Source: Streptomyces sp. B21-083 (lineage in GTDB: Bacteria; Actinomycetota; Actinomycetes; Streptomycetales; Streptomycetaceae). From it: a stretch of 64,000 bases of DNA. Shown one piece after another: positions 1-64,000 of this stretch (position 1 is the stretch's first letter; each line of letters begins with the position of its first letter). Both the position numbers and the translations under genes were made by a program. Location: contig NZ_JARUND010000002.1 in the NCBI RefSeq assembly GCF_036898825.1, forward strand, positions 4,216,001 to 4,280,000, in the 5' to 3' direction. Below the pieces are notes generated by a model that was given only the letters and a program-made list of their open reading frames with translations, made no database searches and was not told where the DNA came from.

Positions 1-636
1 GTGTGCCGTGACTTCGCGCTGCTGTACTGCTCGTTGCTGCGGCACAGCGGTGTCCCCGCCCGGGTGCGGTGCGGGTTCGCCGACTACTTCGAGACGGACG
101 GCTTCCACTACGACCACGTCGTCACCGAGTACTGGGACGCCACGCGCGGCTGGCTCCTCGCCGACGCGCAGCTCACCGATCCCGAGGTCACCGCCGCCTG
201 GCACGTCGACTTCGACCCGATGGACGTACCGCGTGACCGTTTCCAGGTCGCGGGCCGGGCCTGGCGGGACATCCGGGCCGGTGCCGCCGACCCCTCGACC
301 TACGGGCTCCACCCCCCGGAGGAGGGGCCGTTGCACGGCGAGTTCTTCGTGGCCGGCAACGTACGGCTCGACCTCGCCGCGCTCAACAAGGTGGAGACCC
401 TGCTGTGGGACATCTGGGGGACGGAGGCCGGGGAGGACGGCCGGTCCATGACCGACCCCCTCCGCGAGCTGTACGACCGGGTGTCACTGGTCGTCGCCCC
501 CGACTCTCCCGGTGACATCTCCTTCGAGGCCGTCCGGCGGACCTTCGCCGAGGAGGACGGGGTGCGGACGCCGGAGACGGTGTTGCAGCTGTCCGAGTTC
601 AACCCGCCGCGTCACGTCACCCTCCGCCCCTTCTGA
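1..636 (+). CDS. Transglutaminase-like domain protein, 5' end cut by the window
   Basis: The reading frame is open from the first base, so the true start lies upstream. The visible 211 residues carry a transglutaminase-like core: a Cys at residue 2 within CRDFA, the expected catalytic nucleophile position at the head of a helix; His39 in the DHVVTEYWD stretch, followed by the usual aromatic-rich strand; and an Asp in WLLADAQ that would complete the Cys-His-Asp triad. Such bacterial proteins act as proteases or amidases, or are of unknown function; true protein crosslinking is rarely shown. The gene converges on the PucR gene with only three bases between stops. Family assignment is fairly secure; substrate is unknown. 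Confidence 0.7.
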   Translation: MCRDFALLYCSLLRHSGVPARVRCGFADYFETDGFHYDHVVTEYWDATRGWLLADAQLTDPEVTAAWHVDFDPMDVPRDRFQVAGRAWRDIRAGAADPSTYGLHPPEEGPLHGEFFVAGNVRLDLAALNKVETLLWDIWGTEAGEDGRSMTDPLRELYDRVSLVVAPDSPGDISFEAVRRTFAEEDGVRTPETVLQLSEFNPPRHVTLRPF

Positions 637-639
637 CGC

Positions 640-1974
640 CTACGCGACCGTCCGCAGGGCCGCCATTCCCACCCTCGCGCCCGCCGTCCCCCGGACCACC
701 CGCCACGCGCAGGCCGCCATCAGCAGCTCGCCCAGCAGGTCCGGGTCGTCGATCTCCAGGCCCAGGAGGGATTCGATGCGTTCCAGGCGCTGGTAGAGGG
801 ACTGGCGGCCGATGTGCAGGAGGCTCGCTGTGCGCGTGGGTGAGCAGCCGTTGCGCAGATGGACCTCCAGGGTGCGGACCAGGTCGCTGGGGTGGGCCGC
901 CTCCCACGCCAGGAGGGGGCTCAGTGCGTGCTGGACCAGACGGGTCAGGCGGTCGTGGTTGGCGTCGACGCCGCCTCGGGTCAGTTCCCGTTCGAGGGCG
1001 AGGGCCCTGGAGGACGTCACCAGGGGGCCCTGCGGGGCGTTCGGCTCCGGTGGCGGCACTGTCAGCGCCAGTTCCAGGGTCGTACGGGCCGCGCGCAGCG
1101 TCTCGCTCCAGCGCAGCCAGCCGCTGCCGACGTCGACGGCGTGACCCACGGCGACGGTGACGCCGGGGGCGGTCGCGGTGAGGCCCGGGGCGGCTGCCGT
1201 GCGAAAGGCGTCCTGCACCGCCCGTACCGGGTCGCGTAGCGGCTTCGCCCCGGGCCCCGGCAGGACCGCGACCAGGGAGAGTACGTCCCCCGGGAAGGCG
1301 GCCCGCAGTACCGCCCCGCCGAGGGTGCGCGCCGCCCGGTCCACCGCGCCGACGTCACGCGTGCCGTGCACGGAGACGCCGATCAGCCGGGCGCCGGGGC
1401 CGGGGTGGAAGCCGGCGAGGGCGGCGCGGGCCTCGACCTCGGGCTGGTTGAGGGCCTGGCCGTCGGCGAGGTCGGCGAGCAGGGCGGCGGTGTGGTCGTC
1501 GCCCCAGGGGCGGACCACCGTACGGCCGGACAGGCTCCGGGCGACGATCGCGCGGTTGGCGGCCTCCGTGATGCGTACGAAGGGGACGACCCGGCGCAGG
1601 GCGAGCAGGGGCAGGCCCAGACGGCGGGCCTCGTCCGTCACCTCGGGCGGCATCGCGGGGAGCGAGCGGCCGATCTCCACGGCCAGGCCGGCCGCGCCCC
1701 GGGCGGTCAGTTCGCGGACGTACCGGCGCCGTACCTCCTCGTCCGCGTCGACGAGACCGAAGCCGTTGGTCAGCAGCAGCTCGCCGCCGTCGAGGAAGTT
1801 GGCGCCCTCGTAGACCTCGCTGGTGGGGGTCCCCCCGCTTCGAGCGAAGTCGAGAAGAAGGGGGAGGACCCAGCGCACCGGACGGTCCAACGCGGCCTCG
1901 CCGGTGAGCAGTTCGGGCTCGGCGGCGCGGACCGGGTCGAGGGCCATGAGTTCACGGAGGGTGAGTGCGGACAC
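640..1974 (-). CDS. PucR family transcriptional regulator
   Basis: A 444-residue regulator. The N-terminal half opens with LTLRELMALDP and contains the PucR-type sensor domain; the C-terminal about 60 residues form the HTH_30 type helix-turn-helix, recognisable around LLHIGRQSLYQRLERIESLLGL. I chose the GTG at 1974 because GGGAGG stands just upstream; a longer in-frame start at 2076 would run into the divergent gene. PucR proteins commonly control purine or amino-acid degradation genes. It is divergent, over about 100 bp, from a deaminase-dioxygenase pair, which is its most likely target. The inducer cannot be read from the sequence. Confidence 0.85.
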   Translation of the reverse strand: MSALTLRELMALDPVRAAEPELLTGEAALDRPVRWVLPLLLDFARSGGTPTSEVYEGANFLDGGELLLTNGFGLVDADEEVRRRYVRELTARGAAGLAVEIGRSLPAMPPEVTDEARRLGLPLLALRRVVPFVRITEAANRAIVARSLSGRTVVRPWGDDHTAALLADLADGQALNQPEVEARAALAGFHPGPGARLIGVSVHGTRDVGAVDRAARTLGGAVLRAAFPGDVLSLVAVLPGPGAKPLRDPVRAVQDAFRTAAAPGLTATAPGVTVAVGHAVDVGSGWLRWSETLRAARTTLELALTVPPPEPNAPQGPLVTSSRALALERELTRGGVDANHDRLTRLVQHALSPLLAWEAAHPSDLVRTLEVHLRNGCSPTRTASLLHIGRQSLYQRLERIESLLGLEIDDPDLLGELLMAACAWRVVRGTAGARVGMAALRTVA

Positions 1975-2074
1975 GGGTGCCTCCCAGGGCGCTGACACTT
2001 CGTCCTGCTGCGGGATGCCCGGAGAGTACTTTCCGCACGTTGCCCCGGTGTTTCCGTCGAAGGAGAGTGAACCC

Positions 2075-2560
2075 ATGGATCAGGGAGACCAGCTGGATCA
2101 GGCGCGGACACAGACACTGGCACAGGCACGCTCGTGGCTCGCCGTCGCCGTCGAGGAAGCCCGCGCCGGGCTCGCCGAGGGCGGTATCCCGATCGGCGCC
2201 GCCCTCTACGGGGCCGACGGCACGCTGCTCGGGCGTGGGCACAACCGGCGCGTCCAGGACGGCGACCCCTCGGCACACGGCGAGACGGCCGCGTTCCGGA
2301 ATGCGGGACGGCAGCGCTCGTACCGTGGGACGACCATGGTCACCACGCTCTCGCCGTGCTGGTACTGCTCCGGTCTGGTGCGGCAGTTCGGTATCTCCCG
2401 GGTGATCGTGGGAGAGGCCGTCACCTTTCACGGCGGCCACGACTGGCTCGCCGAGCACGGCGTCGAGATCGTGCTGCTCGACGATCCCGAGTGCGTCGGC
2501 CTGATGCGCGACTTCATCAACAACAATCCCGCACTGTGGAATGAGGACATCGGTGAGTAG
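2075..2560 (+). CDS. Cytosine-deaminase-like nucleoside deaminase (yeast Fcy1 type)
   Basis: A 161-residue zinc-dependent deaminase. The metal and catalytic residues are visible: His68 and Glu70 in the HGE motif, and Cys95/Cys98 in SPCWYC. Length, the GGIPIGAALY and GRGHNRR segments and the C-terminal ending WNEDIGE resemble, from memory, yeast cytosine deaminase more than E. coli CodA or a tRNA adenosine deaminase. The expected reaction is cytosine to uracil plus ammonia in the cytosol, but related bacterial enzymes accept other bases such as guanine or creatinine-like rings. AAGGAGAG precedes the ATG. The stop overlaps the start of the dioxygenase gene, so the two are translationally coupled. 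Confidence 0.8.
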   Translation: MDQGDQLDQARTQTLAQARSWLAVAVEEARAGLAEGGIPIGAALYGADGTLLGRGHNRRVQDGDPSAHGETAAFRNAGRQRSYRGTTMVTTLSPCWYCSGLVRQFGISRVIVGEAVTFHGGHDWLAEHGVEIVLLDDPECVGLMRDFINNNPALWNEDIGE

Positions 2561-3563
2561 CTCCACGTCGGCCAGTAGCCCCACACCGGCACAGACCCCC
2601 GCCGCCCCCCGTATCCCGACCGTCGATCTGCGGCCCTGGCTGGCCGGTGACGCGGCGGTACGCGAGGAGATCGCCCGTACCGTCGACGAGGCCCTCCAGA
2701 CCGCCGGATTCCTGCTGGTCACCGGGCACGGCGTCGACCCCGCCCTGCGCGCCGGCATCCGGGAGGCGGCCCGCGCCTTCTTCGCGCTGCCCGCCGAGGT
2801 GAAGAAGCGGTACGCGGCGAAGGTCGGCGGGCGGGGGTGGCTGGGTCCCGGCGCCGAGGCCAACGGATACTCGGAGGGTACGGAGACTCCGCCGGACCTC
2901 AAGGAGTCGCTGACCTTCGCGACCGACGAGCCGTTCGACGACCCGGCCGTCGACGCCGAGTGGTACGCGCCCAACGTCTGGCCCGCCGAGGCGCCCGAGC
3001 TGAGGAGGCTGTGCGAGGAGTATCTGCGGCGGATGGGCGAGCTGGAGAAGGAGCTGCTCACCCTCCTCGGGTCCGCTCTCGGGCTCGAACCCGACTTCTT
3101 CTCCCGGCACATGGACCATCCGACGTACGGCTTCAACATCAACTGGTATCCGGGGGTCGAGGTCGTCGGCGAGCCGGAGCCCGGGCAGTTCCGGATCGGG
3201 CCGCACACCGACTTCGGGACCGTCACCATCCTCGACCGGCAGGCCGGGAAGGGCGGGCTGCAGGTCTACACGGACGAGGGCGGCTGGGAGGACGCGCCCT
3301 TCGACCCCGAGGCGTTCACCATCAACATCGGTGACCTGATGGCCCGTTGGACCGGCGACCGCTGGCGCTCGGGCCGGCACCGGGTGCTGCCGCCGCCGGC
3401 CGACTCACCCGCCGAGGAGCTGATGTCCCTCGTCTACTTCGGCGAGTGCACCCCGGGCACGATCATCGAGTCGGTACCCGCGCCGGTGGGACGGGTCGCG
3501 TACGAGGTTTTCGACTCGCACGTCTATCTGCGGGGCCAGCTGGACTCGATCACGGTCGACTGA
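2553..3563 (+). CDS. Isopenicillin N synthase-like Fe(II) dioxygenase
   Basis: A 336-residue non-heme iron oxygenase of the 2OG-Fe(II)/IPNS superfamily. The N-terminal DIOX_N domain spans roughly residues 20-140 and the jelly-roll core roughly 190-320. The facial triad is visible as His218 and Asp220 (PHTDFG) and His276 (GRHRV). I prefer the GTG at 2553, with GAGGA a few bases upstream, over the ATG at 2541; it overlaps the deaminase stop by eight bases. Coupling to a cytosine-deaminase-like enzyme and a PucR regulator suggests oxidation of a base or a base-derived compound, but the family is also used in secondary metabolism and the substrate is unproven. Confidence 0.8.
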   Translation: MSSSTSASSPTPAQTPAAPRIPTVDLRPWLAGDAAVREEIARTVDEALQTAGFLLVTGHGVDPALRAGIREAARAFFALPAEVKKRYAAKVGGRGWLGPGAEANGYSEGTETPPDLKESLTFATDEPFDDPAVDAEWYAPNVWPAEAPELRRLCEEYLRRMGELEKELLTLLGSALGLEPDFFSRHMDHPTYGFNINWYPGVEVVGEPEPGQFRIGPHTDFGTVTILDRQAGKGGLQVYTDEGGWEDAPFDPEAFTINIGDLMARWTGDRWRSGRHRVLPPPADSPAEELMSLVYFGECTPGTIIESVPAPVGRVAYEVFDSHVYLRGQLDSITVD

Positions 3564-3603
3564 GTCGCCCAGGAAGACGCACAGGGAAGGCGTCCAAAGG
3601 TGA

Positions 3604-3658
3604 GCATCGGACCGATAATTTCGTAACACAACGGACATGCACCGATCTGGTCCGATGC
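3604..3658. promoter_or_regulatory. Inverted repeat upstream of the ATPase gene
   Basis: The ten bases at 3604-3613 (GCATCGGACC) recur inverted at 3649-3658 (GGTCCGATGC), 35 bp apart, with a further ACCGAT inside. It lies in the 171-bp gap before the ATPase gene, upstream of a TACACT that could be a -10 element. It may be an operator or a terminator-like structure for the preceding gene; there is no T-tract. Confidence 0.4.
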
Positions 3659-3734
3659 AACTCCCTCTTCTTACACTGGCGTTGCGGTACTGCACAGCAC
3701 ACTGGACGCGGTAGGCCCTAGGGGGAGGGATGCG

Positions 3735-5849
3735 GTGCTCAGACGGCTGCACGGACGCGGGGCGCTCTTCGACACCGAACCGCCGGGGCTCGCGCCCCGG
3801 CTCGTCGGGCTGAGACCGCACCATCACATCGCCGCTCCCCTGGAGCATCCACACGAACCGCCTTTCGTGGTGCTCACCGCCGGGCGCGGACTCGGCAAGA
3901 GCGCGGTCCTCGGCGAACTGCGCGCCGCCTACCAGGGGCACACCCCGGTCGCGCTGATCGACTGCGAGGACCCGCAGTTCACCCGGTCGCCCGAGCGGCC
4001 CGCGCAGGCGTGGTCACCGCTCACGCAGGCGCTCCTCGTCATCGCCGAACAGCTCGCCGAACCGGTCACCGGCGCCCGGCGGCTCGCCTTCCCACGGCTG
4101 ATGTCGGGCCTGATCGCGGTGGCCGCCGGCGGCTGGGGCGACGCCGACCGCGAGCGCATCCGCTGGGAGGTCCAGCGGATACTGCTGCTCAACGAGAGCG
4201 GCTCGTGGTTCACCGGGTTCGCCGCGCGCTGGGCGGGCCGGGTCGTCTCGAAGGCGGTCGCGGCGGCCATCAGTGACGACCCGCTGGTCTCGGCGGTCAT
4301 CGAAGCCACTCTGGAGGCGATGACGGAACGTTCCGCGAGCACCCGGCAGCGCAGGGCGTCCACCTGGTACCGCGCGTATCCGAACGCCGGTGACCGTGCC
4401 GAACTCGGACTCCGCCTGCTCTCCGACCACTTCAGGGCCGGCGGCACCTCGCGCGAGCACGCCGAGCGCTATCTCGTACGGGCCCTGCTCGCCGACCTCA
4501 CCGACGCCTACGCCGGGGTGCGGGCCCATCTGCAGCGCCTGGGCCGCCCGCTCGTCCTGGTCGACAACGCGCAGGGCGCACCGGGGCGTGAACTCGTCGA
4601 GCAGGTACTGCGCGACCGCGCGGAGGGCGTCATCGACCAGGTCGCGTTCATCGCCGCCCTGCGCGGCAGCGGCCGGTCCGCGCTGCGCAACGCGGTACGC
4701 CGGGACCTGCGCGAGACCGGTCAGCGCACCCGCTGGACACCGGGCGACACGGTGTCCTCCCGGGCCCTGCTGGTGTCGCTGCCGCCGCTGACCTCCGACG
4801 ACACACTGCACATCGTCGACGCGGTCTGTACGGGCACAGCGGTCCCCGTGCCCGCCGAACTCCCGCCCGCCACCCACCGGTTGACCTGCGGCAACCCGCT
4901 CGGCATCGCCCTGCTCGCCGAGTCGGCCCGGCAGAACCTGCCCCGACTGCCGCCCACCGCCCCCTTCGGCGCCCTGCTCACCGCCGAACTCGTCCTGCAC
5001 GAGGACCGCGAGGGCCGTCCCGCCTACCGCGAACTCCTCGACCGGCTCGTCCCCGCCGACCGGATCGACGAACTGACCGTGCTGGCCGCCGCCCACGACC
5101 ACGACTCCGCCTGCGCGCTCGCCGCAGCCCAACTCCCCGACGACTTCGGCCCGTCGAGCGTCCGCGCGCTGGAGACCCGGCTCGTGACGGAGGGACTGCC
5201 CGTCGTCCCCGGTCAGTTCGTCGGCGACGCCTTCGTCCGCACCCTGCTCCTGCTGCGCCTGCACCACCGGCACGCCGACCACGGCAAGTGGCGGGACGTC
5301 CACGAGACCCTCATCCAGCACTACGAGGGACCCGAACCGTCGAAGGCCCGTTACCGCCTCCACCACGAACTCGCCCTCGGCGACACCGGACCGGCGGTCG
5401 CGTATCTGCGCGACACCTTCCACACCCTCGACACCGGCACCTGGCTCGAAACGCTGCTGTTCGTCGCGTCCGCGCCCTACTTCCACGCCCATGACGCCGA
5501 GGGCCACGACTTCGTCGGCGGCGACCACCAGCGCGCCCGCATCGCCTTCGGCCACACCGACGCCGAGCAACGGCCGCCGGACGACGTGGACGCCGTACTG
5601 CATCTGCGGGTACGCCGACTCCTGCACGCCGTCTGGCAGTTGACCGACCCGCTGGTGCTGCCCGAGCGAAAGCTGTGCGACCGGCTGCGCTACGAGCTGG
5701 AGCAGCTGTCCAACGACCCGCGCGCGAGCAACGCGCTGCTGTGGCAGGCCTCGCAGGAGTGGCCCGAGGCGGCGCTGGCCGGCCGGCCGCTGCGCACCCC
5801 GGGCGACGAGGACGCCGACGACCGGAACAGGAACGACGGAGGCGTGTGA
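3735..5849 (+). CDS. P-loop ATPase of unknown function
   Basis: A 704-residue cytoplasmic protein with a P-loop near the N-terminus, AGRGLGKS at about residues 49-56, and a Walker B-like LVLVDNA at about 273-279. The remainder is helical, rich in Arg and Leu, and without recognised domains; the layout recalls STAND or AAA-like signalling ATPases, but no effector or repeat domain is clear. The GTG at 3735 follows GGGGGAGG; an out-of-frame ATG sits five bases earlier. The stop overlaps the ATG of the next gene by one base (TGATG), so the two products are made together and probably work together. I do not recognise a characterised homolog and leave the function open. Confidence 0.7.
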   Translation: MLRRLHGRGALFDTEPPGLAPRLVGLRPHHHIAAPLEHPHEPPFVVLTAGRGLGKSAVLGELRAAYQGHTPVALIDCEDPQFTRSPERPAQAWSPLTQALLVIAEQLAEPVTGARRLAFPRLMSGLIAVAAGGWGDADRERIRWEVQRILLLNESGSWFTGFAARWAGRVVSKAVAAAISDDPLVSAVIEATLEAMTERSASTRQRRASTWYRAYPNAGDRAELGLRLLSDHFRAGGTSREHAERYLVRALLADLTDAYAGVRAHLQRLGRPLVLVDNAQGAPGRELVEQVLRDRAEGVIDQVAFIAALRGSGRSALRNAVRRDLRETGQRTRWTPGDTVSSRALLVSLPPLTSDDTLHIVDAVCTGTAVPVPAELPPATHRLTCGNPLGIALLAESARQNLPRLPPTAPFGALLTAELVLHEDREGRPAYRELLDRLVPADRIDELTVLAAAHDHDSACALAAAQLPDDFGPSSVRALETRLVTEGLPVVPGQFVGDAFVRTLLLLRLHHRHADHGKWRDVHETLIQHYEGPEPSKARYRLHHELALGDTGPAVAYLRDTFHTLDTGTWLETLLFVASAPYFHAHDAEGHDFVGGDHQRARIAFGHTDAEQRPPDDVDAVLHLRVRRLLHAVWQLTDPLVLPERKLCDRLRYELEQLSNDPRASNALLWQASQEWPEAALAGRPLRTPGDEDADDRNRNDGGV

Positions 5850-7444
5850 TGGCTCGCTCGGGGTTCAGGGGTGTCGGGGCGTGGCTGCGTGAGGGGGTCT
5901 GGGCGATCCCGCTGCGCCGCTATCTGGCCCTGCTGGTCACGGTGGCGCTGGTGGCCGGGATCGGGTTCGCGGTCAGGTCGCTCACGCACGACGACCGTGC
6001 CTGCGCGCCCGGGGTCGTGCGTCCGGCGGACAGTGACGAGTGCGTGGGCGTCTCGACGACCGACTACGCCTTCGGACGCGAGCAACTCGCCGACACCATC
6101 AGGGCGATCGACCGCGAGAACGACTCGCTCGTGCAGGGCAAGGTCGGTTACGTCACCGTCGCCCTGTTCGAGCCGTTCACCGCGAACGACGCGGACATCC
6201 TCGGGGATGTGCTGCACGAGCTGCAGGGCGCGTATCTCGCCCAGTGGAAGGTGAACCACGACGCGAACGGCGAGGGTCCGCCGATCCGGCTGGTGCTGGC
6301 CAACCCGGGCCGTACGGGCGCCTATTGGGGGCACACGGTCGACCAGCTGGAGCGGATGACGACGGCCTCGGACCGGTTGCGCGCGGTCACCGGCATAGGG
6401 CTGAGCACGGCGGAGAACACAGAGGCCGTCAGGGAGCTGACGAAGCGCGGTATCCCCGTCGTCGGCACGTCCATCACCGCCGACAGCCTCGCCAACGGCC
6501 AGCAGGGCAGCCCGCAGGGCCCGAAGCCCTTCCCGGGGCTGGCCCGCACCGCCCCCACCAACACCGACGAGGCCCGTGCGCTCGCCTCATTCGCCAAGGT
6601 GGCGGCCGACAGCGCGGTACTGGTGTACGACGATCCGGGCGACCCGTACACGCTCACGCTGCAGGCGTCGTTCGAGAAGCTGCTGACCAAATCCCGCTAC
6701 CAGCCGTGGCCCTTCACCCCGCCCACCGACCGCACCAAGGAGGGGACCACCGCCAACGACTTCCGGCAGATCAGGGAGCTGGTGTGCGACACCGCGCTCG
6801 GCGTGAACACCATCCTGTTCGCCGGACGCCACACCCAGCTGCGCCAGTTCATCAACGCGCTCGGCAAACGCGGCTGCATGCAACGGGAGTTCACCATCCT
6901 CACCGGGGACGACGCCTCGTACCTCACCGGCGACAAGAAGCTGGACCCCGAAGCCCTCAAGCACGGCGTCTCGGTGCGTTACAGCGCGCTCGCCCACCCG
7001 GACGCCTGGCTCAGGAACCCCCCGAAGACCGGGGGTTCTGCGGCGGACGCCCGGGAGCTGAACGAGCTGCTGACCGCCGCCCAGGGCAACAGGACCGGCA
7101 AGAGCGACAGGCCCTCACCGATCGGCGCCGTCGACCTGGAGGACGGTCAGCTCATCGTGGCGTACGACGCGATGCGGCTCACCGTCGAGGGCATCCGCGA
7201 GGCCACCCCGCGAGGCCGGACGGCGCCCACCCTCGCCGACGTGGGCGACGAGTGGACGCTCATCAAGGGCTCGTCGGGCCGGGTGAACGGCGCGAGCGGC
7301 TGGATCTGCCTGGACAACTACGGCAACCCGTACGACAAGGCGGTGCCGATCGTGGAGCTGACCCCCGACCGGCACGCCCGCTTCGTCGAGATCGCCTGGC
7401 CGACGGGCAGGTCCCCGGAGAAGGACTGCCTGCCGCCGTCGTAG
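5849..7444 (+). CDS. Membrane-anchored periplasmic-binding-fold protein
   Basis: A 531-residue protein with a short basic N-terminus, one membrane segment at about residues 24-44 (YLALLVTVALVAGIGFAV) and a large outside domain. The outer part reads like a type I periplasmic binding (LivK/receptor-like) fold: repeated beta-alpha units such as VGYVTVALFEPF, IRLVLANPG, GIPVVGTS, AVLVYDD and TILFAGRH. There is no lipobox, so it stays tethered by its helix. No permease genes are nearby; instead it is coupled to the cytoplasmic ATPase, suggesting sensing rather than transport. Cysteines near residues 51 and 60 and in the C-terminal region may form disulfides. The ligand is unknown. Confidence 0.65.
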   Translation: MARSGFRGVGAWLREGVWAIPLRRYLALLVTVALVAGIGFAVRSLTHDDRACAPGVVRPADSDECVGVSTTDYAFGREQLADTIRAIDRENDSLVQGKVGYVTVALFEPFTANDADILGDVLHELQGAYLAQWKVNHDANGEGPPIRLVLANPGRTGAYWGHTVDQLERMTTASDRLRAVTGIGLSTAENTEAVRELTKRGIPVVGTSITADSLANGQQGSPQGPKPFPGLARTAPTNTDEARALASFAKVAADSAVLVYDDPGDPYTLTLQASFEKLLTKSRYQPWPFTPPTDRTKEGTTANDFRQIRELVCDTALGVNTILFAGRHTQLRQFINALGKRGCMQREFTILTGDDASYLTGDKKLDPEALKHGVSVRYSALAHPDAWLRNPPKTGGSAADARELNELLTAAQGNRTGKSDRPSPIGAVDLEDGQLIVAYDAMRLTVEGIREATPRGRTAPTLADVGDEWTLIKGSSGRVNGASGWICLDNYGNPYDKAVPIVELTPDRHARFVEIAWPTGRSPEKDCLPPS

Positions 7445-7452
7445 CCGGCGAG

Positions 7453-8544
7453 TCACACGCCCGCGTAGGAGTGCTTGCCCGTGACGAAGATGTTGACGCC
7501 GTAGTAGTTGAAGAGGAAGCACGCGAACGCGATCAGGGCGATGTACGCGGCCTTGCGGCCCTTCCAGCCGGCCGTGGCGCGGGCGTGCAGGTAGGTGGCG
7601 TAGGCGACCCAGGTGATGAACGCCCAGGTCTCCTTGGGGTCCCAGCCCCAGTAGCGGCCCCACGCGTCGCCCGCCCAGATCGCGCCCGCGATGATCGTGA
7701 ACGTCCACAGGGGGAAGACGGCGGCGTTGACGCGGTACGAGAACTTGTCGAGGGACGCCGACGCGGGCAGCCGCTCCATGACGGAGGTCGCGAAGGTGCC
7801 GGGCTTGCCGCCGGACGCGAGCTTGTTCTCGTAGGAGTCCTTGAAGAGGTACAGGATCGTGGCGACCGCGCCCACGTAGAAGACGGCGCCGCAGAGGATC
7901 GCCGTGGAGACGTGGATGTACAGCCAGTACGAGTGGAGCGCGGGCACGAGCTGGTCGCTGGCCGTGTAGAGCACGGTGACGGCGAGACCGAGGTCGAGGA
8001 GGACGGTCGTGACCAGGGGGAGGCCGAGCCAGCGGATGTCCTTCTTCAGCGCGAGGAAGACGAGGTAGACGGCCACGGCTGTGGTCGAGAAGGTGAGGTT
8101 GAACTCGTACATGTTGCCCCACGGCGCCCGCTGCACGGACAGCGCGCGGGCCAGCACCCCGGCGAACTCGACCAGGAACGCGACCACGGTGAGCGACACG
8201 GCGATACGCCCGTACAGGTCGCCCTGCTCGTCGCCGCCGTGGGCGCCGGGCCCGTCCGGCACGTCCCGGGCGCCGGCGGCGGCCCGCACGACGACCTTCG
8301 GCCGCTCCATCACGGCGGTCCCGCCGGCGTTCTTGACGGTCACCTCGGGCGCCTTCGCCCCGGCCGCCCCGGCCGGCTTCGCGGTGAGCGCGGCGGCCGT
8401 CCGGCTGACCTTGCTGCGGCTGCCGAAGATCCACTCGGCGATGTAGGTGAAGAAGGCCAGGGTGTAGACGGCCATCGACGAGTAGATCAGCGTGTTGCTG
8501 ATGTTCGCGAGGTGCTCGTTGGTGGCGGTGGCGAGAGTCATCAT
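7453..8544 (-). CDS. ccsB: System II cytochrome c biogenesis protein CcsB/ResC
   Basis: A 363-residue integral membrane protein with the tryptophan-rich heme-handling motif WGWDPKETWAFITW and several hydrophobic helices. The CcsB (ResC) protein pairs with ResB to carry heme across the membrane and attach it to CXXCH motifs of apocytochrome c outside the cell. The charged stretch at about residues 45-95 between the first and second helices is typical of actinobacterial versions. It starts directly after the ResB stop, at tandem ATG codons (8544 or 8541), and ends the operon. It converges on the binding-fold gene with eight bases between stops. Confidence 0.93.
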   Translation of the reverse strand: MMTLATATNEHLANISNTLIYSSMAVYTLAFFTYIAEWIFGSRSKVSRTAAALTAKPAGAAGAKAPEVTVKNAGGTAVMERPKVVVRAAAGARDVPDGPGAHGGDEQGDLYGRIAVSLTVVAFLVEFAGVLARALSVQRAPWGNMYEFNLTFSTTAVAVYLVFLALKKDIRWLGLPLVTTVLLDLGLAVTVLYTASDQLVPALHSYWLYIHVSTAILCGAVFYVGAVATILYLFKDSYENKLASGGKPGTFATSVMERLPASASLDKFSYRVNAAVFPLWTFTIIAGAIWAGDAWGRYWGWDPKETWAFITWVAYATYLHARATAGWKGRKAAYIALIAFACFLFNYYGVNIFVTGKHSYAGV

Positions 8545-10275
8545 TTACTTCTCAGCCCCTTCAGCAGGTACGGCTTGAGGATCGGGGACGGGTTCACTGG
8601 TGGCGGCGTCGGCGTCGGGCGCGCCCTGCGCCTGGTCGTACAGGGTCCCGGCGAGGTCGCCGAGTTCCTCGGGCACCTTGGCGGACTCGCTGCGGCCGAG
8701 GCCGCCCATCTCGACGACGGTGACGCCGTCCGGGCCCTTCACCGCCCGCACCCACACCCGTCGGCGCTGGATGAACAGGGAGCCGGCGAGGCCGAAGATG
8801 GCGACGATCGCGCCGCCGAGCGCCCAGCCGGCGGCGGGCTGCCGGGTGACCTGGAAGTTGGCCCATTCCCGGGTGCCCTCGTAGGTGATCGAGCCGGCGC
8901 CGCCCGGGAGCTTCATGGTCTCGCCCGGCTTCAGGTTCTCGCGCACCTGCTTGCCCTTGGAGTCCTTGTAGGCCTTCATGTGGGTCTTGTCGAGCTGGTA
9001 CACGCTCTGCGGAAGACCCGCGTTGACCCCGAGGTCGCCGTGATAGGGCGCCAGGTTCAGCACCGGGTTCTCCAGTGCGGGGAACTGCGAGGCGATCTCG
9101 TTGCCCGGCACGTACGTGGGCAGGAAGAAGGCCTGGATGCCGAGCTGTTCCTCGACGCCCTTGGGGTCGCGGTAGCCGTCCATGACCTTGATCGCACCCG
9201 AGGAGGTGACGTTGGAGTCGAGGGGGAGGAGGGCCACGGGCTGGTCGAAGACGATGTCGCCCTTGCCGTCGCGGACGGTGATGACGGGCGCGTAGCCGTG
9301 GGCGGTGAGGTAGACCTTCGAGTCGCCGACCACCAGCGGCTCGTTGACCTTGATGGTGCGCTTCTTGTGCTTGCCGTACGCGCCCACGCTGTAGTCGAGG
9401 TCGGCCTCGTAGGTGCGCGGGGTGCCGCGGTTGGGCCCCGACTCCTCGTACGTGCCCTTGAAGTCCTTCAGGTTGAAGCTGAAGGGGTCGAGGTCGTCGG
9501 TGTTGAAGAGGGTGCCGGACTTGAAGTCGTCGTACTGGGTGAGCGTGTTGGAGAAGCCGTCGCCCTCGAGGATCAGCTTGTTGCCCTCGGACTTGTACAG
9601 CTGTCCCCAGGCGAACGAGGTCAGCATCACGATCAGCGCGATGTGGAAGGCGAGGTTGCCGACCTCGCGCAGATAGCCCTTCTCGGCGGCGACCGCGTCC
9701 CCGGCGAGATACGCCCGGAAGCGGCGCTTCTTCAGCAGTACGAGGGCTGCCTCGCGGATCTGCTCGGGCTCGGCCTCCGTACGCCATGTCGTGTAGGCGG
9801 GCAGCCGGTTCAGGCGGCGGGGGGCGCCCGGCGGGCGGCTGCGCAGCTGGCCCACGAACTGCCAGGTGCGGGGCACGATGCAGCCGATGAGGGAGATGAA
9901 CAGCAGGATGTAGATCGCCGAGAACCACACCGAGCTGTAGACGTGGAACAGGCCGAGCTTCTCGTAGAGCGGCCCGAGGAAGCTGTGCCGCTTCATGAAG
10001 TCGGCGACCTTGGTCGCGTCCGTCCCGGACTGCGGGATCAGCGAGCCGGGGATCGCCCCGAGCGACAGCAGGAACAGCAGCAGCAGCGCGACCCGCATCG
10101 AGGTGAGCTGGCGCCAGAACCAGCGGGCCCAGCCGATGACACCGAGGCCTGGCAGGCCCGGCGCGTCCTCCTGAGGGGCGGTGGACAGCTGGGAGGCGGC
10201 GGCGCCGAGGTCCTGGTCGTCACCGCTCTCGGGGGCGGGGGCAGGCGTGCTGCCGGTGGTGGTGCTGTTGCTCAT
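8545..10275 (-). CDS. resB: Cytochrome c biogenesis protein ResB
   Basis: A 576-residue ResB-family protein. Hydrophobic helices lie at about residues 58-80 (MRVALLLLFLLSLGAIPGSL), 115-135 and 205-225, followed by a large extracytoplasmic domain of about 250 residues and a last helix near 480-500. It forms the heme translocation and ligation complex with CcsB. The extended Pro/Ala-rich tails at both ends are common in Streptomyces. It lies between ccdA (three-base gap) and ccsB (contiguous), so the four genes form one transcription unit. Confidence 0.92.
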   Translation of the reverse strand: MSNSTTTGSTPAPAPESGDDQDLGAAASQLSTAPQEDAPGLPGLGVIGWARWFWRQLTSMRVALLLLFLLSLGAIPGSLIPQSGTDATKVADFMKRHSFLGPLYEKLGLFHVYSSVWFSAIYILLFISLIGCIVPRTWQFVGQLRSRPPGAPRRLNRLPAYTTWRTEAEPEQIREAALVLLKKRRFRAYLAGDAVAAEKGYLREVGNLAFHIALIVMLTSFAWGQLYKSEGNKLILEGDGFSNTLTQYDDFKSGTLFNTDDLDPFSFNLKDFKGTYEESGPNRGTPRTYEADLDYSVGAYGKHKKRTIKVNEPLVVGDSKVYLTAHGYAPVITVRDGKGDIVFDQPVALLPLDSNVTSSGAIKVMDGYRDPKGVEEQLGIQAFFLPTYVPGNEIASQFPALENPVLNLAPYHGDLGVNAGLPQSVYQLDKTHMKAYKDSKGKQVRENLKPGETMKLPGGAGSITYEGTREWANFQVTRQPAAGWALGGAIVAIFGLAGSLFIQRRRVWVRAVKGPDGVTVVEMGGLGRSESAKVPEELGDLAGTLYDQAQGAPDADAATSEPVPDPQAVPAEGAEK

Positions 10276-10278
10276 CGG

Positions 10279-11073
10279 TCAGATCCCCACAGTGAAGCCG
10301 TTGGACCAGGTCTGCATCTCCTGCACCAGACGGTCCCACGCGCCGGTAAGGAGCAGCACACCGGTAAGGATCATCATCGTGCCGCCGATGCGCATGACCC
10401 AGACATAGTGGCGCTTGACCCAGCCGAAAGCACCGAGCGCCTTGCGGAAGGCGACCGCGGCGAGCACGAAGGGGACACCGAGGCCGATGCAGTAGGCGAC
10501 CGTCAGTACGGCCCCGCGTCCCGCGCTGGCCTGGTCGAAGGCGAGGCTGTTGACGGAGGCGAGGGTCGGGCCGATGCAGGGCGTCCAGCCGATGCCGAAC
10601 AGCGCGCCGAGGAGGGGGGCGCCGACCAGTCCGGTGGCGGGCTTCTTGTGGAAGCGGAACTCGCGCTGGGTGAGCCAGGGCATCATGCCCATGTAGAAGA
10701 CGCCCATGAGGATCATGAGGACGCCGAGCACCTTGGACAGCGTGCCCTGGTGCTCCTGCAGCGTCTGCCCGAAGTATCCGAACAGGGCCCCCGTGGACAC
10801 GAACACCGCGGTGAACCCGAGCACGAAGAGCGAGGCCCCGGCGACCATCCGCCCCTTGCGGGCCTCGCCGAGATCGGTACCGGTGACACCGGTGACGTAC
10901 GACAGATAGCCGGGTACGAGAGGCAGCACGCACGGCGAGAAGAAGGAGACGAGGCCGCCGAGCAGGGCGATCGGCAGGGCCAGTATCAGGGCCCCGCTCA
11001 TCACGGTCTCGTTGGGCTCGGTGATCGAGGCGGCGAGCGTGACGAGGGCGGGCGCCTGGGACATCCCGCTCAC
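10279..11073 (-). CDS. ccdA: Cytochrome c biogenesis protein CcdA
   Basis: A 264-residue polytopic membrane protein of the CcdA/DsbD family, which passes electrons from cytoplasmic thioredoxin to extracytoplasmic thiol proteins. Two cysteine motifs needed for this are visible: FFSPCVLPLVPG in the first helix and GWTPCIGP in the middle. The GTG at 11073 is one base after the stop of the TlpA/ResA gene, its obvious redox partner, which keeps apocytochrome cysteines reduced for heme attachment. An internal ATG at residue 4 is a possible alternative start. Confidence 0.92.
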   Translation of the reverse strand: MSGMSQAPALVTLAASITEPNETVMSGALILALPIALLGGLVSFFSPCVLPLVPGYLSYVTGVTGTDLGEARKGRMVAGASLFVLGFTAVFVSTGALFGYFGQTLQEHQGTLSKVLGVLMILMGVFYMGMMPWLTQREFRFHKKPATGLVGAPLLGALFGIGWTPCIGPTLASVNSLAFDQASAGRGAVLTVAYCIGLGVPFVLAAVAFRKALGAFGWVKRHYVWVMRIGGTMMILTGVLLLTGAWDRLVQEMQTWSNGFTVGI

Positions 11074-11074
11074 G

Positions 11075-11713
11075 TCACTTCTCCGTGAGGACGGGGTCGA
11101 TCATCTTGCGCAGGTTGTCCTCGCTGAGGGCTTCGAGCGCGCGGGCGGCGATCTTCCCCTCCCGGTCGAGGACGATCGTGGAGGGGATCAGCTTCGGGTT
11201 GAGCGTGCCCTTCTTGAAGCGGAGCATCAGCTTGCCCGTGGGGTCGTACAGACTCGGGTACGTGACCCCGTACCCCTTCTCGAAGGCGAGCGCCGGGCGG
11301 GTGCTGGTGTCGCGGGTGTTGATGCCGACGAACTCGACGCCCTTGCCCTTGAGGTCGGCGGAGACCGCGACGAAGTTCTTCGCCTCCAGGCGGCAGGGTC
11401 CGCACCACGAACCCCAGATGTTGATGACGACGACCTTGCCCTTGTAGTCGGCCACGTCGAGCTGCTTGCCGTCGATGGTCTCGCCGGAGAGGTCGGGCGC
11501 GACGGACCGTTTCCCCTGGCCGACGTGCGCGATGCCGTCGTTGCCGGTGACGAAGTTGGTGTCGCCCGAACCCCCGGACGTACCGCCCGAGCCGCACGCG
11601 GTCAGCGCCAGCGCGGAGGCGGCGACAGCGGCGGTGAGCAGGGCGGCTCGACGGCTACGGGCATGACCACGAGGACGGTTCGAGCACAGGGGGACACGGC
11701 TGTCGGCACTCAT
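11075..11713 (-). CDS. TlpA/ResA-like thiol-disulfide oxidoreductase lipoprotein
   Basis: A 212-residue lipoprotein. The signal peptide ends in the lipobox LTAC with the lipid-attached Cys40. The thioredoxin fold carries WCGPC at residues 103-107. In system II maturation this type of protein (ResA/CcsX) reduces the CXXCH cysteines of apocytochrome c and is recharged by CcdA, encoded just downstream. First gene of the four-gene cytochrome c maturation operon; 158 bp separate it from the preceding deacetylase-like gene, which leaves room for its own promoter. Confidence 0.9.
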   Translation of the reverse strand: MSADSRVPLCSNRPRGHARSRRAALLTAAVAASALALTACGSGGTSGGSGDTNFVTGNDGIAHVGQGKRSVAPDLSGETIDGKQLDVADYKGKVVVINIWGSWCGPCRLEAKNFVAVSADLKGKGVEFVGINTRDTSTRPALAFEKGYGVTYPSLYDPTGKLMLRFKKGTLNPKLIPSTIVLDREGKIAARALEALSEDNLRKMIDPVLTEK

Positions 11714-11871
11714 GTGAAAAGTTTCGCATGTCCGTTCCGAGGATCTTGCGCACCCCCCTGGAGGGCGACTGCGCCATCCCTGGGGACGACCCCCGGACCC
11801 CCAGCAGACAAGCAGGTCGGCTGGTAGGACCGGCGTGCGCGCTGAGACGCCAATCAGAGCAGACCCGCATT

Positions 11872-13206
11872 TCAGGCGGCCTTTCCGGTCCCTTCGGTGC
11901 CGGCGGTGGCAGGAGCGTTCGCGGTCTTCTGCGGGTCGGCCAGGAAGCCGTTCCAGCCGCCCACCGGCTGCTGCCCGACATCGAGGGTCCGCAGCTTCTC
12001 CAGCACCTCGGGCTTCTGTACGTCCATCCAGTCGACGAACTGCCGGAACGAGACGAGCCGGACGTCCTCGCCCTTCTCCTTCTCCCGCGCGATGTGCTTG
12101 AGCGCGGCCTCGACGGCGTCCATGTAGATGCCGCCGTTCCAGTGCTCGAAGTGGTTGCCGACGAAGAAGGGGGCACGGTTCGTCTCGTACGCCCGCTGGA
12201 AACCGGCGATGTAGGCGCCGGCGGCCTGCTCGCGCCAGGCCGGGTAGTTGTAGGCGGGGGCGTTGGTCGAGTTGATCGACTGGTTGGCCAGCATGTTGTA
12301 GTCCATGGAGAGGACCTCGAACTTACGGCCGGGGAAAGGTATCGCCTGGAGGGGCAGGTCCCAGACGCCGTTCGTCTTCGTGGGCCACACCTGCCGGCCG
12401 CCGGGCGAGGAGGCGTCGTAGCGCCAGCCGAGGGCGCGGGCGGTGGGGAGCAGGTTGTTCTGGCCGAGGAGGCAGGGCGTACGGCCGCCGATGAGCTCAC
12501 GGTCGTAGTCGAAGGGGAGCGCGGGCAGGTCGGTCCACCCGGTGTTGGTGCGCCACTCCTTCACGAAGCCCTTGGCCTGCTGTATCTCGCTGCGCCACTG
12601 CTGGGGCGTCCAGTTGGCGACCGTGCCGTGGCCGGAGCAGAAGTGGCCGTTGAAGTGGGTGCCTATCTCGTGCCCGTCGAGCCAGGCCTGCCGGACGTTG
12701 GTGAGGGTCGCCTTGACGTGCTCGTCGGTGAGGTAGCCGATGTCGGAGGCGCCGGGGGCGTTGTTCGGCGGGAGGTACTTGCGCTTCTGCGACTCGGGGA
12801 GGAGGTAGAGCCCGGAGAGGAAGAAGGTCATGTGGGCGTCGTGCGTCTTCGCCAGCTCCAGGAAGCGCGGGAAGAGGCCGTTGCCGACCTCTCCGGCCCC
12901 GTCCCAGGAGAAGATCACGAACTGCGGCGGGGTCTGGCCCGGCTCCAGCGGCACGGGCCTGCCGGGCTGGTGGGGCTGCTTGCCGGTGAAGGAGGTGGAG
13001 CCGTCGCCTATGGGCCTGGCGGTGGCGGTGGGCGACGGCTTGCCGGAAGGTCGCTTCTTCCCACCGGAACCTCCTGACCCCTTCGACCCGTCTTGCAGAA
13101 CGGTTCCACAGCCGGCGGTACCGAGAGCGGCGGCGGCTCCGAGGCCGAGGCCGAGCGCACCCCGCCGACTGAAGCCGCCGACGCCGTCACCGTTCTTGTC
13201 GTGCAT
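11872..13206 (-). CDS. Secreted lipoprotein resembling polysaccharide deacetylases
   Basis: A 444-residue exported protein. The N-terminus has a twin-arginine-like SRRGALGLGLG followed by a lipobox-like TAGC, so it is likely a lipoprotein on the outer face of the membrane. After a Gly/Pro/Lys linker (residues about 36-65), the core reads like a NodB/polysaccharide deacetylase barrel: SWDGAGE near residue 102 in the position of the metal-binding Asp pair, and HEIGTHFNGHF at the usual HXXXH motif. Substrate could be peptidoglycan or another glycan. It stands alone between the histidine phosphatase and the cytochrome c operon. Confidence 0.7.
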   Translation of the reverse strand: MHDKNGDGVGGFSRRGALGLGLGAAAALGTAGCGTVLQDGSKGSGGSGGKKRPSGKPSPTATARPIGDGSTSFTGKQPHQPGRPVPLEPGQTPPQFVIFSWDGAGEVGNGLFPRFLELAKTHDAHMTFFLSGLYLLPESQKRKYLPPNNAPGASDIGYLTDEHVKATLTNVRQAWLDGHEIGTHFNGHFCSGHGTVANWTPQQWRSEIQQAKGFVKEWRTNTGWTDLPALPFDYDRELIGGRTPCLLGQNNLLPTARALGWRYDASSPGGRQVWPTKTNGVWDLPLQAIPFPGRKFEVLSMDYNMLANQSINSTNAPAYNYPAWREQAAGAYIAGFQRAYETNRAPFFVGNHFEHWNGGIYMDAVEAALKHIAREKEKGEDVRLVSFRQFVDWMDVQKPEVLEKLRTLDVGQQPVGGWNGFLADPQKTANAPATAGTEGTGKAA

Positions 13207-13391
13207 GGGGTCCCCATTCGTCGTACTCGCTGATGGTCACCCAGTCAGAGGGGACGACGAACAGGGAGGTTCCCCGTATTGTCACGCACTTCGGAACAAT
13301 TGCAACAACTGTGTCACTAATCACTCAAGAGACGAAAGTTTCCGAAGTGTTGGTTGAAGGCGTGAAAGTCGTGAAAGACGGCGCTGAGCGA

Positions 13392-14099
13392 TTACGCCCC
13401 GAAGGCCTTGTCCTTACCCTTCACCGGCTTGGCGCCCGCGAGCAGATGGGCCGGGACGAGGTCACGGGCGGGCTCGGCGTAACCGATCGACACGATCCTG
13501 TCGCCACGGTAGGTGAAGGTGGTCAGGGAGGCGAGCGTGCACTGCCGCTTGCGCGGATCGTGCCAGAGCCGCCGCCGCTCCGCATAGCTGCGCACGATCC
13601 AGATCGGCAGCTGATGACTGACGAGCACGGCCTCGTGCCCACGCGCGGCGTCCTTGGCGGCGTCCAGCGCCCCCATCATCCGTACGACCTGATCGACGTA
13701 CGGCTCCCCCCAGGACGGCTTGAACGGGTTGACCAGGTGCTTCCAGTTCTCGGGCCGCTTGAGGGCTCCGTCCCCGACACCGAAGGTTTTCCCCTGGAAG
13801 ACGTTCTCGGCCTCGATGAGCCGCCCGTCGGTCGCGATATCGAGCCCGTGCGCCTTGGCGATGGGCGTCGCGGTCTCCTGCGCCCGCTCCAGCGGGGAGG
13901 CACCGACGTACGTGACATCGCGCGAGGCGAGGTGCTCGGCGACCCGGTCGGCCATCCGCCGGCCCAGCTCGGAGAGGTGGTAGCCGTCCAGCCGCCCGTA
14001 CAACACCCCGTCGGGGTTGGCGACTTCACCGTGCCGCATGAGGTGTACGACGGTGATGTCGGCGCTGGAATCGTTCGTCCCACTGTTGATGTCGCTCAT
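13392..14099 (-). CDS. Histidine phosphatase (phosphoglycerate mutase-like)
   Basis: A 235-residue histidine phosphatase superfamily protein. The RHG motif with the phosphate-accepting His23 is in [11 protein letters not shown], and the second catalytic His region is in [14 protein letters not shown]. Members hydrolyse small phosphate esters; real phosphoglycerate mutase activity is not implied. The ATG at 14099 overlaps the hemL stop (ATGA), so it is translated with hemL. The substrate is unknown. Confidence 0.85.
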
Positions 14100-15463
14100 G
14101 CTGCTGTGGCCTCCGCCGCCGCACGGGCCGCCGCCGGAAGGGCGTCGGCGATTTTCTGGATGGCCCGCTCGTCGTGCGCCGTGGAGACGAACCAGGACTC
14201 GAAGGACGACGGCGGGAGATAGACGCCGTCCGCCAGCATGGACTGGAAGAACGCGGTGAAGCGGAACGACTCCTGCGTCTTGGCGTCCTCGTAGTTGCGC
14301 ACCGGCCGGTCGGTGAAGAACACGGAGAACATGTTGGAGGCGTTCTGCACGGTGTGCGCGACGCCCTCCTTGCCGAGCGCCTCGCCGACCAGCCCCTGGA
14401 GCTGCGCGGAGACGGCGTCGACGGTGACGTACGCGGCCTCGTCGAGCAGCCGCAGCTGGGCGAGCCCGGCGGCGGTCGCGATCGGGTTACCGGAGAGGGT
14501 GCCGGCCTGGTAGACGGGCCCGGCGGGAGCGAGATGGGCCATGACGTCGGCGCGTCCCCCGAAGGCGGCGGCGGGGAACCCACCGCCCATGACCTTCCCG
14601 AAGGTCATGAGATCGGGCCGGACGCCGTCGATCCCGTACCAGCCGCTCCGACTGGTCCGGAACCCGGTCATGACCTCGTCGGACACATACAACGCGCCAT
14701 TGGCGGCACACGCGTCCTTGAGCCCCTGGTTGAACCCGGGCAGCGGCGGTACGACGCCCATGTTGCCCGGGGAGGCCTCGGTGATCAGGCAGGCGATCTC
14801 GCCGGGGTGCGCGGCGAAGGCGGCGTGCACGGCGTCGAGGTCGTTGTAGGGGAGCACGATGGTGTCGCCGGCCTGGGCGCCGGTGACGCCGGGGGTGTCG
14901 GGCAGCGCGAACGTGGCGACACCGGAGCCGGCCGCAGCCAGCAGCGAATCGACGTGACCGTGGTAACACCCGGCGAACTTGATCACCTTGGAGCGCCGGG
15001 TGAACCCGCGGGCGAGGCGGATCGCCGACATGGTGGCCTCGGTCCCGCTGGACACGAGCCGTACCTGCTCAAGGGGGTCGATACGGGCGACCATCTCCTC
15101 GGCGAGAGCGACCTCGCCCTCCCCCGGCGTACCGAAGGACGTACCGCGCGACACGGCGTCCTGGACGGCGGCGATGACCTCCGGGCGGGAGTGCCCGAGG
15201 ATCATCGGCCCCCAGGAGCAGACCAGGTCGACGTACTCGCGCCCGTCGGCGTCGGTGAGATACGGGCCACGCCCCGACACCATGAACCGGGGCGTACCGC
15301 CCACGGCTCGGAAGGCACGCACCGGCGAGTTGACCCCGCCGGGTGTGACTCGCGTCGCACGGTCGAAGAGGCCCTGAGAGACGGGCGCTTCATAGGGATA
15401 GGGCAACCCACTCGCCGTTCCGCCGGCTGCCCCGCTGGTTGACCCGCTTGACGTTTCGCTCAT
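14096..15463 (-). CDS. hemL: Glutamate-1-semialdehyde 2,1-aminomutase
   Basis: A 455-residue PLP enzyme of the class III aminotransferase fold that converts glutamate-1-semialdehyde to 5-aminolevulinate in the C5 route to heme. Diagnostic segments include [12 protein letters not shown] near the N-terminus, [25 protein letters not shown], and the PLP lysine in TFGKVMGGG at about residue 290. The first about 25 residues are a low-complexity Ser/Gly extension, so a later start is possible. It heads a run of minus-strand genes that includes cytochrome c maturation, a heme-related theme. Confidence 0.95.
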
Positions 15464-15777
15464 GACCTGCGACTTCTCCGACTTCTCGGACTCCGGTTGC
15501 CAGTGACCCCCTCAGGGTAGGCGGCCGGAGGGCGGGGCGCGGGCCTCACCCGTCTGCGAAACTGGGACCGGACACACACGAGGTACACAGAGACACGCAG
15601 CTCATCGAGCCGTACATACGGACGATGGGCGGATGATGGTGTTCAGAGGCTGCGAAGATCCTGCGGACAGGTGTTTCAACGCACGTTTCGGCGGGCGGAC
15701 GTGGGGGAGGTCACTGACACGATGATCGGGTTGCGCGACGGGGCTCGCGCGTCCTAGAACAGCAGTCGGGTGGAGAT
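15464..15777. other. Intergenic region between hemL and a divergent gene
   Basis: About 314 bp without a supported gene. It should hold the hemL promoter and that of the divergent hypothetical gene. I saw no tRNA, no strong palindrome and no clear -35/-10 pair. Confidence 0.5.
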
Positions 15778-16470
15778 ATGCATCGCGGTGGCGGACTGGG
15801 CGAGGGGACTGACGACCTGGGTCCTCGACGTGCCCGGCGGGGAAGGCACCGACGCGACGTGGAGGAAGCGGCAGCGGCAGAAGCGGCACGACAGGCGCAG
15901 GCCCCTGGAATGGGTCCTGGGCAGGGGATCGGTCCTGGGCAGATCCCCGGGTCGACGGTTTCGAACGGTGTGCCCGAGAGCGTCGACCGGAGGGTCGAGC
16001 GACTCCGGGCAGCGAGCGGGAATGGTGGTCGGGTGGGGGTGACGTACAAATACTTCGGCGCACCGGACGGCGCCACGGCAGCCCGCGTCCCGATCTCGAT
16101 GCGCCCCGAGGAACTCGGCGGCGACGAACTCGGCATGAACGGCATGTTCACCAAGATCAAGCCCGAGACGATGGCCGCGATGGTCCTCACGGGCATCGAG
16201 GGCGTCCCCCTCAACAAGGTGCCCCCGCTGGAACTCGTGGTCCTGCACCCGGACTACGCGGTCGTGAAACTCCCGATGACCGTCGTCGACCCGCTACGGG
16301 GCATAGGCGAGGAGGCGGTCGGCGCGGCAGCCTTCATCTGGTCGACGGTGCCGGACCGGGGCGGACCTCGGGACGCCTTCAACGTCTACCAACTGCTGCA
16401 CGAGTGGCAGGACTTCAGCCATCGGTTGCATGAGGCGGGGCATCAGCCGTATTGCCTTGTGTGGCCGTGA
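15778..16470 (+). CDS. Conserved-looking hypothetical protein
   Basis: A 230-residue soluble protein. The first about 55 residues are Arg/Ala/Gly-rich and low in complexity; the folded part starts near VTYKYFGAPDGATAARVP and ends PYCLVWP. There is no signal peptide, membrane segment or known catalytic motif. The ATG at 15778 has GGAG only two bases upstream, so a somewhat later start may be used. The last 44 bases, and the terminator after it, recur near 41.9 kb, and a preceding 34-bp piece recurs there in inverted form, so a second copy once existed. Function unknown. Confidence 0.6.
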   Translation: MHRGGGLGEGTDDLGPRRARRGRHRRDVEEAAAAEAARQAQAPGMGPGQGIGPGQIPGSTVSNGVPESVDRRVERLRAASGNGGRVGVTYKYFGAPDGATAARVPISMRPEELGGDELGMNGMFTKIKPETMAAMVLTGIEGVPLNKVPPLELVVLHPDYAVVKLPMTVVDPLRGIGEEAVGAAAFIWSTVPDRGGPRDAFNVYQLLHEWQDFSHRLHEAGHQPYCLVWP

Positions 16471-16579
16471 GGTGAGGTCCTGACGGTAGGCCGGTAAGCG
16501 GTAGCGGGCGGGGTTCTCGGACCCCGCCTTTTGCGTGTCCCCGGAGGAGCCGTCGGGCGGCCGGGGCAGGTTGAGGGCC
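16427..16579 (+). repeat. Direct repeat, left copy (gene 3' end plus terminator)
   Basis: This 153-bp stretch, from the last codons of the hypothetical gene through its terminator to GGTTGAGGGC, recurs in the same orientation at about 41863-42011 with few mismatches and small indels. The two copies bracket about 25.3 kb of accessory-looking genes. Confidence 0.85.
16507..16532 (+). terminator. Rho-independent terminator of the hypothetical gene
   Basis: GGCGGGGT at 16507-16514 pairs exactly with ACCCCGCC at 16521-16528, followed by TTTT. It lies 37 bp after the stop codon. The same hairpin is kept in the right repeat copy near 41942-41963. Confidence 0.75.
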
Positions 16580-16595
16580 CGCACGACAGCGCTGA

Positions 16596-17141
16596 TCACG
16601 GTCGCGCGGACACCCTGGGAGCGAGCAGCTCCAGCACTTCCTCCCAGCGGTAGCGGTCGGCCCCGCCCCCGGCCTTCGGCCGGTGAGGTTCGTACGAGCC
16701 GATCAGGACGCCCATCTCACGCAGCCGTTCCAGGCTCTGGCGGTAGGCGGGGTGGGCGGCCTGGGCGGAGTTCAGGTACGGCAGTACGGCGATCGGGATG
16801 TCCATGGCGGGTGCTTCGCACAGGATGCCCAGGGCGAGATTGTCGGAGATCCCGGCGGCCCACTTGTTGACGGTGTTGAAGCTGGCCGGCGCGACGGCGA
16901 TCGCATCCGCAGGCCGGGTCGGACGCGGTTGGCCCGGTGATCGCCACGCTGAGCGGATGGGCTGGCCTGTCTGGGCCTCGACCGCTGCCGCGTCGAGGAA
17001 GCCGAGCCCTTGCGGGGTGGCGACCACGCCGACATCCCAGCGTCGCTCGTGTGCTGCGGTGATCAGTCTGCCGACGTCGGCGGCGACCCCGGCCGCGCAG
17101 ACGACGATCTGGAGGAACGGCTTGTGGGGCTGATCACTCAC
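16596..17141 (-). CDS. Flavoprotein (phosphopantothenoylcysteine decarboxylase-like)
   Basis: A 181-residue flavin-binding protein of the HFCD/flavoprotein family. Visible features are a Rossmann-like start (LQIVVCAAGVAADVGRLI), a DVGVVATPQGL strand, and the ADAIAVAPASFNTVNKWAAGISDNLALGIL stretch that lines the FMN site in this family. Members include CoaC-type decarboxylases and lantibiotic Cys decarboxylases such as EpiD; which substrate applies here is unknown. Its GTG start overlaps the stop of an XRE/TPR regulator remnant, and such regulator-flavoprotein pairs look like a unit. Because that regulator has lost its 5' part, expression of this gene may be altered. Confidence 0.75.
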   Translation of the reverse strand: MSDQPHKPFLQIVVCAAGVAADVGRLITAAHERRWDVGVVATPQGLGFLDAAAVEAQTGQPIRSAWRSPGQPRPTRPADAIAVAPASFNTVNKWAAGISDNLALGILCEAPAMDIPIAVLPYLNSAQAAHPAYRQSLERLREMGVLIGSYEPHRPKAGGGADRYRWEEVLELLAPRVSARP

Positions 17142-17632
17142 GCGGGCACTCCCAGTTGACGACTGAAGTGGTGCAGCTCGGGCAGCGCCCGGCGGCGGTC
17201 ACGGGCTGCCATGTCGGCGACCAGCTCGCGTACGGCCGGGCGGCGGATGTCCTGTGCCGCACAGCTCTCAGCGATCCGCAGGGCCTGGTAGCCGTCGGCG
17301 AGCCTGCCCTGCTGACTGTAGGCGCGGGCGGCCTCCACCCAGAGCGCGGCCCGGCGTTCGGGGACGGGAATGTGCCGCCGCATGAGTGGCCGTGCGGTTT
17401 GCAGCGCGATGCCGGCGTCGCCGAAGGAGACGGCCGCACTGATCTCGTGCAGTGCGACGTTGGTGGGGCTGAAGTTCGCCCAAGCATCGGGCCGGTCAAA
17501 GGCGACGTAGCGAGCCACCTCCTTGGCCTCGGTGAGGAAGTCATGGGTGGTCGCGCGGTCGCCGTTTCTGCTGGCGGCGGTCGCCCCGCGAAGCAGCAGG
17601 AGACCGACCGCTGACAGCGTTCTGACAACCGA
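17138..17632 (-). pseudogene. 5'-truncated XRE/TPR-type regulator
   Basis: The frame reads as the C-terminal TPR-like half of a Streptomyces XRE-type regulator: LSAVGLLLLRG at 17585-17617, then HDFLTEAKEVARYVAFDRP, ending SRQLGVPA. An in-frame TAG at 17633-17635 ends the similarity upstream, and no DNA-binding domain is present. A GTG at 17518 could still give a 126-residue product. The stop overlaps the flavoprotein start. The loss coincides with the broken start of the oppositely oriented fragment next to it, pointing to one deletion that removed both 5' ends. Confidence 0.65.
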
Positions 17633-17762
17633 CTACCTGGCCGACAGCCATCTCGGCGGACGGACGCATCAAGCCGGGCTGCGGCTCGGCCAAGCCGTAC
17701 GCCGCGTCCTGGCCACACCCTTGCCGGGCTTTGTCGATGCCACCGAAGGAGTCGAGCAATGA
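17619..17762 (+). pseudogene. C-terminal fragment of an unidentified operon gene
   Basis: The frame VLTTDYLADSHLGGRTHQ through to DATEGVEQ, ending at 17762, looks like a genuine protein C-terminus. Its TGA overlaps the ATG of the first dCTP-deaminase-like gene (ATGA), as in an operon. Upstream of about 17619 the same frame is antisense to the regulator remnant, so the 5' part is gone. I do not recognise the family. Confidence 0.45.
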
Positions 17763-18298
17763 TCCTCACCGGGCCCGAGATCACCGCCGCTGCCAGCGAC
17801 GGACGCCTGACCATCGCCCCCTTCGAACCGGGGCAGGTCAACCCCAACAGCTACAACGTCCGCCTCGGCCCCACCCTGCTGATCTATACCGAGACCGTGA
17901 TCGACGCCCACCGTCCCAACCCCACCCGCGAGGTCGAGATCGGGAAGGGCGGATACGTGCTCCAACCCGGCGAGCTGTACCTCGGGCACACCGTCGAACA
18001 GGTCGGCTCCGACACCTTCGTACCGCTGTTGTTCGGCCGCTCCTCCGTAGGCCGACTCGGACTGTTCGTCGAGATCACCGCCCCGATCGGCGACATCGGC
18101 TTCCACGGCCAGTGGACGCTGATGCTGTCGCCGGTCCGCCCGTTACGGGTGTACGCGGGCATGAGGATCGGGCAGATCATGTTCTTCGTCTCCACCGGCG
18201 ACATCGCCCTCTACCAAGGCAAGTACCAAGCCGCCGTCGGCCCACAGCCGTCCGCGTACTGGCGTGACGCGGCCCGGCTCAAGGCGGTTGCCTCGTGA
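17759..18298 (+). CDS. dCTP-deaminase-like protein A (Glu lost)
   Basis: A 179-residue member of the dUTPase/dCTP-deaminase fold. It aligns well to bacterial Dcd, with LTGPEI at the start, LQPGELYLG at about 68-76 and the signature GRSSVGRLGLFVEITA at about 93-108. In canonical dCTP deaminase the later strand carries the catalytic Glu (V/T-L-E); here the same place reads TLML with Met122, so the deaminating residue appears missing while GRSS and Arg99 are kept. GAAGGAG precedes the ATG. The stop overlaps the next gene, a paralog with the opposite defect. It may bind nucleotides without deaminating, or act as a hetero-oligomer. Confidence 0.75.
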   Translation: MILTGPEITAAASDGRLTIAPFEPGQVNPNSYNVRLGPTLLIYTETVIDAHRPNPTREVEIGKGGYVLQPGELYLGHTVEQVGSDTFVPLLFGRSSVGRLGLFVEITAPIGDIGFHGQWTLMLSPVRPLRVYAGMRIGQIMFFVSTGDIALYQGKYQAAVGPQPSAYWRDAARLKAVAS

Positions 18299-18831
18299 TC
18301 CTCACCGGCCCCGCGATCAGCGCCGCGATCCAGTCCGGCGAAATCACGATCGAACCGTACGACCCCGCCTTCCTCTCTCCGAACGCCTACGACTGGCGGC
18401 TCGGCGACACCATCCGCATCTGCGACGGCGACCTGGACGCGGCCGTCCCCACCGAGTTCACCGAGCAGGCCATTCCTGCCGGGGGCCTGGTGTTGAAGCC
18501 TGGCACGCTCTACTTGGGCGTCACGCTGGAGAAGACCGGCTCCGAGACGTACGCCCAGATGCTCAACGGCGACCGAACCATCGGCGCGCTCGGCGTCTGG
18601 GTCCACGTCTCCGCCCCGCTCGGCCATCAAGGTCATGCCATCCGCTGGACCCTGGAGATCCGCGCCGCCAGGCCGGTCCGCATCTACGCGGGCATGACCT
18701 TCGGCAAGCTCGTCTTCCTTACCGCCTTCGGTGCGTCAGCCAGCTACCAGCAGCAGGACGGCAAGTACGCGGCGACGGACGGCATCGACATCTCCCGCCT
18801 CTACGAAGAGATCCCCGGAGGAGTCCTGTGA
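18295..18831 (+). CDS. dCTP-deaminase-like protein B (GRSS lost)
   Basis: A 178-residue paralog of the preceding protein, beginning MILTGPAISAAIQSGEITIEP. The same strands are recognisable (LKPGTLYLGVTLEK at about 68-81; YAGMTFGKLVF near 131), but the GRSS signature reads GDRT at 92-95, so the Ser and Arg that contact triphosphate and base are lost. The catalytic-Glu strand is intact as TLEI (Glu121). The start codon overlaps the upstream stop, and its own stop overlaps the GTG of the glycosyltransferase, so all three are translated as a chain. Activity alone is doubtful. Confidence 0.72.
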   Translation: MILTGPAISAAIQSGEITIEPYDPAFLSPNAYDWRLGDTIRICDGDLDAAVPTEFTEQAIPAGGLVLKPGTLYLGVTLEKTGSETYAQMLNGDRTIGALGVWVHVSAPLGHQGHAIRWTLEIRAARPVRIYAGMTFGKLVFLTAFGASASYQQQDGKYAATDGIDISRLYEEIPGGVL

Positions 18832-19985
18832 GCCCGCATCCAACCACCGGGCCGCTCGTCGCTACCCTGCTGGACCTGCCCGCCCGAAGCCCGGGCGGCA
18901 GCGTCGAACTCTTCCTCGACCTCTACACCGGCGACCGGCCCCTCATCCCCGCACGCGCGTTCATGCTGGGCCGGTCCAGCCCCAGACACCGCGTTCCCGC
19001 CGGGCTTGACCTACTGCCCGTCGCCGGAAAGTGCCTGGAAGGCCCGGCCTTCGGCCGCTACGTCACAGCCCTGCGCGAGGCTCTCACAGCAGCAATCGAC
19101 CCAGCGCAGATCAGCGTCCTGCACCTCCAACACCTGGCCTTCGGCGCCGCTTCCGCCCTGATCCGGGCTCTGCCCTTGCAACCCCGCATCGCCCTGGTAC
19201 ACGGCACAGACCTGATCTTCGCCGAGGCCCACCGCGACCAGCTTCAGGTACTACGCGAGACCGCCAAGGCCGCCGATGCCATCGTCGTACCCACGGGCGC
19301 GATGGCCGACCACCTCCTCAAACTCGCCCCACAGGTCGACCGCCGAAAGATCAGCCACATCCCCTGGGGAATCCCAGACCCCCTGATCACCGATCCACCG
19401 GCTCGACCCACCCGTACCTTGTCCAGCCACCTACGGCTGCTGTACGCAGGACGACTGACCGCAGAGAAGGGCGTAGATGCCCTGGTCAAGAGCCTGGCTC
19501 CCGTGACCGGAGTCGAACTGAGTATCGCCGCACCCCGGGCTCAGTTCCAGGCCCTTGCCCCGCTCCTGCAACGGGCCGGAGTACGGGCTCGTTACCTCGG
19601 CTGGCTACGCCGTCCACAACTGTGGAAGGCGTTCGCCGAGCACGACGTGCTGGTCATACCGTCCACCACCCTGGAGGCCATGGGCCTGGTCGCGCTGGAG
19701 GCCCAAGCCTGTGGACTGCCCGTCCTCTACCAACCCGTACCCGGCCTCAACGAGACTCTCGCCGCCTCCGGAGTGGCCACCGATTTCACAAACTCGGCTG
19801 CCCTCACCCGCGATCTGGATCGCCTGCGAACCTCTCCCGGTCTTCTGTCCGCGCTGCGGCAGGCGGGCTGTGCGAACGCCGCCCCGCTACCCGCTCTCGG
19901 CGACCGCGCAGGCCCTGACCGACCTCGGCCACCGACTCTCCTGAACAGGCGCCGTGAACCGGGCCTGCGACTGATAGACCGCTGA
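18828..19985 (+). CDS. GT4-type glycosyltransferase with a 3' frameshift
   Basis: A 385-residue GT-B fold glycosyltransferase. The C-terminal Rossmann half is clear: LRLLYAGRLTAEKGVDALVKSL, RYLGWLRRPQLWKAFAEHDVLVIPSTTLEAMGLVALEAQACGLPVL, including the E-X7-E motif for the donor sugar nucleotide. The N-terminal half has IALVHGTDLIFAEAHRDQL. The GTG at 18828 overlaps the previous stop. Near the CCCC run at 19882-19885 the natural-looking tail RYPLSATAQALTDLGHRLS continues in the neighbouring frame and stops at 19944; the annotated frame instead runs on to 19985 with a low-complexity tail. An extra C there would explain it. The core is intact, so activity may survive. The acceptor is unknown. 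Confidence 0.75.
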   Translation: MSPHPTTGPLVATLLDLPARSPGGSVELFLDLYTGDRPLIPARAFMLGRSSPRHRVPAGLDLLPVAGKCLEGPAFGRYVTALREALTAAIDPAQISVLHLQHLAFGAASALIRALPLQPRIALVHGTDLIFAEAHRDQLQVLRETAKAADAIVVPTGAMADHLLKLAPQVDRRKISHIPWGIPDPLITDPPARPTRTLSSHLRLLYAGRLTAEKGVDALVKSLAPVTGVELSIAAPRAQFQALAPLLQRAGVRARYLGWLRRPQLWKAFAEHDVLVIPSTTLEAMGLVALEAQACGLPVLYQPVPGLNETLAASGVATDFTNSAALTRDLDRLRTSPGLLSALRQAGCANAAPLPALGDRAGPDRPRPPTLLNRRREPGLRLIDR

Positions 19986-20157
19986 ATACTCGCTCACAAC
20001 GACGCGCCCGACGGGGATGTCCGCTAGGTCCAGCGCCCCGCCAGGGGCAAAGGCAGGGACCGTCCTGCCTTTGCCCGAGTCGACACGCCATTGCCCCACC
20101 CCTCCCACCCGCGTCACTACGCTGACCGGCGGGATGCCCACGGCGAACAGGGAGACC

Positions 20158-21201
20158 ATGACGTACCGCACCGACCGCATCGAACAGCTCCTGAGTGAAG
20201 GCGTCCGCGACAAGGTCTACCCCGGCGTTGTATGGGCCGTCGGCGACGCCGCCGGAACTCGCGCCCACGGCACCGCTGGGGTCCTCGACCCCGAGCAACC
20301 GGAGGTGCTTGTGCGGCCCAACACTGTCTTCGACGCCGCCAGCCTCACCAAGATCCTCGCCGTATGGTCCTCCGTCGGCGCCCTCTGGGAAGAAGGCAAG
20401 CTCGACCTCGACTCTCCCCTCGGCGCCTTCTGGCCCGAGGTCGAAGGCCACTCGCTCGGATCGGTGACCGCTCGCCACCTGCTGACCCACACGGCCGGTG
20501 TTCCCCCGCGGGCCCAACTCAAGAACCTTTACGGCACCGACCCGCAGGACATCCGCGACGGCGTACTGCAGGAAGCACTGCACCGCCAGCCCGGCGAGGC
20601 TGTCGAGTACACCGACCGGGCCGCCCTCATCCTCGGCTACCTCGCCGAACACCTCTCCGGACAGCGCCTCGGCCAACTCGCCTTGGAGCGGATCTGGCAG
20701 CCGCTGGGCATGAACACCACCCAATTCGGGCCGCTGCCTGCCGAGATTGCCACGCGGTGCGCGCCGACCGAACTCGACCAGGACACCGACACCCATCTCA
20801 AAGGCATCGCCCACGATTTCTCCGCACGGCTCCTGGGTGGCGTGTGCGGCATCGCCGGCGTCTTCACCGTCCTCGACGACCTCGCCGCTTTTTTGCGCTA
20901 CATGCTGGGCGACACCGCTACGCCTGAGCAGGCCGGATTCGGCCCAGCCTGGACGACTGAATCGCTGACGGTTCAGACCGGCGCCCTGGAGCCGGTACGC
21001 GGCCTGTTCTGGCACCCCGCTCCGGGCACCAACCCCGCCCACGACGTCTGGGTGCACTACGGCTTCACCGGAACCGGCATGTGGATCTCACCCCACGAGG
21101 GGCGCTGGGCCGTACTGCTGACCAACAAGCTCTACTACACCCGCGACCGCCAGCCCCTCACCGAAGTCCGGAACGCCTTCCGCACCTTGGCATTTCGCTG
21201 A
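20158..21201 (+). CDS. Serine hydrolase (class C beta-lactamase / esterase family)
   Basis: A 347-residue beta-lactamase-like serine hydrolase. The nucleophile motif S-X-X-K is SLTK in FDAASLTKILAVW at about residues 59-62. The second motif, usually Y-X-N, reads YTD in VEYTDRAALILG. A third-motif candidate is HYG in WVHYGFTGTGMW. No signal peptide is seen, so it is probably cytosolic and an esterase or peptidase rather than a resistance enzyme. GGGAG sits just before the ATG at 20158; an upstream in-frame ATG at 20134 is less well placed. It is a single gene with its own promoter region after the glycosyltransferase. Confidence 0.8.
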   Translation: MTYRTDRIEQLLSEGVRDKVYPGVVWAVGDAAGTRAHGTAGVLDPEQPEVLVRPNTVFDAASLTKILAVWSSVGALWEEGKLDLDSPLGAFWPEVEGHSLGSVTARHLLTHTAGVPPRAQLKNLYGTDPQDIRDGVLQEALHRQPGEAVEYTDRAALILGYLAEHLSGQRLGQLALERIWQPLGMNTTQFGPLPAEIATRCAPTELDQDTDTHLKGIAHDFSARLLGGVCGIAGVFTVLDDLAAFLRYMLGDTATPEQAGFGPAWTTESLTVQTGALEPVRGLFWHPAPGTNPAHDVWVHYGFTGTGMWISPHEGRWAVLLTNKLYYTRDRQPLTEVRNAFRTLAFR

Positions 21202-21243
21202 CGCCCATGAACGTCTGGGAACAGGTGGCCCACCGAATTTGAT

Positions 21244-21261
21244 GTCACTGTCAGTAGTGAC
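21244..21261. promoter_or_regulatory. Palindrome upstream of a short reading frame
   Basis: GTCACT at 21244-21249 and AGTGAC at 21256-21261 are perfect inverted arms around six bases. It lies 15 bp before the GTG of a short frame and next to TACCTT and TAGG promoter-like bases, so it could be an operator. Confidence 0.35.
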
Positions 21262-21276
21262 GCTTACCTTAGGGGC

Positions 21277-21453
21277 GTGGAGCCTTTGCTGGACCAGGTG
21301 ACGGGGGTAAACGTGACGTTGCCAACTACCGCTGGCCACACGGATTTTGAGGCCCTATTTCCACATCGTCTCTCCACGGGCGGCCAGGGCACATTCAGCG
21401 ACCTGCCCGCCACACAACTCGAGGCGTTCCGTGGGAGGGGTTGGAGTTCGTGA
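21277..21453 (+). CDS. Possible small protein or gene remnant
   Basis: A 58-residue frame beginning with GTG (VEPLLDQVTG) and ending GRGWSS. Composition is protein-like (THTD-FEALFPHRL, DLPATQLEAF) and a palindrome precedes it, but there is no ribosome-binding site, so a leaderless transcript would be needed. The next frame over continues plausibly as EFVIERLRAG, so this may be the 5' end of a decayed larger gene. I do not recognise it. Confidence 0.3.
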   Translation: MEPLLDQVTGVNVTLPTTAGHTDFEALFPHRLSTGGQGTFSDLPATQLEAFRGRGWSS

Positions 21454-21526
21454 TCGAGCGGTTGCGGGCGGGTCGGTGCGGATCGTCGGCACTCTCAACG
21501 CGAGTCGAGGACGTACGACCAACCAG

Positions 21527-21853
21527 TCAGCAGCATTCGCATCCGGCCCGGCACCCGCATGCGTCCTCGACCTTCGCCGCCGCGGAGGAGGCGGGCACGG
21601 AGGAGACGGGCACGGCACAACACCCGTCACCCCGCCAGGCATCCCGCCCTTCCTTCACCGCCACCCCCGCGATGACGAGCGCCACGATCGGGTCGGCCCA
21701 CGACCAGCCGAGGGCGGCGTTGGCGACCAGGCCGAGCAACAGGACTGCGGAGAGGTACGTGCACAGCAGCGTCTGGTTGGAATCGGCCACAGCGGAGGCG
21801 GAGCCCAGCTCCTGCCCCGCCCGGCGCTGGGCGGCGGACAGGAAGGAAATCAT
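21527..21853 (-). pseudogene. N-terminally truncated cation diffusion facilitator
   Basis: The 108-residue frame corresponds to the C-terminal half of a CDF-type cation transporter: SAAQRRAGQELGSASAVADSNQTLLCTYLSAVLLLGL, then LGWSWADPIVALVIAGVAVKEG, and a Cys-rich tail (GCCAV, ACGCRAGCECC) expected to bind metal. The first three or four membrane helices of the family are absent, and no continuation is visible upstream of 21853 in any frame. It is therefore probably a remnant. Confidence 0.65.
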
Positions 21854-21983
21854 GGATCATCTGTCGAGCGATGCGTAGATCGCCGAGATGGCAACACAGG
21901 CGCCCCACCGGCTTCACCCTCCGTGGGGCACCTGCGTCGCCAGCCAACTCGGCTGACAGCGCCGTGGTCGCTGCGTCCGGCAG

Positions 21984-24272
21984 CTAGGCGATCGTCAGCG
22001 TCGTCTTGGCCGTGGCGAGCGAGCTGTTGCCCACGTAGATGTCGATGGCGCCCTTTTCGATCTCGAACCGTCCACCGGTGTCGTTCGTCCAGAAGCCGAG
22101 GTCGTCGGCGCCGAGGCGGAACCGGACGGTGGTGCCCTGGCCCGCGTTCAGGCTGACCCTGCGGAAGCCGCGCAGCCTGCGCACCGGCTGAACGATGCTC
22201 GCGACGGGGTCATGGAGGTAGAGCTGGACGACCTCGTCGCCCGAAAGCTCGCCGGTGTTGCGCACGGTGACTGCCACCTCGACGGTGTCGCCCTTGCGGA
22301 GTGCGCCCGCCGAGATCCGGCGGGTGCTCAGGGCCGGGTCGCCGATGGCGAACGATGTGTAGCTCAGGCCGTGCCCGAAGGGGAACTGAGGCCCGTCAGG
22401 GAGGTCGAGGTACTTGGACGTGTACTTTTCGACGGCGTCGTACGGGCGTCCAGTGTTCTCGTGGTTGTAGTAGATCGGGATCTGCCCGACGGTGCGAGAG
22501 AAGGTCACCGGGAGTTTGCCGCCGGGGTTGACGGTGCCGAACAACACGTCCGCGATGGCGTTGCCGGCCTCCATGCCGGGATGCCACGCCTCCAGGACGG
22601 CGGGGGCCAGGTCCAGCCAGCCGCCGGTGGTGAGAGGACGCCCGTTGACCAGGACGACGACGAACGGCTTGCCGGTGGCCGCGACCGCGGTGATCAGGTC
22701 CTCCTGCGCGCCGGGCAGTGTGATGTCGCTGCGCGCGCCGGCCTCGCCGCTCATCTCCGGCGGCTCGCCGACCACGACGACGGTGACGTCGGCCGCCTGG
22801 GCCGCCGCGACCGCGTCCCTGATCCCCGAGGTGTCCGTACCTTCCGGGTTCACCCCCGTGACGGCCGTTACCTTCGCCTTGGGGGCTGCCTCCCGGATCC
22901 CGTCCAGCACGGTCGCCGAGGGGAACTTCTCCCACCCAGGACCGGCCCACGTGCCCTGTAGATCCTTGGAGTCGGAAAACGGACCGACGACGGCGATGGA
23001 ACCGACGCCCGCACGCAGGGGCAGGGCGGCCTTGTCGTTCTTCAGCAGCACCATGGCGCGCGCGGCAGCCGTTCGCGCTGCGGCGCGGGCCTCCTCGGTC
23101 GGCTCCGTGATCGCCGCTTCCTCGTCGACGTAGGGGTGGTCGAAGAGCCCGAGCCGGAACTTCAGACGCAGGATGCGGGAGACCGCGTCGTCCAGGCGAC
23201 GGGTGGTGATCCGGCCACTGCTGAGCAGTTCCTCGCCGTGGTCCATGAGGTTGGTGCTGACCATCTCCATGTCCACCCCCGCGTTCAGGGCGAGCCTGCC
23301 GGCGTCGGCACCGTCGGCGGCGAAGCCGTGGACGATCAGCTCCTGAACGCCGGTGTAGTCGCTGACGACGAAGCCGTCGAAGCCCCATTCGTCCTTGAGG
23401 ATGCCGGTCAGCACATGCTCGTTGCCGTGGGCGGGGACGCCGCTGACGGTGTTGAAGGACGCCATGACGGTGGCCACGCCGGCGTCGAGGGCTGCCTTGA
23501 AGGGCGGGAGGTAGTGGTTGCGCAGACGGGCCTCGGAGACGTCCACGGTGTTGTAGTCGCGGCCGCCCTCCGCGCCGCCGTAGGCGACGAGGTGCTTGGC
23601 GCACGCCGCGATGCGGTCCTTGGCGTCCAGGTTCTTGCCGTCGCCCTGATAGCCGCGGGTTTTGGCTGCCGCGAAGACCGCCGTGAGGTACGGGTCCTCG
23701 CCGTTGCCCTCCGCGATGCGCCCCCAGCGCGGGTCGTGAGTGACGTCCATCATCGGGGAGAACGTCCAGCGGACCCCGTTGGAGCGCGCCTCCGCCGCCG
23801 AGACCTCGGCGTCCCGCTCGGCCACCGCCGGGTCGAAGCTGGACGCCTGGGCCAGGGGAATGGGGAACGTGGTCAGGTAGCCGTGGATGATGTCGCCGCC
23901 GAACAGCAGCGGGATGCCCAGCCTCGACTCCTCGACGGCGATCCGTTGAAGGGCGTTGGTGGTGTCCGCCCCGTAGATGTTGAGTACGGACCCGAGCAGG
24001 CCCTTGCGGGCGGCTTCCTCCGCCTGTGCGGTCTGTCCGCCGCCGGGGCCCGTCTCGCCCGTCCAGGACAGCTGCTGCAACTGCCCCAGCTTCTCCTCTA
24101 CGGTCATCCGGCCCAACAGGGCCTGGGCCTCTGCTTCGTACGGGCCGGTTCCGCCCTTCGCTGCGGCTGCCGAAGCAGGCTCCTCGGCCGCCTCTTCGGT
24201 GCCCGCGGCTGCTGCGGCGGCGACCGTCCCGCCGAGTGCCGTCATCGCTGTGCGCCTCCGTATGCCACTCAT
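21984..24272 (-). CDS. GH3 beta-glucosidase, exported
   Basis: A 762-residue glycoside hydrolase family 3 enzyme. The start has a twin-arginine-like RRRTAMTALGGTVAAAAAAG, suggesting export. The catalytic barrel contains MMDVTHDPRWGRIAEGNGEDPYL, KHLVAYGG and the nucleophile Asp305 in FVVSDYTGVQ (SDY replacing the commoner SDW). The C-terminal half has the second GH3 domain and a fibronectin-like domain near the end. It removes terminal beta-glucose units from oligosaccharides. It is the last gene of a four-gene operon with a sugar ABC transporter, 58 bp after the permease stop. Confidence 0.88.
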   Translation of the reverse strand: MSGIRRRTAMTALGGTVAAAAAAGTEEAAEEPASAAAAKGGTGPYEAEAQALLGRMTVEEKLGQLQQLSWTGETGPGGGQTAQAEEAARKGLLGSVLNIYGADTTNALQRIAVEESRLGIPLLFGGDIIHGYLTTFPIPLAQASSFDPAVAERDAEVSAAEARSNGVRWTFSPMMDVTHDPRWGRIAEGNGEDPYLTAVFAAAKTRGYQGDGKNLDAKDRIAACAKHLVAYGGAEGGRDYNTVDVSEARLRNHYLPPFKAALDAGVATVMASFNTVSGVPAHGNEHVLTGILKDEWGFDGFVVSDYTGVQELIVHGFAADGADAGRLALNAGVDMEMVSTNLMDHGEELLSSGRITTRRLDDAVSRILRLKFRLGLFDHPYVDEEAAITEPTEEARAAARTAAARAMVLLKNDKAALPLRAGVGSIAVVGPFSDSKDLQGTWAGPGWEKFPSATVLDGIREAAPKAKVTAVTGVNPEGTDTSGIRDAVAAAQAADVTVVVVGEPPEMSGEAGARSDITLPGAQEDLITAVAATGKPFVVVLVNGRPLTTGGWLDLAPAVLEAWHPGMEAGNAIADVLFGTVNPGGKLPVTFSRTVGQIPIYYNHENTGRPYDAVEKYTSKYLDLPDGPQFPFGHGLSYTSFAIGDPALSTRRISAGALRKGDTVEVAVTVRNTGELSGDEVVQLYLHDPVASIVQPVRRLRGFRRVSLNAGQGTTVRFRLGADDLGFWTNDTGGRFEIEKGAIDIYVGNSSLATAKTTLTIA

Positions 24273-24330
24273 AGAACATTGATCCTTTTTGCCTGTGGGG
24301 GGAATCTCCGGGCTGTCCCAGGCCCTGTGG

Positions 24331-25221
24331 TCACTTGATGCCGACGGTGGCGATGCCTTGGACGAAGTAGCGCTGCAGTGCCATGAACAGAGCGACGATG
24401 GGTGCGATGACCAGGACCGAACCGGCCAGCAGGAGGCCGTAGTGGGTGGAGTTCTGGCCCTGCGAGTACAGCGCCAGGGCGACCGGGAGGGTGTACTTGT
24501 CCTCGGTCTGGGCGGCCACCAGCGGCCACAGGAAGTTGTTCCACGAGCCGAGGAACGTCAGGATCGCCAGGGTGGCCAGCGGCGGCCCGCACAACGGCAA
24601 CACGATCCTGGTGAAGGTCCGGATCTGCCCGGCGCCGTCGATCCTGGCCGCCTCCAGCAGCGAGTCGGGGATGCCGAGCATGAACTGCCGCATGAGGAAC
24701 ACCCCGAGCGGCGTGGCCAGGAACGGCAGGATCAGGGCCGGGTAGGTGTTGACCATCTGCAGCTTGGCCACCATCACGAACATCGGCACGAAGGTCACCA
24801 CGCCGGGCACCATGAGCGTGATCATGACCAGGGCGAACAGCAGGCGCTTGCCGGGGAATTCCAGCTTGGCCAGTGCGTAGCCGATCATGGAGCAGAAGAG
24901 CAGGTTGCCCAGCACGGTGAAGACGGCGACGATCAGGCTGTTGAGGAAGTAGTCGCCGATGTGCAGGTCGCCGAGCCAGGTCGTGAAGTTGCTCAGGGTC
25001 GGCGACTGCGGGAGCCAGCCGCTGGGGTCGCGCACCAGCTCGCCCTGGGTCTTGAAGGACGACAGCAGCATCCAGGCGAACGGCATGAGCGTCGCGGCGA
25101 GGGCGACGGCCAGGACGGCGTAGATCAGGACGCGTGCGCGCCGCGAGGTGGCGGTGGGCGATGCGCCACCGCCGCGCGTCTTCGGTACGGCCGGGGAGAC
25201 GGTGGGTGTCGAGTGGGTCAT
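24331..25221 (-). CDS. Carbohydrate ABC transporter permease (MalG type)
   Basis: A 296-residue permease with six predicted helices and the ATPase-docking EAA loop, EAARIDGAGQIRTFTRIVLPL, in its latter third. The N-terminal 28 residues are a cytoplasmic Ser/Arg/Gly-rich tail. It pairs with the MalF-type permease encoded ten bases upstream. No ATPase gene lies in the operon, as usual for Streptomyces CUT1 systems that share a single MsiK-type ATPase encoded elsewhere. Confidence 0.9.
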   Translation of the reverse strand: MTHSTPTVSPAVPKTRGGGASPTATSRRARVLIYAVLAVALAATLMPFAWMLLSSFKTQGELVRDPSGWLPQSPTLSNFTTWLGDLHIGDYFLNSLIVAVFTVLGNLLFCSMIGYALAKLEFPGKRLLFALVMITLMVPGVVTFVPMFVMVAKLQMVNTYPALILPFLATPLGVFLMRQFMLGIPDSLLEAARIDGAGQIRTFTRIVLPLCGPPLATLAILTFLGSWNNFLWPLVAAQTEDKYTLPVALALYSQGQNSTHYGLLLAGSVLVIAPIVALFMALQRYFVQGIATVGIK

Positions 25222-25231
25222 GTTCGCCGCC

Positions 25232-26194
25232 TCAGTCCTTCGGCCGCAGCAGTCGGAACTGGAGCATGCTCAGCGCGGCGATCACCGTGAACAGCACGTA
25301 GCTGGCTGCCGAGGCGTAGCCGTACTTGCCGAAGCCGAACTGGTTGTAGGTGAAGTAGCTCACCGACAGCGTCGAGTTCAGCGGGCCGCCCTGCGTCATG
25401 ACGAACGACTCCTCGAAGAACTGGAGGTAGCCCACCGACAGCATGACCGCGCCGAACAGCAGGGTCGGGCGCAGCAGCGGCAGCGTGATCCGGCGGAAGC
25501 GCTGCCACGGGCTCGCGCCGTCCATGATCGCCGCCTCGTGCAGTTCCCCCGGGACGTTCTGCAGGCCGGCCAGGAAGATGATCATCAGTGTGCCCATGTT
25601 GCGCCACGCGGTCATCAGGATCAGCGACGGCAGGGCCCAGGTCGTGCTGTGCAGCCAGTCGGGACCGGCGATGCCGATCCAGCCGAGCACGGTGTTGAGC
25701 ACCCCGTCGGGCTGCAGGATGAAGCGCCACACGACCGCGACGGCGACGATGCTGGTCACCACCGGCGTGTAGAAGCCGACCCGGAACAACGTACGCAGCC
25801 GCGTGATCCCGCTGTTGAGGGCCACGGCGAGCGCCAGGGCGACCGCCATCGTCAGCGGGATGCCGAACAGGACGACGTACGCGGTGTTGACCATGGCCTT
25901 GCGGAACTGCGCGTCCCCGAACAGGTCCACGTACTGCTGCAGACCCACGAAGTCCACCGCGAACGGCGTCTGCGCGTCGGCGCTTCGGAAGTCGGTGAAC
26001 GACATCAGGAACGAGGAGACCAGCGGGACGAGCATGAAGACGGCGAAGACCAGCATGAACGGCAGTGCGAACAGCCATGCGGCCAGTCCCTGCCGGCGCC
26101 GTGCGGCCGAAGGGCCGCCCCGGGGCCGCCGGGGCCCCGCGCCCCGGCCGGCGCGGCGTCCGCCGGCCGCGGCGTCTGCGGTGGTGGTCGCCAT
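25232..26194 (-). CDS. Sugar ABC transporter permease (MalF type)
   Basis: A 320-residue membrane protein, first permease of the CUT1 importer. The N-terminal about 35 residues are very rich in Arg, Gly and Pro, followed by a helix (GLAAWLFALPFMLVFAVFML). The docking loop is HEAAIMDGASPWQRFRRITLPLLRP. It lies three bases after the binding-protein stop and ten before the second permease. Confidence 0.9.
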   Translation of the reverse strand: MATTTADAAAGGRRAGRGAGPRRPRGGPSAARRRQGLAAWLFALPFMLVFAVFMLVPLVSSFLMSFTDFRSADAQTPFAVDFVGLQQYVDLFGDAQFRKAMVNTAYVVLFGIPLTMAVALALAVALNSGITRLRTLFRVGFYTPVVTSIVAVAVVWRFILQPDGVLNTVLGWIGIAGPDWLHSTTWALPSLILMTAWRNMGTLMIIFLAGLQNVPGELHEAAIMDGASPWQRFRRITLPLLRPTLLFGAVMLSVGYLQFFEESFVMTQGGPLNSTLSVSYFTYNQFGFGKYGYASAASYVLFTVIAALSMLQFRLLRPKD

Positions 26195-26197
26195 CGG

Positions 26198-27472
26198 TCA
26201 GTTCCCGGTTCCGATGGAATCCGCGGTCTTCTGCAGGTCGCGCAGCGCTGAGGCGGGGGCGGTGCCCCTGACGATGCGTTCGATCTGCCCGTCGCCGGCG
26301 TCGCTGACCTGGTTCCAGGCGGTGTTGTTGGGCGCCGCCTTGACGTCCTTCAGCTGTTCCCCGAAGACCGCCAGCTTCGGGTCGGCGGTCAGGCTGGAGT
26401 CGTTCCAGGCGGACTGCACGGCCGGCAGGTCACCGGTCATCTTGTACCAGCTGGCCTGAACGCTGGGCTTGGACAGGTACTGCACCAGCTTCCAGGCCGC
26501 GGCGCTGTGCTTGGAGTTGCGGAAGACGACCATGTTGGAGCCGCCGACGAGCGAGGTGGAGCTCTGGTCCTTCGGGATCGGCATGACGCTGTACTTCTTG
26601 TCGAAGCCCTTGCCGCCGGCGTCGTTGATCGTGCTGATGTCCCAGGGGCCGTTGATGAGGGCCCCTGTCGTGCCCTTGACGAACGACGCCTCCGCGGCCC
26701 CGGGCGAGATGTCGGGGTTGGGGTCGGCGATGCCTTCGGTGAAGAAGCTCTGGTAGTACTTCATCGCGGTGGCCATCTGCGGGGTGTCGAGGGTCCACTT
26801 GGTGCCGGCGCTGTTCATCAGCGACGCTCCGGCCGACCAGACGAACGGCAGCGCGCCCTGGAAGGCGAGGCTGCCGTTGCCGCCGGTGGGCAGGTTGATG
26901 CCCCACTTCGCGCCGGCCTTGGTCTGCATCGCCTTCAGCATCGCCTTGAAGTCGGCCGAGGTCTTCGGCGGGCTGGTGTACCCGGCCTTCTTGGCGAGGT
27001 CGGTGCGGTAGTAGATGACGCGGGTGTCGACGTACCAGGGCACGCCGAGCGTGTCGCCCTTCACCACCGCCGACTCCTTCGGCCCGGGGAAGATGTCACT
27101 GGTGTCGATCCCCTTCGGCACCTGCTGGAAGGCGTCCGCGAAGTCCGGCATGTAGGTCGTGCCCATCTGCGCCACGTCGGGCGTCGTGCCGCCGGCGATC
27201 GCGGTCTGGTACTTGCTGTGCGCGCTGGCCCAGGGGATCGCGGTGACGTTCACCTTCACACCGGGGTTCTCCGCCTCGAATCCCTTGACCAGCGCGGGCA
27301 GCTTCTCGCCCTCGGTGCCCTGCGCCCACAAGGTGATCGTGCCCTTGACCTTGCCGGACGGCACCGTGCCGGACGGCGTCGACGACGCGCCTGTGTCGCT
27401 CCGACCGCACGCCGCCACCACCAACGCGGCGGCCACGCACATGGCGGCCGTAGAAGTCTTCCTCAGCACCAT
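26198..27472 (-). CDS. Extracellular sugar-binding lipoprotein of an ABC importer
   Basis: A 424-residue type I (MalE-like) solute-binding protein. The signal peptide ends with VVAAC, a lipobox, then a Ser/Thr/Gly linker and the mature domain starting TITLWAQGTEGEKLPALVKGFEAENPGVKV. I chose the ATG at 27472, preceded by GGAGAGG, over the longer frame from 27502. It is the first gene of the importer operon and lies directly downstream of a promoter carrying two LacI-type operator sites. With GH3 enzymes in the same regulon, the ligand is likely a beta-glucoside oligosaccharide such as cellobiose, laminaribiose or gentiobiose. Confidence 0.9.
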   Translation of the reverse strand: MVLRKTSTAAMCVAAALVVAACGRSDTGASSTPSGTVPSGKVKGTITLWAQGTEGEKLPALVKGFEAENPGVKVNVTAIPWASAHSKYQTAIAGGTTPDVAQMGTTYMPDFADAFQQVPKGIDTSDIFPGPKESAVVKGDTLGVPWYVDTRVIYYRTDLAKKAGYTSPPKTSADFKAMLKAMQTKAGAKWGINLPTGGNGSLAFQGALPFVWSAGASLMNSAGTKWTLDTPQMATAMKYYQSFFTEGIADPNPDISPGAAEASFVKGTTGALINGPWDISTINDAGGKGFDKKYSVMPIPKDQSSTSLVGGSNMVVFRNSKHSAAAWKLVQYLSKPSVQASWYKMTGDLPAVQSAWNDSSLTADPKLAVFGEQLKDVKAAPNNTAWNQVSDAGDGQIERIVRGTAPASALRDLQKTADSIGTGN

Positions 27473-27526
27473 TGCTGCCCCTCTCCTGGGAACCGCCACC
27501 AACCGGATGATGGAGGGATCAATTGA

Positions 27527-27586
27527 TTTAAGCGCTTAGATCCTCAGCGTGCTCGGAATCTAAGCGCATAGGAGCGGGGCTGTAAA
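27527..27586 (-). promoter_or_regulatory. Promoter with two LacI-type operators, transporter operon
   Basis: On the minus strand TTTACA (27586-27581) and TTAGAT (27563-27558) form a -35/-10 pair with a 17-bp spacer. A site with core TAAGCGCATA (27561-27570) overlaps the -10, and a perfect palindrome TAAGCGCTTA (27529-27538) lies 32 bp downstream. The same arrangement precedes the second GH3 gene, and one site precedes the lacI-type gene. Confidence 0.8.
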
Positions 27587-27915
27587 GAGTCGATGCCGAT
27601 CACGTTACGGCTACGGTCCGGCGCTCGGCCGCCGGAGACCTGCCCGGAAACCGCCCAGCCGCAGGATCCACGAAACCCACTGGCAACGCCACTACCTGCG
27701 GAAAGTTCAGCGGCAGGACAGCCGAAGCTCTCACCTGCCACCACCGGCGACCGCCGTCGGGCGCGCGATCGGCGGCCTGGTCGGGTCCCGTCGAACCGAC
27801 GAGCCTCACTCCGCGACCGATCAGCTTCCTCAACAGTCAGAATCCGCCAAGATCGCGCCCTCGGGCACCGAGAGGAGCCAGGAGGGCTCCGCCGCAGCCA
27901 GGGCCGTACTCGCCG
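27587..27915. other. Gene-free stretch between divergent transporter operon and lacI-type gene
   Basis: About 330 bp. Apart from the flanking operator sites I see no supported gene, hairpin or repeat in it. Confidence 0.5.
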
Positions 27916-27927
27916 TCTAAGCGCATA
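27916..27927 (+). promoter_or_regulatory. LacI-type operator upstream of the regulator's own gene
   Basis: TCTAAGCGCATA at 27916-27927 matches the operator sites of the transporter and GH3 promoters. It lies 39 bp before the GTG of the regulator, suggesting autoregulation. Confidence 0.7.
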
Positions 27928-27965
27928 ACATGGGGCAGGAAGCGGCTGAGGAAAGCAGGGGGAAC

Positions 27966-29072
27966 GTGGCGAAGGCTCCGACGGTCTATGACGTGGCGGA
28001 ACGCGCCGGGGTGTCCATCGCGACCGTGTCGATGACCTTTCGCCGTCCCCACAAGGTGAAAGAGGAGACCCGGAAGATCGTCGAGGCCGCTGCCGAGGCG
28101 CTGAACTACGTGCCCAGCGCGAGCGCGCGCGGGCTGGCACATGGACACACAGGGGCGCTGGGCCTCTACTCGTACGACATCTTCCTCCCGGAACCCGACG
28201 AGAGTCTCGGGAGCAAGGCGGCGGGCAGCGCGCGGTCCCGAGCCAAGGTTTCTGTGGTCCGGGACGACGGCGACGACGACTACCGCCGTTTCCCGCTCTA
28301 CGTCCACGAGGTGCAGCGTGGTGTCGAGCTCGAGTGCTGGCAGCGTGGGTACGCGCTGTTGATCGGCGGGGCCACTCACGCCGACAGCGCGACCCGGGTC
28401 ACCGACATCGTCGGGCGGGTCGACGGGCTCGCGGTCTTTCCCGACCACTCCATCCCCGCTGAAGTCCTTGAGCGGATCGCGCGCCGGAAACCGGTGGTCG
28501 CCGTGTCGCAGCGACCGCAGGACGACGGCCTGAGCCATGTCTCGATCGACAACAGGGGCGGCATGCGCGCGATGACGGAGCACCTGGTCGTCGAGCACGG
28601 GATGCGCGATCTGCTGTTCGTCGGTTACATGAACACCTTCGACGCCCAGGAGCGGTTCGCCGGATTCCGGGCAGCGCTGCGGGCAGCCGGACTGCGCGTG
28701 CCGAGCAAGCCCGCGCAGTTGATCGGCGAGAACTACGTGGAAAGCGTCGTCGCCGATGTCCTGGCGCGTGACGCGCTGCCCGAGGCGTTCGTGTGTGTCA
28801 GCGACGAGATCGCCCTCGACCTGATGAAGGTACTGGCTGACCACGGCGTGCGGGTCCCGGAGCAGGTGGCCGTGACGGGGTTCGACGGAGTCGTGGCGGG
28901 GCGGGTGGTACGGCCCTCGCTGACGACCGTGCGCCAGCCGATGCAGGCGATGGGACGTGTCGTGGTGGACATCCTGCTGGAACGGATCGCCGACCCGGCC
29001 GGGCAGCCGATCACGCGCCGGCTGCCGGTGCAGGTGGTGCTGCGGGAGAGCTGCGGCTGCTCACGGCCCTGA
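27966..29072 (+). CDS. LacI family regulator of the glucoside regulon
   Basis: A 368-residue LacI/GalR repressor. The N-terminal helix-turn-helix is VYDVAERAGVSIATVSMTF, followed by the hinge region ALNYVPSASARGLAHG and a periplasmic-binding-like effector domain (LLIGGATHADS, GLAVFPDHS, AVTGFDGVVAGR). I start at the GTG 27966, preceded by AGGGGGA, rather than the ATG at 27930. Five copies of one operator motif, two before the transporter operon, one before this gene and two before the second GH3 gene, make it the obvious local regulator. The segment at about 80-105 (EPDESLGSKAAGSARSRAK) looks like an unusual charged insertion. Confidence 0.88.
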   Translation: MAKAPTVYDVAERAGVSIATVSMTFRRPHKVKEETRKIVEAAAEALNYVPSASARGLAHGHTGALGLYSYDIFLPEPDESLGSKAAGSARSRAKVSVVRDDGDDDYRRFPLYVHEVQRGVELECWQRGYALLIGGATHADSATRVTDIVGRVDGLAVFPDHSIPAEVLERIARRKPVVAVSQRPQDDGLSHVSIDNRGGMRAMTEHLVVEHGMRDLLFVGYMNTFDAQERFAGFRAALRAAGLRVPSKPAQLIGENYVESVVADVLARDALPEAFVCVSDEIALDLMKVLADHGVRVPEQVAVTGFDGVVAGRVVRPSLTTVRQPMQAMGRVVVDILLERIADPAGQPITRRLPVQVVLRESCGCSRP

Positions 29073-29153
29073 GGGCCCGCGGAGCGGCCGCCCGCAGGGG
29101 TTGCCCGGTCAGGGCATGACGGTCCGCGGCGCGATGGTCCGCCGTGTTGGCGC

Positions 29154-29524
29154 TCATGAGGCGCCGACCGGCAGGCGGGCCCAGAACAGGGCATGGCCGC
29201 CGTCACCTTCCGGTATGAACTCCTCGCGCTCAATGGTCAGTCCGGCCTGGGCGATCCACTCGCGGTTGGTGGCGGCGTCAGCGTGACTCCACCACATCGG
29301 AGCCCCGCCGCCGAGCCAGTCCTCCTCGACGCCGGTCCAGGCACGATGCCCTGTCGTGGCCACGAACCAACCTCCCGGACGCAGCCACCCGGCGATCAGA
29401 TCCGCCGACGCAGGTCGCCGAGGAGCTGCTGGTACTTGGTCCCGGCGCCGTACGTCTCGCCGTACCGCAGGGAGACGGCGTCGTATCCACGCCGGACGAT
29501 GTCCTTGGGGTTGTTCGCGTCCAC
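29154..29524 (-). pseudogene. SAM methyltransferase gene with its core deleted
   Basis: Starting at a GTG at 29524 the frame reads VDANNPKDIVRRGYDAVSLR and on to LRRRI, a typical methyltransferase N-terminus, then stops at once. The next frame picks up as ADLIAGWLRPGGWFVATTG and continues to VGAS at 29154, a typical C-terminal half. The junction is near 29400. The SAM-binding core (the GXGXG region and about 90 residues) is missing, so an internal deletion with a frame change has destroyed the gene. Confidence 0.7.
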
Positions 29525-29593
29525 GCCCGGAGACGCTAGTCATGCCCCCGGGCCGCGGCGAACGCATTTCGCCCCTGTCCGACGGCCTCCGTC

Positions 29594-32143
29594 TCAGCGT
29601 GTGCCGACCCTGTGGGCATCGACGACCGCATCGACGGCCAGGCGCAGGTCGCGGCTGGAGCGTCCGATGTGGAGCCGGTAGCGGCCGGGAGGAGTGTGCC
29701 AGCCCTGTGCCTCGGTGTCCCAGATCTGGAAGGTCCGGGCGGGCACGTGGACCTCGGCGCTGACGTGGGCGCCCGCCTCCGCCTGAACGGTGGCGAAGCC
29801 GGCGAGCAGGCGCACCGGCCGGTCGGGGCCGTCCTGCGGCGGCTCCAGATAGACCTGGACGACCTCGCGGCCCGCCCGGCGGCCGGTATTGGTCAGCTCC
29901 ACGGTCAGTTTGAGCCCGTCTCCGCCTGCGGGGCTGGTCAGGGAGGCGGCGGAGACGGGCGGCTCGGAGGAAAGGGCCACGGACTCGTACGACCAGTCGG
30001 TCCAGCCGAGGCCGTGGCCGAAGGGGAAGGCCGGGACGAGCCCGGCGCGGTCCCAGGCCCGGTGGCCTACGTGGACGCCTTCGGCGTAGTCCACGACACC
30101 GTCGCGGGGGCGGGCGTCGGGCACGGGGACGTCTTCCGCCCGGGCGGGAAGCGTCCACGGCAGTCGGCCCGACGGCTCGGCGCGGCCGAGGAGCACGTCG
30201 GCCAGGGCGTGCCCGGCCTCCTGGCCCGGCAGCCACGCCCACAGCAGGGCGGGAGCTTCGTCGGCCCAGGGCAGGAGTACGGGCGCTCCGGCGTTGACGA
30301 CCACGATGGTGCGCGGGTTGGCGGCGAGGATCTTGCGCACCAGGTCGTTCTGGTGGCCGGGCAGGTCGAGGCCGGCGCGGTCCCAACCCTCGGACTCGAC
30401 CTCCTCGTTGGTACCCACCACGACCACGGCCACATCGGCGGCGGCCGCCGCGGCCGCGGCCTCGGCGATCTCCTCGTACGGCGTGGGCCCGGGCGGAGCG
30501 TGCCGCAGCTGGGCGGTGACGAAGCGGTTGTAGCCGCCGGACTCGACGACGGTGAGGTCCACCACGAGGGCGACGCGGCGCGGCTCGTCCCCCACCCGGA
30601 GGTCGATGTCCTTCAGCGGCGGGTGGTGGAAGCTGGAGTCGAGCACCAGCTCCACGCCCCGGTCGTCGTCCCCGGACAGGATCTCCGCACCGTCCACGGT
30701 CACCCTGAAGCGTCCCACGCATCCGACCTGCAGACGGTGCGTTCCGGGCTCGGTCAGGGTCAGCACCGTACGCAGGACGACGCGGCGGGTGGCCAGGGTG
30801 AAGGCGCCGTAGGCACTCCAGTCGGCGTCGCGGCGGACCTCGCCGCCGACCAGGGTGCCGTCGGCGTCGAAGAAGTCGGCCCGCACCCCGGGCGCGCCGG
30901 TGTCCGGGTCGGCCTGCAGGTCGCCGGACACGAACGGAGCGCCCAGACGGGAGTCGCCGCCGCGGTGCACACTCAGGCGCACCTGGTCGGGCAGGGCGGC
31001 GCGCAGCCCCTCGGCGAAGGCGACGGTGCGGACCGCCGGGACGAACGCGCTGCCGCCCCCCTGCAGGTAGGGCGCCACCGCGTTCGGACCGATCAGCGCC
31101 ACGCTGCCCAGCCGCTCCGGGGCCAGCGGCAGCAGGTCCTGCTCGTTGCGCAACAGCACCGCGCCGCGGGTGGCCACCTCGCGCAGCAGACCGAACTCCT
31201 CCGGCCCCGGCGCTGCGACAGCCGCACACGAAGCCGGGATGCCCCCAGGTTCCCCGAGCCGACCGGTGTGCCGGGCCAGGCGCAGCAGCCGCAACACCTT
31301 GTCGTCCACCAGGTGCTCCGGCACCTCGCCGTCGCGGACCGCCGCCACAAGAGCCTCGTCCCAGGGGCCGCCCGGCCCGGGCATCACCAGGTCCAGACCG
31401 CCGAGCGCCGAGGCCGCCGTCGATTCGGTGGCGGACCAGTCGCTGACCACCGGCCCGGTGAAACCCCACTCCTGTTTCAGGACCTCGCGCAGCAGCCGCG
31501 TGTGCTCGGTCATCGGCGCCGACTGTGTGCCGTCGTCGACGCCGGAGTAGGCGGACATCACGCTCCACGGTTCGGCCTCGGCGAGGACGTGCTCGAACGG
31601 GGCCAGGTACACCTCGCGCAGGGTGCGCTCGTCCAGCCGGGCCCGGTAGCGGGTGCGGTCGGTCTCCGAGTCGTTGGCCACGAAGTGCTTCAGGCATGCG
31701 CCGACGCCGAGCCCCTGGAGACCGCGCACGATCGCCGCGGCCACCGCCGCGGTCAGCAGCGGGTCCTCGGAGAAGTACTCGAAATGCCTGCCGGCGACCG
31801 GCGTGCGCTGCAGGTTCACCGCAGGCGCCAGCACCACGTCGACGCCTTTGCGCCGCGCCTCCGTGGCGAACAGCTCCCCCAGCCGCTCGGCGAGGCCCGT
31901 GTCCCAGGACGCGGCCAAGGCGCTGGGAGCCGGGGCCAGCAGCCCGGTGTCCGCGGGGTCGTCCAGGGTGCCGCGGACCCCCTGTGGGCCGTCCGACATC
32001 GTCACCGTCGCCAGTCCGAGCCGGGGTTCGGCTGGCAGTCTCCAGAGGCTCGCACCGGTCAGCAGCCGGACCTTCGACTCAAGGTCCAGGTCCCGGATGC
32101 GGGTGATCAGCTCGGAGTCATCGGGCAGGGCAGCGGGGATCAT
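29594..32143 (-). CDS. GH3 beta-glucosidase with PA14-like insert
   Basis: An 849-residue GH3 enzyme without a signal peptide, hence cytosolic. The barrel contains the substrate-binding region GRHFEYFSEDPLL and KHFVANDSE, and the nucleophile Asp235 in VVSDWSATES. Between the two halves of the second GH3 domain, at about residues 395-540, is a PA14-like beta domain (VRADFFDADGTLVGGEV, GTHRLQVGCVGRFRVTVDG), a feature of some cellobiose and gentiobiose-cleaving GH3 enzymes. The C-terminus is fibronectin-like. It is a single gene with its own promoter and two operators of the local LacI protein, so it probably splits sugars brought in by the neighbouring importer. Confidence 0.88.
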   Translation of the reverse strand: MIPAALPDDSELITRIRDLDLESKVRLLTGASLWRLPAEPRLGLATVTMSDGPQGVRGTLDDPADTGLLAPAPSALAASWDTGLAERLGELFATEARRKGVDVVLAPAVNLQRTPVAGRHFEYFSEDPLLTAAVAAAIVRGLQGLGVGACLKHFVANDSETDRTRYRARLDERTLREVYLAPFEHVLAEAEPWSVMSAYSGVDDGTQSAPMTEHTRLLREVLKQEWGFTGPVVSDWSATESTAASALGGLDLVMPGPGGPWDEALVAAVRDGEVPEHLVDDKVLRLLRLARHTGRLGEPGGIPASCAAVAAPGPEEFGLLREVATRGAVLLRNEQDLLPLAPERLGSVALIGPNAVAPYLQGGGSAFVPAVRTVAFAEGLRAALPDQVRLSVHRGGDSRLGAPFVSGDLQADPDTGAPGVRADFFDADGTLVGGEVRRDADWSAYGAFTLATRRVVLRTVLTLTEPGTHRLQVGCVGRFRVTVDGAEILSGDDDRGVELVLDSSFHHPPLKDIDLRVGDEPRRVALVVDLTVVESGGYNRFVTAQLRHAPPGPTPYEEIAEAAAAAAAADVAVVVVGTNEEVESEGWDRAGLDLPGHQNDLVRKILAANPRTIVVVNAGAPVLLPWADEAPALLWAWLPGQEAGHALADVLLGRAEPSGRLPWTLPARAEDVPVPDARPRDGVVDYAEGVHVGHRAWDRAGLVPAFPFGHGLGWTDWSYESVALSSEPPVSAASLTSPAGGDGLKLTVELTNTGRRAGREVVQVYLEPPQDGPDRPVRLLAGFATVQAEAGAHVSAEVHVPARTFQIWDTEAQGWHTPPGRYRLHIGRSSRDLRLAVDAVVDAHRVGTR

Positions 32144-32161
32144 GCTGGTCCTTACATCAGA

Positions 32162-32221
32162 TCTAAGCGCTTAGCTTCTCCGGATGCTCAAAATCTAAGC
32201 GCATAGAAAGCGGGCTGTAAA
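32162..32221 (-). promoter_or_regulatory. Promoter with two LacI-type operators, second GH3 gene
   Basis: On the minus strand TTTACA (32221-32216) and TTAGAT (32198-32193) are spaced by 17 bp. Operator cores TAAGCGCATA (32196-32205) and TAAGCGCTTA (32164-32173) have centres 32 bp apart, exactly as in the transporter promoter. Confidence 0.8.
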
Positions 32222-32521
32222 GCGATGTCGACGGAGTGGGCGGGCTCCGAAGGATGGCGAGCACCAACTCCTGCGGCGATCTGGCCGAGGCATGGCCGGT
32301 GTCACCAAGGGGGAGCAGTGCATGCGGGCCTCCCGTGCACCGGTAGGCCATCACACCGGCGCCGGTCGGTCGCACCGGCCTCAACCGGGCCGAACTGCTG
32401 GTCTCGACCGGCGCCTGGCCTGTGCACACAGCGGTACCCGCCACACAAGCGAAGGCGGCGCTGTTCGTGTAGACGCCCTCGACGGAGACTGCGAGCGGAC
32501 GGCTGCGACATGGACCTGCGG

Positions 32522-32571
32522 TCTGGGCGACTCGTCCGGGCGTCTCCCGACTCCCGGGCGAGTCGCCCAGA
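32522..32571 (-). terminator. Long hairpin downstream of the GH30 gene
   Basis: The 19 bases at 32522-32540 pair with 32553-32571 with one G-T mismatch, around a 12-base loop. No T-tract follows on the minus strand, but the stem is strong and sits 36 bp after the GH30 stop. The rest of the gap 32222-32606 shows no gene. Confidence 0.6.
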
Positions 32572-32606
32572 TCCACACCGCTCAGCCGCCCGTCACGGAG
32601 ACAGAC

Positions 32607-35015
32607 TCAGTGGGTGAACGTGAACCAGTTGAGGTTGGTGAAGTCGGCGGACTGGTCGCTGGCGAAGGTCAGGTAGACGGTGTGGGTTCCGGTGACGCCG
32701 GAGATGTCGGCGGTCTTGGTGGCCCAGGTCTGCCAGCCGCCGGTGTTCTCCACCGTGAGGCTGCCGACCGGGGTGCTGGTCGGTGAGTCGAGCCGGACCT
32801 CGATCCGGCCGCTGACGCCGCTCGCGGCGCCGGACGCCACCCGGACCTGGAACTGGGTCGCGGCCGTGGTGCCGAACTGCACCTTGGGGTACTCGGCCCA
32901 GTCGCCGGGGGAGATGTAGGCGATGTCCTGCCCGCCGCCGGTGTCACCTGTCTTCTCGATGACGACGCCGGAGGCGTTGAGGTAGTTCTCGGCCTGGATC
33001 GTGCCGTACGCGTCGGTACCGGTGTCATGGGTGAACGTGAACCAGTTGAGGTTGGCGAAGTTGTCGGGCTGGTCGCTGGCGAAGGTCAGGTAGACGGTGT
33101 GGGTGCCGGTGACGCCGGAGATGTCGACGATCTTGGTGATCCAGCTCTGCCAGCCACCGGTGCTCTCCACCAGGATGCCGGCGACCGGCTTGCTGGAGCG
33201 GGAGTCGAGCCGGACCTCGATCCGGCCGCTGACGCCGCTCGCGACGCCGGACGCCACCCGGACCTTGAACTGGGTGGCGGCCTGGGCACCGAACGCCACG
33301 TTGCGGTACTCGCTCCAACTGCCGTTGCCCAGCCAGGCGATGTCCTCCCCACCGCCGGTGTCGCCGGAGGCTTCGACGGCGACGCTGGAGGCGTCGTTGT
33401 ACGCCTCGGCCTGGATCCTGCCGTAGGCGTCGACAGCGGTGGTGGACGAGGACGAGGGTGTCCAGACGTACGTGCCGACGGTCTTCGGCGGCAGGGCGTC
33501 TATGAGCTGCTGCTGCCCGCTGCGCAGGGTGAATTCCTGGGCGTCGGAGGTCCCGTTGATCACGACGGTCGCGACCGTGCCGTCCGGGTTGCGGAAGGCC
33601 ACCGTGGTGACGGTGTCGGTGCTGCCGTAGTCGCTCCAGATCCGCTTGGCGCCGCGCTGGACGAACTTCGAGAACTGGGCGAACAGGTAGTACTCGGGCA
33701 GCATCCAGTACGTGTTGGGGCTCTCGGAGTCCTGGATGAGCGGCGTCGGGTCGGGGCGGCCCAGCTGCTGACTGTCCCGGTTCTGGTCGAGCATCGTGAC
33801 CCACGAGATGTAGCCCGTCGACCAGCTGCGCAGGTACCGCGCGATCCGGTCCGCGCCATTGGTGCCCCACAGCATGCGCTCGGTCAGGACCATGTCGAGG
33901 TCGGGGTAGTCGGTCTTCGCCAGGGACATCGCGCTCGGGTCGCCGGAGTAGTCGTGCCAGGCGATGCCGTCGGTGTTGCGGTAGGTGTCGGTGTACCCGG
34001 ACTCCTTGGTGCCGAGCGAGTCGGGGAGGTAGGTCCCGACGTCGCCGAAGTTCCAGTCCCAGGCCCAGATCTGCGTCTTGATGCCGTGCGCGTCGAACTC
34101 CGCGCGCATGGCGTTGATGAGCTGCTTCGACTGCTGCGCGCTGACCAGCATGCTCGGGTAGATGCCCGCCGGCCACCCGGGTTCGTTCTGCGGCGACACG
34201 GCGTGGACGGTGATGCCCTGCTTGGCATAAGCCTGCACGGTCATCCGGTAGTAGCGGGCGAGGGTGGGGATGTACTTGTCGAGCAGGTGGCCGTCGATGA
34301 GGCTGTTGTTGTCCTTCATCCAGGCCGGGCCGCTCCACGCGGTGCCGCAGATGAAGAGGTCCGGGTTGATCCGGAGTGCTTCCTTCAGGGTCGAGATGAT
34401 GTGGTTGTCGATGTCCTTCTGGATGGAGAACCGCGACAGGGTCGGATCGGCCGGGCCGTCGTCGTAGGTGTAGAAGTCCGGCGAGTGGTAGAAGTCGGAG
34501 CTTCCGAAGCAGATGCGGGTGAGGTCGAACCCGGCGCCGCTGGTGGGGTGGAAGAGCGCCTGGAGGGCCTTGGTGCGCGTCTTCTTGTTCATCAGCGACA
34601 GGTTGTGGATGGTCGAGTCCTCCATCGAGGAGCCGATGCCGAGCATGCTCTGGTACGCCTTCGCCGGGTCGACGTTGATGACCGTCCCGAAGTCTCTGCC
34701 CGAGGCGGCCAGCGCGATGTTGTCCTGCTGGCTGAGCTTGTAGGCGACCGAGGCCAGGCCGACCGCCGGATCGGCGAACCAGGTGCCGCTCTTGGGCGCG
34801 TAGCCGCTCGCGGTGGACTCCGAGCTCCAGGTCACCCGGGCCGAACCGGTGGCGCTCGGGCGGCTCGGGGCGGCGCTCGCCCGGCCCGGCAGCGCAAGCT
34901 CGGACCCCGCCGCCGCGGCGGCGACAGCGGCGGCGGCAAGGAAGTTCCGGCGGCTGAGGCGGGCGTGGCCCTGCGGGGACGACGGTTGCGCGGGCGTGGA
35001 AGCGGACGTGGACAT
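32607..35015 (-). CDS. Secreted GH30 glycosidase with two CBM6 domains
   Basis: An 802-residue exported enzyme. The N-terminus has a twin-arginine motif SRRNFLAAAA and a long hydrophobic stretch. The GH30 barrel spans about residues 95-520, with the acid/base Glu278 in SPQNEPGW and the nucleophile Glu379 in VLTERMLWG. Two CBM6-like carbohydrate-binding domains follow (each starting with RIQAEAYN or TIQAENYL and ending LNWFTFTH). GH30 activities include beta-1,6-glucanase, glucosylceramidase and xylanase; the context of glucosidases suggests a beta-glucan. I chose the ATG at 35015 with GGAG upstream over a longer frame from 35150. Export would let it act on polymer outside the cell, feeding the importers. 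Confidence 0.87.
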   Translation of the reverse strand: MSTSASTPAQPSSPQGHARLSRRNFLAAAAVAAAAAGSELALPGRASAAPSRPSATGSARVTWSSESTASGYAPKSGTWFADPAVGLASVAYKLSQQDNIALAASGRDFGTVINVDPAKAYQSMLGIGSSMEDSTIHNLSLMNKKTRTKALQALFHPTSGAGFDLTRICFGSSDFYHSPDFYTYDDGPADPTLSRFSIQKDIDNHIISTLKEALRINPDLFICGTAWSGPAWMKDNNSLIDGHLLDKYIPTLARYYRMTVQAYAKQGITVHAVSPQNEPGWPAGIYPSMLVSAQQSKQLINAMRAEFDAHGIKTQIWAWDWNFGDVGTYLPDSLGTKESGYTDTYRNTDGIAWHDYSGDPSAMSLAKTDYPDLDMVLTERMLWGTNGADRIARYLRSWSTGYISWVTMLDQNRDSQQLGRPDPTPLIQDSESPNTYWMLPEYYLFAQFSKFVQRGAKRIWSDYGSTDTVTTVAFRNPDGTVATVVINGTSDAQEFTLRSGQQQLIDALPPKTVGTYVWTPSSSSTTAVDAYGRIQAEAYNDASSVAVEASGDTGGGEDIAWLGNGSWSEYRNVAFGAQAATQFKVRVASGVASGVSGRIEVRLDSRSSKPVAGILVESTGGWQSWITKIVDISGVTGTHTVYLTFASDQPDNFANLNWFTFTHDTGTDAYGTIQAENYLNASGVVIEKTGDTGGGQDIAYISPGDWAEYPKVQFGTTAATQFQVRVASGAASGVSGRIEVRLDSPTSTPVGSLTVENTGGWQTWATKTADISGVTGTHTVYLTFASDQSADFTNLNWFTFTH
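32610..33430 (-). repeat. Tandem duplication of the CBM6-coding segment
   Basis: About 400 bp at 32610-33007 and 33029-33430 are near-identical at DNA level, including long uninterrupted matches, and encode the two CBM6 domains. The level of identity implies a recent internal duplication or ongoing gene conversion. Confidence 0.8.
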
Positions 35016-35583
35016 GGATCGGCTCCTTCGGGTCTGGGCTCGTCGTCCCGACGGGCGAGCACAGGCTGGTTGGCGAGGTGCGCAGCCCTGGGCAGGCGGC
35101 CGGTCGAGGGCCGCGGGCCGGTGTGGTCCCCACACACGGAAACGCCGCACGTCTTATTTCAAGGTGTAATGGAAGTGCTCCAGGTGCCGCGCGTCAAGAT
35201 GTCGGACCCAATGAATCGCAGCGACCGGAACCCGACGTGCCGCTTCCGCGGTGCTCCGAGCAGCGTGGCGCACCGCGCGGCAGCATGGAGCTCGCCGGCG
35301 CTTACACCGCCCAACTCGTAAGCCGTGCCGACGACTTCATCCACGTAAACCCCGAAGACCGCCTCCGACTCGAAGGCGTCCAGGGCTTCGTCGTGCTGCC
35401 CCGCCGCGTGGCAGCGTCATCCTCAGCCGGATCACAAATGAGCGACCACATCACGCGGGCGTCGCTTTGCTGCGAGAGACGTTCGTGGTCGCGGACCTTA
35501 CGGCGGACGCGCTTTCGCCCGCAAAGGTGATGGCCTGGTCGCCTCCGCGAGCCAGGAGGCCAAAATCCGTTCATGCCGGCTCT
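35016..35583. other. Gene-free region between GH30 and ROK genes
   Basis: Holds the GH30 promoter region. TTATTTCAAGGTGTAA at 35154-35169 resembles the operator-like bases before the second transporter operon, and TTGACG lies on the minus strand at 35197-35192. A short plus-strand frame from 35285 (MELAGAYTAQLVSR) is not convincing as a gene. Confidence 0.45.
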
Positions 35584-36873
35584 TCAGCGCGCGGCCCGTT
35601 CGTCTAACACCGTGCGCCACGCCGGAGACGGTCCCTCGCTCACGGGCTCGGCGCGCCGCCCGCCCCGTGCGAAGAAGTCGGCGAGGGGCAGGATCGCGGC
35701 GCCGACGGTGACCGCGTCCAAGCCGAGTCTGCCGAGGTCGATCGCGACCCGTTCGGCCGGATAGCGCAGGGCGTAGGAGGCGGCGTGCCGGCGTACGGCG
35801 GGCAGGAAGCGGGCGCCGAGCTGGAGTCCTGCCCAGCCGCCGATGAGGATGCGCTCGGGCTGGAAGAGGTTGATCAGGTCGGACAGGCCGGCGCCCACGT
35901 ACTCGGCGGTCTCCTCCAGGACGGCGAGTGCCACCGGGTCGGCCGCGACGCCCTCGGCCGGGTAGGCCGCGGTGAGCATCGCGGTCAGCGCGGTCTCCTC
36001 ATCGGTGCCCTCCGGCGGGCGTCCGCCCGCCTCGCGCCAGCGCTCGAGGAGCGCCCCCGCTCCCACGTACGCTTCCAGGCAGCCCCGGGCGCCGCAGCGG
36101 CAGCGGCGCCCCCCGACCCGTACGGTCAGATGCCCCCACTCCACGGACCGGCCGTGCTCCACCTCCTGAGTGACGAGGCAGGCTCCGACGCCGGAACCCA
36201 GGAGGACGACGACCGCGTCGCGGGCGCCACGGCCGGCACCGAACCACATCTCGGCCAGGCCGAGCGTCCGGGCGCCGTTGTCGATGAAGTACGGGATGGA
36301 GTCGGGGAGTTCGCAGGCCGAGCGCAGCAGGGATTCGAGCGGGACGGCGTCCCAGCCGATCGTCTGGCCATGGATCACGGCTCCCTGTTCAGGGGTGCGG
36401 GCCACGATGCCTGGGACGCCGATACCGACGCCCAGAAGCTGCTCGGGGGCGATGTCGCTCTCGGCGAGAACCTCGGCGATGCCGTCACGGATGTGGCCGA
36501 CGATGACCTCGACGTCGTAGCCCTGATGCTCCAAGGGCCGTTCCGTGCGGGCGAGCTCGGTGAGGGTGAGGTCGAAGAGCTCGACGCGTACGCGGGTCTC
36601 ACCGACGTCAACGCCGATCATGTGGCCGCTGGCGGGCGCGACCCGCAGCAGGATGCGGGGCCGTCCGCCGTCGGACTCGACGCTGCCGGCCTCCTCGACA
36701 AGGTTGTCCTCGACCAGTTCCGCGACCACGTTGCTGATGGAACCGCCGCTCAGCCCGGTGGCCGGGGCCAGCTCGAAGCGGCTCATCGGCCCGTCGAAAT
36801 ACAACCGTTGCAGTACGGCGGTGCGATTGCCCCGCCGCAGGTCACGCACTGTCCGCCCGCTCCGCCCCGCCAT
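35584..36873 (-). CDS. ROK family transcriptional regulator
   Basis: A 429-residue ROK repressor. The N-terminal winged helix is in LRRGNRTAVLQRLYFDGPMSRFELAPATGLSGGSISNVVAEL. The sugar-binding domain has IGVDVGETRVRVELFD, GVGIGVPG and the zinc motif CRCGARGCLEAY, with the ROK signature. It begins at the ATG 36873 (GGGG upstream) and is divergent from a binding protein - permease - permease - GH1 operon, its likely target. The effector is probably glucose or a derivative. Confidence 0.88.
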   Translation of the reverse strand: MAGRSGRTVRDLRRGNRTAVLQRLYFDGPMSRFELAPATGLSGGSISNVVAELVEDNLVEEAGSVESDGGRPRILLRVAPASGHMIGVDVGETRVRVELFDLTLTELARTERPLEHQGYDVEVIVGHIRDGIAEVLAESDIAPEQLLGVGIGVPGIVARTPEQGAVIHGQTIGWDAVPLESLLRSACELPDSIPYFIDNGARTLGLAEMWFGAGRGARDAVVVLLGSGVGACLVTQEVEHGRSVEWGHLTVRVGGRRCRCGARGCLEAYVGAGALLERWREAGGRPPEGTDEETALTAMLTAAYPAEGVAADPVALAVLEETAEYVGAGLSDLINLFQPERILIGGWAGLQLGARFLPAVRRHAASYALRYPAERVAIDLGRLGLDAVTVGAAILPLADFFARGGRRAEPVSEGPSPAWRTVLDERAAR

Positions 36874-36925
36874 GTGGGTCCCCTTCCCATCTGCCCGAAC
36901 CTGCAAGATACCGGTGCGCGAGCAC

Positions 36926-36967
36926 TTGACGCGACTTTCTCCACGCCCTTAAATCACATCGTAAATT
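36926..36967 (+). promoter_or_regulatory. Promoter and likely ROK operator, second importer operon
   Basis: TTGACG (36926-36931) and TTAAAT (36949-36954) are spaced by 17 bp. The -10 is embedded in TTAAATCACATCGTAAATT (36949-36967), an imperfect palindrome that shares TTA..TCA....GTAA with a sequence before the GH30 gene. Confidence 0.6.
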
Positions 36968-37030
36968 AAGCCTGTGGGCGATGGGACGTATGCCCGCCCG
37001 TGGGCCTCCCCTGGAAGGGACCCCAGAGCC

Positions 37031-38347
37031 ATGCGCAGAACCCGAGCCGCGGCCGCCGGTGCGGTCACTGTTTCCCTGCTGACCGTCGTGACCGCCTGTG
37101 GCGGCGGCTCGTCGACCAGCGGCGGGTCCAACGACTCGCCGAAGACCCTGACGTACTGGGCCTCCAATCAGGGCGCCAGCATCGAGGTCGACAAGAAGGT
37201 CCTCCAGCCGGAACTCGACACGTTCGAGAAGCAGACCGGCATCAAGGTGAAGCTGGAGGTCGTCCCCTGGTCGGACCTGCTGAACCGGATCCTCACCGCG
37301 ACAACCTCGGGCCAGGGCCCCGACGTCCTGAACATCGGCAACACCTGGAGCGCCTCACTGCAGGCCACCGGAGGGCTGCTGCCGTGGGATGCGAAGAACT
37401 TCGCCGCGATCGGCGGCAAGGACCGCTTCGTCGACTCCGCGCTCGGCTCGACGGGAGCGCAGGGCCAGGACCCGGCCGCAGTCCCGCTGTACTCGATGTC
37501 GTACGCGCTCTACTACAACAAGAAGATGTTCGCCGACGCCGGGATAGCCAAGCCGCCGGCCACCTGGGACGAGCTGACCGCCGACGGCAAGAAGCTCTCC
37601 AAGGACGGCAAGTGGGGCCTGGGCGCCGAAGGCTCGAACCCCTCGGAGAACATCCACCACGCCTTCGTCTTCGCCAAGCAGCATGGCGCCGACTTCTTCA
37701 CCGCCGACGGCAAGCCCGACTTCACCAATGACGGCGCGGTCGCCGGGATCAAGCAATACGTCGACCTGATGGCCAAGGACAAGATCATCGCGCCGGGCAA
37801 CGCCGAGTACGCCCAGAACCAGTCCGTCAGCGACTTCGCCAAGGGCAAGAACGCGATGCTGCTGTGGCAGGGCGCGGCCGCCAACCTCAAGTCGCAGGGC
37901 ATGAGCGCGGACGCGTACGGCATCGCCCCCGTGCCCGTGCAGTCCGGCACCCCGGGCACCGGCACTCAGGTGAACTCGATGGTCGCGGGCATCAACCTGG
38001 CCGTCTTCAAGAACACCGACAACCTCGACGGCGCAACCAAGTTCGTGAAGTTCATGACCAGCGACGCCGAACAGAAGACCCTCAACACCGCGTACGGCTC
38101 CATCCCGCCGGTGAAGACCGCCCAGGCCGACGCCGCCTTCAACGCGCCGGACACCACGGTCCTGAAGGACACCCTCGCGGGGAGCGCCGCCGCGTTGCCG
38201 CAGGTCGCCGACGAGTCACAGTTCGAGACGGCCGTCGGTACCGCCGTCAAGGAGCTGTTCGCCGACGCAGCGGCCGGACGCGCGGTGACCACCGCGTCGG
38301 TGAAGGCGGCGCTGGAGAAGGCCCAGCAGCAGATGCCGACGAAGTGA
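37031..38347 (+). CDS. Sugar-binding lipoprotein of a second ABC importer
   Basis: A 438-residue MalE-like binding protein. The lipobox is TVVTAC, followed by a Gly/Ser linker and the mature domain TLTYWASNQGASIEVDKKVL. AAGGGA precedes the ATG at 37031. It is first in an operon with two permeases (GTGA overlap) and a GH1 beta-glucosidase, which argues for a beta-glucoside ligand. Regulation is probably by the divergent ROK repressor. Confidence 0.9.
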   Translation: MRRTRAAAAGAVTVSLLTVVTACGGGSSTSGGSNDSPKTLTYWASNQGASIEVDKKVLQPELDTFEKQTGIKVKLEVVPWSDLLNRILTATTSGQGPDVLNIGNTWSASLQATGGLLPWDAKNFAAIGGKDRFVDSALGSTGAQGQDPAAVPLYSMSYALYYNKKMFADAGIAKPPATWDELTADGKKLSKDGKWGLGAEGSNPSENIHHAFVFAKQHGADFFTADGKPDFTNDGAVAGIKQYVDLMAKDKIIAPGNAEYAQNQSVSDFAKGKNAMLLWQGAAANLKSQGMSADAYGIAPVPVQSGTPGTGTQVNSMVAGINLAVFKNTDNLDGATKFVKFMTSDAEQKTLNTAYGSIPPVKTAQADAAFNAPDTTVLKDTLAGSAAALPQVADESQFETAVGTAVKELFADAAAGRAVTTASVKAALEKAQQQMPTK

Positions 38348-39348
38348 GCACGATGCCGACCACTGCCCCCGCAGAGGCTGCGGCGCCCAAGATCCCTTCC
38401 GGGGAGGCGGAGCAAACGCCCCGCTTCCGCCGCCCCGGAAGGATCCGCCGCATCGGACTGCCGTACCTGCTGCTCCTGCCCGCCCTGCTCCTCGAACTCC
38501 TCGTCCACCTCGTGCCGATGGTGATCGGCATCGTGATGAGCTTCAAGGAGCTCACCCAGTTCTACATCCGCGACTGGGGCACCGCCCCCTGGTCGGGCCT
38601 CGGCAACTACAAGGTGTCGGTGGACTTCGACGCCCCCGTCGGCGAGGCGCTGCTGCACTCCTTCCTCGTCACCGTCGCCTTCACCCTCCTGTCGGTCGGC
38701 CTGTGCTGGCTGATCGGCACGGCGGCCGCGATCTACATGCAGGACACCTTCCGCGGCCGCGGGCTGTTGAGGGCGCTCTTCCTCGTCCCGTACGCCCTGC
38801 CGGTCTACGCGGCCGTCATCACCTGGGTGTTCATGTTCCAGCACGACAACGGCCTGGTGAACCACGTCCTGCACGACCAGCTGCACCTCACCGACAAGCC
38901 GTCCTTCTGGCTCATCGGCGACAACAGCTTCTACGCGCTGCTGATCGTGTCGGTGTGGAAGGGCTGGCCGTTCGCCTTCCTCATCGTCATGGCCGGACTG
39001 CAGAACATCCCGGGCGAGCTGTACGAGGCAGCCGCCCTCGACGGCGCCGGCATGTGGCAGCAGATCCGCCGCATCACCCTGCCGTCGCTACGCCCGGTCA
39101 ACCAGGTCCTGGTGCTGGTCCTGTTCCTGTGGACGTTCAACGACTTCAACACGCCGTTCGTCCTGTTCGGCAAGTCGGCTCCGGAGGCCGCGGACCTCAT
39201 CTCGGTCCACATCTACCAGGCGTCGTTCGTCACCTGGAACTTCGGCACCGGCTCCGCCATGTCCGTTTTGCTGCTGCTCTTCCTGCTCGTGCTGACGGGC
39301 GTCTACCTCCTGCTGACCTCCCGAGGAAGGAAGCCGGCCGATGTCTAG
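38344..39348 (+). CDS. Sugar ABC transporter permease (MalF type)
   Basis: A 334-residue membrane protein with a charged N-terminal tail of about 38 residues, six helices and the EAA docking loop YEAAALDGAGMWQQIRRITLPSLRP. The GTG at 38344 overlaps the binding-protein stop; the ATG at 38353 is an alternative. The 3' end overlaps the next permease by eight bases. Confidence 0.9.
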   Translation: MSTMPTTAPAEAAAPKIPSGEAEQTPRFRRPGRIRRIGLPYLLLLPALLLELLVHLVPMVIGIVMSFKELTQFYIRDWGTAPWSGLGNYKVSVDFDAPVGEALLHSFLVTVAFTLLSVGLCWLIGTAAAIYMQDTFRGRGLLRALFLVPYALPVYAAVITWVFMFQHDNGLVNHVLHDQLHLTDKPSFWLIGDNSFYALLIVSVWKGWPFAFLIVMAGLQNIPGELYEAAALDGAGMWQQIRRITLPSLRPVNQVLVLVLFLWTFNDFNTPFVLFGKSAPEAADLISVHIYQASFVTWNFGTGSAMSVLLLLFLLVLTGVYLLLTSRGRKPADV

Positions 39349-40213
39349 CAACTCCCAGGCGCACCGCTCGCCGATGGCTCCGCCCCGGTCCTACTTCTGG
39401 TCACGGCGGATCTTCCTGACCCTGCTCGCCAGTTTCGTCCTGGTACCGGTCTACGTGATGGTCTCCAGCTCGCTGAAGCCCCTGGCCGACGTCTCGGGAG
39501 AGTTCCGCTGGCTGCCGAGCAGCGTGACCATCCGCCCGTACATCGACATCTGGTCGACGATCCCGCTCGCTCGCTACTTCATGAACTCGCTGATCGTGGC
39601 GGGCGCGGCGACGGTCTGCTCGGTGGTGATCGCGGTGTTCGCGGCGTATGCGGTGAGCCGCTACGAGTTCCGGGGCAAGCGCGTCTTCACGGTCACCGTG
39701 CTGTCCACGCAGATGTTCCCCGGCATCCTCTTCCTGCTCCCGCTGTTCCTCATCTACGTCAACATCGGCAACGCCACCGGCATCGCCCTGTTCGGCTCCC
39801 GCGGCGGACTGATCCTTACGTATCTGACCTTCTCGCTGCCGTTCTCGATCTGGATGCTCATCGGCTACTTCGACTCGGTGCCGCGCGAGCTGGACGAAGC
39901 CGCGCTGGTGGACGGCTGCGGCCCGCTCGGCGCGCTGTTCAGGGTCGTCGTCCCGGCCGCGATCCCCGGCATCATCGCGGTCGCCGTCTACGCCTTCATG
40001 ACCGCCTGGGGCGAAGTGCTGTTCGCGTCCGTGATGACCAACGACAGTACGCGCACACTCGCCGTGGGCCTCCAGGGCTACTCCACGCTCAACAACGTCT
40101 ACTGGAACCAGATCATGGCCGCGTCGCTGGTGGTCAGCGTGCCCGTGGTCGCCGGGTTCCTGCTCCTGCAGCGCTATCTCGTCGCCGGGCTCACCGCAGG
40201 CGCCGTCAAGTGA
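39341..40213 (+). CDS. Carbohydrate ABC transporter permease (MalG type)
   Basis: A 290-residue permease, second of the pair, with the docking loop [26 protein letters not shown]. Start overlaps the upstream gene by eight bases. No ATPase is encoded nearby, so the importer would share one from elsewhere, as is usual in Streptomyces. Confidence 0.9.
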
Positions 40214-40242
40214 CCAACTCGCCTGCCCCCGAAGGGAACTTC

Positions 40243-41600
40243 GTGACCATCGACCTTGCCGCACTCCCCGAGGACTTCCTGTGGGGCACGGCCACGTCGG
40301 CCTACCAGATCGAGGGGGCCGTGGCAGAGGACGGCCGCTCCCCCTCCATCTGGGACACGTTCTCGCACACCCCCGGCAAGACCGACAACGGCGACCACGG
40401 GGACACCGCCTGCGACCACTACCACCGCTGGCGCGACGACATCGCGCTGATGCGTGACCTCGGCACCAACGCCTACCGACTGTCGATCGCCTGGCCGCGC
40501 GTGGTGCCCGGCGGCGACGGCCCGGTCAACGCCAAGGGGCTCGACCACTACGACGCGTTGATCGACGGCCTGCTGGAAGCGGGCATCACCCCGTCCGTCA
40601 CCCTCTACCACTGGGACCTGCCTCAGGTGCTCCAGGACCGGGGCGGCTGGCCGGTCCGCGACACGGCCCACCACTTCGCCTCGTACGCCGCGGTCGTCGC
40701 CGAGCGTCTCGGCGACCGTGTCCACCACTGGACCACCCTCAACGAGCCCCTCTGCTCGGCCTGGATCGGCCACCTGGAGGGCAAGATGGCCCCCGGGCTG
40801 ACCGACCTCACCGCCGCCGTCCGCGCCTCCTACCACCTCCTCCTCGGTCACGGCCTCGCCACGCAGGCGATCCGCGCGGCGGCGCCGGACGCCCAGGTCG
40901 GCATCGTCAACAACCTCTCCACGATCCACGCCGCCACCGACCGCCCCGAGGACGTCGCCGCCGCCCGCCGCATGGACGGCCACACCAACCGCTGGTGGCT
41001 CGACCCGGTCCACGGCCGCGGCTTCCCGGAAGACATGCGCGAGGTGTACGGAGTCGAACTCCCGGAACACCCAGGCGACTCGGCCACCATCGCGCAGCCC
41101 CTGGACTGGCTGGGCCTCAACTACTACATGCCGTTCACCGTCGCCGACGACCGCACCGGGCCGGCCCCACGGGCCCGCACGGTCCCCCGACTCGGCGTGC
41201 CCCGCACCGGCATGGACTGGGAGATCGACGCCTCCGGCATCGAGACACTCCTGCTCCGCCTCACGCGCGAGTACGGCGCCCGCAAGCTGTACGTCACGGA
41301 GAACGGCTCCGCCTACCCCGACGTCGTACGCCCCGACGGCACGTCGACGATCCAGAGCGCACCGAGTACCTGGAGCAGCACCTCGCGGCCTGCACCTCAG
41401 CAGCCCGCCAGGGTGCCCCGCTCGCCGGCTACTTCGCCTGGTCGCTGCTGGACAACTTCGAGTGGGCGTACGGCTACGACAAGCGCTTCGGGCTGGTGCA
41501 CGTCGACTACCCGACCCAGAAGCGCACAGTGAAGGGCAGCGGTCACCGGTACGCGGACATCATCCGGGCGCATGCGGAAAGAGGGCGCAGGGCTGCATAG
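40243..41600 (+). pseudogene. GH1 beta-glucosidase interrupted by a frameshift
   Basis: The frame from the GTG at 40243 (AAGGGAA upstream) encodes a GH1 enzyme: [15 protein letters not shown], acid/base Glu168 in TLNEP and nucleophile Glu353 in [11 protein letters not shown]. Just after, near 41342, homology jumps frame: [49 protein letters not shown] and the true C-terminus run to 41600 in the next frame. One missing base in GGCACGTCGAC would explain it. Unshifted translation stops at 41532 with a nonsense tail and lacks the last catalytic-domain strands, including the NFEWAYGY sugar-binding loop. Either a recent mutation or a sequence error; the rest of the gene is undamaged. Confidence 0.8.
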
Positions 41601-41770
41601 CAGAAGCCCCGGGTCACAAGCCCTTTTCACGGGTGACCCTGGCGACGGGCCCCTCCCAGGGCCAGCTCGTCGGCCGAAGAGGGAGTCCTCTGGCGAGTGG
41701 GCCCGAGGGCACATCCAGGGCACATGAACCTGGGAAACGGCGTTGAACAGTGAGAACTGCGGAGAGGGAT

Positions 41771-41804
41771 ATTGCTGAAGTCCTGCCACGCGTGCAGCGA
41801 TTGG
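41771..41804 (-). repeat. Inverted fragment of the 16.4-kb hypothetical gene
   Basis: These 34 bases match the reverse complement of 16389-16422 at 30 positions. That segment lies immediately before the part copied directly at 41863, so the second copy of the gene has been rearranged here. Confidence 0.65.
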
Positions 41805-41862
41805 AAGCGGGAGGGCGCTGACCCGGGGGTTCTCGGTGAAAGGTGTGCTGACCTGCGTCGGC

Positions 41863-42011
41863 TGCATGAGGCGGGGCATCAGCCTTATTGCCATGTCTGG
41901 CCGTGAGGTGAGGTTCTGACGGTAGGCAGTAGGCGGTAGCGGGCGGGGTTCTCGGACCCCGCCCTTTGCGTGTCCCCCGGGGGCTGTCGGGCGGCCGGGG
42001 CATGTTGAGGG
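41863..42011 (+). repeat. Direct repeat, right copy (gene 3' end plus terminator)
   Basis: Matches 16427-16579 in the same orientation, including codons for HEAGHQPYC-VWP, the stop, and the GGCGGGGT hairpin with T-tract at 41942-41966. There is no open gene leading into it, so it is a remnant. Confidence 0.85.
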
Positions 42012-42096
42012 CACGTGGGTTGGGCGGGAGGCACTGATCTGCCCTGAACTTCCCGCGTACCGCCGGCTTCCTCCGCCTCGGCCTTCCTGCGGGCAA

Positions 42097-42330
42097 CACA
42101 TCGGCCGCCTGGTCGGTCTGAGCCCGGCCGCGATCGCCGCTGCCGCGACCGGTTCCACCGAGGAGCTGTCGACGGACGAGGCGGCGGTCCGCCGCTGCAC
42201 GGACCGCCTGCTCGCCCGGCACACCCTGAGCGACGCCGAACGCGCGGACGTACTGGAGTTCCTCAACGTGGGCCGGCTCGCCGACCTCGTCATCACGGTC
42301 GGCTTCCACCAACTCGTCCGCAACTCCTGA
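42097..42330 (+). pseudogene. C-terminal remnant of a carboxymuconolactone decarboxylase-like gene
   Basis: The frame reads GRLVGLSPAAIAAAATGSTEEL, DEAAVRRCTDRLLARHTLSDAERADVLEFL, then LADLVITVGFHQLVRNS and a stop. This helical pattern fits the end of AhpD/CMD-family proteins. No start or N-terminal CXXC part is present upstream. The remainder of 41601-42375 holds only the repeat copies. Confidence 0.5.
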
Positions 42331-42375
42331 ACAGCTTCCGCGTGACCACCGAGGGCGAGACCAGCCCGTACTGAG

Positions 42376-42687
42376 CTATGCGGGCAACCCCACTCCCCCC
42401 AGGACCGTGAGGTCCGTGCGGTGCGGTGGGGACGACAGCAGTGCCAGGACGTCCGTGGGGGCCGGGCCGTCGGCGGTCGGTGGGGCGGTGAGGGCCGCCT
42501 GAGCGCTGTCGTCGTCCTGCCAGACCTCGGTGATGTGCACCGTGTCCGGATCGGCCGCGTCCTGGCTGATCAGATAGATCTCGCAGCCGGGGAATCCGCG
42601 CAGGTTCCGCGCCACCCTCAGCAGGACGGCCGCGAGTTCGCCGCCTCGGCCCGGGTGCGCCGTCATCGTCATCAGTCTGCCGATCAT
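42376..42687 (-). CDS. Antibiotic biosynthesis monooxygenase-like (ABM) protein
   Basis: A 103-residue ferredoxin-like dimeric alpha-beta barrel protein: MIGRLMTMTAHPGRGGELAAVL at the start, then CEIYLISQD and TVHITEVWQDDDSAQAAL. Members range from quinone monooxygenases to heme-degrading enzymes to proteins of unknown role; no heme-ligand pattern is obvious. Its ATG overlaps the stop of the VOC-family gene, so the two are coupled. Confidence 0.75.
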   Translation of the reverse strand: MIGRLMTMTAHPGRGGELAAVLLRVARNLRGFPGCEIYLISQDAADPDTVHITEVWQDDDSAQAALTAPPTADGPAPTDVLALLSSPPHRTDLTVLGGVGLPA

Positions 42688-43139
42688 GCTCGGGCCAGGG
42701 TCGTGATGCAGAAGGGGTGGCCGGCGGGGTCCAACAGGACCCGCCACCGGTCGGGTTGCGTCTGTACGGCGGGTTCGACGGCCCCCAGGGCCAGCAGCCG
42801 GGCCTGGGCTTCGTCCAGGTCGTCGACGCCCAGTTCGAGGTGGGCCTGCTTCTCCTGCGACGAGTCCGGCCAGGTCGGACGCCGGTAGTCGGCCAGGCGG
42901 TTGAACCCCAGTCCGGCCGAGCCCTCCTGGCCGAGCATGACGAAGTCGTCGGAGGAGTAGGTGACGGGCAGACCGAGGGCGTCGCCGTAGAAACGGGCCA
43001 GTTCGGCGGGGTCGAGGCAGTCGAAGGTGACTGCCGCGTAGCGGATCGCGGGTGTACTTGCGGGTGTGCTCGCGGGTGTAGTTGTGGGCTCGCTCGCGCT
43101 TGTCGGATTTGTCAGGTCTGTCTGGCTTTCGGTGCTCAT
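42684..43139 (-). CDS. VOC (glyoxalase/dioxygenase fold) family protein
   Basis: A 151-residue protein with the paired beta-alpha-beta-beta-beta units of the VOC superfamily (AAVTFDCLDPAELARFYGDALG; HLELGVDDLDEAQARLLALGA; VLLDPAGHPFCI). The first about 30 residues are a Thr/Pro/Ser-rich tail with small tandem repeats (STPASTPA). Metal-binding residues are not fully clear. It is divergent from a WYL regulator over about 70 bp and coupled to the ABM-family gene. Confidence 0.78.
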   Translation of the reverse strand: MSTESQTDLTNPTSASEPTTTPASTPASTPAIRYAAVTFDCLDPAELARFYGDALGLPVTYSSDDFVMLGQEGSAGLGFNRLADYRRPTWPDSSQEKQAHLELGVDDLDEAQARLLALGAVEPAVQTQPDRWRVLLDPAGHPFCITTLARA

Positions 43140-43212
43140 GGGGAAGACTCTATGACGGGACCAGGACAGATTCGGTCCTGGTCGTGCGACATCTTGCGGG
43201 ACACTTCCGAGC

Positions 43213-44178
43213 GTGATCAGCACCTCCGCCCGCCTGCTGCGCCTGGTCTCACTGCTGTGCGCGCGGCCGTCGTGGACCTGCGGTGAGCTGGCCGGTCAGT
43301 TGGCGGTCACCGAGCGCACGGTACGGCGGGACATCGCGAGGCTCCGGGAACTCGGCTACGGCGTCGAGTCCGACCCCGGGCCGTGGGGCGGCTATCGTCT
43401 CCGTGCCGGAAGCCAGGTGCCGCCGTTGATCCTCGACGACGAGGAGGCGCTCGCGGTGGCGGTCGGGCTGCGCGAGGCCGCGCTCAGCGGTGTTCTCGGC
43501 GGTGACCAGGCCGCGCTGTCCGCCCTGTTGAAGCTCCGTCAGGTTCTGCCACGCCGGATCGCGGACCGGCTGGGCGAGATGGACGCCGCCCTCGTCCACA
43601 CCCCGAGGCCCGACGAGCCGCAGATCGCGCCCGGCATGCTGCTGGAGCTGGCCGCCGCGTGCCGTGGGGGCGAGCGCAGCCGCATGTCGTACCGCGACCG
43701 GGAAGGAAAGGCCACGGTCCGGGACGTCGACCCGTACCGCCTGGTGCACACGGGGCGCCGTTGGTACTTCGTCGCCCGGGACGTGACGCGCGACGAGTGG
43801 CGTACCTTCCGGGCCGACAGGGTGGGCCGGATACAGCCGACCGGATGCCCGGTGGAACTCCTCGACCCACCCGACCCGGCACTGCTCGTCTCCCGCTCCA
43901 TCGCGGCGGGCGCCTACCCGCTCTACGTGCGGATCCGCCTCCCTCTGCCCATGGAGCAGGCGCTTCGGATGATCCCCCCGACGGTCGGCAGCCACCACCG
44001 GGAAGGCCCCGGCGCGACGATCGTCGACATCGGCGGCCCCGACGCGGACGGCCTCGCCAGATACCTCCTCACCCTGGCCACACCACTGCGGGTCCTGTCA
44101 CCGGACGAGGTACGGGAAGCGCTGCTGCGCCGTACCCGGGACCTGCTGGACAACAACGTGGACGGTCGGCCCGGGTAG
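43213..44178 (+). CDS. DeoR-type HTH regulator with WYL domain
   Basis: A 321-residue regulator of the YafY/PafBC type. The N-terminal HTH is SARLLRLVSLLCARPSWTCGELAGQLAVTERTVRRDIARLRELGY; the WYL domain is at about 145-230 with PYRLVHTGRRWYFVARD, and the WCX-like C-terminal part follows. Such proteins bind single-stranded nucleic acid or small ligands through the WYL fold. It is divergent from the VOC-ABM gene pair, its likely target. Confidence 0.87.
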   Translation: MISTSARLLRLVSLLCARPSWTCGELAGQLAVTERTVRRDIARLRELGYGVESDPGPWGGYRLRAGSQVPPLILDDEEALAVAVGLREAALSGVLGGDQAALSALLKLRQVLPRRIADRLGEMDAALVHTPRPDEPQIAPGMLLELAAACRGGERSRMSYRDREGKATVRDVDPYRLVHTGRRWYFVARDVTRDEWRTFRADRVGRIQPTGCPVELLDPPDPALLVSRSIAAGAYPLYVRIRLPLPMEQALRMIPPTVGSHHREGPGATIVDIGGPDADGLARYLLTLATPLRVLSPDEVREALLRRTRDLLDNNVDGRPG

Positions 44179-44383
44179 CCGCGTCGCACCGAGTTGGCGC
44201 GCTGGGGGGTCGCGGCGAGCGACCGGACCTTCGCCATGCCATGCACCGGCTGTGACCTGTACACGAAGTGGCAGGTTCTGGTCAAAGGATGTCCAAATGC
44301 GGGCTGTCTCTTCCTCTTTCCGTGATCGGGTCCCAGCGACGGCTGTTACGGCCGTTCCCCACGCCCGTTTCTGGGAGGACCCG

Positions 44384-47035
44384 GTGTCAGCACCAACCCG
44401 TAGAAGACGATGGCTCACGATCTGCGCCGTCACCGCCTCCGCCGCCCTCGTCGCGATGCCCGCGGGCGCCGCGCCCGGCGGGGGCAACAGCCCTTTCGGG
44501 CCCCGCGTTCTCGACCAACTCGCCGCGCAGCGCGAGCAGTCGGTCGGCGCGCTCACCCCCAGCCTCAAGGGCGACGGCGGTGACGGTGACGACGGCAACG
44601 AGGCCGACGAGATCGCCGAAGGTGCGGACCAGTTCTCCGAGGCCCGCACCTCACCCGGTGTCGTCGCACCGGGCGCGTACGGCGCCGCATGGCAGAGCCT
44701 GAACAACCTGCCGAACACCAAGGGTAGTTGGCGGAGCGTCACAAACCTTCCCTACAACTCCGACGATTCGCGCTACCGGGACGCCGACTCCAACTCCAGT
44801 GGCGGCTCCGGCAATGTGACGGGCCGGATGGCCGCGATGGCCGCCGACGACGACGGGTACGTGTACGCCGGCAGCGCGGGCGGCGGGGTGTGGCGGTCCA
44901 GGTCCGGCGGAGGCCACTGGCAGGCCATCAGCGACCGGCTGCCCGCACAGTCCACCGGCGCGCTCGCCCTCGACGGGGCCGGGCACCTGTGGCTGGGCAC
45001 CGGCGAGGCGACGACCAACGCGGACGCCTACCTCGGCAGCGGCGTCTACGTCCTGGCGGACCCGCACCACGGCACGTTCTCCTCCCGCGCCCGGGTCGGC
45101 GGCGACGAGCTGGAGTCCACCACCGTCCACCAACTGCGCTTCGGCGGCAACAAGGTGTGGGCGGCGACCAGCAAGGGCGTGTGGAGCCACTCCACAAAGA
45201 CGCTGAAGGGCTCCTGGAAACTGGAGTTCGCCCCCAACCCCGAGTTCCTGCCCGGCGGTTCGGAGGCAGCCGACCCCGACGCCCCGTACAAGAACATCGC
45301 CAACGACATCGCGATCGACCCGAAGAACCCCGACAAGGTGGTCCTCGCGATCGGTTGGCGCAGCGGTGACGACTACAACGGGTTCTACACCAAGGGCGCG
45401 CACGGCTCCTGGACCCGGATCACCAGCGGTCTGGGCGATCTCCCGGCCGACCCGGACGGCGTCGGCAACGTCACCTTCGCCCGCTCCGCCGACGGCTCCC
45501 GCTACTACGCCATCGACCAGTCACCGGAGCAGCTGAACACCAACCCGGACAGCGGCCTGGAGGGCTTCTACGTCTCCAAGTCCGGTTCTCCGACGGGACC
45601 TTGGACGAAGATCGCGGACTACCAGGGTCTGGCCGCGTCCGGTTCGGCGCTGACGTCCAGCGGCTACATGCCCGGCGTCCAGGCCTGGTACAACCAGTTC
45701 CTGGCCGTCGACCCGAGCGACCCGCAGCACGTGTACGCGGGACTCGAGGAGGTCTACGAGTCCAAGGACGGCGGCGGCACCTGGTCGACCGTGGGCCCGT
45801 ACTGGAACTTCGGCTTCTCCTGCTGGAGCATCGACCCGGCCAAGCAGAGCGGCGACTGCCCCCAGACGACCCACTCCGACCAGCACGGCGTCGCGATCGG
45901 CCGCTACCACGGCAAGAGCTTCGTGTACGTCGGCAACGACGGCGGCGTCTACAAGCGCCCGCTGAACGGCCGGCAGGACACCTCCGGACACGCCACCGAC
46001 TGGACCTCCCTCAACGACGGAACCATCGACACCCTGCAGTACTACTCGGTCGGCATCGGCAAGGACCTCGACCACGGGGGCGTCTCCGTCACCGGCGGCC
46101 TCCAGGACAACGGCCAGTCCGTCCTGCGCAGCAACGACCGGGTGATGGGCTCCAACTTCGGCGGCGACGGCGGCGACACCCTCACCGACCCGGCCAACGG
46201 CTGCGACATCGCTGAGGAGTACGTCTACCTGTCCATCCAGGTGACCCAGAACTGCGCGGTCAACGACGGTAGTTGGATGGACGACGCCAGCAAGGCCACG
46301 TCGTACAACGTCGCCCCGGCCGACAACGCCACCAGCGAGGCCCGCTTCATCGCCCCGCTCGCCGCCGACGCGAAGAGCCCCTCGACGTGGATCGCGGGCG
46401 GCCGTCACGTGTGGGTGCAGACCCACGGGTACGCCATCCGCAGCGGCGCCGAGTGGACCAGCGTGTACGACCTCGGTGCCGGCCACACCGCGACGGCTGT
46501 CGCTGCGTCCGGCGGCAAGGTCTACGCGGCCTGGTGCGGCCCCTGCAACAACCAGGGCTTCGCGCGCGGTATCTCCGTCGGCAACGCGGACGGCACCGGC
46601 TGGCACGACATCACGCTTCCCGTCGACGGGACCGTGCCCAACCGCTACCTCAGCGGCTTCGCCATCGACCCGAAGAACGCCGACCACGTGTTCCTCACGG
46701 TCAACGGCTTCTCCCGGCAGTGGACCGAGGGGCCGGGCGCGGGCGTCGGCCATGTCTTCGAGTCCAAGGACGGCGGCACCACCTGGAAGGACATCTCCAA
46801 GAACTTCCCGGACGTGCCCGCCGACTCCGCCGTCGTCACATCGAACGGCGGCCTGGCCGTCGGCACCGACCTCGGCGTCGTCTACCGCGCACCGGGCCGG
46901 ACGACATGGCAGCGCGTCGGTGACCTCCCGGCCGTCGCCGTGCTCCAGCTGAAGCTCGGCCCTGACGGCAGCACCCTGTACGCGGCCACGCACGGCCGGG
47001 GTATCTACTCGATCAAGGTACGCAACCTCGGCTGA
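44384..47035 (+). CDS. Large secreted sialidase-like beta-propeller protein
   Basis: An 883-residue exported protein. From the GTG at 44384 (GGGAGGA upstream) there is a classic signal peptide, RRRRWLTICAVTASAALVAMPAGAA. The mature part is a run of BNR/sortilin-like propeller blades, each with a turn such as SKDGGGTW, SKDGGTTW and SRSGGGHW. It lacks a clear sialidase RIP motif or catalytic Tyr/Asp set, so it may be a binding protein or a glycosidase of another family (GH74-like propellers look similar). Cysteine-containing loops suggest disulfides. It is monocistronic, with a strong terminator after it. Confidence 0.75.
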   Translation: MSAPTRRRRWLTICAVTASAALVAMPAGAAPGGGNSPFGPRVLDQLAAQREQSVGALTPSLKGDGGDGDDGNEADEIAEGADQFSEARTSPGVVAPGAYGAAWQSLNNLPNTKGSWRSVTNLPYNSDDSRYRDADSNSSGGSGNVTGRMAAMAADDDGYVYAGSAGGGVWRSRSGGGHWQAISDRLPAQSTGALALDGAGHLWLGTGEATTNADAYLGSGVYVLADPHHGTFSSRARVGGDELESTTVHQLRFGGNKVWAATSKGVWSHSTKTLKGSWKLEFAPNPEFLPGGSEAADPDAPYKNIANDIAIDPKNPDKVVLAIGWRSGDDYNGFYTKGAHGSWTRITSGLGDLPADPDGVGNVTFARSADGSRYYAIDQSPEQLNTNPDSGLEGFYVSKSGSPTGPWTKIADYQGLAASGSALTSSGYMPGVQAWYNQFLAVDPSDPQHVYAGLEEVYESKDGGGTWSTVGPYWNFGFSCWSIDPAKQSGDCPQTTHSDQHGVAIGRYHGKSFVYVGNDGGVYKRPLNGRQDTSGHATDWTSLNDGTIDTLQYYSVGIGKDLDHGGVSVTGGLQDNGQSVLRSNDRVMGSNFGGDGGDTLTDPANGCDIAEEYVYLSIQVTQNCAVNDGSWMDDASKATSYNVAPADNATSEARFIAPLAADAKSPSTWIAGGRHVWVQTHGYAIRSGAEWTSVYDLGAGHTATAVAASGGKVYAAWCGPCNNQGFARGISVGNADGTGWHDITLPVDGTVPNRYLSGFAIDPKNADHVFLTVNGFSRQWTEGPGAGVGHVFESKDGGTTWKDISKNFPDVPADSAVVTSNGGLAVGTDLGVVYRAPGRTTWQRVGDLPAVAVLQLKLGPDGSTLYAATHGRGIYSIKVRNLG

Positions 47036-47067
47036 ACCCGCTGACGGGGGTTACGGGGTTCACGAGG

Positions 47068-47102
47068 GAGGGGTGGTCCGGCTGATCGCCGGGCCACCCC
47101 TC
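47068..47102. terminator. Bidirectional terminator between convergent genes
   Basis: Fifteen bases at 47068-47082 pair with 47088-47102 (one G-T pair) around a five-base loop, followed by TTT on the plus strand. It separates the convergent propeller protein and permease genes. Confidence 0.8.
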
Positions 47103-47119
47103 TTTGACGAGCCGTCCCG

Positions 47120-48331
47120 TCAGCGCGTCGCCTCGGCGCTCCGGTCCGTCCCTTCCTCGTACCGCCCCCGAAGTTCCGAGAGCACGCCGAACGCGGCCGC
47201 CGTCAACGGTACGGAGAGCAGCATGCCGAGGATGCCGGCGAGGGAGGCGCCGGCGGTGAGGGCGACCAGGATCACCGCCGGGTGCATCTGGAGCGTACGG
47301 CTCTGGATCATCGGCTGGAACACGTTGCCCTCCAGCAGCTGGACGAGGGCGACCACGCCGAGGACCCACAGCGCGGTGGTGAGCCCGCCGTCCGCGAACG
47401 AGACCAGGACCGCCACCGCGCCCGAGAGGAACGCGCCCAGGTAGGGGATGTACGCCCCGATGAACACCAGCCCCCCGAGGCCGACGGCGCCCGGCACCTG
47501 GAGGATCAGCAGACCGACGGTGATGCACACGGCGTCGATGAACGCGACGATCGTCGTCCCCAGCATGAAGCCCTCGATGGCCTGGAAGGCGCGGCGAGCC
47601 ATGACCTCCAGGGTCGCGCCGGAGCCGCGGGGCGCCAGCGAGTGCAGCGAGGCGACGGCCCGGTCGGAGTCGCGGAGGAAGAAGAAGAGGAGCAGGATCG
47701 CGAGCGTCGCGGTGGCGATCATCTCGGTGAGCAGACTGACGCCGCTCAGCACACCGGATACGGCGGTGCCACCGAACTTGGAGAACAGGTCCTTGGCGTT
47801 GGTGGCGAGTTCGTCCAGGGAGTTGCCGACCACGTCGAAGCGCTCGCTGAGATCCTTCGCCGCGTGCTGCACGGACATGATGATCTGGTCACCGGTGTCG
47901 ATCAGGGCGTTCATCACGATGTACGCGGCCCCGCCCATGACCAGGATCACAGCGGCGCAGGTCAGCCCGGCGGCGAGGGACTTGTTGAACTTCATCCTGA
48001 CCAGCCGCCGGTAGAACGGGCCGAGCAGGGCCGAGAGAAGCAACGCGAGCAGCACCGGCGTGACGACGGTCTGGAACGTGATGCAGAACCACACACCGAC
48101 CGTGACCACGCCACTGAGCAGCAGCAACAGCGCGCTCACGGCGGCGATACGCCGGGCGGGGCCCGAGAGAAGGGGCGCGGCGCTGCGGTTGTCGGCACCG
48201 TCCGGCGGGTTCAGGGGGACACCGGTGGTGCGTACGGTCGTACGCGTCCGATGTATCCGCGTGCCGCGTCGCCCCGGCTGTCTGTTGCGGCTGGCGCCGA
48301 CTCTGCGAGGGGCTCCCGTACGGCTGTTCAT
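47120..48331 (-). CDS. AI-2E family transporter
   Basis: A 403-residue membrane protein of the AI-2E/PerM family, with about eight helices. The central soluble loop (SVQHAAKDLSERFDVVGNSLDELATNAKDLF) and the later VPGAVGLGGLVFIGAYIPYLGAFLSGAVAVLVSF and LVQLLEGNVFQPMIQSRTLQMHP segments are characteristic. The family name reflects E. coli TqsA; substrates in actinobacteria are mostly unknown. I use the ATG at 48331, giving a long basic N-terminal tail of about 50 residues. Confidence 0.88.
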   Translation of the reverse strand: MNSRTGAPRRVGASRNRQPGRRGTRIHRTRTTVRTTGVPLNPPDGADNRSAAPLLSGPARRIAAVSALLLLLSGVVTVGVWFCITFQTVVTPVLLALLLSALLGPFYRRLVRMKFNKSLAAGLTCAAVILVMGGAAYIVMNALIDTGDQIIMSVQHAAKDLSERFDVVGNSLDELATNAKDLFSKFGGTAVSGVLSGVSLLTEMIATATLAILLLFFFLRDSDRAVASLHSLAPRGSGATLEVMARRAFQAIEGFMLGTTIVAFIDAVCITVGLLILQVPGAVGLGGLVFIGAYIPYLGAFLSGAVAVLVSFADGGLTTALWVLGVVALVQLLEGNVFQPMIQSRTLQMHPAVILVALTAGASLAGILGMLLSVPLTAAAFGVLSELRGRYEEGTDRSAEATR

Positions 48332-48471
48332 CCTGTTTCGTCTCCGCTCACACGCATGACCGCTGTCCACTTCCGCTGTCCGCTGTCCGCTGTCCGGGGC
48401 GTCAGAGTAGACCGGCGCGAGACCCGCAGGGTTGAGTGTGACTCCGCCGATGCTGGGCAGACGCGGTCGTT

Positions 48472-49668
48472 ATGAGCACCCCCACCAACCGGAGCCCGGT
48501 AGACGCGGCAGTCGAGGTCGCGGAGGAGAGCCCGCGGAGCGTGGTCGCGCCGACGACGGACGCGCTCCACAGATCCGGTCGCGGGCGGGGTTTTCCGTCG
48601 GCCCTGCGCGGTGGTGGGCGGGTGGCAGGGCTGGACGGACTGCGTACGGTCGCGGTCGTGCTGGTGATCGTCTACCACGTGAAGCCGGATCTGGTACCCG
48701 GCGGCTCGGTCGGTGTGGACGTCTTCTTCACGCTCAGCGGCTTCGTCATCACCCGGCTGCTGATCGCCGAGTACGCCCGCACCGGCGGCATCGGCCTGCG
48801 GTCGTTCTACAAGCGCCGGTGGCTGCGGCTGGGACCGGCCATGCTGACGATGTGCGCGGTCACCGCGCTTCTCTCCCTGGCGTTTCCGCTGCCGCTGTTC
48901 GACGGGGCGTGGACGGCGGCGGTGCTGGCAGCCGTGTCGGTCGTCAACCTCGTACGGGCGGGTGAGTCCGGCCCGTACTCGGACCTCACCTCGCCCCTCA
49001 GCCACACCTGGTCCCTGGGGGTGGAGGAGCAGTTCTACCTGGCCTGGCCGCTCCTGCTCCTCCTGCTTCTACGGCGCACCACCGCCCGGAAGGTACTGGC
49101 CTGGGTCGCGGCCCTGTGCGTCGTGCCGCTGCTCTGGCGCCTCGCCCTCTGGGACCCCTCGGCGGCGCACCGCATCTACAACGGCCCCGACACCCGAGCC
49201 GACCAACTCCTGATCGGCGCCCTGCTGGCCGTCGTCCTGGCCCGCCTACGAGCCGACGACCCTCGTCTGGCACTGCTCCGCCGTTGGTCGGGCCGTCTGT
49301 GCTGGCCCGCGCTCGCGCTGCTGGGCCTGGTCGCCTGGCAGATCCCGATCGCCGAGGCGAGCGGATGGAACCCCGTCTGGTACACGGTCGGCTTCCTGTT
49401 CGCCGCGGTCCTGACGGCCACGGTGGTGGCGACCCTGGACCTGCTCCCCCGGTCATGGCCCTCCCGTCTCCTCTCGATCGGCGCCCTGGCCTGGGTCGGC
49501 CGCAACCTCAGCTACGGGATGTACCTGTGGCACTACCCCGCCATCCGCCTCCTCTCCGACCTGGGCGTGCCGGACGACCAGTTGCTGCCGATGGGCATGG
49601 TGGCGACGGTCGCGGCGGCCCTCGCGTCGTACGCGCTCGTGGAACGGCCGTTGGCACGACGGAAGTGA
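48472..49668 (+). CDS. Membrane acyltransferase (OafA/YrhL family)
   Basis: A 398-residue membrane-bound acyltransferase 3. After an about 50-residue cytoplasmic tail, the motif GLDGLRTVAVVLVIVYHVKP contains the catalytic-site His; GVDVFFTLSGFVITRLL and LRLGPAMLTM follow, with about ten helices overall. Members O-acetylate cell-surface polysaccharide, peptidoglycan or exported antibiotics. The fused SGNH domain of OafA proper is absent. The stop overlaps an ATG in frame with the NUDIX gene. Confidence 0.88.
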   Translation: MSTPTNRSPVDAAVEVAEESPRSVVAPTTDALHRSGRGRGFPSALRGGGRVAGLDGLRTVAVVLVIVYHVKPDLVPGGSVGVDVFFTLSGFVITRLLIAEYARTGGIGLRSFYKRRWLRLGPAMLTMCAVTALLSLAFPLPLFDGAWTAAVLAAVSVVNLVRAGESGPYSDLTSPLSHTWSLGVEEQFYLAWPLLLLLLLRRTTARKVLAWVAALCVVPLLWRLALWDPSAAHRIYNGPDTRADQLLIGALLAVVLARLRADDPRLALLRRWSGRLCWPALALLGLVAWQIPIAEASGWNPVWYTVGFLFAAVLTATVVATLDLLPRSWPSRLLSIGALAWVGRNLSYGMYLWHYPAIRLLSDLGVPDDQLLPMGMVATVAAALASYALVERPLARRK

Positions 49669-49700
49669 TGTCAGTGGGTCGCCCTAGACTCCGCCGCACC

Positions 49701-50195
49701 ATGACCGACCACAGCAGAACCCTGAAGCCCGCCCTCGGTTCCATGACCGTGCTGGTAGCCGCCGTCATCGTCCACGACAAGGCCGCCGACCGTGTCGTCC
49801 TTCTCCAGCGTGGCCCACGGGCCAAGTTCGGCCAGGGCATGTGGGACCTGCCCCTCGGGAAGAGCGAACCGGGCGAGCCCATCACCGCCACGGCGGTACG
49901 AGAGCTGTACGAGGAGACCGGCCTCGTCGTGCGGCCGGAGGCCCTGGAGGTCGCCCACGTCGTCCACGGCTCCCAGGGAGTCGCAGCCCCCAACGGTTTC
50001 CTCACCGTCGTCTTCGCGACCCACGACTGGACCGGCGAGCCCGAGAACCGCGAACCCGACAAGCACGCCCAGGTCCGCTGGTTCGACGTCGCCGCACTCC
50101 CGCAGGCCCCGGGCGAGTTCGTGCGCTCGAGCGCGGGCGCCCTGCGTCGCTATCTCGACGGCGGCCCGCTTATTTCGCTGGCGGGCTGGGGGTAG
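49701..50195 (+). CDS. NUDIX hydrolase
   Basis: A 164-residue NUDIX protein. The Nudix box GKSEPGEPITATAVRELYEETGL has the REXXEE core as RELYEE. It hydrolyses a nucleoside diphosphate linked to a variable group, such as an oxidised nucleotide. I prefer the ATG at 49701, with TAGACT about ten bases upstream suggesting a leaderless transcript; an in-frame ATG at 49668 overlaps the previous stop. Confidence 0.85.
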   Translation: MTDHSRTLKPALGSMTVLVAAVIVHDKAADRVVLLQRGPRAKFGQGMWDLPLGKSEPGEPITATAVRELYEETGLVVRPEALEVAHVVHGSQGVAAPNGFLTVVFATHDWTGEPENREPDKHAQVRWFDVAALPQAPGEFVRSSAGALRRYLDGGPLISLAGWG

Positions 50196-50252
50196 GCAGA
50201 GACTAGGATCGCAATCTTCGGCTGGCGGAAGCCACCTGGAGTCCCTGAGGCT

Positions 50253-51056
50253 GTGCCGACAACGATGAACCCGGCAACGACGAACGTCGACAACACCCCC
50301 CTTCCTGCCCCCGCCCAACTCCGGCTCGACCGCGCCCTGGACAGCCTGGCTGTCACCTTTCGCGGTTCGACCGCCCACGCCGACGAGGTCCAGTGCGACT
50401 GTCACTGGGGCGAACCGGAAGAGCTCGCACTGCTGAAGGTCCCGGACGTGGAACTCGACCCGGATCTCCTCTACCGCACCTGGCATGCCTGCGACTGGGC
50501 CGACCACGGCGCGGTACTGCGTCGCGTCCTGCCCCAGTTCGCCAGAGCGCTCGCAGGCGGCCTCGTGGAGCCGCACCGCATACACGAGGTGGGACGTTCG
50601 TTCGCCAAGGGCAAGTGGCACCGGTGGCCCGTCCACCAGAGTGCGGTGGTGTGGGAGTTCCTGCACGCCTGGTGGGCGCTCAACCTCACCGACCCGGATC
50701 CCGTCGCCCCCGTGTACGAGCTCCTCGAACTGTGCGCCGAGGCCTCCGGCACGGTCGGCCCGTGGCTCACCGTCTGGGAGGCGCTCGATCACCCGGTGGC
50801 CGACCGGCACTTGGCGGAAGCGGCCACCCGGTGGGAGTGCGACCTACTGCGAGACGAGCTTCCCTGGAGGATGTGGGAGGACGACAACGCCGACGAGATG
50901 CGCACCGAACTCGCGGCCTGGCTGGTCCGCCACGCCCCCGCACGGCTGCGTTCCCAGGACGCGGCGACCGTGGAACTCCTGCACCGGGTACGGCTGATAG
51001 GCCTCACCGGCCCCGCTCGCTGGGAGGACCCGCACTGGCCCGACCACCACTACTGA
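50253..51056 (+). CDS. Hypothetical protein
   Basis: A 267-residue soluble protein with no recognised domain. It is rich in Trp and acidic residues (CDCHWGEPEELALLKVPD, HACDWADHGAVLRRVLPQFARALAGG, WWALNLTDPDP). Cys-X-Cys-His near residues 48-50 and further His residues could bind metal. The C-terminus ends HWPDHHY. The start is a GTG at 50253, with an ATG four codons later. Similar-looking proteins occur in Streptomyces, but I cannot assign a role. Confidence 0.65.
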   Translation: MPTTMNPATTNVDNTPLPAPAQLRLDRALDSLAVTFRGSTAHADEVQCDCHWGEPEELALLKVPDVELDPDLLYRTWHACDWADHGAVLRRVLPQFARALAGGLVEPHRIHEVGRSFAKGKWHRWPVHQSAVVWEFLHAWWALNLTDPDPVAPVYELLELCAEASGTVGPWLTVWEALDHPVADRHLAEAATRWECDLLRDELPWRMWEDDNADEMRTELAAWLVRHAPARLRSQDAATVELLHRVRLIGLTGPARWEDPHWPDHHY

Positions 51057-51110
51057 GGTCGCGCCGGGTACTTGTGCGCCGGGACGCGGTTGGCCACGAC
51101 CCAACCCCCT

Positions 51111-51145
51111 TAAAGAACCGGGGTAAAGAACCTGGGTAAAGAACC
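51111..51145 (+). repeat. Three 13-bp direct repeats (iteron-like)
   Basis: TAAAGAACC occurs at 51111, 51124 and 51137, each spaced by 13 bp with GGG between copies. They lie about 200 bp upstream of a winged-helix gene, in an otherwise gene-free 286-bp stretch, and look like protein-binding sites. Confidence 0.6.
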
Positions 51146-51342
51146 AACCGCCTCCCTCCTCCCGCCCGTTGTCCCCTGCGGGCCCCGGCGAAACCTGGAA
51201 TGTTCACTCTCAGGAGTGACTCAGTTGCGGTGAGTGGGTGCGGAGAGTTACGTTCCCGGAAACAACCCCACAAAACGACGGCCCTCGCAAGGACTGCAAT
51301 CCTGTACGAGGGCCTGACCGATCAGGAAGAGATCGCTTCCCT

Positions 51343-52299
51343 ATGGCTGAAACTCAGTCTAACGCGCGCTCACGCGCCACCTCCGGTGCAACGAACGCAA
51401 CGAACGCCCCGAACACACCCACCTACGGTGTGATCCACGTACGCACCCGCCTCACCGGCGCCTTCACCGTGATCTCCAACGCCCTCGCCCAGCGACGCGG
51501 CAGCGCGGTCACCATCGGCGTCGCGGCGTACATCCTCTCCGTGCCCGACGGCGCCCGCATCAGCATCGCCGCCCTCTGCGCCCACTTCGACGAGGGCGAG
51601 ATCCTGATCTCGCGTGCGCTACGGGAGTTGGAGGCGGCGGGCTACCTGGAACGGCGCCGAGTGCGTGGAGCCGACGGCCAGGTCCGCACCCAGACGTTCT
51701 TCTACGACGTACCAGGCGCCGCCTCCGACCGGCCGACCTCTCGTCCACCACAGCCCGCCCGGCCAAGGAAGCCGGATCCGGGCCCGGTTGAGGACACCAC
51801 GCCAGCAGCAGCGCCCCCTACGGAAACTGCCGCACCGGGGCCCCCGGTGACACCGGAGGCAGCAACGCCCCTCCCACCCCCGCCTGTTGCCGCCGCACCC
51901 CCTCCCCCGCTCGGCCTCGCCGAAGCCGACCCCCAGGCCGTCGTCATCCTCGCCTCGCTCCGTATCGTCGACCGCAGGTTGATCCTGTCCCGCAGCGAGG
52001 TCGCCGAGTTGGCCCCGGCGGTCGCCGAATGGCTCGGGCAAGGTCTCCGGCCCGAGGAGATCACCGGGGCCCTGACCACCGACCTCCCCGACCACTTCCG
52101 GGCCCGCCCGGCCCGCGTACTGGCGTTCCGCCTGCGCGAAGCGCCCCTCCCGACGCCCACGAGGGCCCCGACTCCCGGCACACCCCAGCCCCTCGTCCTC
52201 CCCTGGCAGACCTGCGACGGCTGCGAACGGGCGTTCCGGACAGCGGGCCACTCCCGCTGCCGCGACTGCAGGGGGGCCTCCGTGGGGGCGGCGGCTTGA
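51343..52299 (+). CDS. Winged-helix protein with Pro-rich linker and C-terminal zinc ribbon
   Basis: A 318-residue protein. Residues about 28-115 form a winged helix (RISIAALCAHFDEGEILISRALRELEAAGYLERRRV). About 90 residues of Pro/Ala/Thr-rich linker follow (about 125-205), then a helical segment (SRSEVAELAPAVAEWLGQGLRPEEITGALTTDLP) and a terminal CDGC...CRDC zinc ribbon. This plan occurs in Streptomyces regulators of unknown targets and resembles plasmid replication or partition regulators. The ATG at 51343 has AGGAAGAGA upstream. Iteron-like repeats nearby could be its binding sites. Confidence 0.75.
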   Translation: MAETQSNARSRATSGATNATNAPNTPTYGVIHVRTRLTGAFTVISNALAQRRGSAVTIGVAAYILSVPDGARISIAALCAHFDEGEILISRALRELEAAGYLERRRVRGADGQVRTQTFFYDVPGAASDRPTSRPPQPARPRKPDPGPVEDTTPAAAPPTETAAPGPPVTPEAATPLPPPPVAAAPPPPLGLAEADPQAVVILASLRIVDRRLILSRSEVAELAPAVAEWLGQGLRPEEITGALTTDLPDHFRARPARVLAFRLREAPLPTPTRAPTPGTPQPLVLPWQTCDGCERAFRTAGHSRCRDCRGASVGAAA

Positions 52300-52366
52300 C
52301 GGCTCGGGGAACCGGTTCGGGATCGGCAGGAGGATGTCCCGTGCCACTGGATCTTGACCGTTTGCC

Positions 52367-52432
52367 ATCGGACTTTGACGGACGCGAGTTTGTGCCATCG
52401 GAGTTTGATCACCGCAGGTCAGCGACTCAGCG
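52367..52432 (+). repeat. Inverted repeat, left arm
   Basis: These 66 bases match the reverse complement of 53339-53404 at 63 positions. The arm also contains local repeats of TGCCATCGGA-TTTGA with variant copies at 52341, 52362 and 52392. Together the two arms frame the DUF4232 gene. Confidence 0.85.
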
Positions 52433-52657
52433 TGCCGAAGGTGCACGCCGGGGGCGTGGTAAAACCCGTGGCGTGCTGGAGGTGCTTCTGTCTGCTCTGA
52501 CGGCCATCTGCACGGGTGCGGCCTGTCGTCACCGTTCCGTCACGAGTAGTCGCCGCACGGAACCCTGCCACTCTCCCGCCCTGTCTGCACTCACGTACCG
52601 CGGGGCGATAACCGACGACCGAAACCCGCGGACGAGACGACTCAGGGGGACAACACC

Positions 52658-53227
52658 ATGCGTCACAGCAACGGCATTCACAGGGCGGCTCTGGCGACGA
52701 CGGCGGTCACGGCCGTCGCGGCGGCGGTGACCGGCATCCTGCCCGGCACCGCCATGGCGGCGAGCACCACCACCTCCACCCCGCCGCCCGCCTGCTCGGC
52801 CTCCGCTCTCCAGGTCAGCGCCTGGCAGGCCGCCCACCCGCCCGTCGGGACCGGGACCGGGGCAGCGGTCGTGGAGTTCACCAACGTCTCCCGGGGGACG
52901 TGCGTCCTGAAGGGTCATCCGACGGTCGCGGGCGCCGGCAACGGCTCCCCTTCCCACAACACCCCGCTCAAGGTCACCGCCACCGGCAGGGCAGCCACCG
53001 TGACGGTCCGGCCGCACGGCAAGGCGTGGGTGAAGCTGACCTTCGTCCAGGTCCAGGGGGAGGGCGACGGCTACTGCGTGTCAGGCAAGACACCGTCGAC
53101 GTATCCGACGATGGTCATCGGGCTGCCGCACTCCGGGAAGCACCAGGTCGCCCTGAACGACGGGGTGTGGGCCGAGTGCGACAACAAGGTGACCGCCACC
53201 CCGGTTTCGGCGGTCAAGCCCTCCTGA
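52658..53227 (+). CDS. Secreted DUF4232 protein
   Basis: A 189-residue exported protein. It has a signal peptide (ALATTAVTAVAAAVTGILPGTAMAA) with a Sec cleavage site, a short Ser/Thr/Pro linker and a DUF4232 domain: CSASALQVSAW, AVVEFTNVSRGTCVLKGHPTVAG and the C-terminal C-X-n-C pairs that probably form two disulfides. Function of the family is unknown; it is abundant in Streptomyces. The gene is alone between two 66-bp inverted repeats. Confidence 0.82.
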   Translation: MRHSNGIHRAALATTAVTAVAAAVTGILPGTAMAASTTTSTPPPACSASALQVSAWQAAHPPVGTGTGAAVVEFTNVSRGTCVLKGHPTVAGAGNGSPSHNTPLKVTATGRAATVTVRPHGKAWVKLTFVQVQGEGDGYCVSGKTPSTYPTMVIGLPHSGKHQVALNDGVWAECDNKVTATPVSAVKPS

Positions 53228-53310
53228 CCCCCGTCCCCACAAATTGCGCAGCCTGCATGACGATCGCAAGGCCCTGACCTGCACGTTTGCGAGGAATTGT
53301 ACATAAGTGC

Positions 53311-53355
53311 GGGTCAGTGACTCAGCGTACCTTCGGTGCGCTGAGTCACTGACCC
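53311..53355. terminator. Strong 21-bp hairpin after the DUF4232 gene
   Basis: Bases 53311-53331 pair with 53335-53355 with one mismatch around a three-base loop. No T-tract follows. It overlaps the inverted-repeat arm, so it may be part of a mobile-element end as well as a transcription terminator. Confidence 0.65.
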
Positions 53356-53404
53356 GCGGTGATCAAACTCCGATGGCACAAACTCGCGTCCGCCAAAGTC
53401 CGAT
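53339..53404 (-). repeat. Inverted repeat, right arm
   Basis: Reverse-complement match to 52367-52432 with three mismatches. Its outer edge at 53404/53405 coincides with the abrupt start of the DUF433 coding similarity. Confidence 0.85.
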
Positions 53405-54007
53405 CACAGGCTGGCTCAAGGAATCGGCTGCGGGCGCCCCGCCGTCCATCGCGTCGAACCGGCGCGCAAAGGGCAACCGGCAATCCCCTTCATCGGCTTG
53501 GCGGAAGCCCATGTGCTGCGCGCCTTGCGGCTGTTCGGGCTGCGGGCGCGTGAGGTCCGGGACGCGGCAACGGCCGTACGGAACGCGTTCGGCACTCCCT
53601 ACGGTCTGGTCTCGAAGCGCGTCGCGACGGACAGCGTGGACATCTTCGGCGATCACGGCCATGAGCTGGTGGCCGTGCATCTCCGGTACCTGACCTGGGA
53701 AGGCGACGACGACTGTCCGACGAGCCTGCGGCTGAAGCAGTACGGGGAGTTGGCGCCCGTCGTGATCGACCCCCGGTTCGGCCACGGGCTGCCCGTCATC
53801 GCCGAGAACCGCGTCCCGGTCGGAGCCGTCATGGGCCTCCGGGCGGCCGGCGAGACCGTCGAGGCCATCGCCTACGAGTACGACATAACGCCTGAGCAGG
53901 TGGACTCGCTCTGTCAGGCAGTGGAGCAGTACCCGCCCGCCCGGTCTTCTCAGGCATGCCGTCTACGGGGCCACAGCCCGCACACTCAACGTCCCGATGC
54001 AGTCTGA
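53405..54007 (+). pseudogene. 5'-truncated DUF433 (antitoxin-like) gene
   Basis: The frame is protein-like from the repeat edge: VEPARKGQPAIPFIGLAEAHVLRALRLFG at 53453-53539, with the DUF433 core near the end (DPRFGHGLPVIAENRVPVGAVM, ETVEAIAYEYDITPEQVDSLCQAV). DUF433 proteins are small winged-helix, VapB-like antitoxins, often beside a PIN-like toxin. There is no normal start; only TTG/GTG codons inside. The tail after CQAV also looks degenerate, and no toxin gene follows. It overlaps the convergent methyltransferase by 45 bp. Confidence 0.6.
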
Positions 54008-54625
54008 CTTCGGTGCGTCGAGAACAACCGCCACCGCTTCCGTGAAGCCCGCCGACACGAGAAGCCTCCGCCAAGAGGCAGGCGTGTAGCTGTACCGGTA
54101 GGTGTATCTGGCCGGGCCCGCGAAGCCGCCCTTGTACATGCCCTGCGGCCCGTACGCCCCCGGGATGGCCGGCGGCTGGGCGAACGCGAACACGCCCCCG
54201 GGGTTGAGTCGTTGGCGAACCAGGGGGAAGAGTTTCCGGGGGTCGCTGAACCAGGCAGCACCGAAGACCGAGTACACGGCGTCGTAGGTCTCGGTGTCAC
54301 TCCTCAGGAAGTCGAGCACTTCGGCGCACACGAACTCGACCCCGGAGGGCCCCCAGCGCTGGGTGGTGCGGGCCACCATGACCGGGGACATGTCCACCCC
54401 GCGAGCCTGCACCCCCTGCCGCGCGAGGAACGCGAGCGCGCGACCCGTACCGCAGCCGATCTCCAGCACACTCGCGGGCTCACCGAGTACCTCGGGGCCG
54501 GGTCCGTGACCCGCGTACTGAGTCCACCGAAACACCGGCTCCCCCTCGAAGACGTCCTTGCGCGTCGACTCGGCGTAGGTGTCCCACACCGCGCGTTCGT
54601 CGTCGAAGTTGTGTACGGCGGCCAA
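53963..54625 (-). CDS. Class I SAM-dependent methyltransferase
   Basis: A 220-residue methyltransferase. The SAM-binding motif VLEIGCGTGRALAF is at residues 53-66 and the motif II region VEFVCAEVLDFL and DAVYSVFGAAWFSDPRKLF follows. The start is a TTG at 54625 with GAAGGA upstream. It is the last gene of the small minus-strand cluster that begins with three tiny coupled genes, but a hairpin at 54661-54712 separates it from the preceding gene. If that cluster makes a modified peptide, this is a tailoring-enzyme candidate; otherwise the substrate is unknown. Confidence 0.8.
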   Translation of the reverse strand: MAAVHNFDDERAVWDTYAESTRKDVFEGEPVFRWTQYAGHGPGPEVLGEPASVLEIGCGTGRALAFLARQGVQARGVDMSPVMVARTTQRWGPSGVEFVCAEVLDFLRSDTETYDAVYSVFGAAWFSDPRKLFPLVRQRLNPGGVFAFAQPPAIPGAYGPQGMYKGGFAGPARYTYRYSYTPASWRRLLVSAGFTEAVAVVLDAPKSDCIGTLSVRAVAP

Positions 54626-54660
54626 CGGGGTTCCTTCGGGGTGTAGTTGATCGCACGGAC

Positions 54661-54712
54661 GGATATGGGTGCCCCGCCTCTCTCGGGGTAGCGGAGGCGA
54701 GGCACCATATCC
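54661..54712 (-). terminator. Hairpin between the 170-residue gene and the methyltransferase gene
   Basis: Bases 54661-54680 and 54694-54712 form a long stem with one bulge. Without a T-tract it could be a leaky terminator. Confidence 0.6.
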
Positions 54713-54718
54713 GGTCGG

Positions 54719-55231
54719 TCAGTGGCTGTCGGGCACCTTGTCGTCGCACGGCCCGCAGTCCGACACGTCGACTTCCCACAGCTCGTCGTCGATCTCGAAG
54801 CCGTGCTCGCGGATCACGTCGGCCGTACGCATGACGGTCCCGTCACGACGCCGCTCGACCAGCGGGGCGTGATGCTTGTACGCGCCCCCGTTGTACACCT
54901 GGCAGAAGGCGAAGTAGACGGGCGTGTCCAGGATGATCTGGTGAATCCCGATGTCGACGGTGTAGCCCGGTCCGATATCGATGCCGGGACTTTCCATCGC
55001 CGTGATCAGGTAGGCGACGGCTTGACCGAGGACGCGTTCCGCGAGGCTGCGCACAGCGACCGAGTCGCGCAGCAGCAGCCGTACCTCACGCTCCCACAGG
55101 TCGATGCCCTCAGCTCCGGGGGCGTCGAAGATGTTGTACGTCTTGTCAATGACGTACGGGCGTACCGCGTTCAGCAACTCCCGAGGATCGCGGTACATCG
55201 TGCCGCTCCAGGCTTCCAGTGCGACGGTCAT
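54719..55231 (-). CDS. Protein resembling glycine-rich-domain (DUF1399-like) proteins, C-terminal CGPC
   Basis: A 170-residue soluble protein. A segment VDIGIHQIILDTPVYFAFCQVYNGGAYKHHAP (about 92-123) resembles the conserved WHxxILxT-x-YxxFC....HH-P block of DUF1399/GRDP-like proteins, from memory. His97, Cys110 and His120/His121 could form a metal site. The tail carries a thioredoxin-type CGPC at residues 159-162. The ATG at 55231 has GGAAGGGA upstream. It follows the Cys-rich peptide gene after a strong hairpin, so it may be made at a lower level from the same transcript. Function unknown; family resemblance tentative. Confidence 0.55.
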   Translation of the reverse strand: MTVALEAWSGTMYRDPRELLNAVRPYVIDKTYNIFDAPGAEGIDLWEREVRLLLRDSVAVRSLAERVLGQAVAYLITAMESPGIDIGPGYTVDIGIHQIILDTPVYFAFCQVYNGGAYKHHAPLVERRRDGTVMRTADVIREHGFEIDDELWEVDVSDCGPCDDKVPDSH

Positions 55232-55266
55232 ACTCGTTGTGTCCCTTCCTTGTGGGTGGGGTGGAA

Positions 55267-55317
55267 CCCGCCCCGACAGGCGACCTGTCCAAGGGTTCTC
55301 GAACCTGTCGGGGCGGG
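55267..55317 (-). terminator. Perfect 14-bp inverted repeat after the Cys-rich gene
   Basis: CCCGCCCCGACAGG (55267-55280) and CCTGTCGGGGCGGG (55304-55317) are perfect complements around 23 bases. It lies 36 bp past the stop of the Cys-rich gene and before the 170-residue gene, a placement typical of an attenuator that favours the upstream small genes. Confidence 0.75.
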
Positions 55318-55352
55318 GGCTCAAAGGTCGCCGGCAGCGGCGAGGCGGAACG

Positions 55353-55586
55353 TCACCATCGGATCGGCTCCGCGTCTCCCCCCGCACACGAGGGGCAGGG
55401 AACCTTGTAGTTGTAGGCGCACTGGGCACAGCCCGCGAATCCGCAGCAGCCCGGACACCAGATCTGGCACCACCCCGCGCACGTCCCGCACAGCCTGCCC
55501 AGGGGCAGGGGGATGCCGATAGGAACAACCACGTCTCCCAGCGCCGGAGAGGCCTGCTTCGTCATCTGGACGGTGAGAGCGGTCAT
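55353..55586 (-). CDS. 77-residue protein with ten cysteines
   Basis: A very small protein with a Cys-free N-terminal part (residues 1-32, MTALTVQMTKQASPALGDVV and on to PLGRL) and a Cys-dense core. Cysteines fall at 33, 36, 40, 44, 47, 48, 53, 56, 64 and 67, many as CXXC (CGTC, CPGCC, CAQC, CPSC), with Trp39 and Trp43 and Gly between. The tail is AGGDAEPIRW. The layout recalls a leader plus a modified or disulfide-rich core peptide, or alternatively a zinc or iron-sulfur mini-protein. The ATG overlaps the upstream stop (ATGA). I do not recognise a family. Confidence 0.6.
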   Translation of the reverse strand: MTALTVQMTKQASPALGDVVVPIGIPLPLGRLCGTCAGWCQIWCPGCCGFAGCAQCAYNYKVPCPSCAGGDAEPIRW

Positions 55587-55792
55587 CGGGCCGCCATTTT
55601 CGTTCTCTTGTGGTGCGGATGGTTCGCAAGCTCGTCATTGCAGTCGTTGACCCTCGCCGCGTTCGAAAGCCTGCGATATCCCTCACGCTGCTCGACCAGG
55701 GCCGCGCAGACACCGCAGCCCTCGACCGCGACGGGTTCGAGTTCCGGCAAAGTCGCGGCTGGGGCCGACGACGCAGGCATTTCAGCGCTCAT
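55583..55792 (-). CDS. 69-residue small protein with CXXC
   Basis: Begins MSAEMPASSAPAATLPELEP, then EGCGVCAAL (Cys26, Cys29), NDCNDELANHPHHKR near residues 48-63 and a basic tail. The two Cys plus the later Cys and His residues fit a small zinc-binding protein. Its ATG and stop overlap the neighbouring genes on both sides (ATGA each), so it is translated in a chain with them. Role unknown. Confidence 0.6.
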   Translation of the reverse strand: MSAEMPASSAPAATLPELEPVAVEGCGVCAALVEQREGYRRLSNAARVNDCNDELANHPHHKRTKMAAR

Positions 55793-55974
55793 ACGCGCAG
55801 CAGCCTCTGAAGTCCGTGGTTGACTCTCTGGACGACGGCGTGGTCAGGGGCCGGGAAGTCTCTCGGCCACCAAGCAGGCGCGTGCTCGTCGAAGCCGCGC
55901 CACTCGCCGGCTCGCACCGTGACGGTGCAAGGCCCTTCGTAGCCCAGCCTCCGCCCTTCGACCCTCTTTTGCAT
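55789..55974 (-). CDS. 61-residue small protein
   Basis: Starts at the ATG 55974 behind GAGAGG and reads MQKRVEGRRLGYEGPCTVTV, then EWRGFDEHAPAWWPRDFPAPD and a basic helix QRVNHGLQRLLRV. It is the first gene of the coupled trio and divergent from the XRE/TPR regulator over about 120 bp. Overlapping longer frames are antisense or out of frame. Role unknown. Confidence 0.55.
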   Translation of the reverse strand: MQKRVEGRRLGYEGPCTVTVRAGEWRGFDEHAPAWWPRDFPAPDHAVVQRVNHGLQRLLRV

Positions 55975-56095
55975 CGGTACACCTCTCACTGACGTTGTCG
56001 CTCTACGCAACCAAGTCGATGCGCACAGCAGTACCGTTGGAACGGCAGCAGAACTTGAACGACTTGAACGTCGGAGTTCGCGGGGAGTGGTGGAC

Positions 56096-57463
56096 GTGCC
56101 AAAGGGCCAGCCGAACGACAACCTTGCGCGACTGTTGGACGAAGGCCAATGGATGCATCGGCAGTTCGCTCTGTCCGTCAACCGGGTAGGTGCCGAACGC
56201 GGTCTGAAGCTCCGTTACGACGAGTCCTCCGTGGCACATTGGCTGGACGGAGTAGTCCCCCAGAAGACCGCGCGGCCGATCGTGATCGAGGCCTTGTCCC
56301 GACGCCTCGGGCGGCCGATCACGTACGAGGAAGCGGGACTTGACGCTCCTCCGAGCCTGTCCGGAATGGAGGTTGCGCCCACGCACGCCATGAACACCAT
56401 TGAGGGTCTGGTCGACACCGGAAGGGCAGACATGGACCCCTCGCGCCGTACGGTCCTCACGACCGCGCTCTACTCCGCAACGCTCGCCGTGCCGAACTTC
56501 ACCGAAGCCGACGAGACCCTGGACCGGCTTGAACACCAGGCCGCGGGCCGCACAGTCAGGATCGGCCCCGGGGACGTGGCCGTGGTCCGCAGCATGACGG
56601 ACAAGATCGCCGACATCCTCGACGAACTCGGGGGCGCTCACGCGCGGCCGATGGCCGCCGCCTTCATCGTGAATTCGGTCGCCTCCTACCTCCGAGCAGA
56701 CGGAACCGAAGCCGTCAAGAACGACATGCGCGCCGCCGCATCCGATCTCGTGTACCTCACGGGATGGATGGCCATGTACGAGAAGGCTCACGGACTCGGC
56801 CAGCGGTACTACCGACAGGCCCTCGGGCTGGCCAAAGCCGGCGGTGACGAGGTGACCTACTGCCGCACACTACGCGGAATGGCCCTTCAGGCCGCCAACC
56901 TCAAGCACGCGAACAAGTCCCTCGAACTCGCCGACTCAGCGGCAGAGGCCGCACCGAAGGCCGGACCGCGACTGCAAGCCTTCCTTCGGGGACAGCAGGC
57001 GCACGGGGCTGCGCTGGTCGGCGACCGAGGGCTCGCCTTCACCCGACTGACCGAGACAGAAACAGCTCTGTCGAAGGCGGACAACAGGCGCGACGCAGTG
57101 GGGGGCTACGATCAGGCGGCCTACCAGTTCCACGTGTCGAGCGTGCTGTACGCCCTCGGGGACGTCCCCGGCTCGGTCGAGGCGATGAAGGCATCGAACC
57201 GCGCACGGCCTTCGGTGGAGAAGCAGGGCAACGCTCACGCGAATGGCCTGCTCGCGCAGAGGCAGCTCGAAGTCGGGCACCTCGAAGTCGCGTGCTCGAC
57301 CTGGCACGAGTTCCTCGACGACTACGCCTCACTGTCGTCCGCCCGCGCGGACGAGCACTTCGGCATCATGCGTCGACGCATTCGCCCACACCTCGGCAAT
57401 CCGAGGGCGCGAGAGCTGAACGAGCGAGCGCGGGAGCTTGCTCGGCAGAAGGCCGCGGCATAG
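56096..57463 (+). CDS. XRE/TPR-type transcriptional regulator
   Basis: A 455-residue regulator. The N-terminal about 80 residues form an XRE-like helix-turn-helix (RQFALSVNRVGAERGLKLRYDESSVAHWLDGVVPQKTARPIVIEALSRRLGRPITYEEAGL). The rest is made of TPR-like helical repeats (LVYLTGWMAMYEKAHGLGQRYYRQALGLAKAGGDEVTYCRTLRGMALQAANL). Proteins of this plan are frequent in Streptomyces and often adjoin small genes that they control. GTG codons at 56087, 56090 and 56096 are all possible; GGGAG fits the last. It is divergent from the three tiny genes. Confidence 0.85.
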   Translation: MPKGQPNDNLARLLDEGQWMHRQFALSVNRVGAERGLKLRYDESSVAHWLDGVVPQKTARPIVIEALSRRLGRPITYEEAGLDAPPSLSGMEVAPTHAMNTIEGLVDTGRADMDPSRRTVLTTALYSATLAVPNFTEADETLDRLEHQAAGRTVRIGPGDVAVVRSMTDKIADILDELGGAHARPMAAAFIVNSVASYLRADGTEAVKNDMRAAASDLVYLTGWMAMYEKAHGLGQRYYRQALGLAKAGGDEVTYCRTLRGMALQAANLKHANKSLELADSAAEAAPKAGPRLQAFLRGQQAHGAALVGDRGLAFTRLTETETALSKADNRRDAVGGYDQAAYQFHVSSVLYALGDVPGSVEAMKASNRARPSVEKQGNAHANGLLAQRQLEVGHLEVACSTWHEFLDDYASLSSARADEHFGIMRRRIRPHLGNPRARELNERARELARQKAAA

Positions 57464-57500
57464 ACCGCTGAGCAATAGTCAATTCTTGTGGATCGCCGGG

Positions 57501-57834
57501 TCAAGGCAACGGGTTGTCGCCTTGGACGACCTGCCATCCGGAAGCCAGGCTGCCCGACATGAGGTGCTGGACGCCTTCTCCTCGGAGCGTCACGAAGGCG
57601 GTGAGGCCCGGTGTCCAGCTGTGCCACTCGATGCCCGTAGACAACGGCCTGTGTCAGTGTCAGGTCGAGTGCTTGTGCTGAATCACTGAGGCGGCCGAAG
57701 CGGGCACCGCGGCGGGCCGGCCCCCGCAGGCAGCGCACACTGACAGTGGCCTGTTCGAGGGACGCGACAATGACCCGATCAATCTGCAGTTCCACGCTGC
57801 TACGACAGCTACCGGGGCTGAGGATCTCGTTCAC
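57501..57834 (-). pseudogene. Small hypothetical gene with a probable frameshift
   Basis: A GTG at 57834 follows a perfect GAGGAGG with seven-base spacing and opens a frame VNEILSPGSCRSSVELQIDR, continuing to LTLTQAVVYG. Near 57640 the convincing sequence continues in the next frame as IEWHSWTPGLTAFVTLRGEGVQHLMSGSLASGWQVVQGDNPLP and stops at 57501. The total is about 110 residues if one base is corrected. No family recognised. Confidence 0.45.
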
Positions 57835-57981
57835 GCGACTACCTCCTCTCACTCGACCAGGATGCCATTCTCGAACCGGGCACCCACACGCACCATGAGA
57901 CGTCGTCCGACGGCGTCTTTGAACAGCTCTGCTGCTCCACAACCGATCACCCTTGGTTCGCCACAGCCCTACGATCAGGTC

Positions 57982-58386
57982 GTGACGACGACGTACGAAT
58001 GGCGCGCCGACTTCGACAACGCCTCCCTCAACGCCCTGCACGCCGAGGGTTTCGGCGGCCGGCCGGCGACCATCGACTGGCGCACACGGCTGCGACGTCA
58101 CAGCCTCGGCTGGGTCTGCGCCTGGGACGGCGGCTCCCTCGTCGGGTTCGTCAACGTCGCCTGGGACGGCGGAGTTCACGCCTTCGTCCTGGACACGGTC
58201 GTGGCTCAGCGCTGTCGGTCCCAGGGAATCGGCGCCACCCTCATCGCCACCGCCGCGCAGCACGCCCGTGCCGCCGGCTGCGAGTGGCTGCACGTGGACT
58301 TCGAAGAGCACCTGCGGCCCTTCTACTTCGAGGCCTGCGGTTTCCGACCGACGGACGCAGGACTGATCTCCCTGCGCTCCCTGTAG
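57982..58386 (+). CDS. GNAT family N-acetyltransferase
   Basis: A 134-residue GNAT protein. The acetyl-CoA-binding loop is VVAQRCRSQGIGATLIATAAQHARAAGC (the R/Q-X-X-G-X-G/A motif as RSQGIGA), preceded by FVLDTV and followed by HVDFEEHLRPFYFEACGFRPT. The GTG at 57982 has TACGAT about seven bases upstream and no ribosome-binding site, suggesting a leaderless transcript. A 228-bp part of the gene recurs downstream at 59448-59675. Confidence 0.83.
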   Translation: MTTTYEWRADFDNASLNALHAEGFGGRPATIDWRTRLRRHSLGWVCAWDGGSLVGFVNVAWDGGVHAFVLDTVVAQRCRSQGIGATLIATAAQHARAAGCEWLHVDFEEHLRPFYFEACGFRPTDAGLISLRSL

Positions 58387-58539
58387 CGGCGGCTCAGGTC
58401 TGCGCGATGTCGCCGTCCGACCCCGCGTCACCCCACCCGACCCTCCGCCGCTCCATCTCCTGCGATTTCCGGGATCTCCACCAGGGTCACGCCACGCCGC
58501 GCCAGTAGACGCTGCAGCTTTTCGAACCGGGCAAACCCC

Positions 58540-59370
58540 CTACGCCGAGCCCCCGTTGCTCTTCAGCAGCTGCCCGTTGATCCACTGCCCCTCCCCCGAG
58601 CACAGGAAGTCCACGAGGTGGGCCGTGTCCTGGGGAGTGCCCAGGCGGCCCAGGGGTGTGTGGCGAACGGTGTTCTGCCTGGCCTCCTCGGTCATCCAAC
58701 CGGTGTCCACCGGGCCCGGGTTGATGACGTTCGCCGTCACCCCGAGGTGGGAGAGTTCGTGGGCCGCCGCCAACGTGATGCGATCCAGGGCTCCCTTGCT
58801 CGCCCCGTACGGCAGGTTGCCCACCGTGTGGTCGCTGGTGAGGCTGATGATCCGGCCGGTTCCCTGGGCTGCCGTGAAGCGGAGTCCGAACTCCCGGATC
58901 AGCAGCCAGGTCGCGCGTGCGTTGACGGCGAAGTGGCGGTCGAAGCTCTCCAGGGTCGTGTCCAGCAGGCCCGAGTCGACCGACTCGCAGTGGCACATCA
59001 CCAGCGCCGTAACACCGGTACCGGTACCGGTAGCGGCCCCGTCGCCCATGCGGCGCCCGACCTCGTCGAAGACGTGTGCCGGAGTGGCCGGGTCGGCGAG
59101 GTCGGCCTCGATCGCCGTGCTCGTGGCGCCCCGCTCGGTCAGGGACCGGGTGATCGCCTCGGTCGCACCGGACTCGACGCCCCAGGACATGCGGGTGTCG
59201 TACGGGGTCCAGTACGTGAAGGCGATGTCCCAGCCCGACGCCGCCAGTTGACGAGCGATCCCGGCACCGATCCCGACAGTGCGCCCGACTCCGGTGACCA
59301 GGGCGAGCGGGCGGGCGGTGAGGGGAGCATGGGGGTGGTCGCGCTGAGGTTGATCCGCGTTTGTCGTCAC
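58540..59370 (-). CDS. Short-chain dehydrogenase/reductase
   Basis: A 276-residue SDR with the NAD(P)-binding motif TGVGRTVGIGAGIA at about residues 26-39, the catalytic region LTSDHTVGNLPYGASKGALDRI with Tyr-X-X-X-Lys, and the NPGPVDTGWM segment. A Gly/Thr repeat (ATGTGTGVTA) interrupts the middle. Substrate unknown. The gene lies in the opposite direction between the two copies of the GNAT segment. Confidence 0.87.
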   Translation of the reverse strand: MTTNADQPQRDHPHAPLTARPLALVTGVGRTVGIGAGIARQLAASGWDIAFTYWTPYDTRMSWGVESGATEAITRSLTERGATSTAIEADLADPATPAHVFDEVGRRMGDGAATGTGTGVTALVMCHCESVDSGLLDTTLESFDRHFAVNARATWLLIREFGLRFTAAQGTGRIISLTSDHTVGNLPYGASKGALDRITLAAAHELSHLGVTANVINPGPVDTGWMTEEARQNTVRHTPLGRLGTPQDTAHLVDFLCSGEGQWINGQLLKSNGGSA

Positions 59371-59447
59371 GGGGCGCGATCGTCCATGAGCCGCGCCTGC
59401 TCAGCAACAGCTTTTCTGGGAACCATGGTTGAGCCTGCTCAGCAACG

Positions 59448-59675
59448 CACAGCCTCGGCTGGGTCTCCGCCTGGGACGGCGGCTCCCTCGCCGGATTAGT
59501 CAACGCCGCCTGGGACGGCGGAGTTCACGCCTTCGTCCTCGACCCGGTCGTGGCTCAGCGCTGCCGGTCGCAGGGGATCGGCGCCACCCTCATCGCCACC
59601 GCCGCGCAGCATGCCCGTACCGCCGACTGCGAGTGGCTGCACGTGGACTTCGAGGAGCGCCTTCGACCCTTCTAG
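59448..59675 (+). pseudogene. Truncated duplicate of the GNAT gene
   Basis: Base for base and without indels, this 228-bp stretch parallels 58099-58326 with about 20 substitutions, coding HSLGWVSAWDGGSLAGL through HVDFEERLRPF, then a TAG where the parent has TAC. It has neither the first 39 codons nor the C-terminal strand. Remnant. Confidence 0.75.
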
Positions 59676-59712
59676 CCGTCCACCATGACCACTCCGAAGA
59701 CTCGCCCGGACC

Positions 59713-59991
59713 TCACGTCTCGTAAACCGTGGAGCGATGTCCGACATGGACGACCCACACGACCAGTTCACCGTTGTCGAGGGTGTAGATCACGCGGTAG
59801 TCGCCGACCCGGAGGCGACGGCGATCGGGCTGGGACACAAGCGCCGTGGTGCTGAATCCGAGCGGATCGCTCTCCAACTCCGTCAGCTTGGCCAGGATGC
59901 GCAGCGCCATGTCGCGGGGGACTTTCCGAAGCTCGGCCTGCGCCTCGGGCCGGAAGACCGTCCAGTACTCACTCACGCCGTGCTCATTCAC
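59713..59991 (-). CDS. RelE/ParE family toxin
   Basis: A 92-residue RelE-fold protein: EYWTVFRPEAQAELRKVPRDMALRILAKLTELE, then RRLRVGDYRVIYTLDNGELVVWVVHVGHRSTVYE. The Arg-rich strand and the C-terminal Arg/Tyr fit mRNA-cleaving RelE enzymes. Its start overlaps the antitoxin stop by eight bases. Together they form a type II toxin-antitoxin module. Confidence 0.85.
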   Translation of the reverse strand: MNEHGVSEYWTVFRPEAQAELRKVPRDMALRILAKLTELESDPLGFSTTALVSQPDRRRLRVGDYRVIYTLDNGELVVWVVHVGHRSTVYET

Positions 59992-60250
59992 CGCGCGCCA
60001 GGGTCTCCCTCATGATGTCCTCGATGGGGACGCCGGCAGAACGGTCGGCCATCCGCTCGTCGATGATCCGGTTGATCTCGCGCTCTTCCCACTGCTGGTA
60101 CTTGCGCAGGACATCGATCGAGACGACGGCCGCGACTTCTTTTCCTCGTCGCGTGATCACGGTGGGCTGGTCATCGCGCTCGGCCCGCTCGACGACCTCG
60201 GCAAGGTGTGCGCGGACGTCACGGATGGACTCTATGGGCAGCTGCGTCAT
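59984..60250 (-). CDS. Phd/YefM-type antitoxin
   Basis: An 88-residue antitoxin: PIESIRDVRAHLAEVVERAERDDQPTVITRRGKEVAAVVSID forms the DNA-binding dimer domain, and the C-terminal EREINRIIDERMADRSAG is the toxin-wrapping helix. The ATG at 60250 is used; the palindrome TGTGTACACA 26 bp upstream is a plausible site for autorepression by the toxin-antitoxin complex. Confidence 0.83.
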   Translation of the reverse strand: MTQLPIESIRDVRAHLAEVVERAERDDQPTVITRRGKEVAAVVSIDVLRKYQQWEEREINRIIDERMADRSAGVPIEDIMRETLARGE

Positions 60251-60275
60251 GCGTCCAAAGGTACCGGATGCACCA

Positions 60276-60285
60276 TGTGTACACA
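60276..60285. promoter_or_regulatory. Palindrome before the toxin-antitoxin operon
   Basis: TGTGTACACA is a perfect 10-bp palindrome, placed where autoregulation of the antitoxin-toxin operon would occur. Confidence 0.45.
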
Positions 60286-60377
60286 ACGTATCCAGGAGCA
60301 GACTCGGTCACGCCGACCGGAAGGCGGATTCCGGCGGACAGTCGCTACTCACCGCCCTCCGCCTCCCGTACGTCCAC

Positions 60378-61157
60378 TCAGCTCGCCGGCCGCCGAAGCC
60401 GCCCCTCGTAGTGCCGCTCCAGCCCCAGGTTCCCCTCGAAGCCCCCCGGCACGTTCGCCGACACGTACACCGGCGGACGCTCCCCCGCCTCGATCAGTAC
60501 CGCCGCCGTCTCCGCGACCGCCATCTGCACCAGCATCACGCCGGTCAGTGTGGACAGGGCGCACACCGCGCCGCCGCCCGGCAGTTCCAGCAGCGCGTCG
60601 CCCGTGGGGGCCTCGTTGTCCAGCACCACGTCCGCGATGTCGGCCAGCTTCTTGCCGCTGGTGTGGGCCGCCGGAACCGTGCGGGTGTGGGTGAGGGAGG
60701 TGATCGCGAGGATCTTGTGGCCGCGTTCCTTCGCGTGGAGGGCCATCTCGACGATGACGTTGTTGACGCCCGAGTTGGAGATGATCACGAACAGGTCGGC
60801 GGGGTGCGGCTCGGCGAGTTCGTACAGCCGCTCGGCGATGCCCGGCTTGCGTTCCAGCAGCGGGTCGTCGAGGGCGCTGGGGGCGTCGCCACCGTAGAGG
60901 ACGAGGTCGGCCATGCTCAGGCGGTTGGTCGGGACGAGGCCGCCGGCGCGGCCGGCCAGTTCCAGGACGAGGGCCTGGGAGTGCCCCGTACCGAAGGCCT
61001 GGATCACGCCGTCCGCGCGGACGCAGTCCGCGATCAGCCCGGCGGCGCGGGTCACCGACTCCTGGACCGCCTCCGACCCCGTGATGCGGTCGAGAACGGC
61101 CCGGCTCTCGCGCGCGAAGCCCTGGGCACTGACCGCACTGACCGACTCGACGGACAC
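60378..61157 (-). CDS. SIS-domain sugar isomerase-like protein
   Basis: A 259-residue sugar isomerase (SIS) fold protein: IQAFGTGHSQALVLELAGRAGGLVP at the phosphosugar loop and ADLFVIISNSGVNNVIVEMALHAKERGHKILAITSLTHTRTVP in the second. It resembles UPF0309-type proteins. The GTG at 61157 has GGGAG upstream. Divergent from an RpiR regulator that also carries a SIS domain, so it probably handles a sugar phosphate in the same pathway as the GH38 mannosidase downstream. Confidence 0.82.
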   Translation of the reverse strand: MSVESVSAVSAQGFARESRAVLDRITGSEAVQESVTRAAGLIADCVRADGVIQAFGTGHSQALVLELAGRAGGLVPTNRLSMADLVLYGGDAPSALDDPLLERKPGIAERLYELAEPHPADLFVIISNSGVNNVIVEMALHAKERGHKILAITSLTHTRTVPAAHTSGKKLADIADVVLDNEAPTGDALLELPGGGAVCALSTLTGVMLVQMAVAETAAVLIEAGERPPVYVSANVPGGFEGNLGLERHYEGRLRRPAS

Positions 61158-61172
61158 TCGAAACTCCCCACC

Positions 61173-61188
61173 GGTGGATTGAACCACC
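61173..61188. promoter_or_regulatory. Possible RpiR operator, SIS promoter region
   Basis: GGTGGATTGAACCACC is an inverted repeat containing TTGAACCA, also seen before the GH38 gene. Confidence 0.4.
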
Positions 61189-61400
61189 CGCTCTACCTTT
61201 ACCGGTGAATCAATAAATCACAGTCTGCAGGCTGCGAGCAACGGGGCACGAGCAACGCCCACGGGGGTGTCCGTTCCCCGGACGGGCCTGCTGGCCGGTC
61301 CTGGGATTCAAACTGACCCAGACACGGTGGCTGATACATTCGCCCCTACCATCAAGTACAGCCGCACAGCAGTACAGCGCCGAGAAGATCGGGTTACCCC

Positions 61401-62312
61401 ATGGAACGGACCGGCTCCGGCAACGGGATGCCCCCGACCGACGTCACCACCCTCATCCGTACGGAGCTGCCGCGCCTCGCCGGTTCCCTGCGGAAGGTGG
61501 GTGAGCTGATCCTTGAGGATCCCGCCGCCGTCACCCACTGCTCGGCCGCCGAACTGGGCCGCCGTACCGGCACCTCGCAGGCCACGGTCACCCGGTTCTG
61601 CCGTGCCATCGGCCTCGACTCCTACCAGCATCTGCTCATCGAGCTGGCCCAGGAACGCGGTCGCGGCGAGGTCTCCGACTGGGGTACCGCCGAGATCGGG
61701 CCCGACATCTCCCCCGACGACAGCCTGGAACGGGTCGTACAGGTCGTCGGCAGCGCCGATCTGCGGGCCATCCAGCAGACCATCGACCGTATCGACCTCG
61801 ACTCCATCGAGCGCGCCGGACAGGCCGCCGCCCGCGCCCGCCGTATCGACGTGTACGGCGTCGGCGGCAGTGGCGCGGTCGCCCAGGAGACCGAGACGCG
61901 GCTCTTCCGTATCGGCTGCGCGGTGCGCGGCTGGACCGAGGTGCACGCCGCCCTCACCTCCGCCGCCCTCCTCACCCCCGCCGACGTCGCCATCGGCATC
62001 TCGCACTCCGGCTCCACCCGCGAGACCATCGAGCCCTTCGAGTTGGCCAAGCAGCGCGGCGCCACCACCGTGGCCATCACCGCCGATCCCAAGTCCCCGC
62101 TGGCCCGCGCGGCCGACGTACGGCTCATCTCCTCCTCCTCGGAGACCAGTTTCCGCACCGAGAGCATCGGCGCCCGCCACTCCGTGCTCGTCCTCATCGA
62201 CTGCCTGTACGTCCGGGTCGCCCAGCTCTCCTACCAGCGTGCCAGCGCCTCCCTCGCCCTCACCGACCACATCGCCAGGGAGCACGCGGTGAGGTCCCGC
62301 CGCACGCGCTGA
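61401..62312 (+). CDS. MurR/RpiR family transcriptional regulator
   Basis: A 303-residue regulator: N-terminal HTH_6 domain (AAELGRRTGTSQATVTRFCRAIGLDSYQHLLIEL) and a C-terminal SIS domain (RIDVYGVGGSGAVAQETETRLFRIG, DVAIGISHSGSTRETIEPFELAKQRGATTVAITADPKSPLARAADVRL). RpiR proteins sense phosphosugars. It lies between the divergent SIS gene and the co-directional mannosidase gene. A strong terminator follows. Confidence 0.9.
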   Translation: MERTGSGNGMPPTDVTTLIRTELPRLAGSLRKVGELILEDPAAVTHCSAAELGRRTGTSQATVTRFCRAIGLDSYQHLLIELAQERGRGEVSDWGTAEIGPDISPDDSLERVVQVVGSADLRAIQQTIDRIDLDSIERAGQAAARARRIDVYGVGGSGAVAQETETRLFRIGCAVRGWTEVHAALTSAALLTPADVAIGISHSGSTRETIEPFELAKQRGATTVAITADPKSPLARAADVRLISSSSETSFRTESIGARHSVLVLIDCLYVRVAQLSYQRASASLALTDHIAREHAVRSRRTR

Positions 62313-62334
62313 GCCGTCGCGAACTCGGCATGGA

Positions 62335-62370
62335 AGCCGCCTCGGGGTCACTGACCCCGAGGCGGCTTTT
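62335..62370 (+). terminator. Strong terminator after the RpiR gene
   Basis: Bases 62335-62350 and 62352-62367 are perfect 16-base complements and are followed by TTTT. It isolates the regulator from the mannosidase gene. Confidence 0.85.
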
Positions 62371-62400
62371 GCATGGATGAACCACCAAGGAAACTTGAAG

Positions 62401-62417
62401 ATGGTTGTTTGAACCAT
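62401..62417. promoter_or_regulatory. Possible RpiR operator before the GH38 gene
   Basis: ATGGTTGTTTGAACCAT has arms ATGGTT and AACCAT and shares TTGAACCA with the site before the SIS gene. Downstream, CCTGTTC occurs three times at 9-bp spacing (62449-62475). Confidence 0.4.
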
Positions 62418-62508
62418 CAGAACGGTGCACGATGGGCCCCCTCCGCTCCGCCTGTTCAGCCTGTTCCGCCTGTTCCATCCGTTTCCCCGTAGGCCTCGTA
62501 GGAGACCC

Positions 62509-64000
62509 ATGCGCGTCACCTCAGTCGAGTCGACCGAGCTGTTCGTCGGCAGCGCCGAGCACCCGCGTCAGGTGGTGATCGCCGAAATCGGCCAGGCCAC
62601 CGCCGGCCGTACGGTCCGGCTGACCGCCGACGGCCCCGGCGTCCGCGCCGAGGGGGAGACGCTCGCGACCGTCGGCGACGACGGCACCCTCCGCGCCGAG
62701 ATACCCGTGGTCTGCGACCTGCCCCCCGGCGAGCGCACCCACGTCACCGTCACCGTCGAAGACGCAGAGGGCACCGAGGACACCGAGGACACCGAGGACA
62801 CGGAAGGTTCCGACCGGCGGGCCTCGCTCACCGGGAGCCTGCTCGTCGCCGAGCCCGGCTGGACCATGTTCATGGTCAGCCACTTCCACTACGACCCGGT
62901 CTGGTGGAACACCCAGGCCGCCTACACCGAGACCTGGGACGTCGTCGACGATCCGGCGACCTCCGGATTCCCCGCGCGCCCCTACGACTGGCGCGGCCAG
63001 TCCGGGTTGAGCCTCGTGCGGGCGCACATCGATCTCGCGCGGCGCGACCCCGCGTACACCTTCGTGCTCGCCGAGGTCGACTACCTGAAGCCCTACTGGG
63101 ACGCCTTTCCCGAAGAGCGCGCCTTTCTACGGCAGTTGCTGCGCACCGGGCGCGTCGAGATCATGGGCGGGACGTACAACGAGCCCAACACCAACCTCAC
63201 CGGCGCCGAGGCGACCGTACGCAACGCCCTGTACGGCGACGGTTTCCAGCGCGGGATCCTGGGCGCCGACCCGCACACCGCCTGGCAGCTCGACGCCTTC
63301 GGGCACGACCCTCAGTTCCCGGGGCTGATGGCCGACGCGGGGCTCTCCTCCAGTTCCTGGGCCCGTGGACCCTTCCACCAGTGGGGGCCCACCATGTCCG
63401 TCTTCGGGGACGAACCCCGAGACCCCCAACGGATGCAGTTCCAGGTCGAGTTCGACTGGATCGCTCCCTCCGGACGCGGGCTGCTGACCGCGTACATGGT
63501 CAACCACTACGCCGCCGGCTGGGCCATCGACAACGCGCCCACGCTCCCGGAGGCGGAAGCCGCCGCCCTCAAGCTCTTCACCGGGCTGAAGGAGGTCGCG
63601 CTCACCCGCAACATCCTCCTCCCGGTCGGTGGCGACTATGCGCCGCCCTGCCGCTGGGTCATGGCCATCCACCGCGACTGGAACGAGCGGTACGTCTGGC
63701 CGCGCTTCGTCTCCGCGATCCCCCGCGACTTCTTCGCCGCCGTACGCGCCGAACTCGGCGCCGAAGGGCGCAGGGCCTCGCCGCAGACACGGGACATGAA
63801 CCCGATCTACACCGGCAAGGACGTCTCGTACATCGACACCAAACAGGCCCAGCGGTACGGCGAGACAGTCCTCGCCGACGCCGAGGCCTGGGCGACGCTC
63901 GCCTCCCTCGTCACCGGGCGCGCCTATCCCGACGCCGCGCTCGACAAGGCCTGGCGGCAGCTGATCTACGGCGCCCACCACGACGCGGTCACCGGCTCCG
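62509..64000 (+). CDS. GH38 alpha-mannosidase, 3' end beyond the window
   Basis: The frame is open from the ATG at 62509 (AGGAG upstream) to the window end, 497 codons. A beta-rich N-terminal part of about 110 residues contains a TED repeat linker (EGTEDTEDTEDTEGS). The GH38 catalytic domain begins VSHFHYDPVWW, with the zinc His and Asp, then TFVLAEVDYLKPYWDAFPEE and WQLDAFGHDPQFPGLM with the nucleophile Asp. Full-length members have about 1000 residues. It hydrolyses alpha-mannosides; no signal peptide, so probably cytosolic. Regulation is probably by the RpiR protein. Confidence 0.9.
   Translation, partial: MRVTSVESTELFVGSAEHPRQVVIAEIGQATAGRTVRLTADGPGVRAEGETLATVGDDGTLRAEIPVVCDLPPGERTHVTVTVEDAEGTEDTEDTEDTEGSDRRASLTGSLLVAEPGWTMFMVSHFHYDPVWWNTQAAYTETWDVVDDPATSGFPARPYDWRGQSGLSLVRAHIDLARRDPAYTFVLAEVDYLKPYWDAFPEERAFLRQLLRTGRVEIMGGTYNEPNTNLTGAEATVRNALYGDGFQRGILGADPHTAWQLDAFGHDPQFPGLMADAGLSSSSWARGPFHQWGPTMSVFGDEPRDPQRMQFQVEFDWIAPSGRGLLTAYMVNHYAAGWAIDNAPTLPEAEAAALKLFTGLKEVALTRNILLPVGGDYAPPCRWVMAIHRDWNERYVWPRFVSAIPRDFFAAVRAELGAEGRRASPQTRDMNPIYTGKDVSYIDTKQAQRYGETVLADAEAWATLASLVTGRAYPDAALDKAWRQLIYGAHHDAVTGS

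Follow-up and report, generated by a model that had tools for sequence, protein, structure and literature searches.

The conserved unit of the locus described here, which lies in a 64,000-nucleotide window (the whole stretch analyzed) from Streptomyces sp. B21-083, is a cassette formed by a 170-residue protein (p170) and a SAM methyltransferase (MT). It is one member of a large family, found in actinobacteria and phages, whose p170 domain is kept and whose tail varies jointly with the gene that comes next. Side by side with it stands a second module, composed of a regulator and the small genes p61, p69, and p77.

53963..54625, minus strand: MT220, class I SAM methyltransferase of 220 residues (Pfam match), directly 3' of p170 in 61/68 loci
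54668..54706, minus strand: hairpin between p170 and MT, arms 54668-54680 and 54694-54706, 92% over 13 bp
54719..55231, minus strand: p170, GRDP-like predicted fold plus C-terminal tail
54722..54757, minus strand: p170 C-terminal tail, residues 159-170 (CGPCDDKVPDSH); C159, C162, and H170 do not vary across the 61 aligned sequences
55267..55317, minus strand: hairpin 5' of p170, perfect 14-bp arms (55267-55280 and 55304-55317), 23-nt gap
55353..55586, minus strand: p77, zinc-finger-like mini-protein with ten Cys and four CxxC pairs (family alignment; PHROG 28723, E 3.5e-8)
55583..55792, minus strand: p69, small protein containing CxxC and HPHH motifs, ATGA overlap with p61
55789..55974, minus strand: p61, small protein, kept in loci L002 and L136 and with a coding codon pattern
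56053..56070, no strand: tandem 9-bp direct repeat (ACTTGAACG twice), candidate operator between regulator and p61
56087..57463, plus strand: XRE/TPR-type regulator of the NsdA family, 458 residues (NCBIfam NF053720), with relatives in Streptomyces phages

Composition and Conservation of the Locus

The anatomy outlined in the original prediction was confirmed. The regulator diverges from three tiny genes joined by ATGA overlaps at both junctions (p61/p69 and p69/p77), and the 77-residue protein carries its ten Cys within residues 33-67 and none earlier, leaving a Cys-free front. A 14-bp inverted repeat without mismatch follows, then p170, which terminates in the Cys-containing tail, and a second hairpin ahead of the methyltransferase. 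The statement that no known class could be recognized also held, in that library families match only the regulator and a general methyltransferase at this locus. What the prediction missed is the phage link. In Streptomyces graminilatus (L002) all six genes are present in unchanged order, and the differences from it show an excess at third codon positions (positions 1/2/3: p61 23/18/30, p69 15/16/30, p77 24/21/38). Thus, the maintained gene order together with the mostly third-position differences, small genes included, indicates that the locus is more than a chance assembly.

Linkage of p170 and the Methyltransferase

MT220 starts at a TTG codon and matches Methyltransf_25 (61.6 bits, cut-off 27, E 1.2e-16), in line with the methyltransferase foreseen. 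It matches general and tRNA methyltransferase families as well as PHROG 4752 (E 1.9e-11), and PADLOC returned the methyltransferase part of mad2 only (E 7.4e-20, positions 289-422 of 492). The search for conserved co-occurrence proposed earlier bore fruit for p170 and MT, not for p77 (see below): of the 68 loci from named genomes, which span several actinobacterial genera, 61 have the methyltransferase gene directly 3' of p170, and among the matches listed at least 82 of the 139 places where MT occurs in the genus sample have a p170-like match just 5' of it. One locus (L065) has an intact p170 and no detectable MT. The clusters of neighboring genes that recur across many loci consist of p170, MT, and regulators; no protease, exporter, or other third gene common to the loci emerged from this clustering of GC-filtered frames.

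The hairpin between p170 and MT is recurrent, with arms of at least 9 bp in 69/79 loci and the observed arm reached by 85/790 shuffles. By eye, TAnnnT is seen ahead of this hairpin in alignment A8. The hairpin 5' of p170 is almost identical in L002 and L003; over the 79 loci it has arms of at least 9 bp in 43, not clearly above shuffles (151/395 reach the observed arm). A stem with inner CCCTGGACAGG recurs at this position in part of the class A loci; two of its seven consensus pairs vary on both sides, and fold z-scores range from -5.2 to -0.5. This upstream element is as likely to be a terminator as a regulatory RNA.

Predicted Fold and Tail of p170

The predicted fold of p170 finds its best viral-library match in a Harvfovirus "Glycine-rich domain-containing protein-like" (GRDP-like) protein (probability 1.00, E 8.6e-3, TM 0.49/0.59), a comparison of one prediction with another in a single library; no match to a solved structure was obtained for this fold in our analysis. 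At the sequence level no Pfam hit was obtained for p170 with E values allowed up to 1, and its homologs P0123, P0129, and P0130 are annotated with PF27765.1. Eight positions are invariant in 61 aligned sequences (D93, H97, C110, H120, H121, C159, C162, and H170), of which H120 is not kept in the class B relatives. They include the pattern DxxxH...C...HH, which we take to be the motif of the GRDP-like domain (PF07173, formerly DUF1399). p170 shares this motif and may share the fold, but differs by its Cys tail, its linked partner enzymes, and the lack of a Pfam match. The tail follows the pattern CxPC...H and is nearly invariant within class A; the fold is predicted with the lowest certainty at residues 161-170 (pLDDT 55). 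The model is consistent with a folded GRDP-like domain bearing a short C-terminal Cys/His tail. Since the tail is kept within a class and the partner gene changes with it, a precursor-like substrate, if there is any here, would be p170.

Joint Variation of Tail and Partner Gene

We compared tails and next genes in 113 loci, comprising 20 selected for their MT link (L156-L175), 40 selected for having no listed MT (L234-L273), 48 from IMG/VR, 3 own paralogs, and 2 phages; totals thus describe a selected sample, not frequencies in nature. Partners were called with trimmed queries whose alignments had to lie downstream.

PDSH tails (n=16): MT 13, contig edge 3
SNCH-type tails: MT 8/8 (2 chosen as MT-linked)
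CHxGC tails (n=29): MT 21 (17 chosen as MT-linked), APH-like 5 (3 are query loci), edge 2, none 1
CCGDG tails: uncharacterized protein 15/15 (2 are query loci)
GRPYG tails: protein-kinase-like 25/25 (1 is a query locus)
CQH tails: recognized partner 4/10
Unclassed tails: recognized partner 4/10
48 IMG/VR loci, not partner-selected: MT 21, APH-like 7, uncharacterized protein 2, CxxC protein 4, none 7, edge 7

The APH and Pkinase identities were confirmed with Pfam in three examples. Tail and next gene vary jointly across the family; between classes the tails are of very different length and spacing, the domain is kept, and Cys/His motifs such as CxxCHxGC end other classes too. The pairing of different tails with different partners is a hint of an action of the partner on the tail. 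Each tail class may nevertheless be one lineage that inherited both, and the covariation does not amount to independent proof.

Phage Association and Distribution

In the temperate Streptomyces phages Alvy and TinaBelcher, p170-MT follows a regulator and two small genes and lies beside a serine integrase; the Alvy MT is annotated as a tRNA methyltransferase. A p170-like match occurs in 172 of the 295 genomes sampled from the genus, and 756 protein clusters match a broader p170 profile. The family extends over chromosomes, plasmids (39 records), and phages (7 records, plus the 48 IMG/VR loci). The literature searched contained nothing on the p170-MT cassette.

p77 as a Probable Zinc Finger

The RiPP-like layout originally proposed, with a regulator, small genes, a hairpin, and then an enzyme, does stand, but its central element, the 77-mer as a modified peptide, was not borne out. 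Homologs of p77 mostly occur without the proposed neighbors: p170 or MT is absent beside it in 26 of 30 loci inspected and present in 4, where a RiPP precursor would be expected with its enzymes. Conversely, only three of the 68 p170 loci (L002, L003, and L006) have a p77 match, with one further case (L074) in the genus sample, and in phages the gene after p77 is an integrase or some other gene instead of p170 or MT. Additionally, eight Cys form four regular CxxC pairs in 27/30 loci. The family profile matches the DnaJ Cys-rich domain (PF00684) with a probability of 76.8%, and the reversed family gives 1.1%; this comparison used 26 sequences selected by a pattern already demanding most Cys, whereas the 27/30 count covers all loci. 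Like that domain, p77 has four CxxC pairs, three of them as CxxCxG, but its spacing is tighter, the full CxxCxGxG set is absent, and Pfam gives no match. No named zinc-ribbon family matched p77 either. Of what was said in advance to refute a peptide, homologs lacking the neighboring genes were indeed found, together with a pattern resembling a zinc finger. The AlphaFold model has a pLDDT of 38.7. In the alignment the Cys part is the better conserved. The less conserved N-terminal part, and the order of small gene, hairpin, and enzyme, would fit a RiPP precursor whose ten-Cys core is processed by p170, MT, or both; weighed against the distribution, the regular pairs, and the DnaJ-type match, we regard such a role as highly improbable. 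Judging from its sequence pattern, p77 probably represents a double zinc finger of small size rather than a peptide product.

The Regulator Module

The regulator matches an NsdA-family TPR-like model (NF053720; 395 bits, cut-off 75, E 6e-118) and falls below the cut-off of the NsdA model itself (65.5 bits vs 830 needed); with E allowed up to 1, Pfam detected no HTH in this protein. Regulators lie 5' of p170-MT in 33/68 loci versus 3' in 9/68, a count free of queries taken from the counted loci. Another query set gives 57/68 versus 9/68, with 11 of its 17 queries drawn from the same loci and those from L023 and L028 lacking a Pfam match at 0.01. In the gap between regulator and p61, L002 and L136 both preserve TTCAAGTCGTTCAAGTTC without change. 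A perfect 8-12 bp tandem appears in 34/20000 shuffles of this 112-bp gap and in 21/1141 windows of 112 bp from this sequence, and the tandem 9-bp repeats are a likely candidate operator. As for the small genes, p69 matches occur in 14/61 related genomes, and p69 adjoins p77 in 15/30 p77 loci.

A comparable arrangement is WhiJ9-iosA of Streptomyces venezuelae, where, according to the available part of the report, an XRE-family regulator diverges from a small effector gene and binds direct repeats between them (PMC10294661). Here too an XRE-type regulator diverges from a small gene with direct repeats between, but the regulator subfamily differs; IosA is a 15 kDa protein with a pI of 10.3, and that part of the report does not mention a methyltransferase (PMC10294661). 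The 458-residue TPR-like regulator and p61 also present the configuration of RRNPP quorum sensing, in which a TPR receptor of 250-500 residues adjoins a gene for 10-100 residues, also on phages and plasmids, and which the available text treats as a Firmicutes system (PMC10075063). There a secreted propeptide is bound by the receptor (PMC10075063); the likeness seen here is one of gene arrangement.

Possible Roles of the Cassette

Some RiPP precursors have leaders that are folded or resemble enzymes, such as the nitrile-hydratase-type and Nif11 leaders. Like these, p170 has a conserved N-terminal domain, a Cys-containing C-terminus, here varying from one tail class to another, and an adjoining enzyme gene; unlike them, its domain is GRDP-like, its partner a single gene with no protease or exporter recognized, and its tail nearly invariant in class A. 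As our best explanation, we tentatively propose, at less than even confidence, that p170 is a carrier protein associated with phages and that the partner enzyme modifies its tail. The regulator would bind the 9-bp repeats and control the small operon, perhaps the cassette too; the hairpin between p170 and MT would keep p170 in excess of the enzyme. The GRDP-like domain would serve as carrier or leader, with MT as its dedicated SAM enzyme methylating the tail, and modified p170, or a peptide cut from it, could act in a phage or host decision governed by the regulator. The position of MT 3' of p170, the covariation of tail and partner, the layout repeated in Alvy and TinaBelcher, the recurrent hairpin, and the prevalence of regulators on the 5' side all favor such a modification. 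Against it stand a class A tail that hardly varies, unlike most peptide products, the lack of a third shared gene among the clustered frames, the few recognized partners in CQH and unclassed loci, the low pLDDT of the tail, the intact p170 of L065, the MT matches to general and tRNA methyltransferase families, and possible co-inheritance by lineage. The more specific proposal, that folded GRDP-like carriers, with a Cys tail particular to each class and a separate partner maturing each tail, form a phage-borne class of ribosomal peptides or peptide signals whose product the XRE/TPR regulator may sense, is in our judgment unlikely.

The same tail can be read differently. Together with conserved Asp/His/Cys of the domain, its Cys/His could make up a binding site for zinc or iron, p170 being a sensor, chaperone, or subunit and the partners making or modifying something else. 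The eight invariant positions, the Cys/His motifs that end other classes, and an invariance reaching the last residue, as suits a structural site, agree with this; yet tail length and spacing vary widely around a kept domain, the partner changes along with the tail, and H120 is lost in class B, and we hold a metalloprotein to be somewhat unlikely. A phage immunity, superinfection, or anti-defense pair, in which MT would methylate tRNA, DNA, or a host factor with p170 as its partner and the regulator as a lysogeny switch, appears a rather unlikely alternative: the phage copies adjoining a serine integrase and regulator, the phage relatives of the regulator, the Alvy annotation, and the PHROG 4752 match are in its favor, but kinase-like and uncharacterized partners do not suit a single nucleic-acid substrate, PADLOC yields only part of one system, and the pair is also chromosomal without an adjacent integrase.

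A metal site in the tail, if that is what it is, would point to a first function for a GRDP-like fold. If the tail is a substrate, as the carrier proposal has it, one domain with several tails and enzymes would offer a ready series on how a folded leader recruits enzymes, tied to phage regulators.

Organization of the Locus

The genome containing the window spans 10.5 Mb in five contigs, and homologues place it in Streptomyces. The six genes of the locus and their hairpins lie where the original prediction placed them:

53963-57463: six-gene locus, regulator divergent from p61, p69 and p77, then p170 and MT
Regulator: NsdA family, TPR-like
p61, p69 and p77 (the last a 77-mer with ten Cys): small genes divergent from the regulator, with ATGA junctions
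Perfect 14-bp inverted repeat: between p77 and p170 (170 residues, C-terminal Cys/His tail)
Second hairpin: between p170 and MT
MT: SAM methyltransferase, 3' of the second hairpin

The order of all six genes is conserved in Streptomyces graminilatus and, as judged from the sequences, differences between codon positions show that the three small genes are translated. The gap between the regulator and p61 contains ACTTGAACG twice in tandem, a candidate operator which is unchanged in S. graminilatus and in a further locus, L136; perfect tandems of 8-12 bp arose in 34 of 20,000 shuffles and in 21 of 1,141 windows of this sequence.

By eye, two similar stretches in opposite orientation (52340-52500 and 53346-53483), each encoding MIKLRWHKLAS(V/A)KVR, flank the gene at 52658-53227 and resemble mobile-repeat ends. 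Also by eye, two overlapping small frames at 59713-60286 (-) resemble a RelE/ParE-type toxin and a Phd/YefM-type antitoxin.

The Ten-Cysteine Mini-Protein

The original prediction saw in the 77-mer a possible peptide precursor, or else a zinc or iron-sulfur protein. A single-sequence search retrieved one p77 homologue among 5.8 billion proteins, while a profile of six relatives gave matches in 46 of 392 congeneric genomes (E 0.01). In 30 loci, each read over 2.3-3.2 kb and one of them that of the window, p77 adjoins p170 or MT in four (L126, L127, L128 and L153) and stands next to a p69-like gene in 15. Four CxxC pairs (eight Cys) are retained in 27 of the 30, and the remaining two Cys of the window p77 are not conserved in relatives. 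L136 combines a similar regulator with p61, p69 and p77, with neither p170 nor MT in the stretch read. Pfam gave no match for p77; in a profile comparison with DnaJ sequences of the same genome, the family scored a probability of 76.8, against 1.1 for the reversed family. Genes resembling p77 also occur close to a serine integrase in phages Vash and Sycamore. The CxxC pairs, the DnaJ match, the rare company of p170 or MT and the phage copies together make a small zinc-finger protein, part of a phage-type regulatory module, the probable identity of p77; a precursor role is highly improbable. The original prediction recognised a substrate-plus-enzyme layout and assigned the substrate role to the wrong gene.

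In the Vash record the p77-like open frame (L181 3848-4144) is unannotated; it lies between genes 51 and 52, close to HTH gene 50 and the serine integrase.

Spread and Linkage of the p170-MT Cassette

Homologues of p170 number 254 in a single search and 756 with a profile, and a match is present in 172 of the 295 genomes sampled from the genus. In 68 p170 loci from named genomes, including Nocardiopsis, Nonomuraea, Actinomadura and Actinophytocola, MT lies directly 3' of p170 on the same strand in 61. One locus (L039) has its MT match on the opposite strand, and MT was not found in six, where p170 is broken or cut in five and intact in one (L065). Across the genus sample, 82 of 139 MT places are linked to a p170-like match and 82 of 150 p170-like places to MT, among the matches listed. 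A hairpin with arms of at least 9 bp separates the two genes in 69 of 79 loci, the observed arm being reached by 85 of 790 mononucleotide shuffles. With six query regulators, all from the window's genome, 33 of the 68 loci had a regulator relative within the 3.5 kb preceding p170, and nine had one 0.7-4.7 kb downstream; 17 queries gave 57 upstream versus nine downstream, a partly circular count as 11 queries came from the counted loci.

Several further features were observed around these genes. A stem with an inner (C)CTGGACAGG-like stretch, 35-50 nt 5' of p170, recurs in the window (55267-55317) and in L012, L013, L020, L022, L023, L026, L081-L083, L087 and L089, and may be either a terminator or a regulatory RNA. 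By eye, a small gene (G.V...GVVM..G..VQLR..GG.EWDA) recurs 5' of p150 genes, which encode p170-like domain proteins, with differing tail classes (L184 5371-5619; L112 5562-5804; L019, about 80 nt before p170; L230); it corresponds to gp54 of phage Alvy. At L113 3864-5501 (-), a triplet of p85, DUF6879 (Pfam E 8.8e-55) and XRE genes is divergent from a p150 with a CCGDG tail, and several of the 68 loci have the same triplet upstream of their p170. At L169 1231-2301 (-), the p150 frame continues straight into MT without the Cys tail, a natural fusion or a deletion. The window's own genome retains a broken second p170 copy (L115, C2:2751459-2751643; tail CSPCDNKVPDSH).

Phage Context

A p170 that aligns along the whole protein at 57.6% identity is encoded by phages Alvy, TinaBelcher, Bowden, Thestral and TrvxScott (seven records). 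The order in Alvy and TinaBelcher is a serine integrase (opposite strand), an HTH regulator, two small genes overlapping by 4 nt, p170 and a methyltransferase; the regulator runs in the same direction as p170, differing from the window. Relatives of the window regulator occur in six phages (eight records), and in Ponzi and SV1 regulator relatives lie near a serine integrase or integrase. Among 48 IMG/VR loci, MT is next in 21, 27 have a regulator relative upstream, and in five an integrase relative was seen. No integrase was seen by eye beside the window locus in the window's ORF list.

Tail Classes and Partner Genes

Most of p170 is modelled well (pLDDT 85.6, pTM 0.84), the exceptions being residues 1-10 and residues 161-170, the latter at pLDDT 55. 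It had no structural match in the PDB; the best match in a viral library was a "Glycine-rich domain-containing protein-like" entry (E 8.6e-3, probability 1.00). An alignment of 61 sequences, almost exclusively class A, shows no variation at D93, H97, C110, H120, H121, C159, C162 and H170. Relatives keep the domain with C-terminal Cys tails of other kinds, and the next gene covaries with the tail class.

Tail class and next gene. Self-matches are included, the last eight queries coming from counted loci, and preselected loci make up two thirds of the total, including sets picked with or without a listed MT.
PDSH: MT in 13/13 loci with room
SNCH-type: MT in 8/8
CHxGC: MT 21, APH-like 5, none 1, edge 2
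CCGDG: unknown protein of 115-142 aa in 15/15
GRPYG: protein-kinase-like protein in 25/25
CQH: small CxxC protein in 4/10
Unclassed: APH-like 3, CxxC 1, none 5, edge 1

Three partner examples matched Pfam APH (E 3e-11 and 3e-7) and Pkinase (E 7e-8). Many class D tails (L156-L168) read CxxCH, the heme-binding pattern of cytochrome c; the proteins that bear them have no obvious export signal.

This joint variation is most simply explained by a carrier domain whose tail and partner are both specific to the class. We hold this as the best reading only tentatively, because inheritance of tail and partner in separate lineages could yield the same table and the invariant CxxC...His suits a metal site as well. 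That p170 is instead a metalloprotein, which the same residues would fit, seems rather unlikely, and a role of the cassette in phage immunity or on nucleic acids more unlikely still. If p170 is such a carrier, we infer that the cassette would involve methylation and release, and would have a biological effect.
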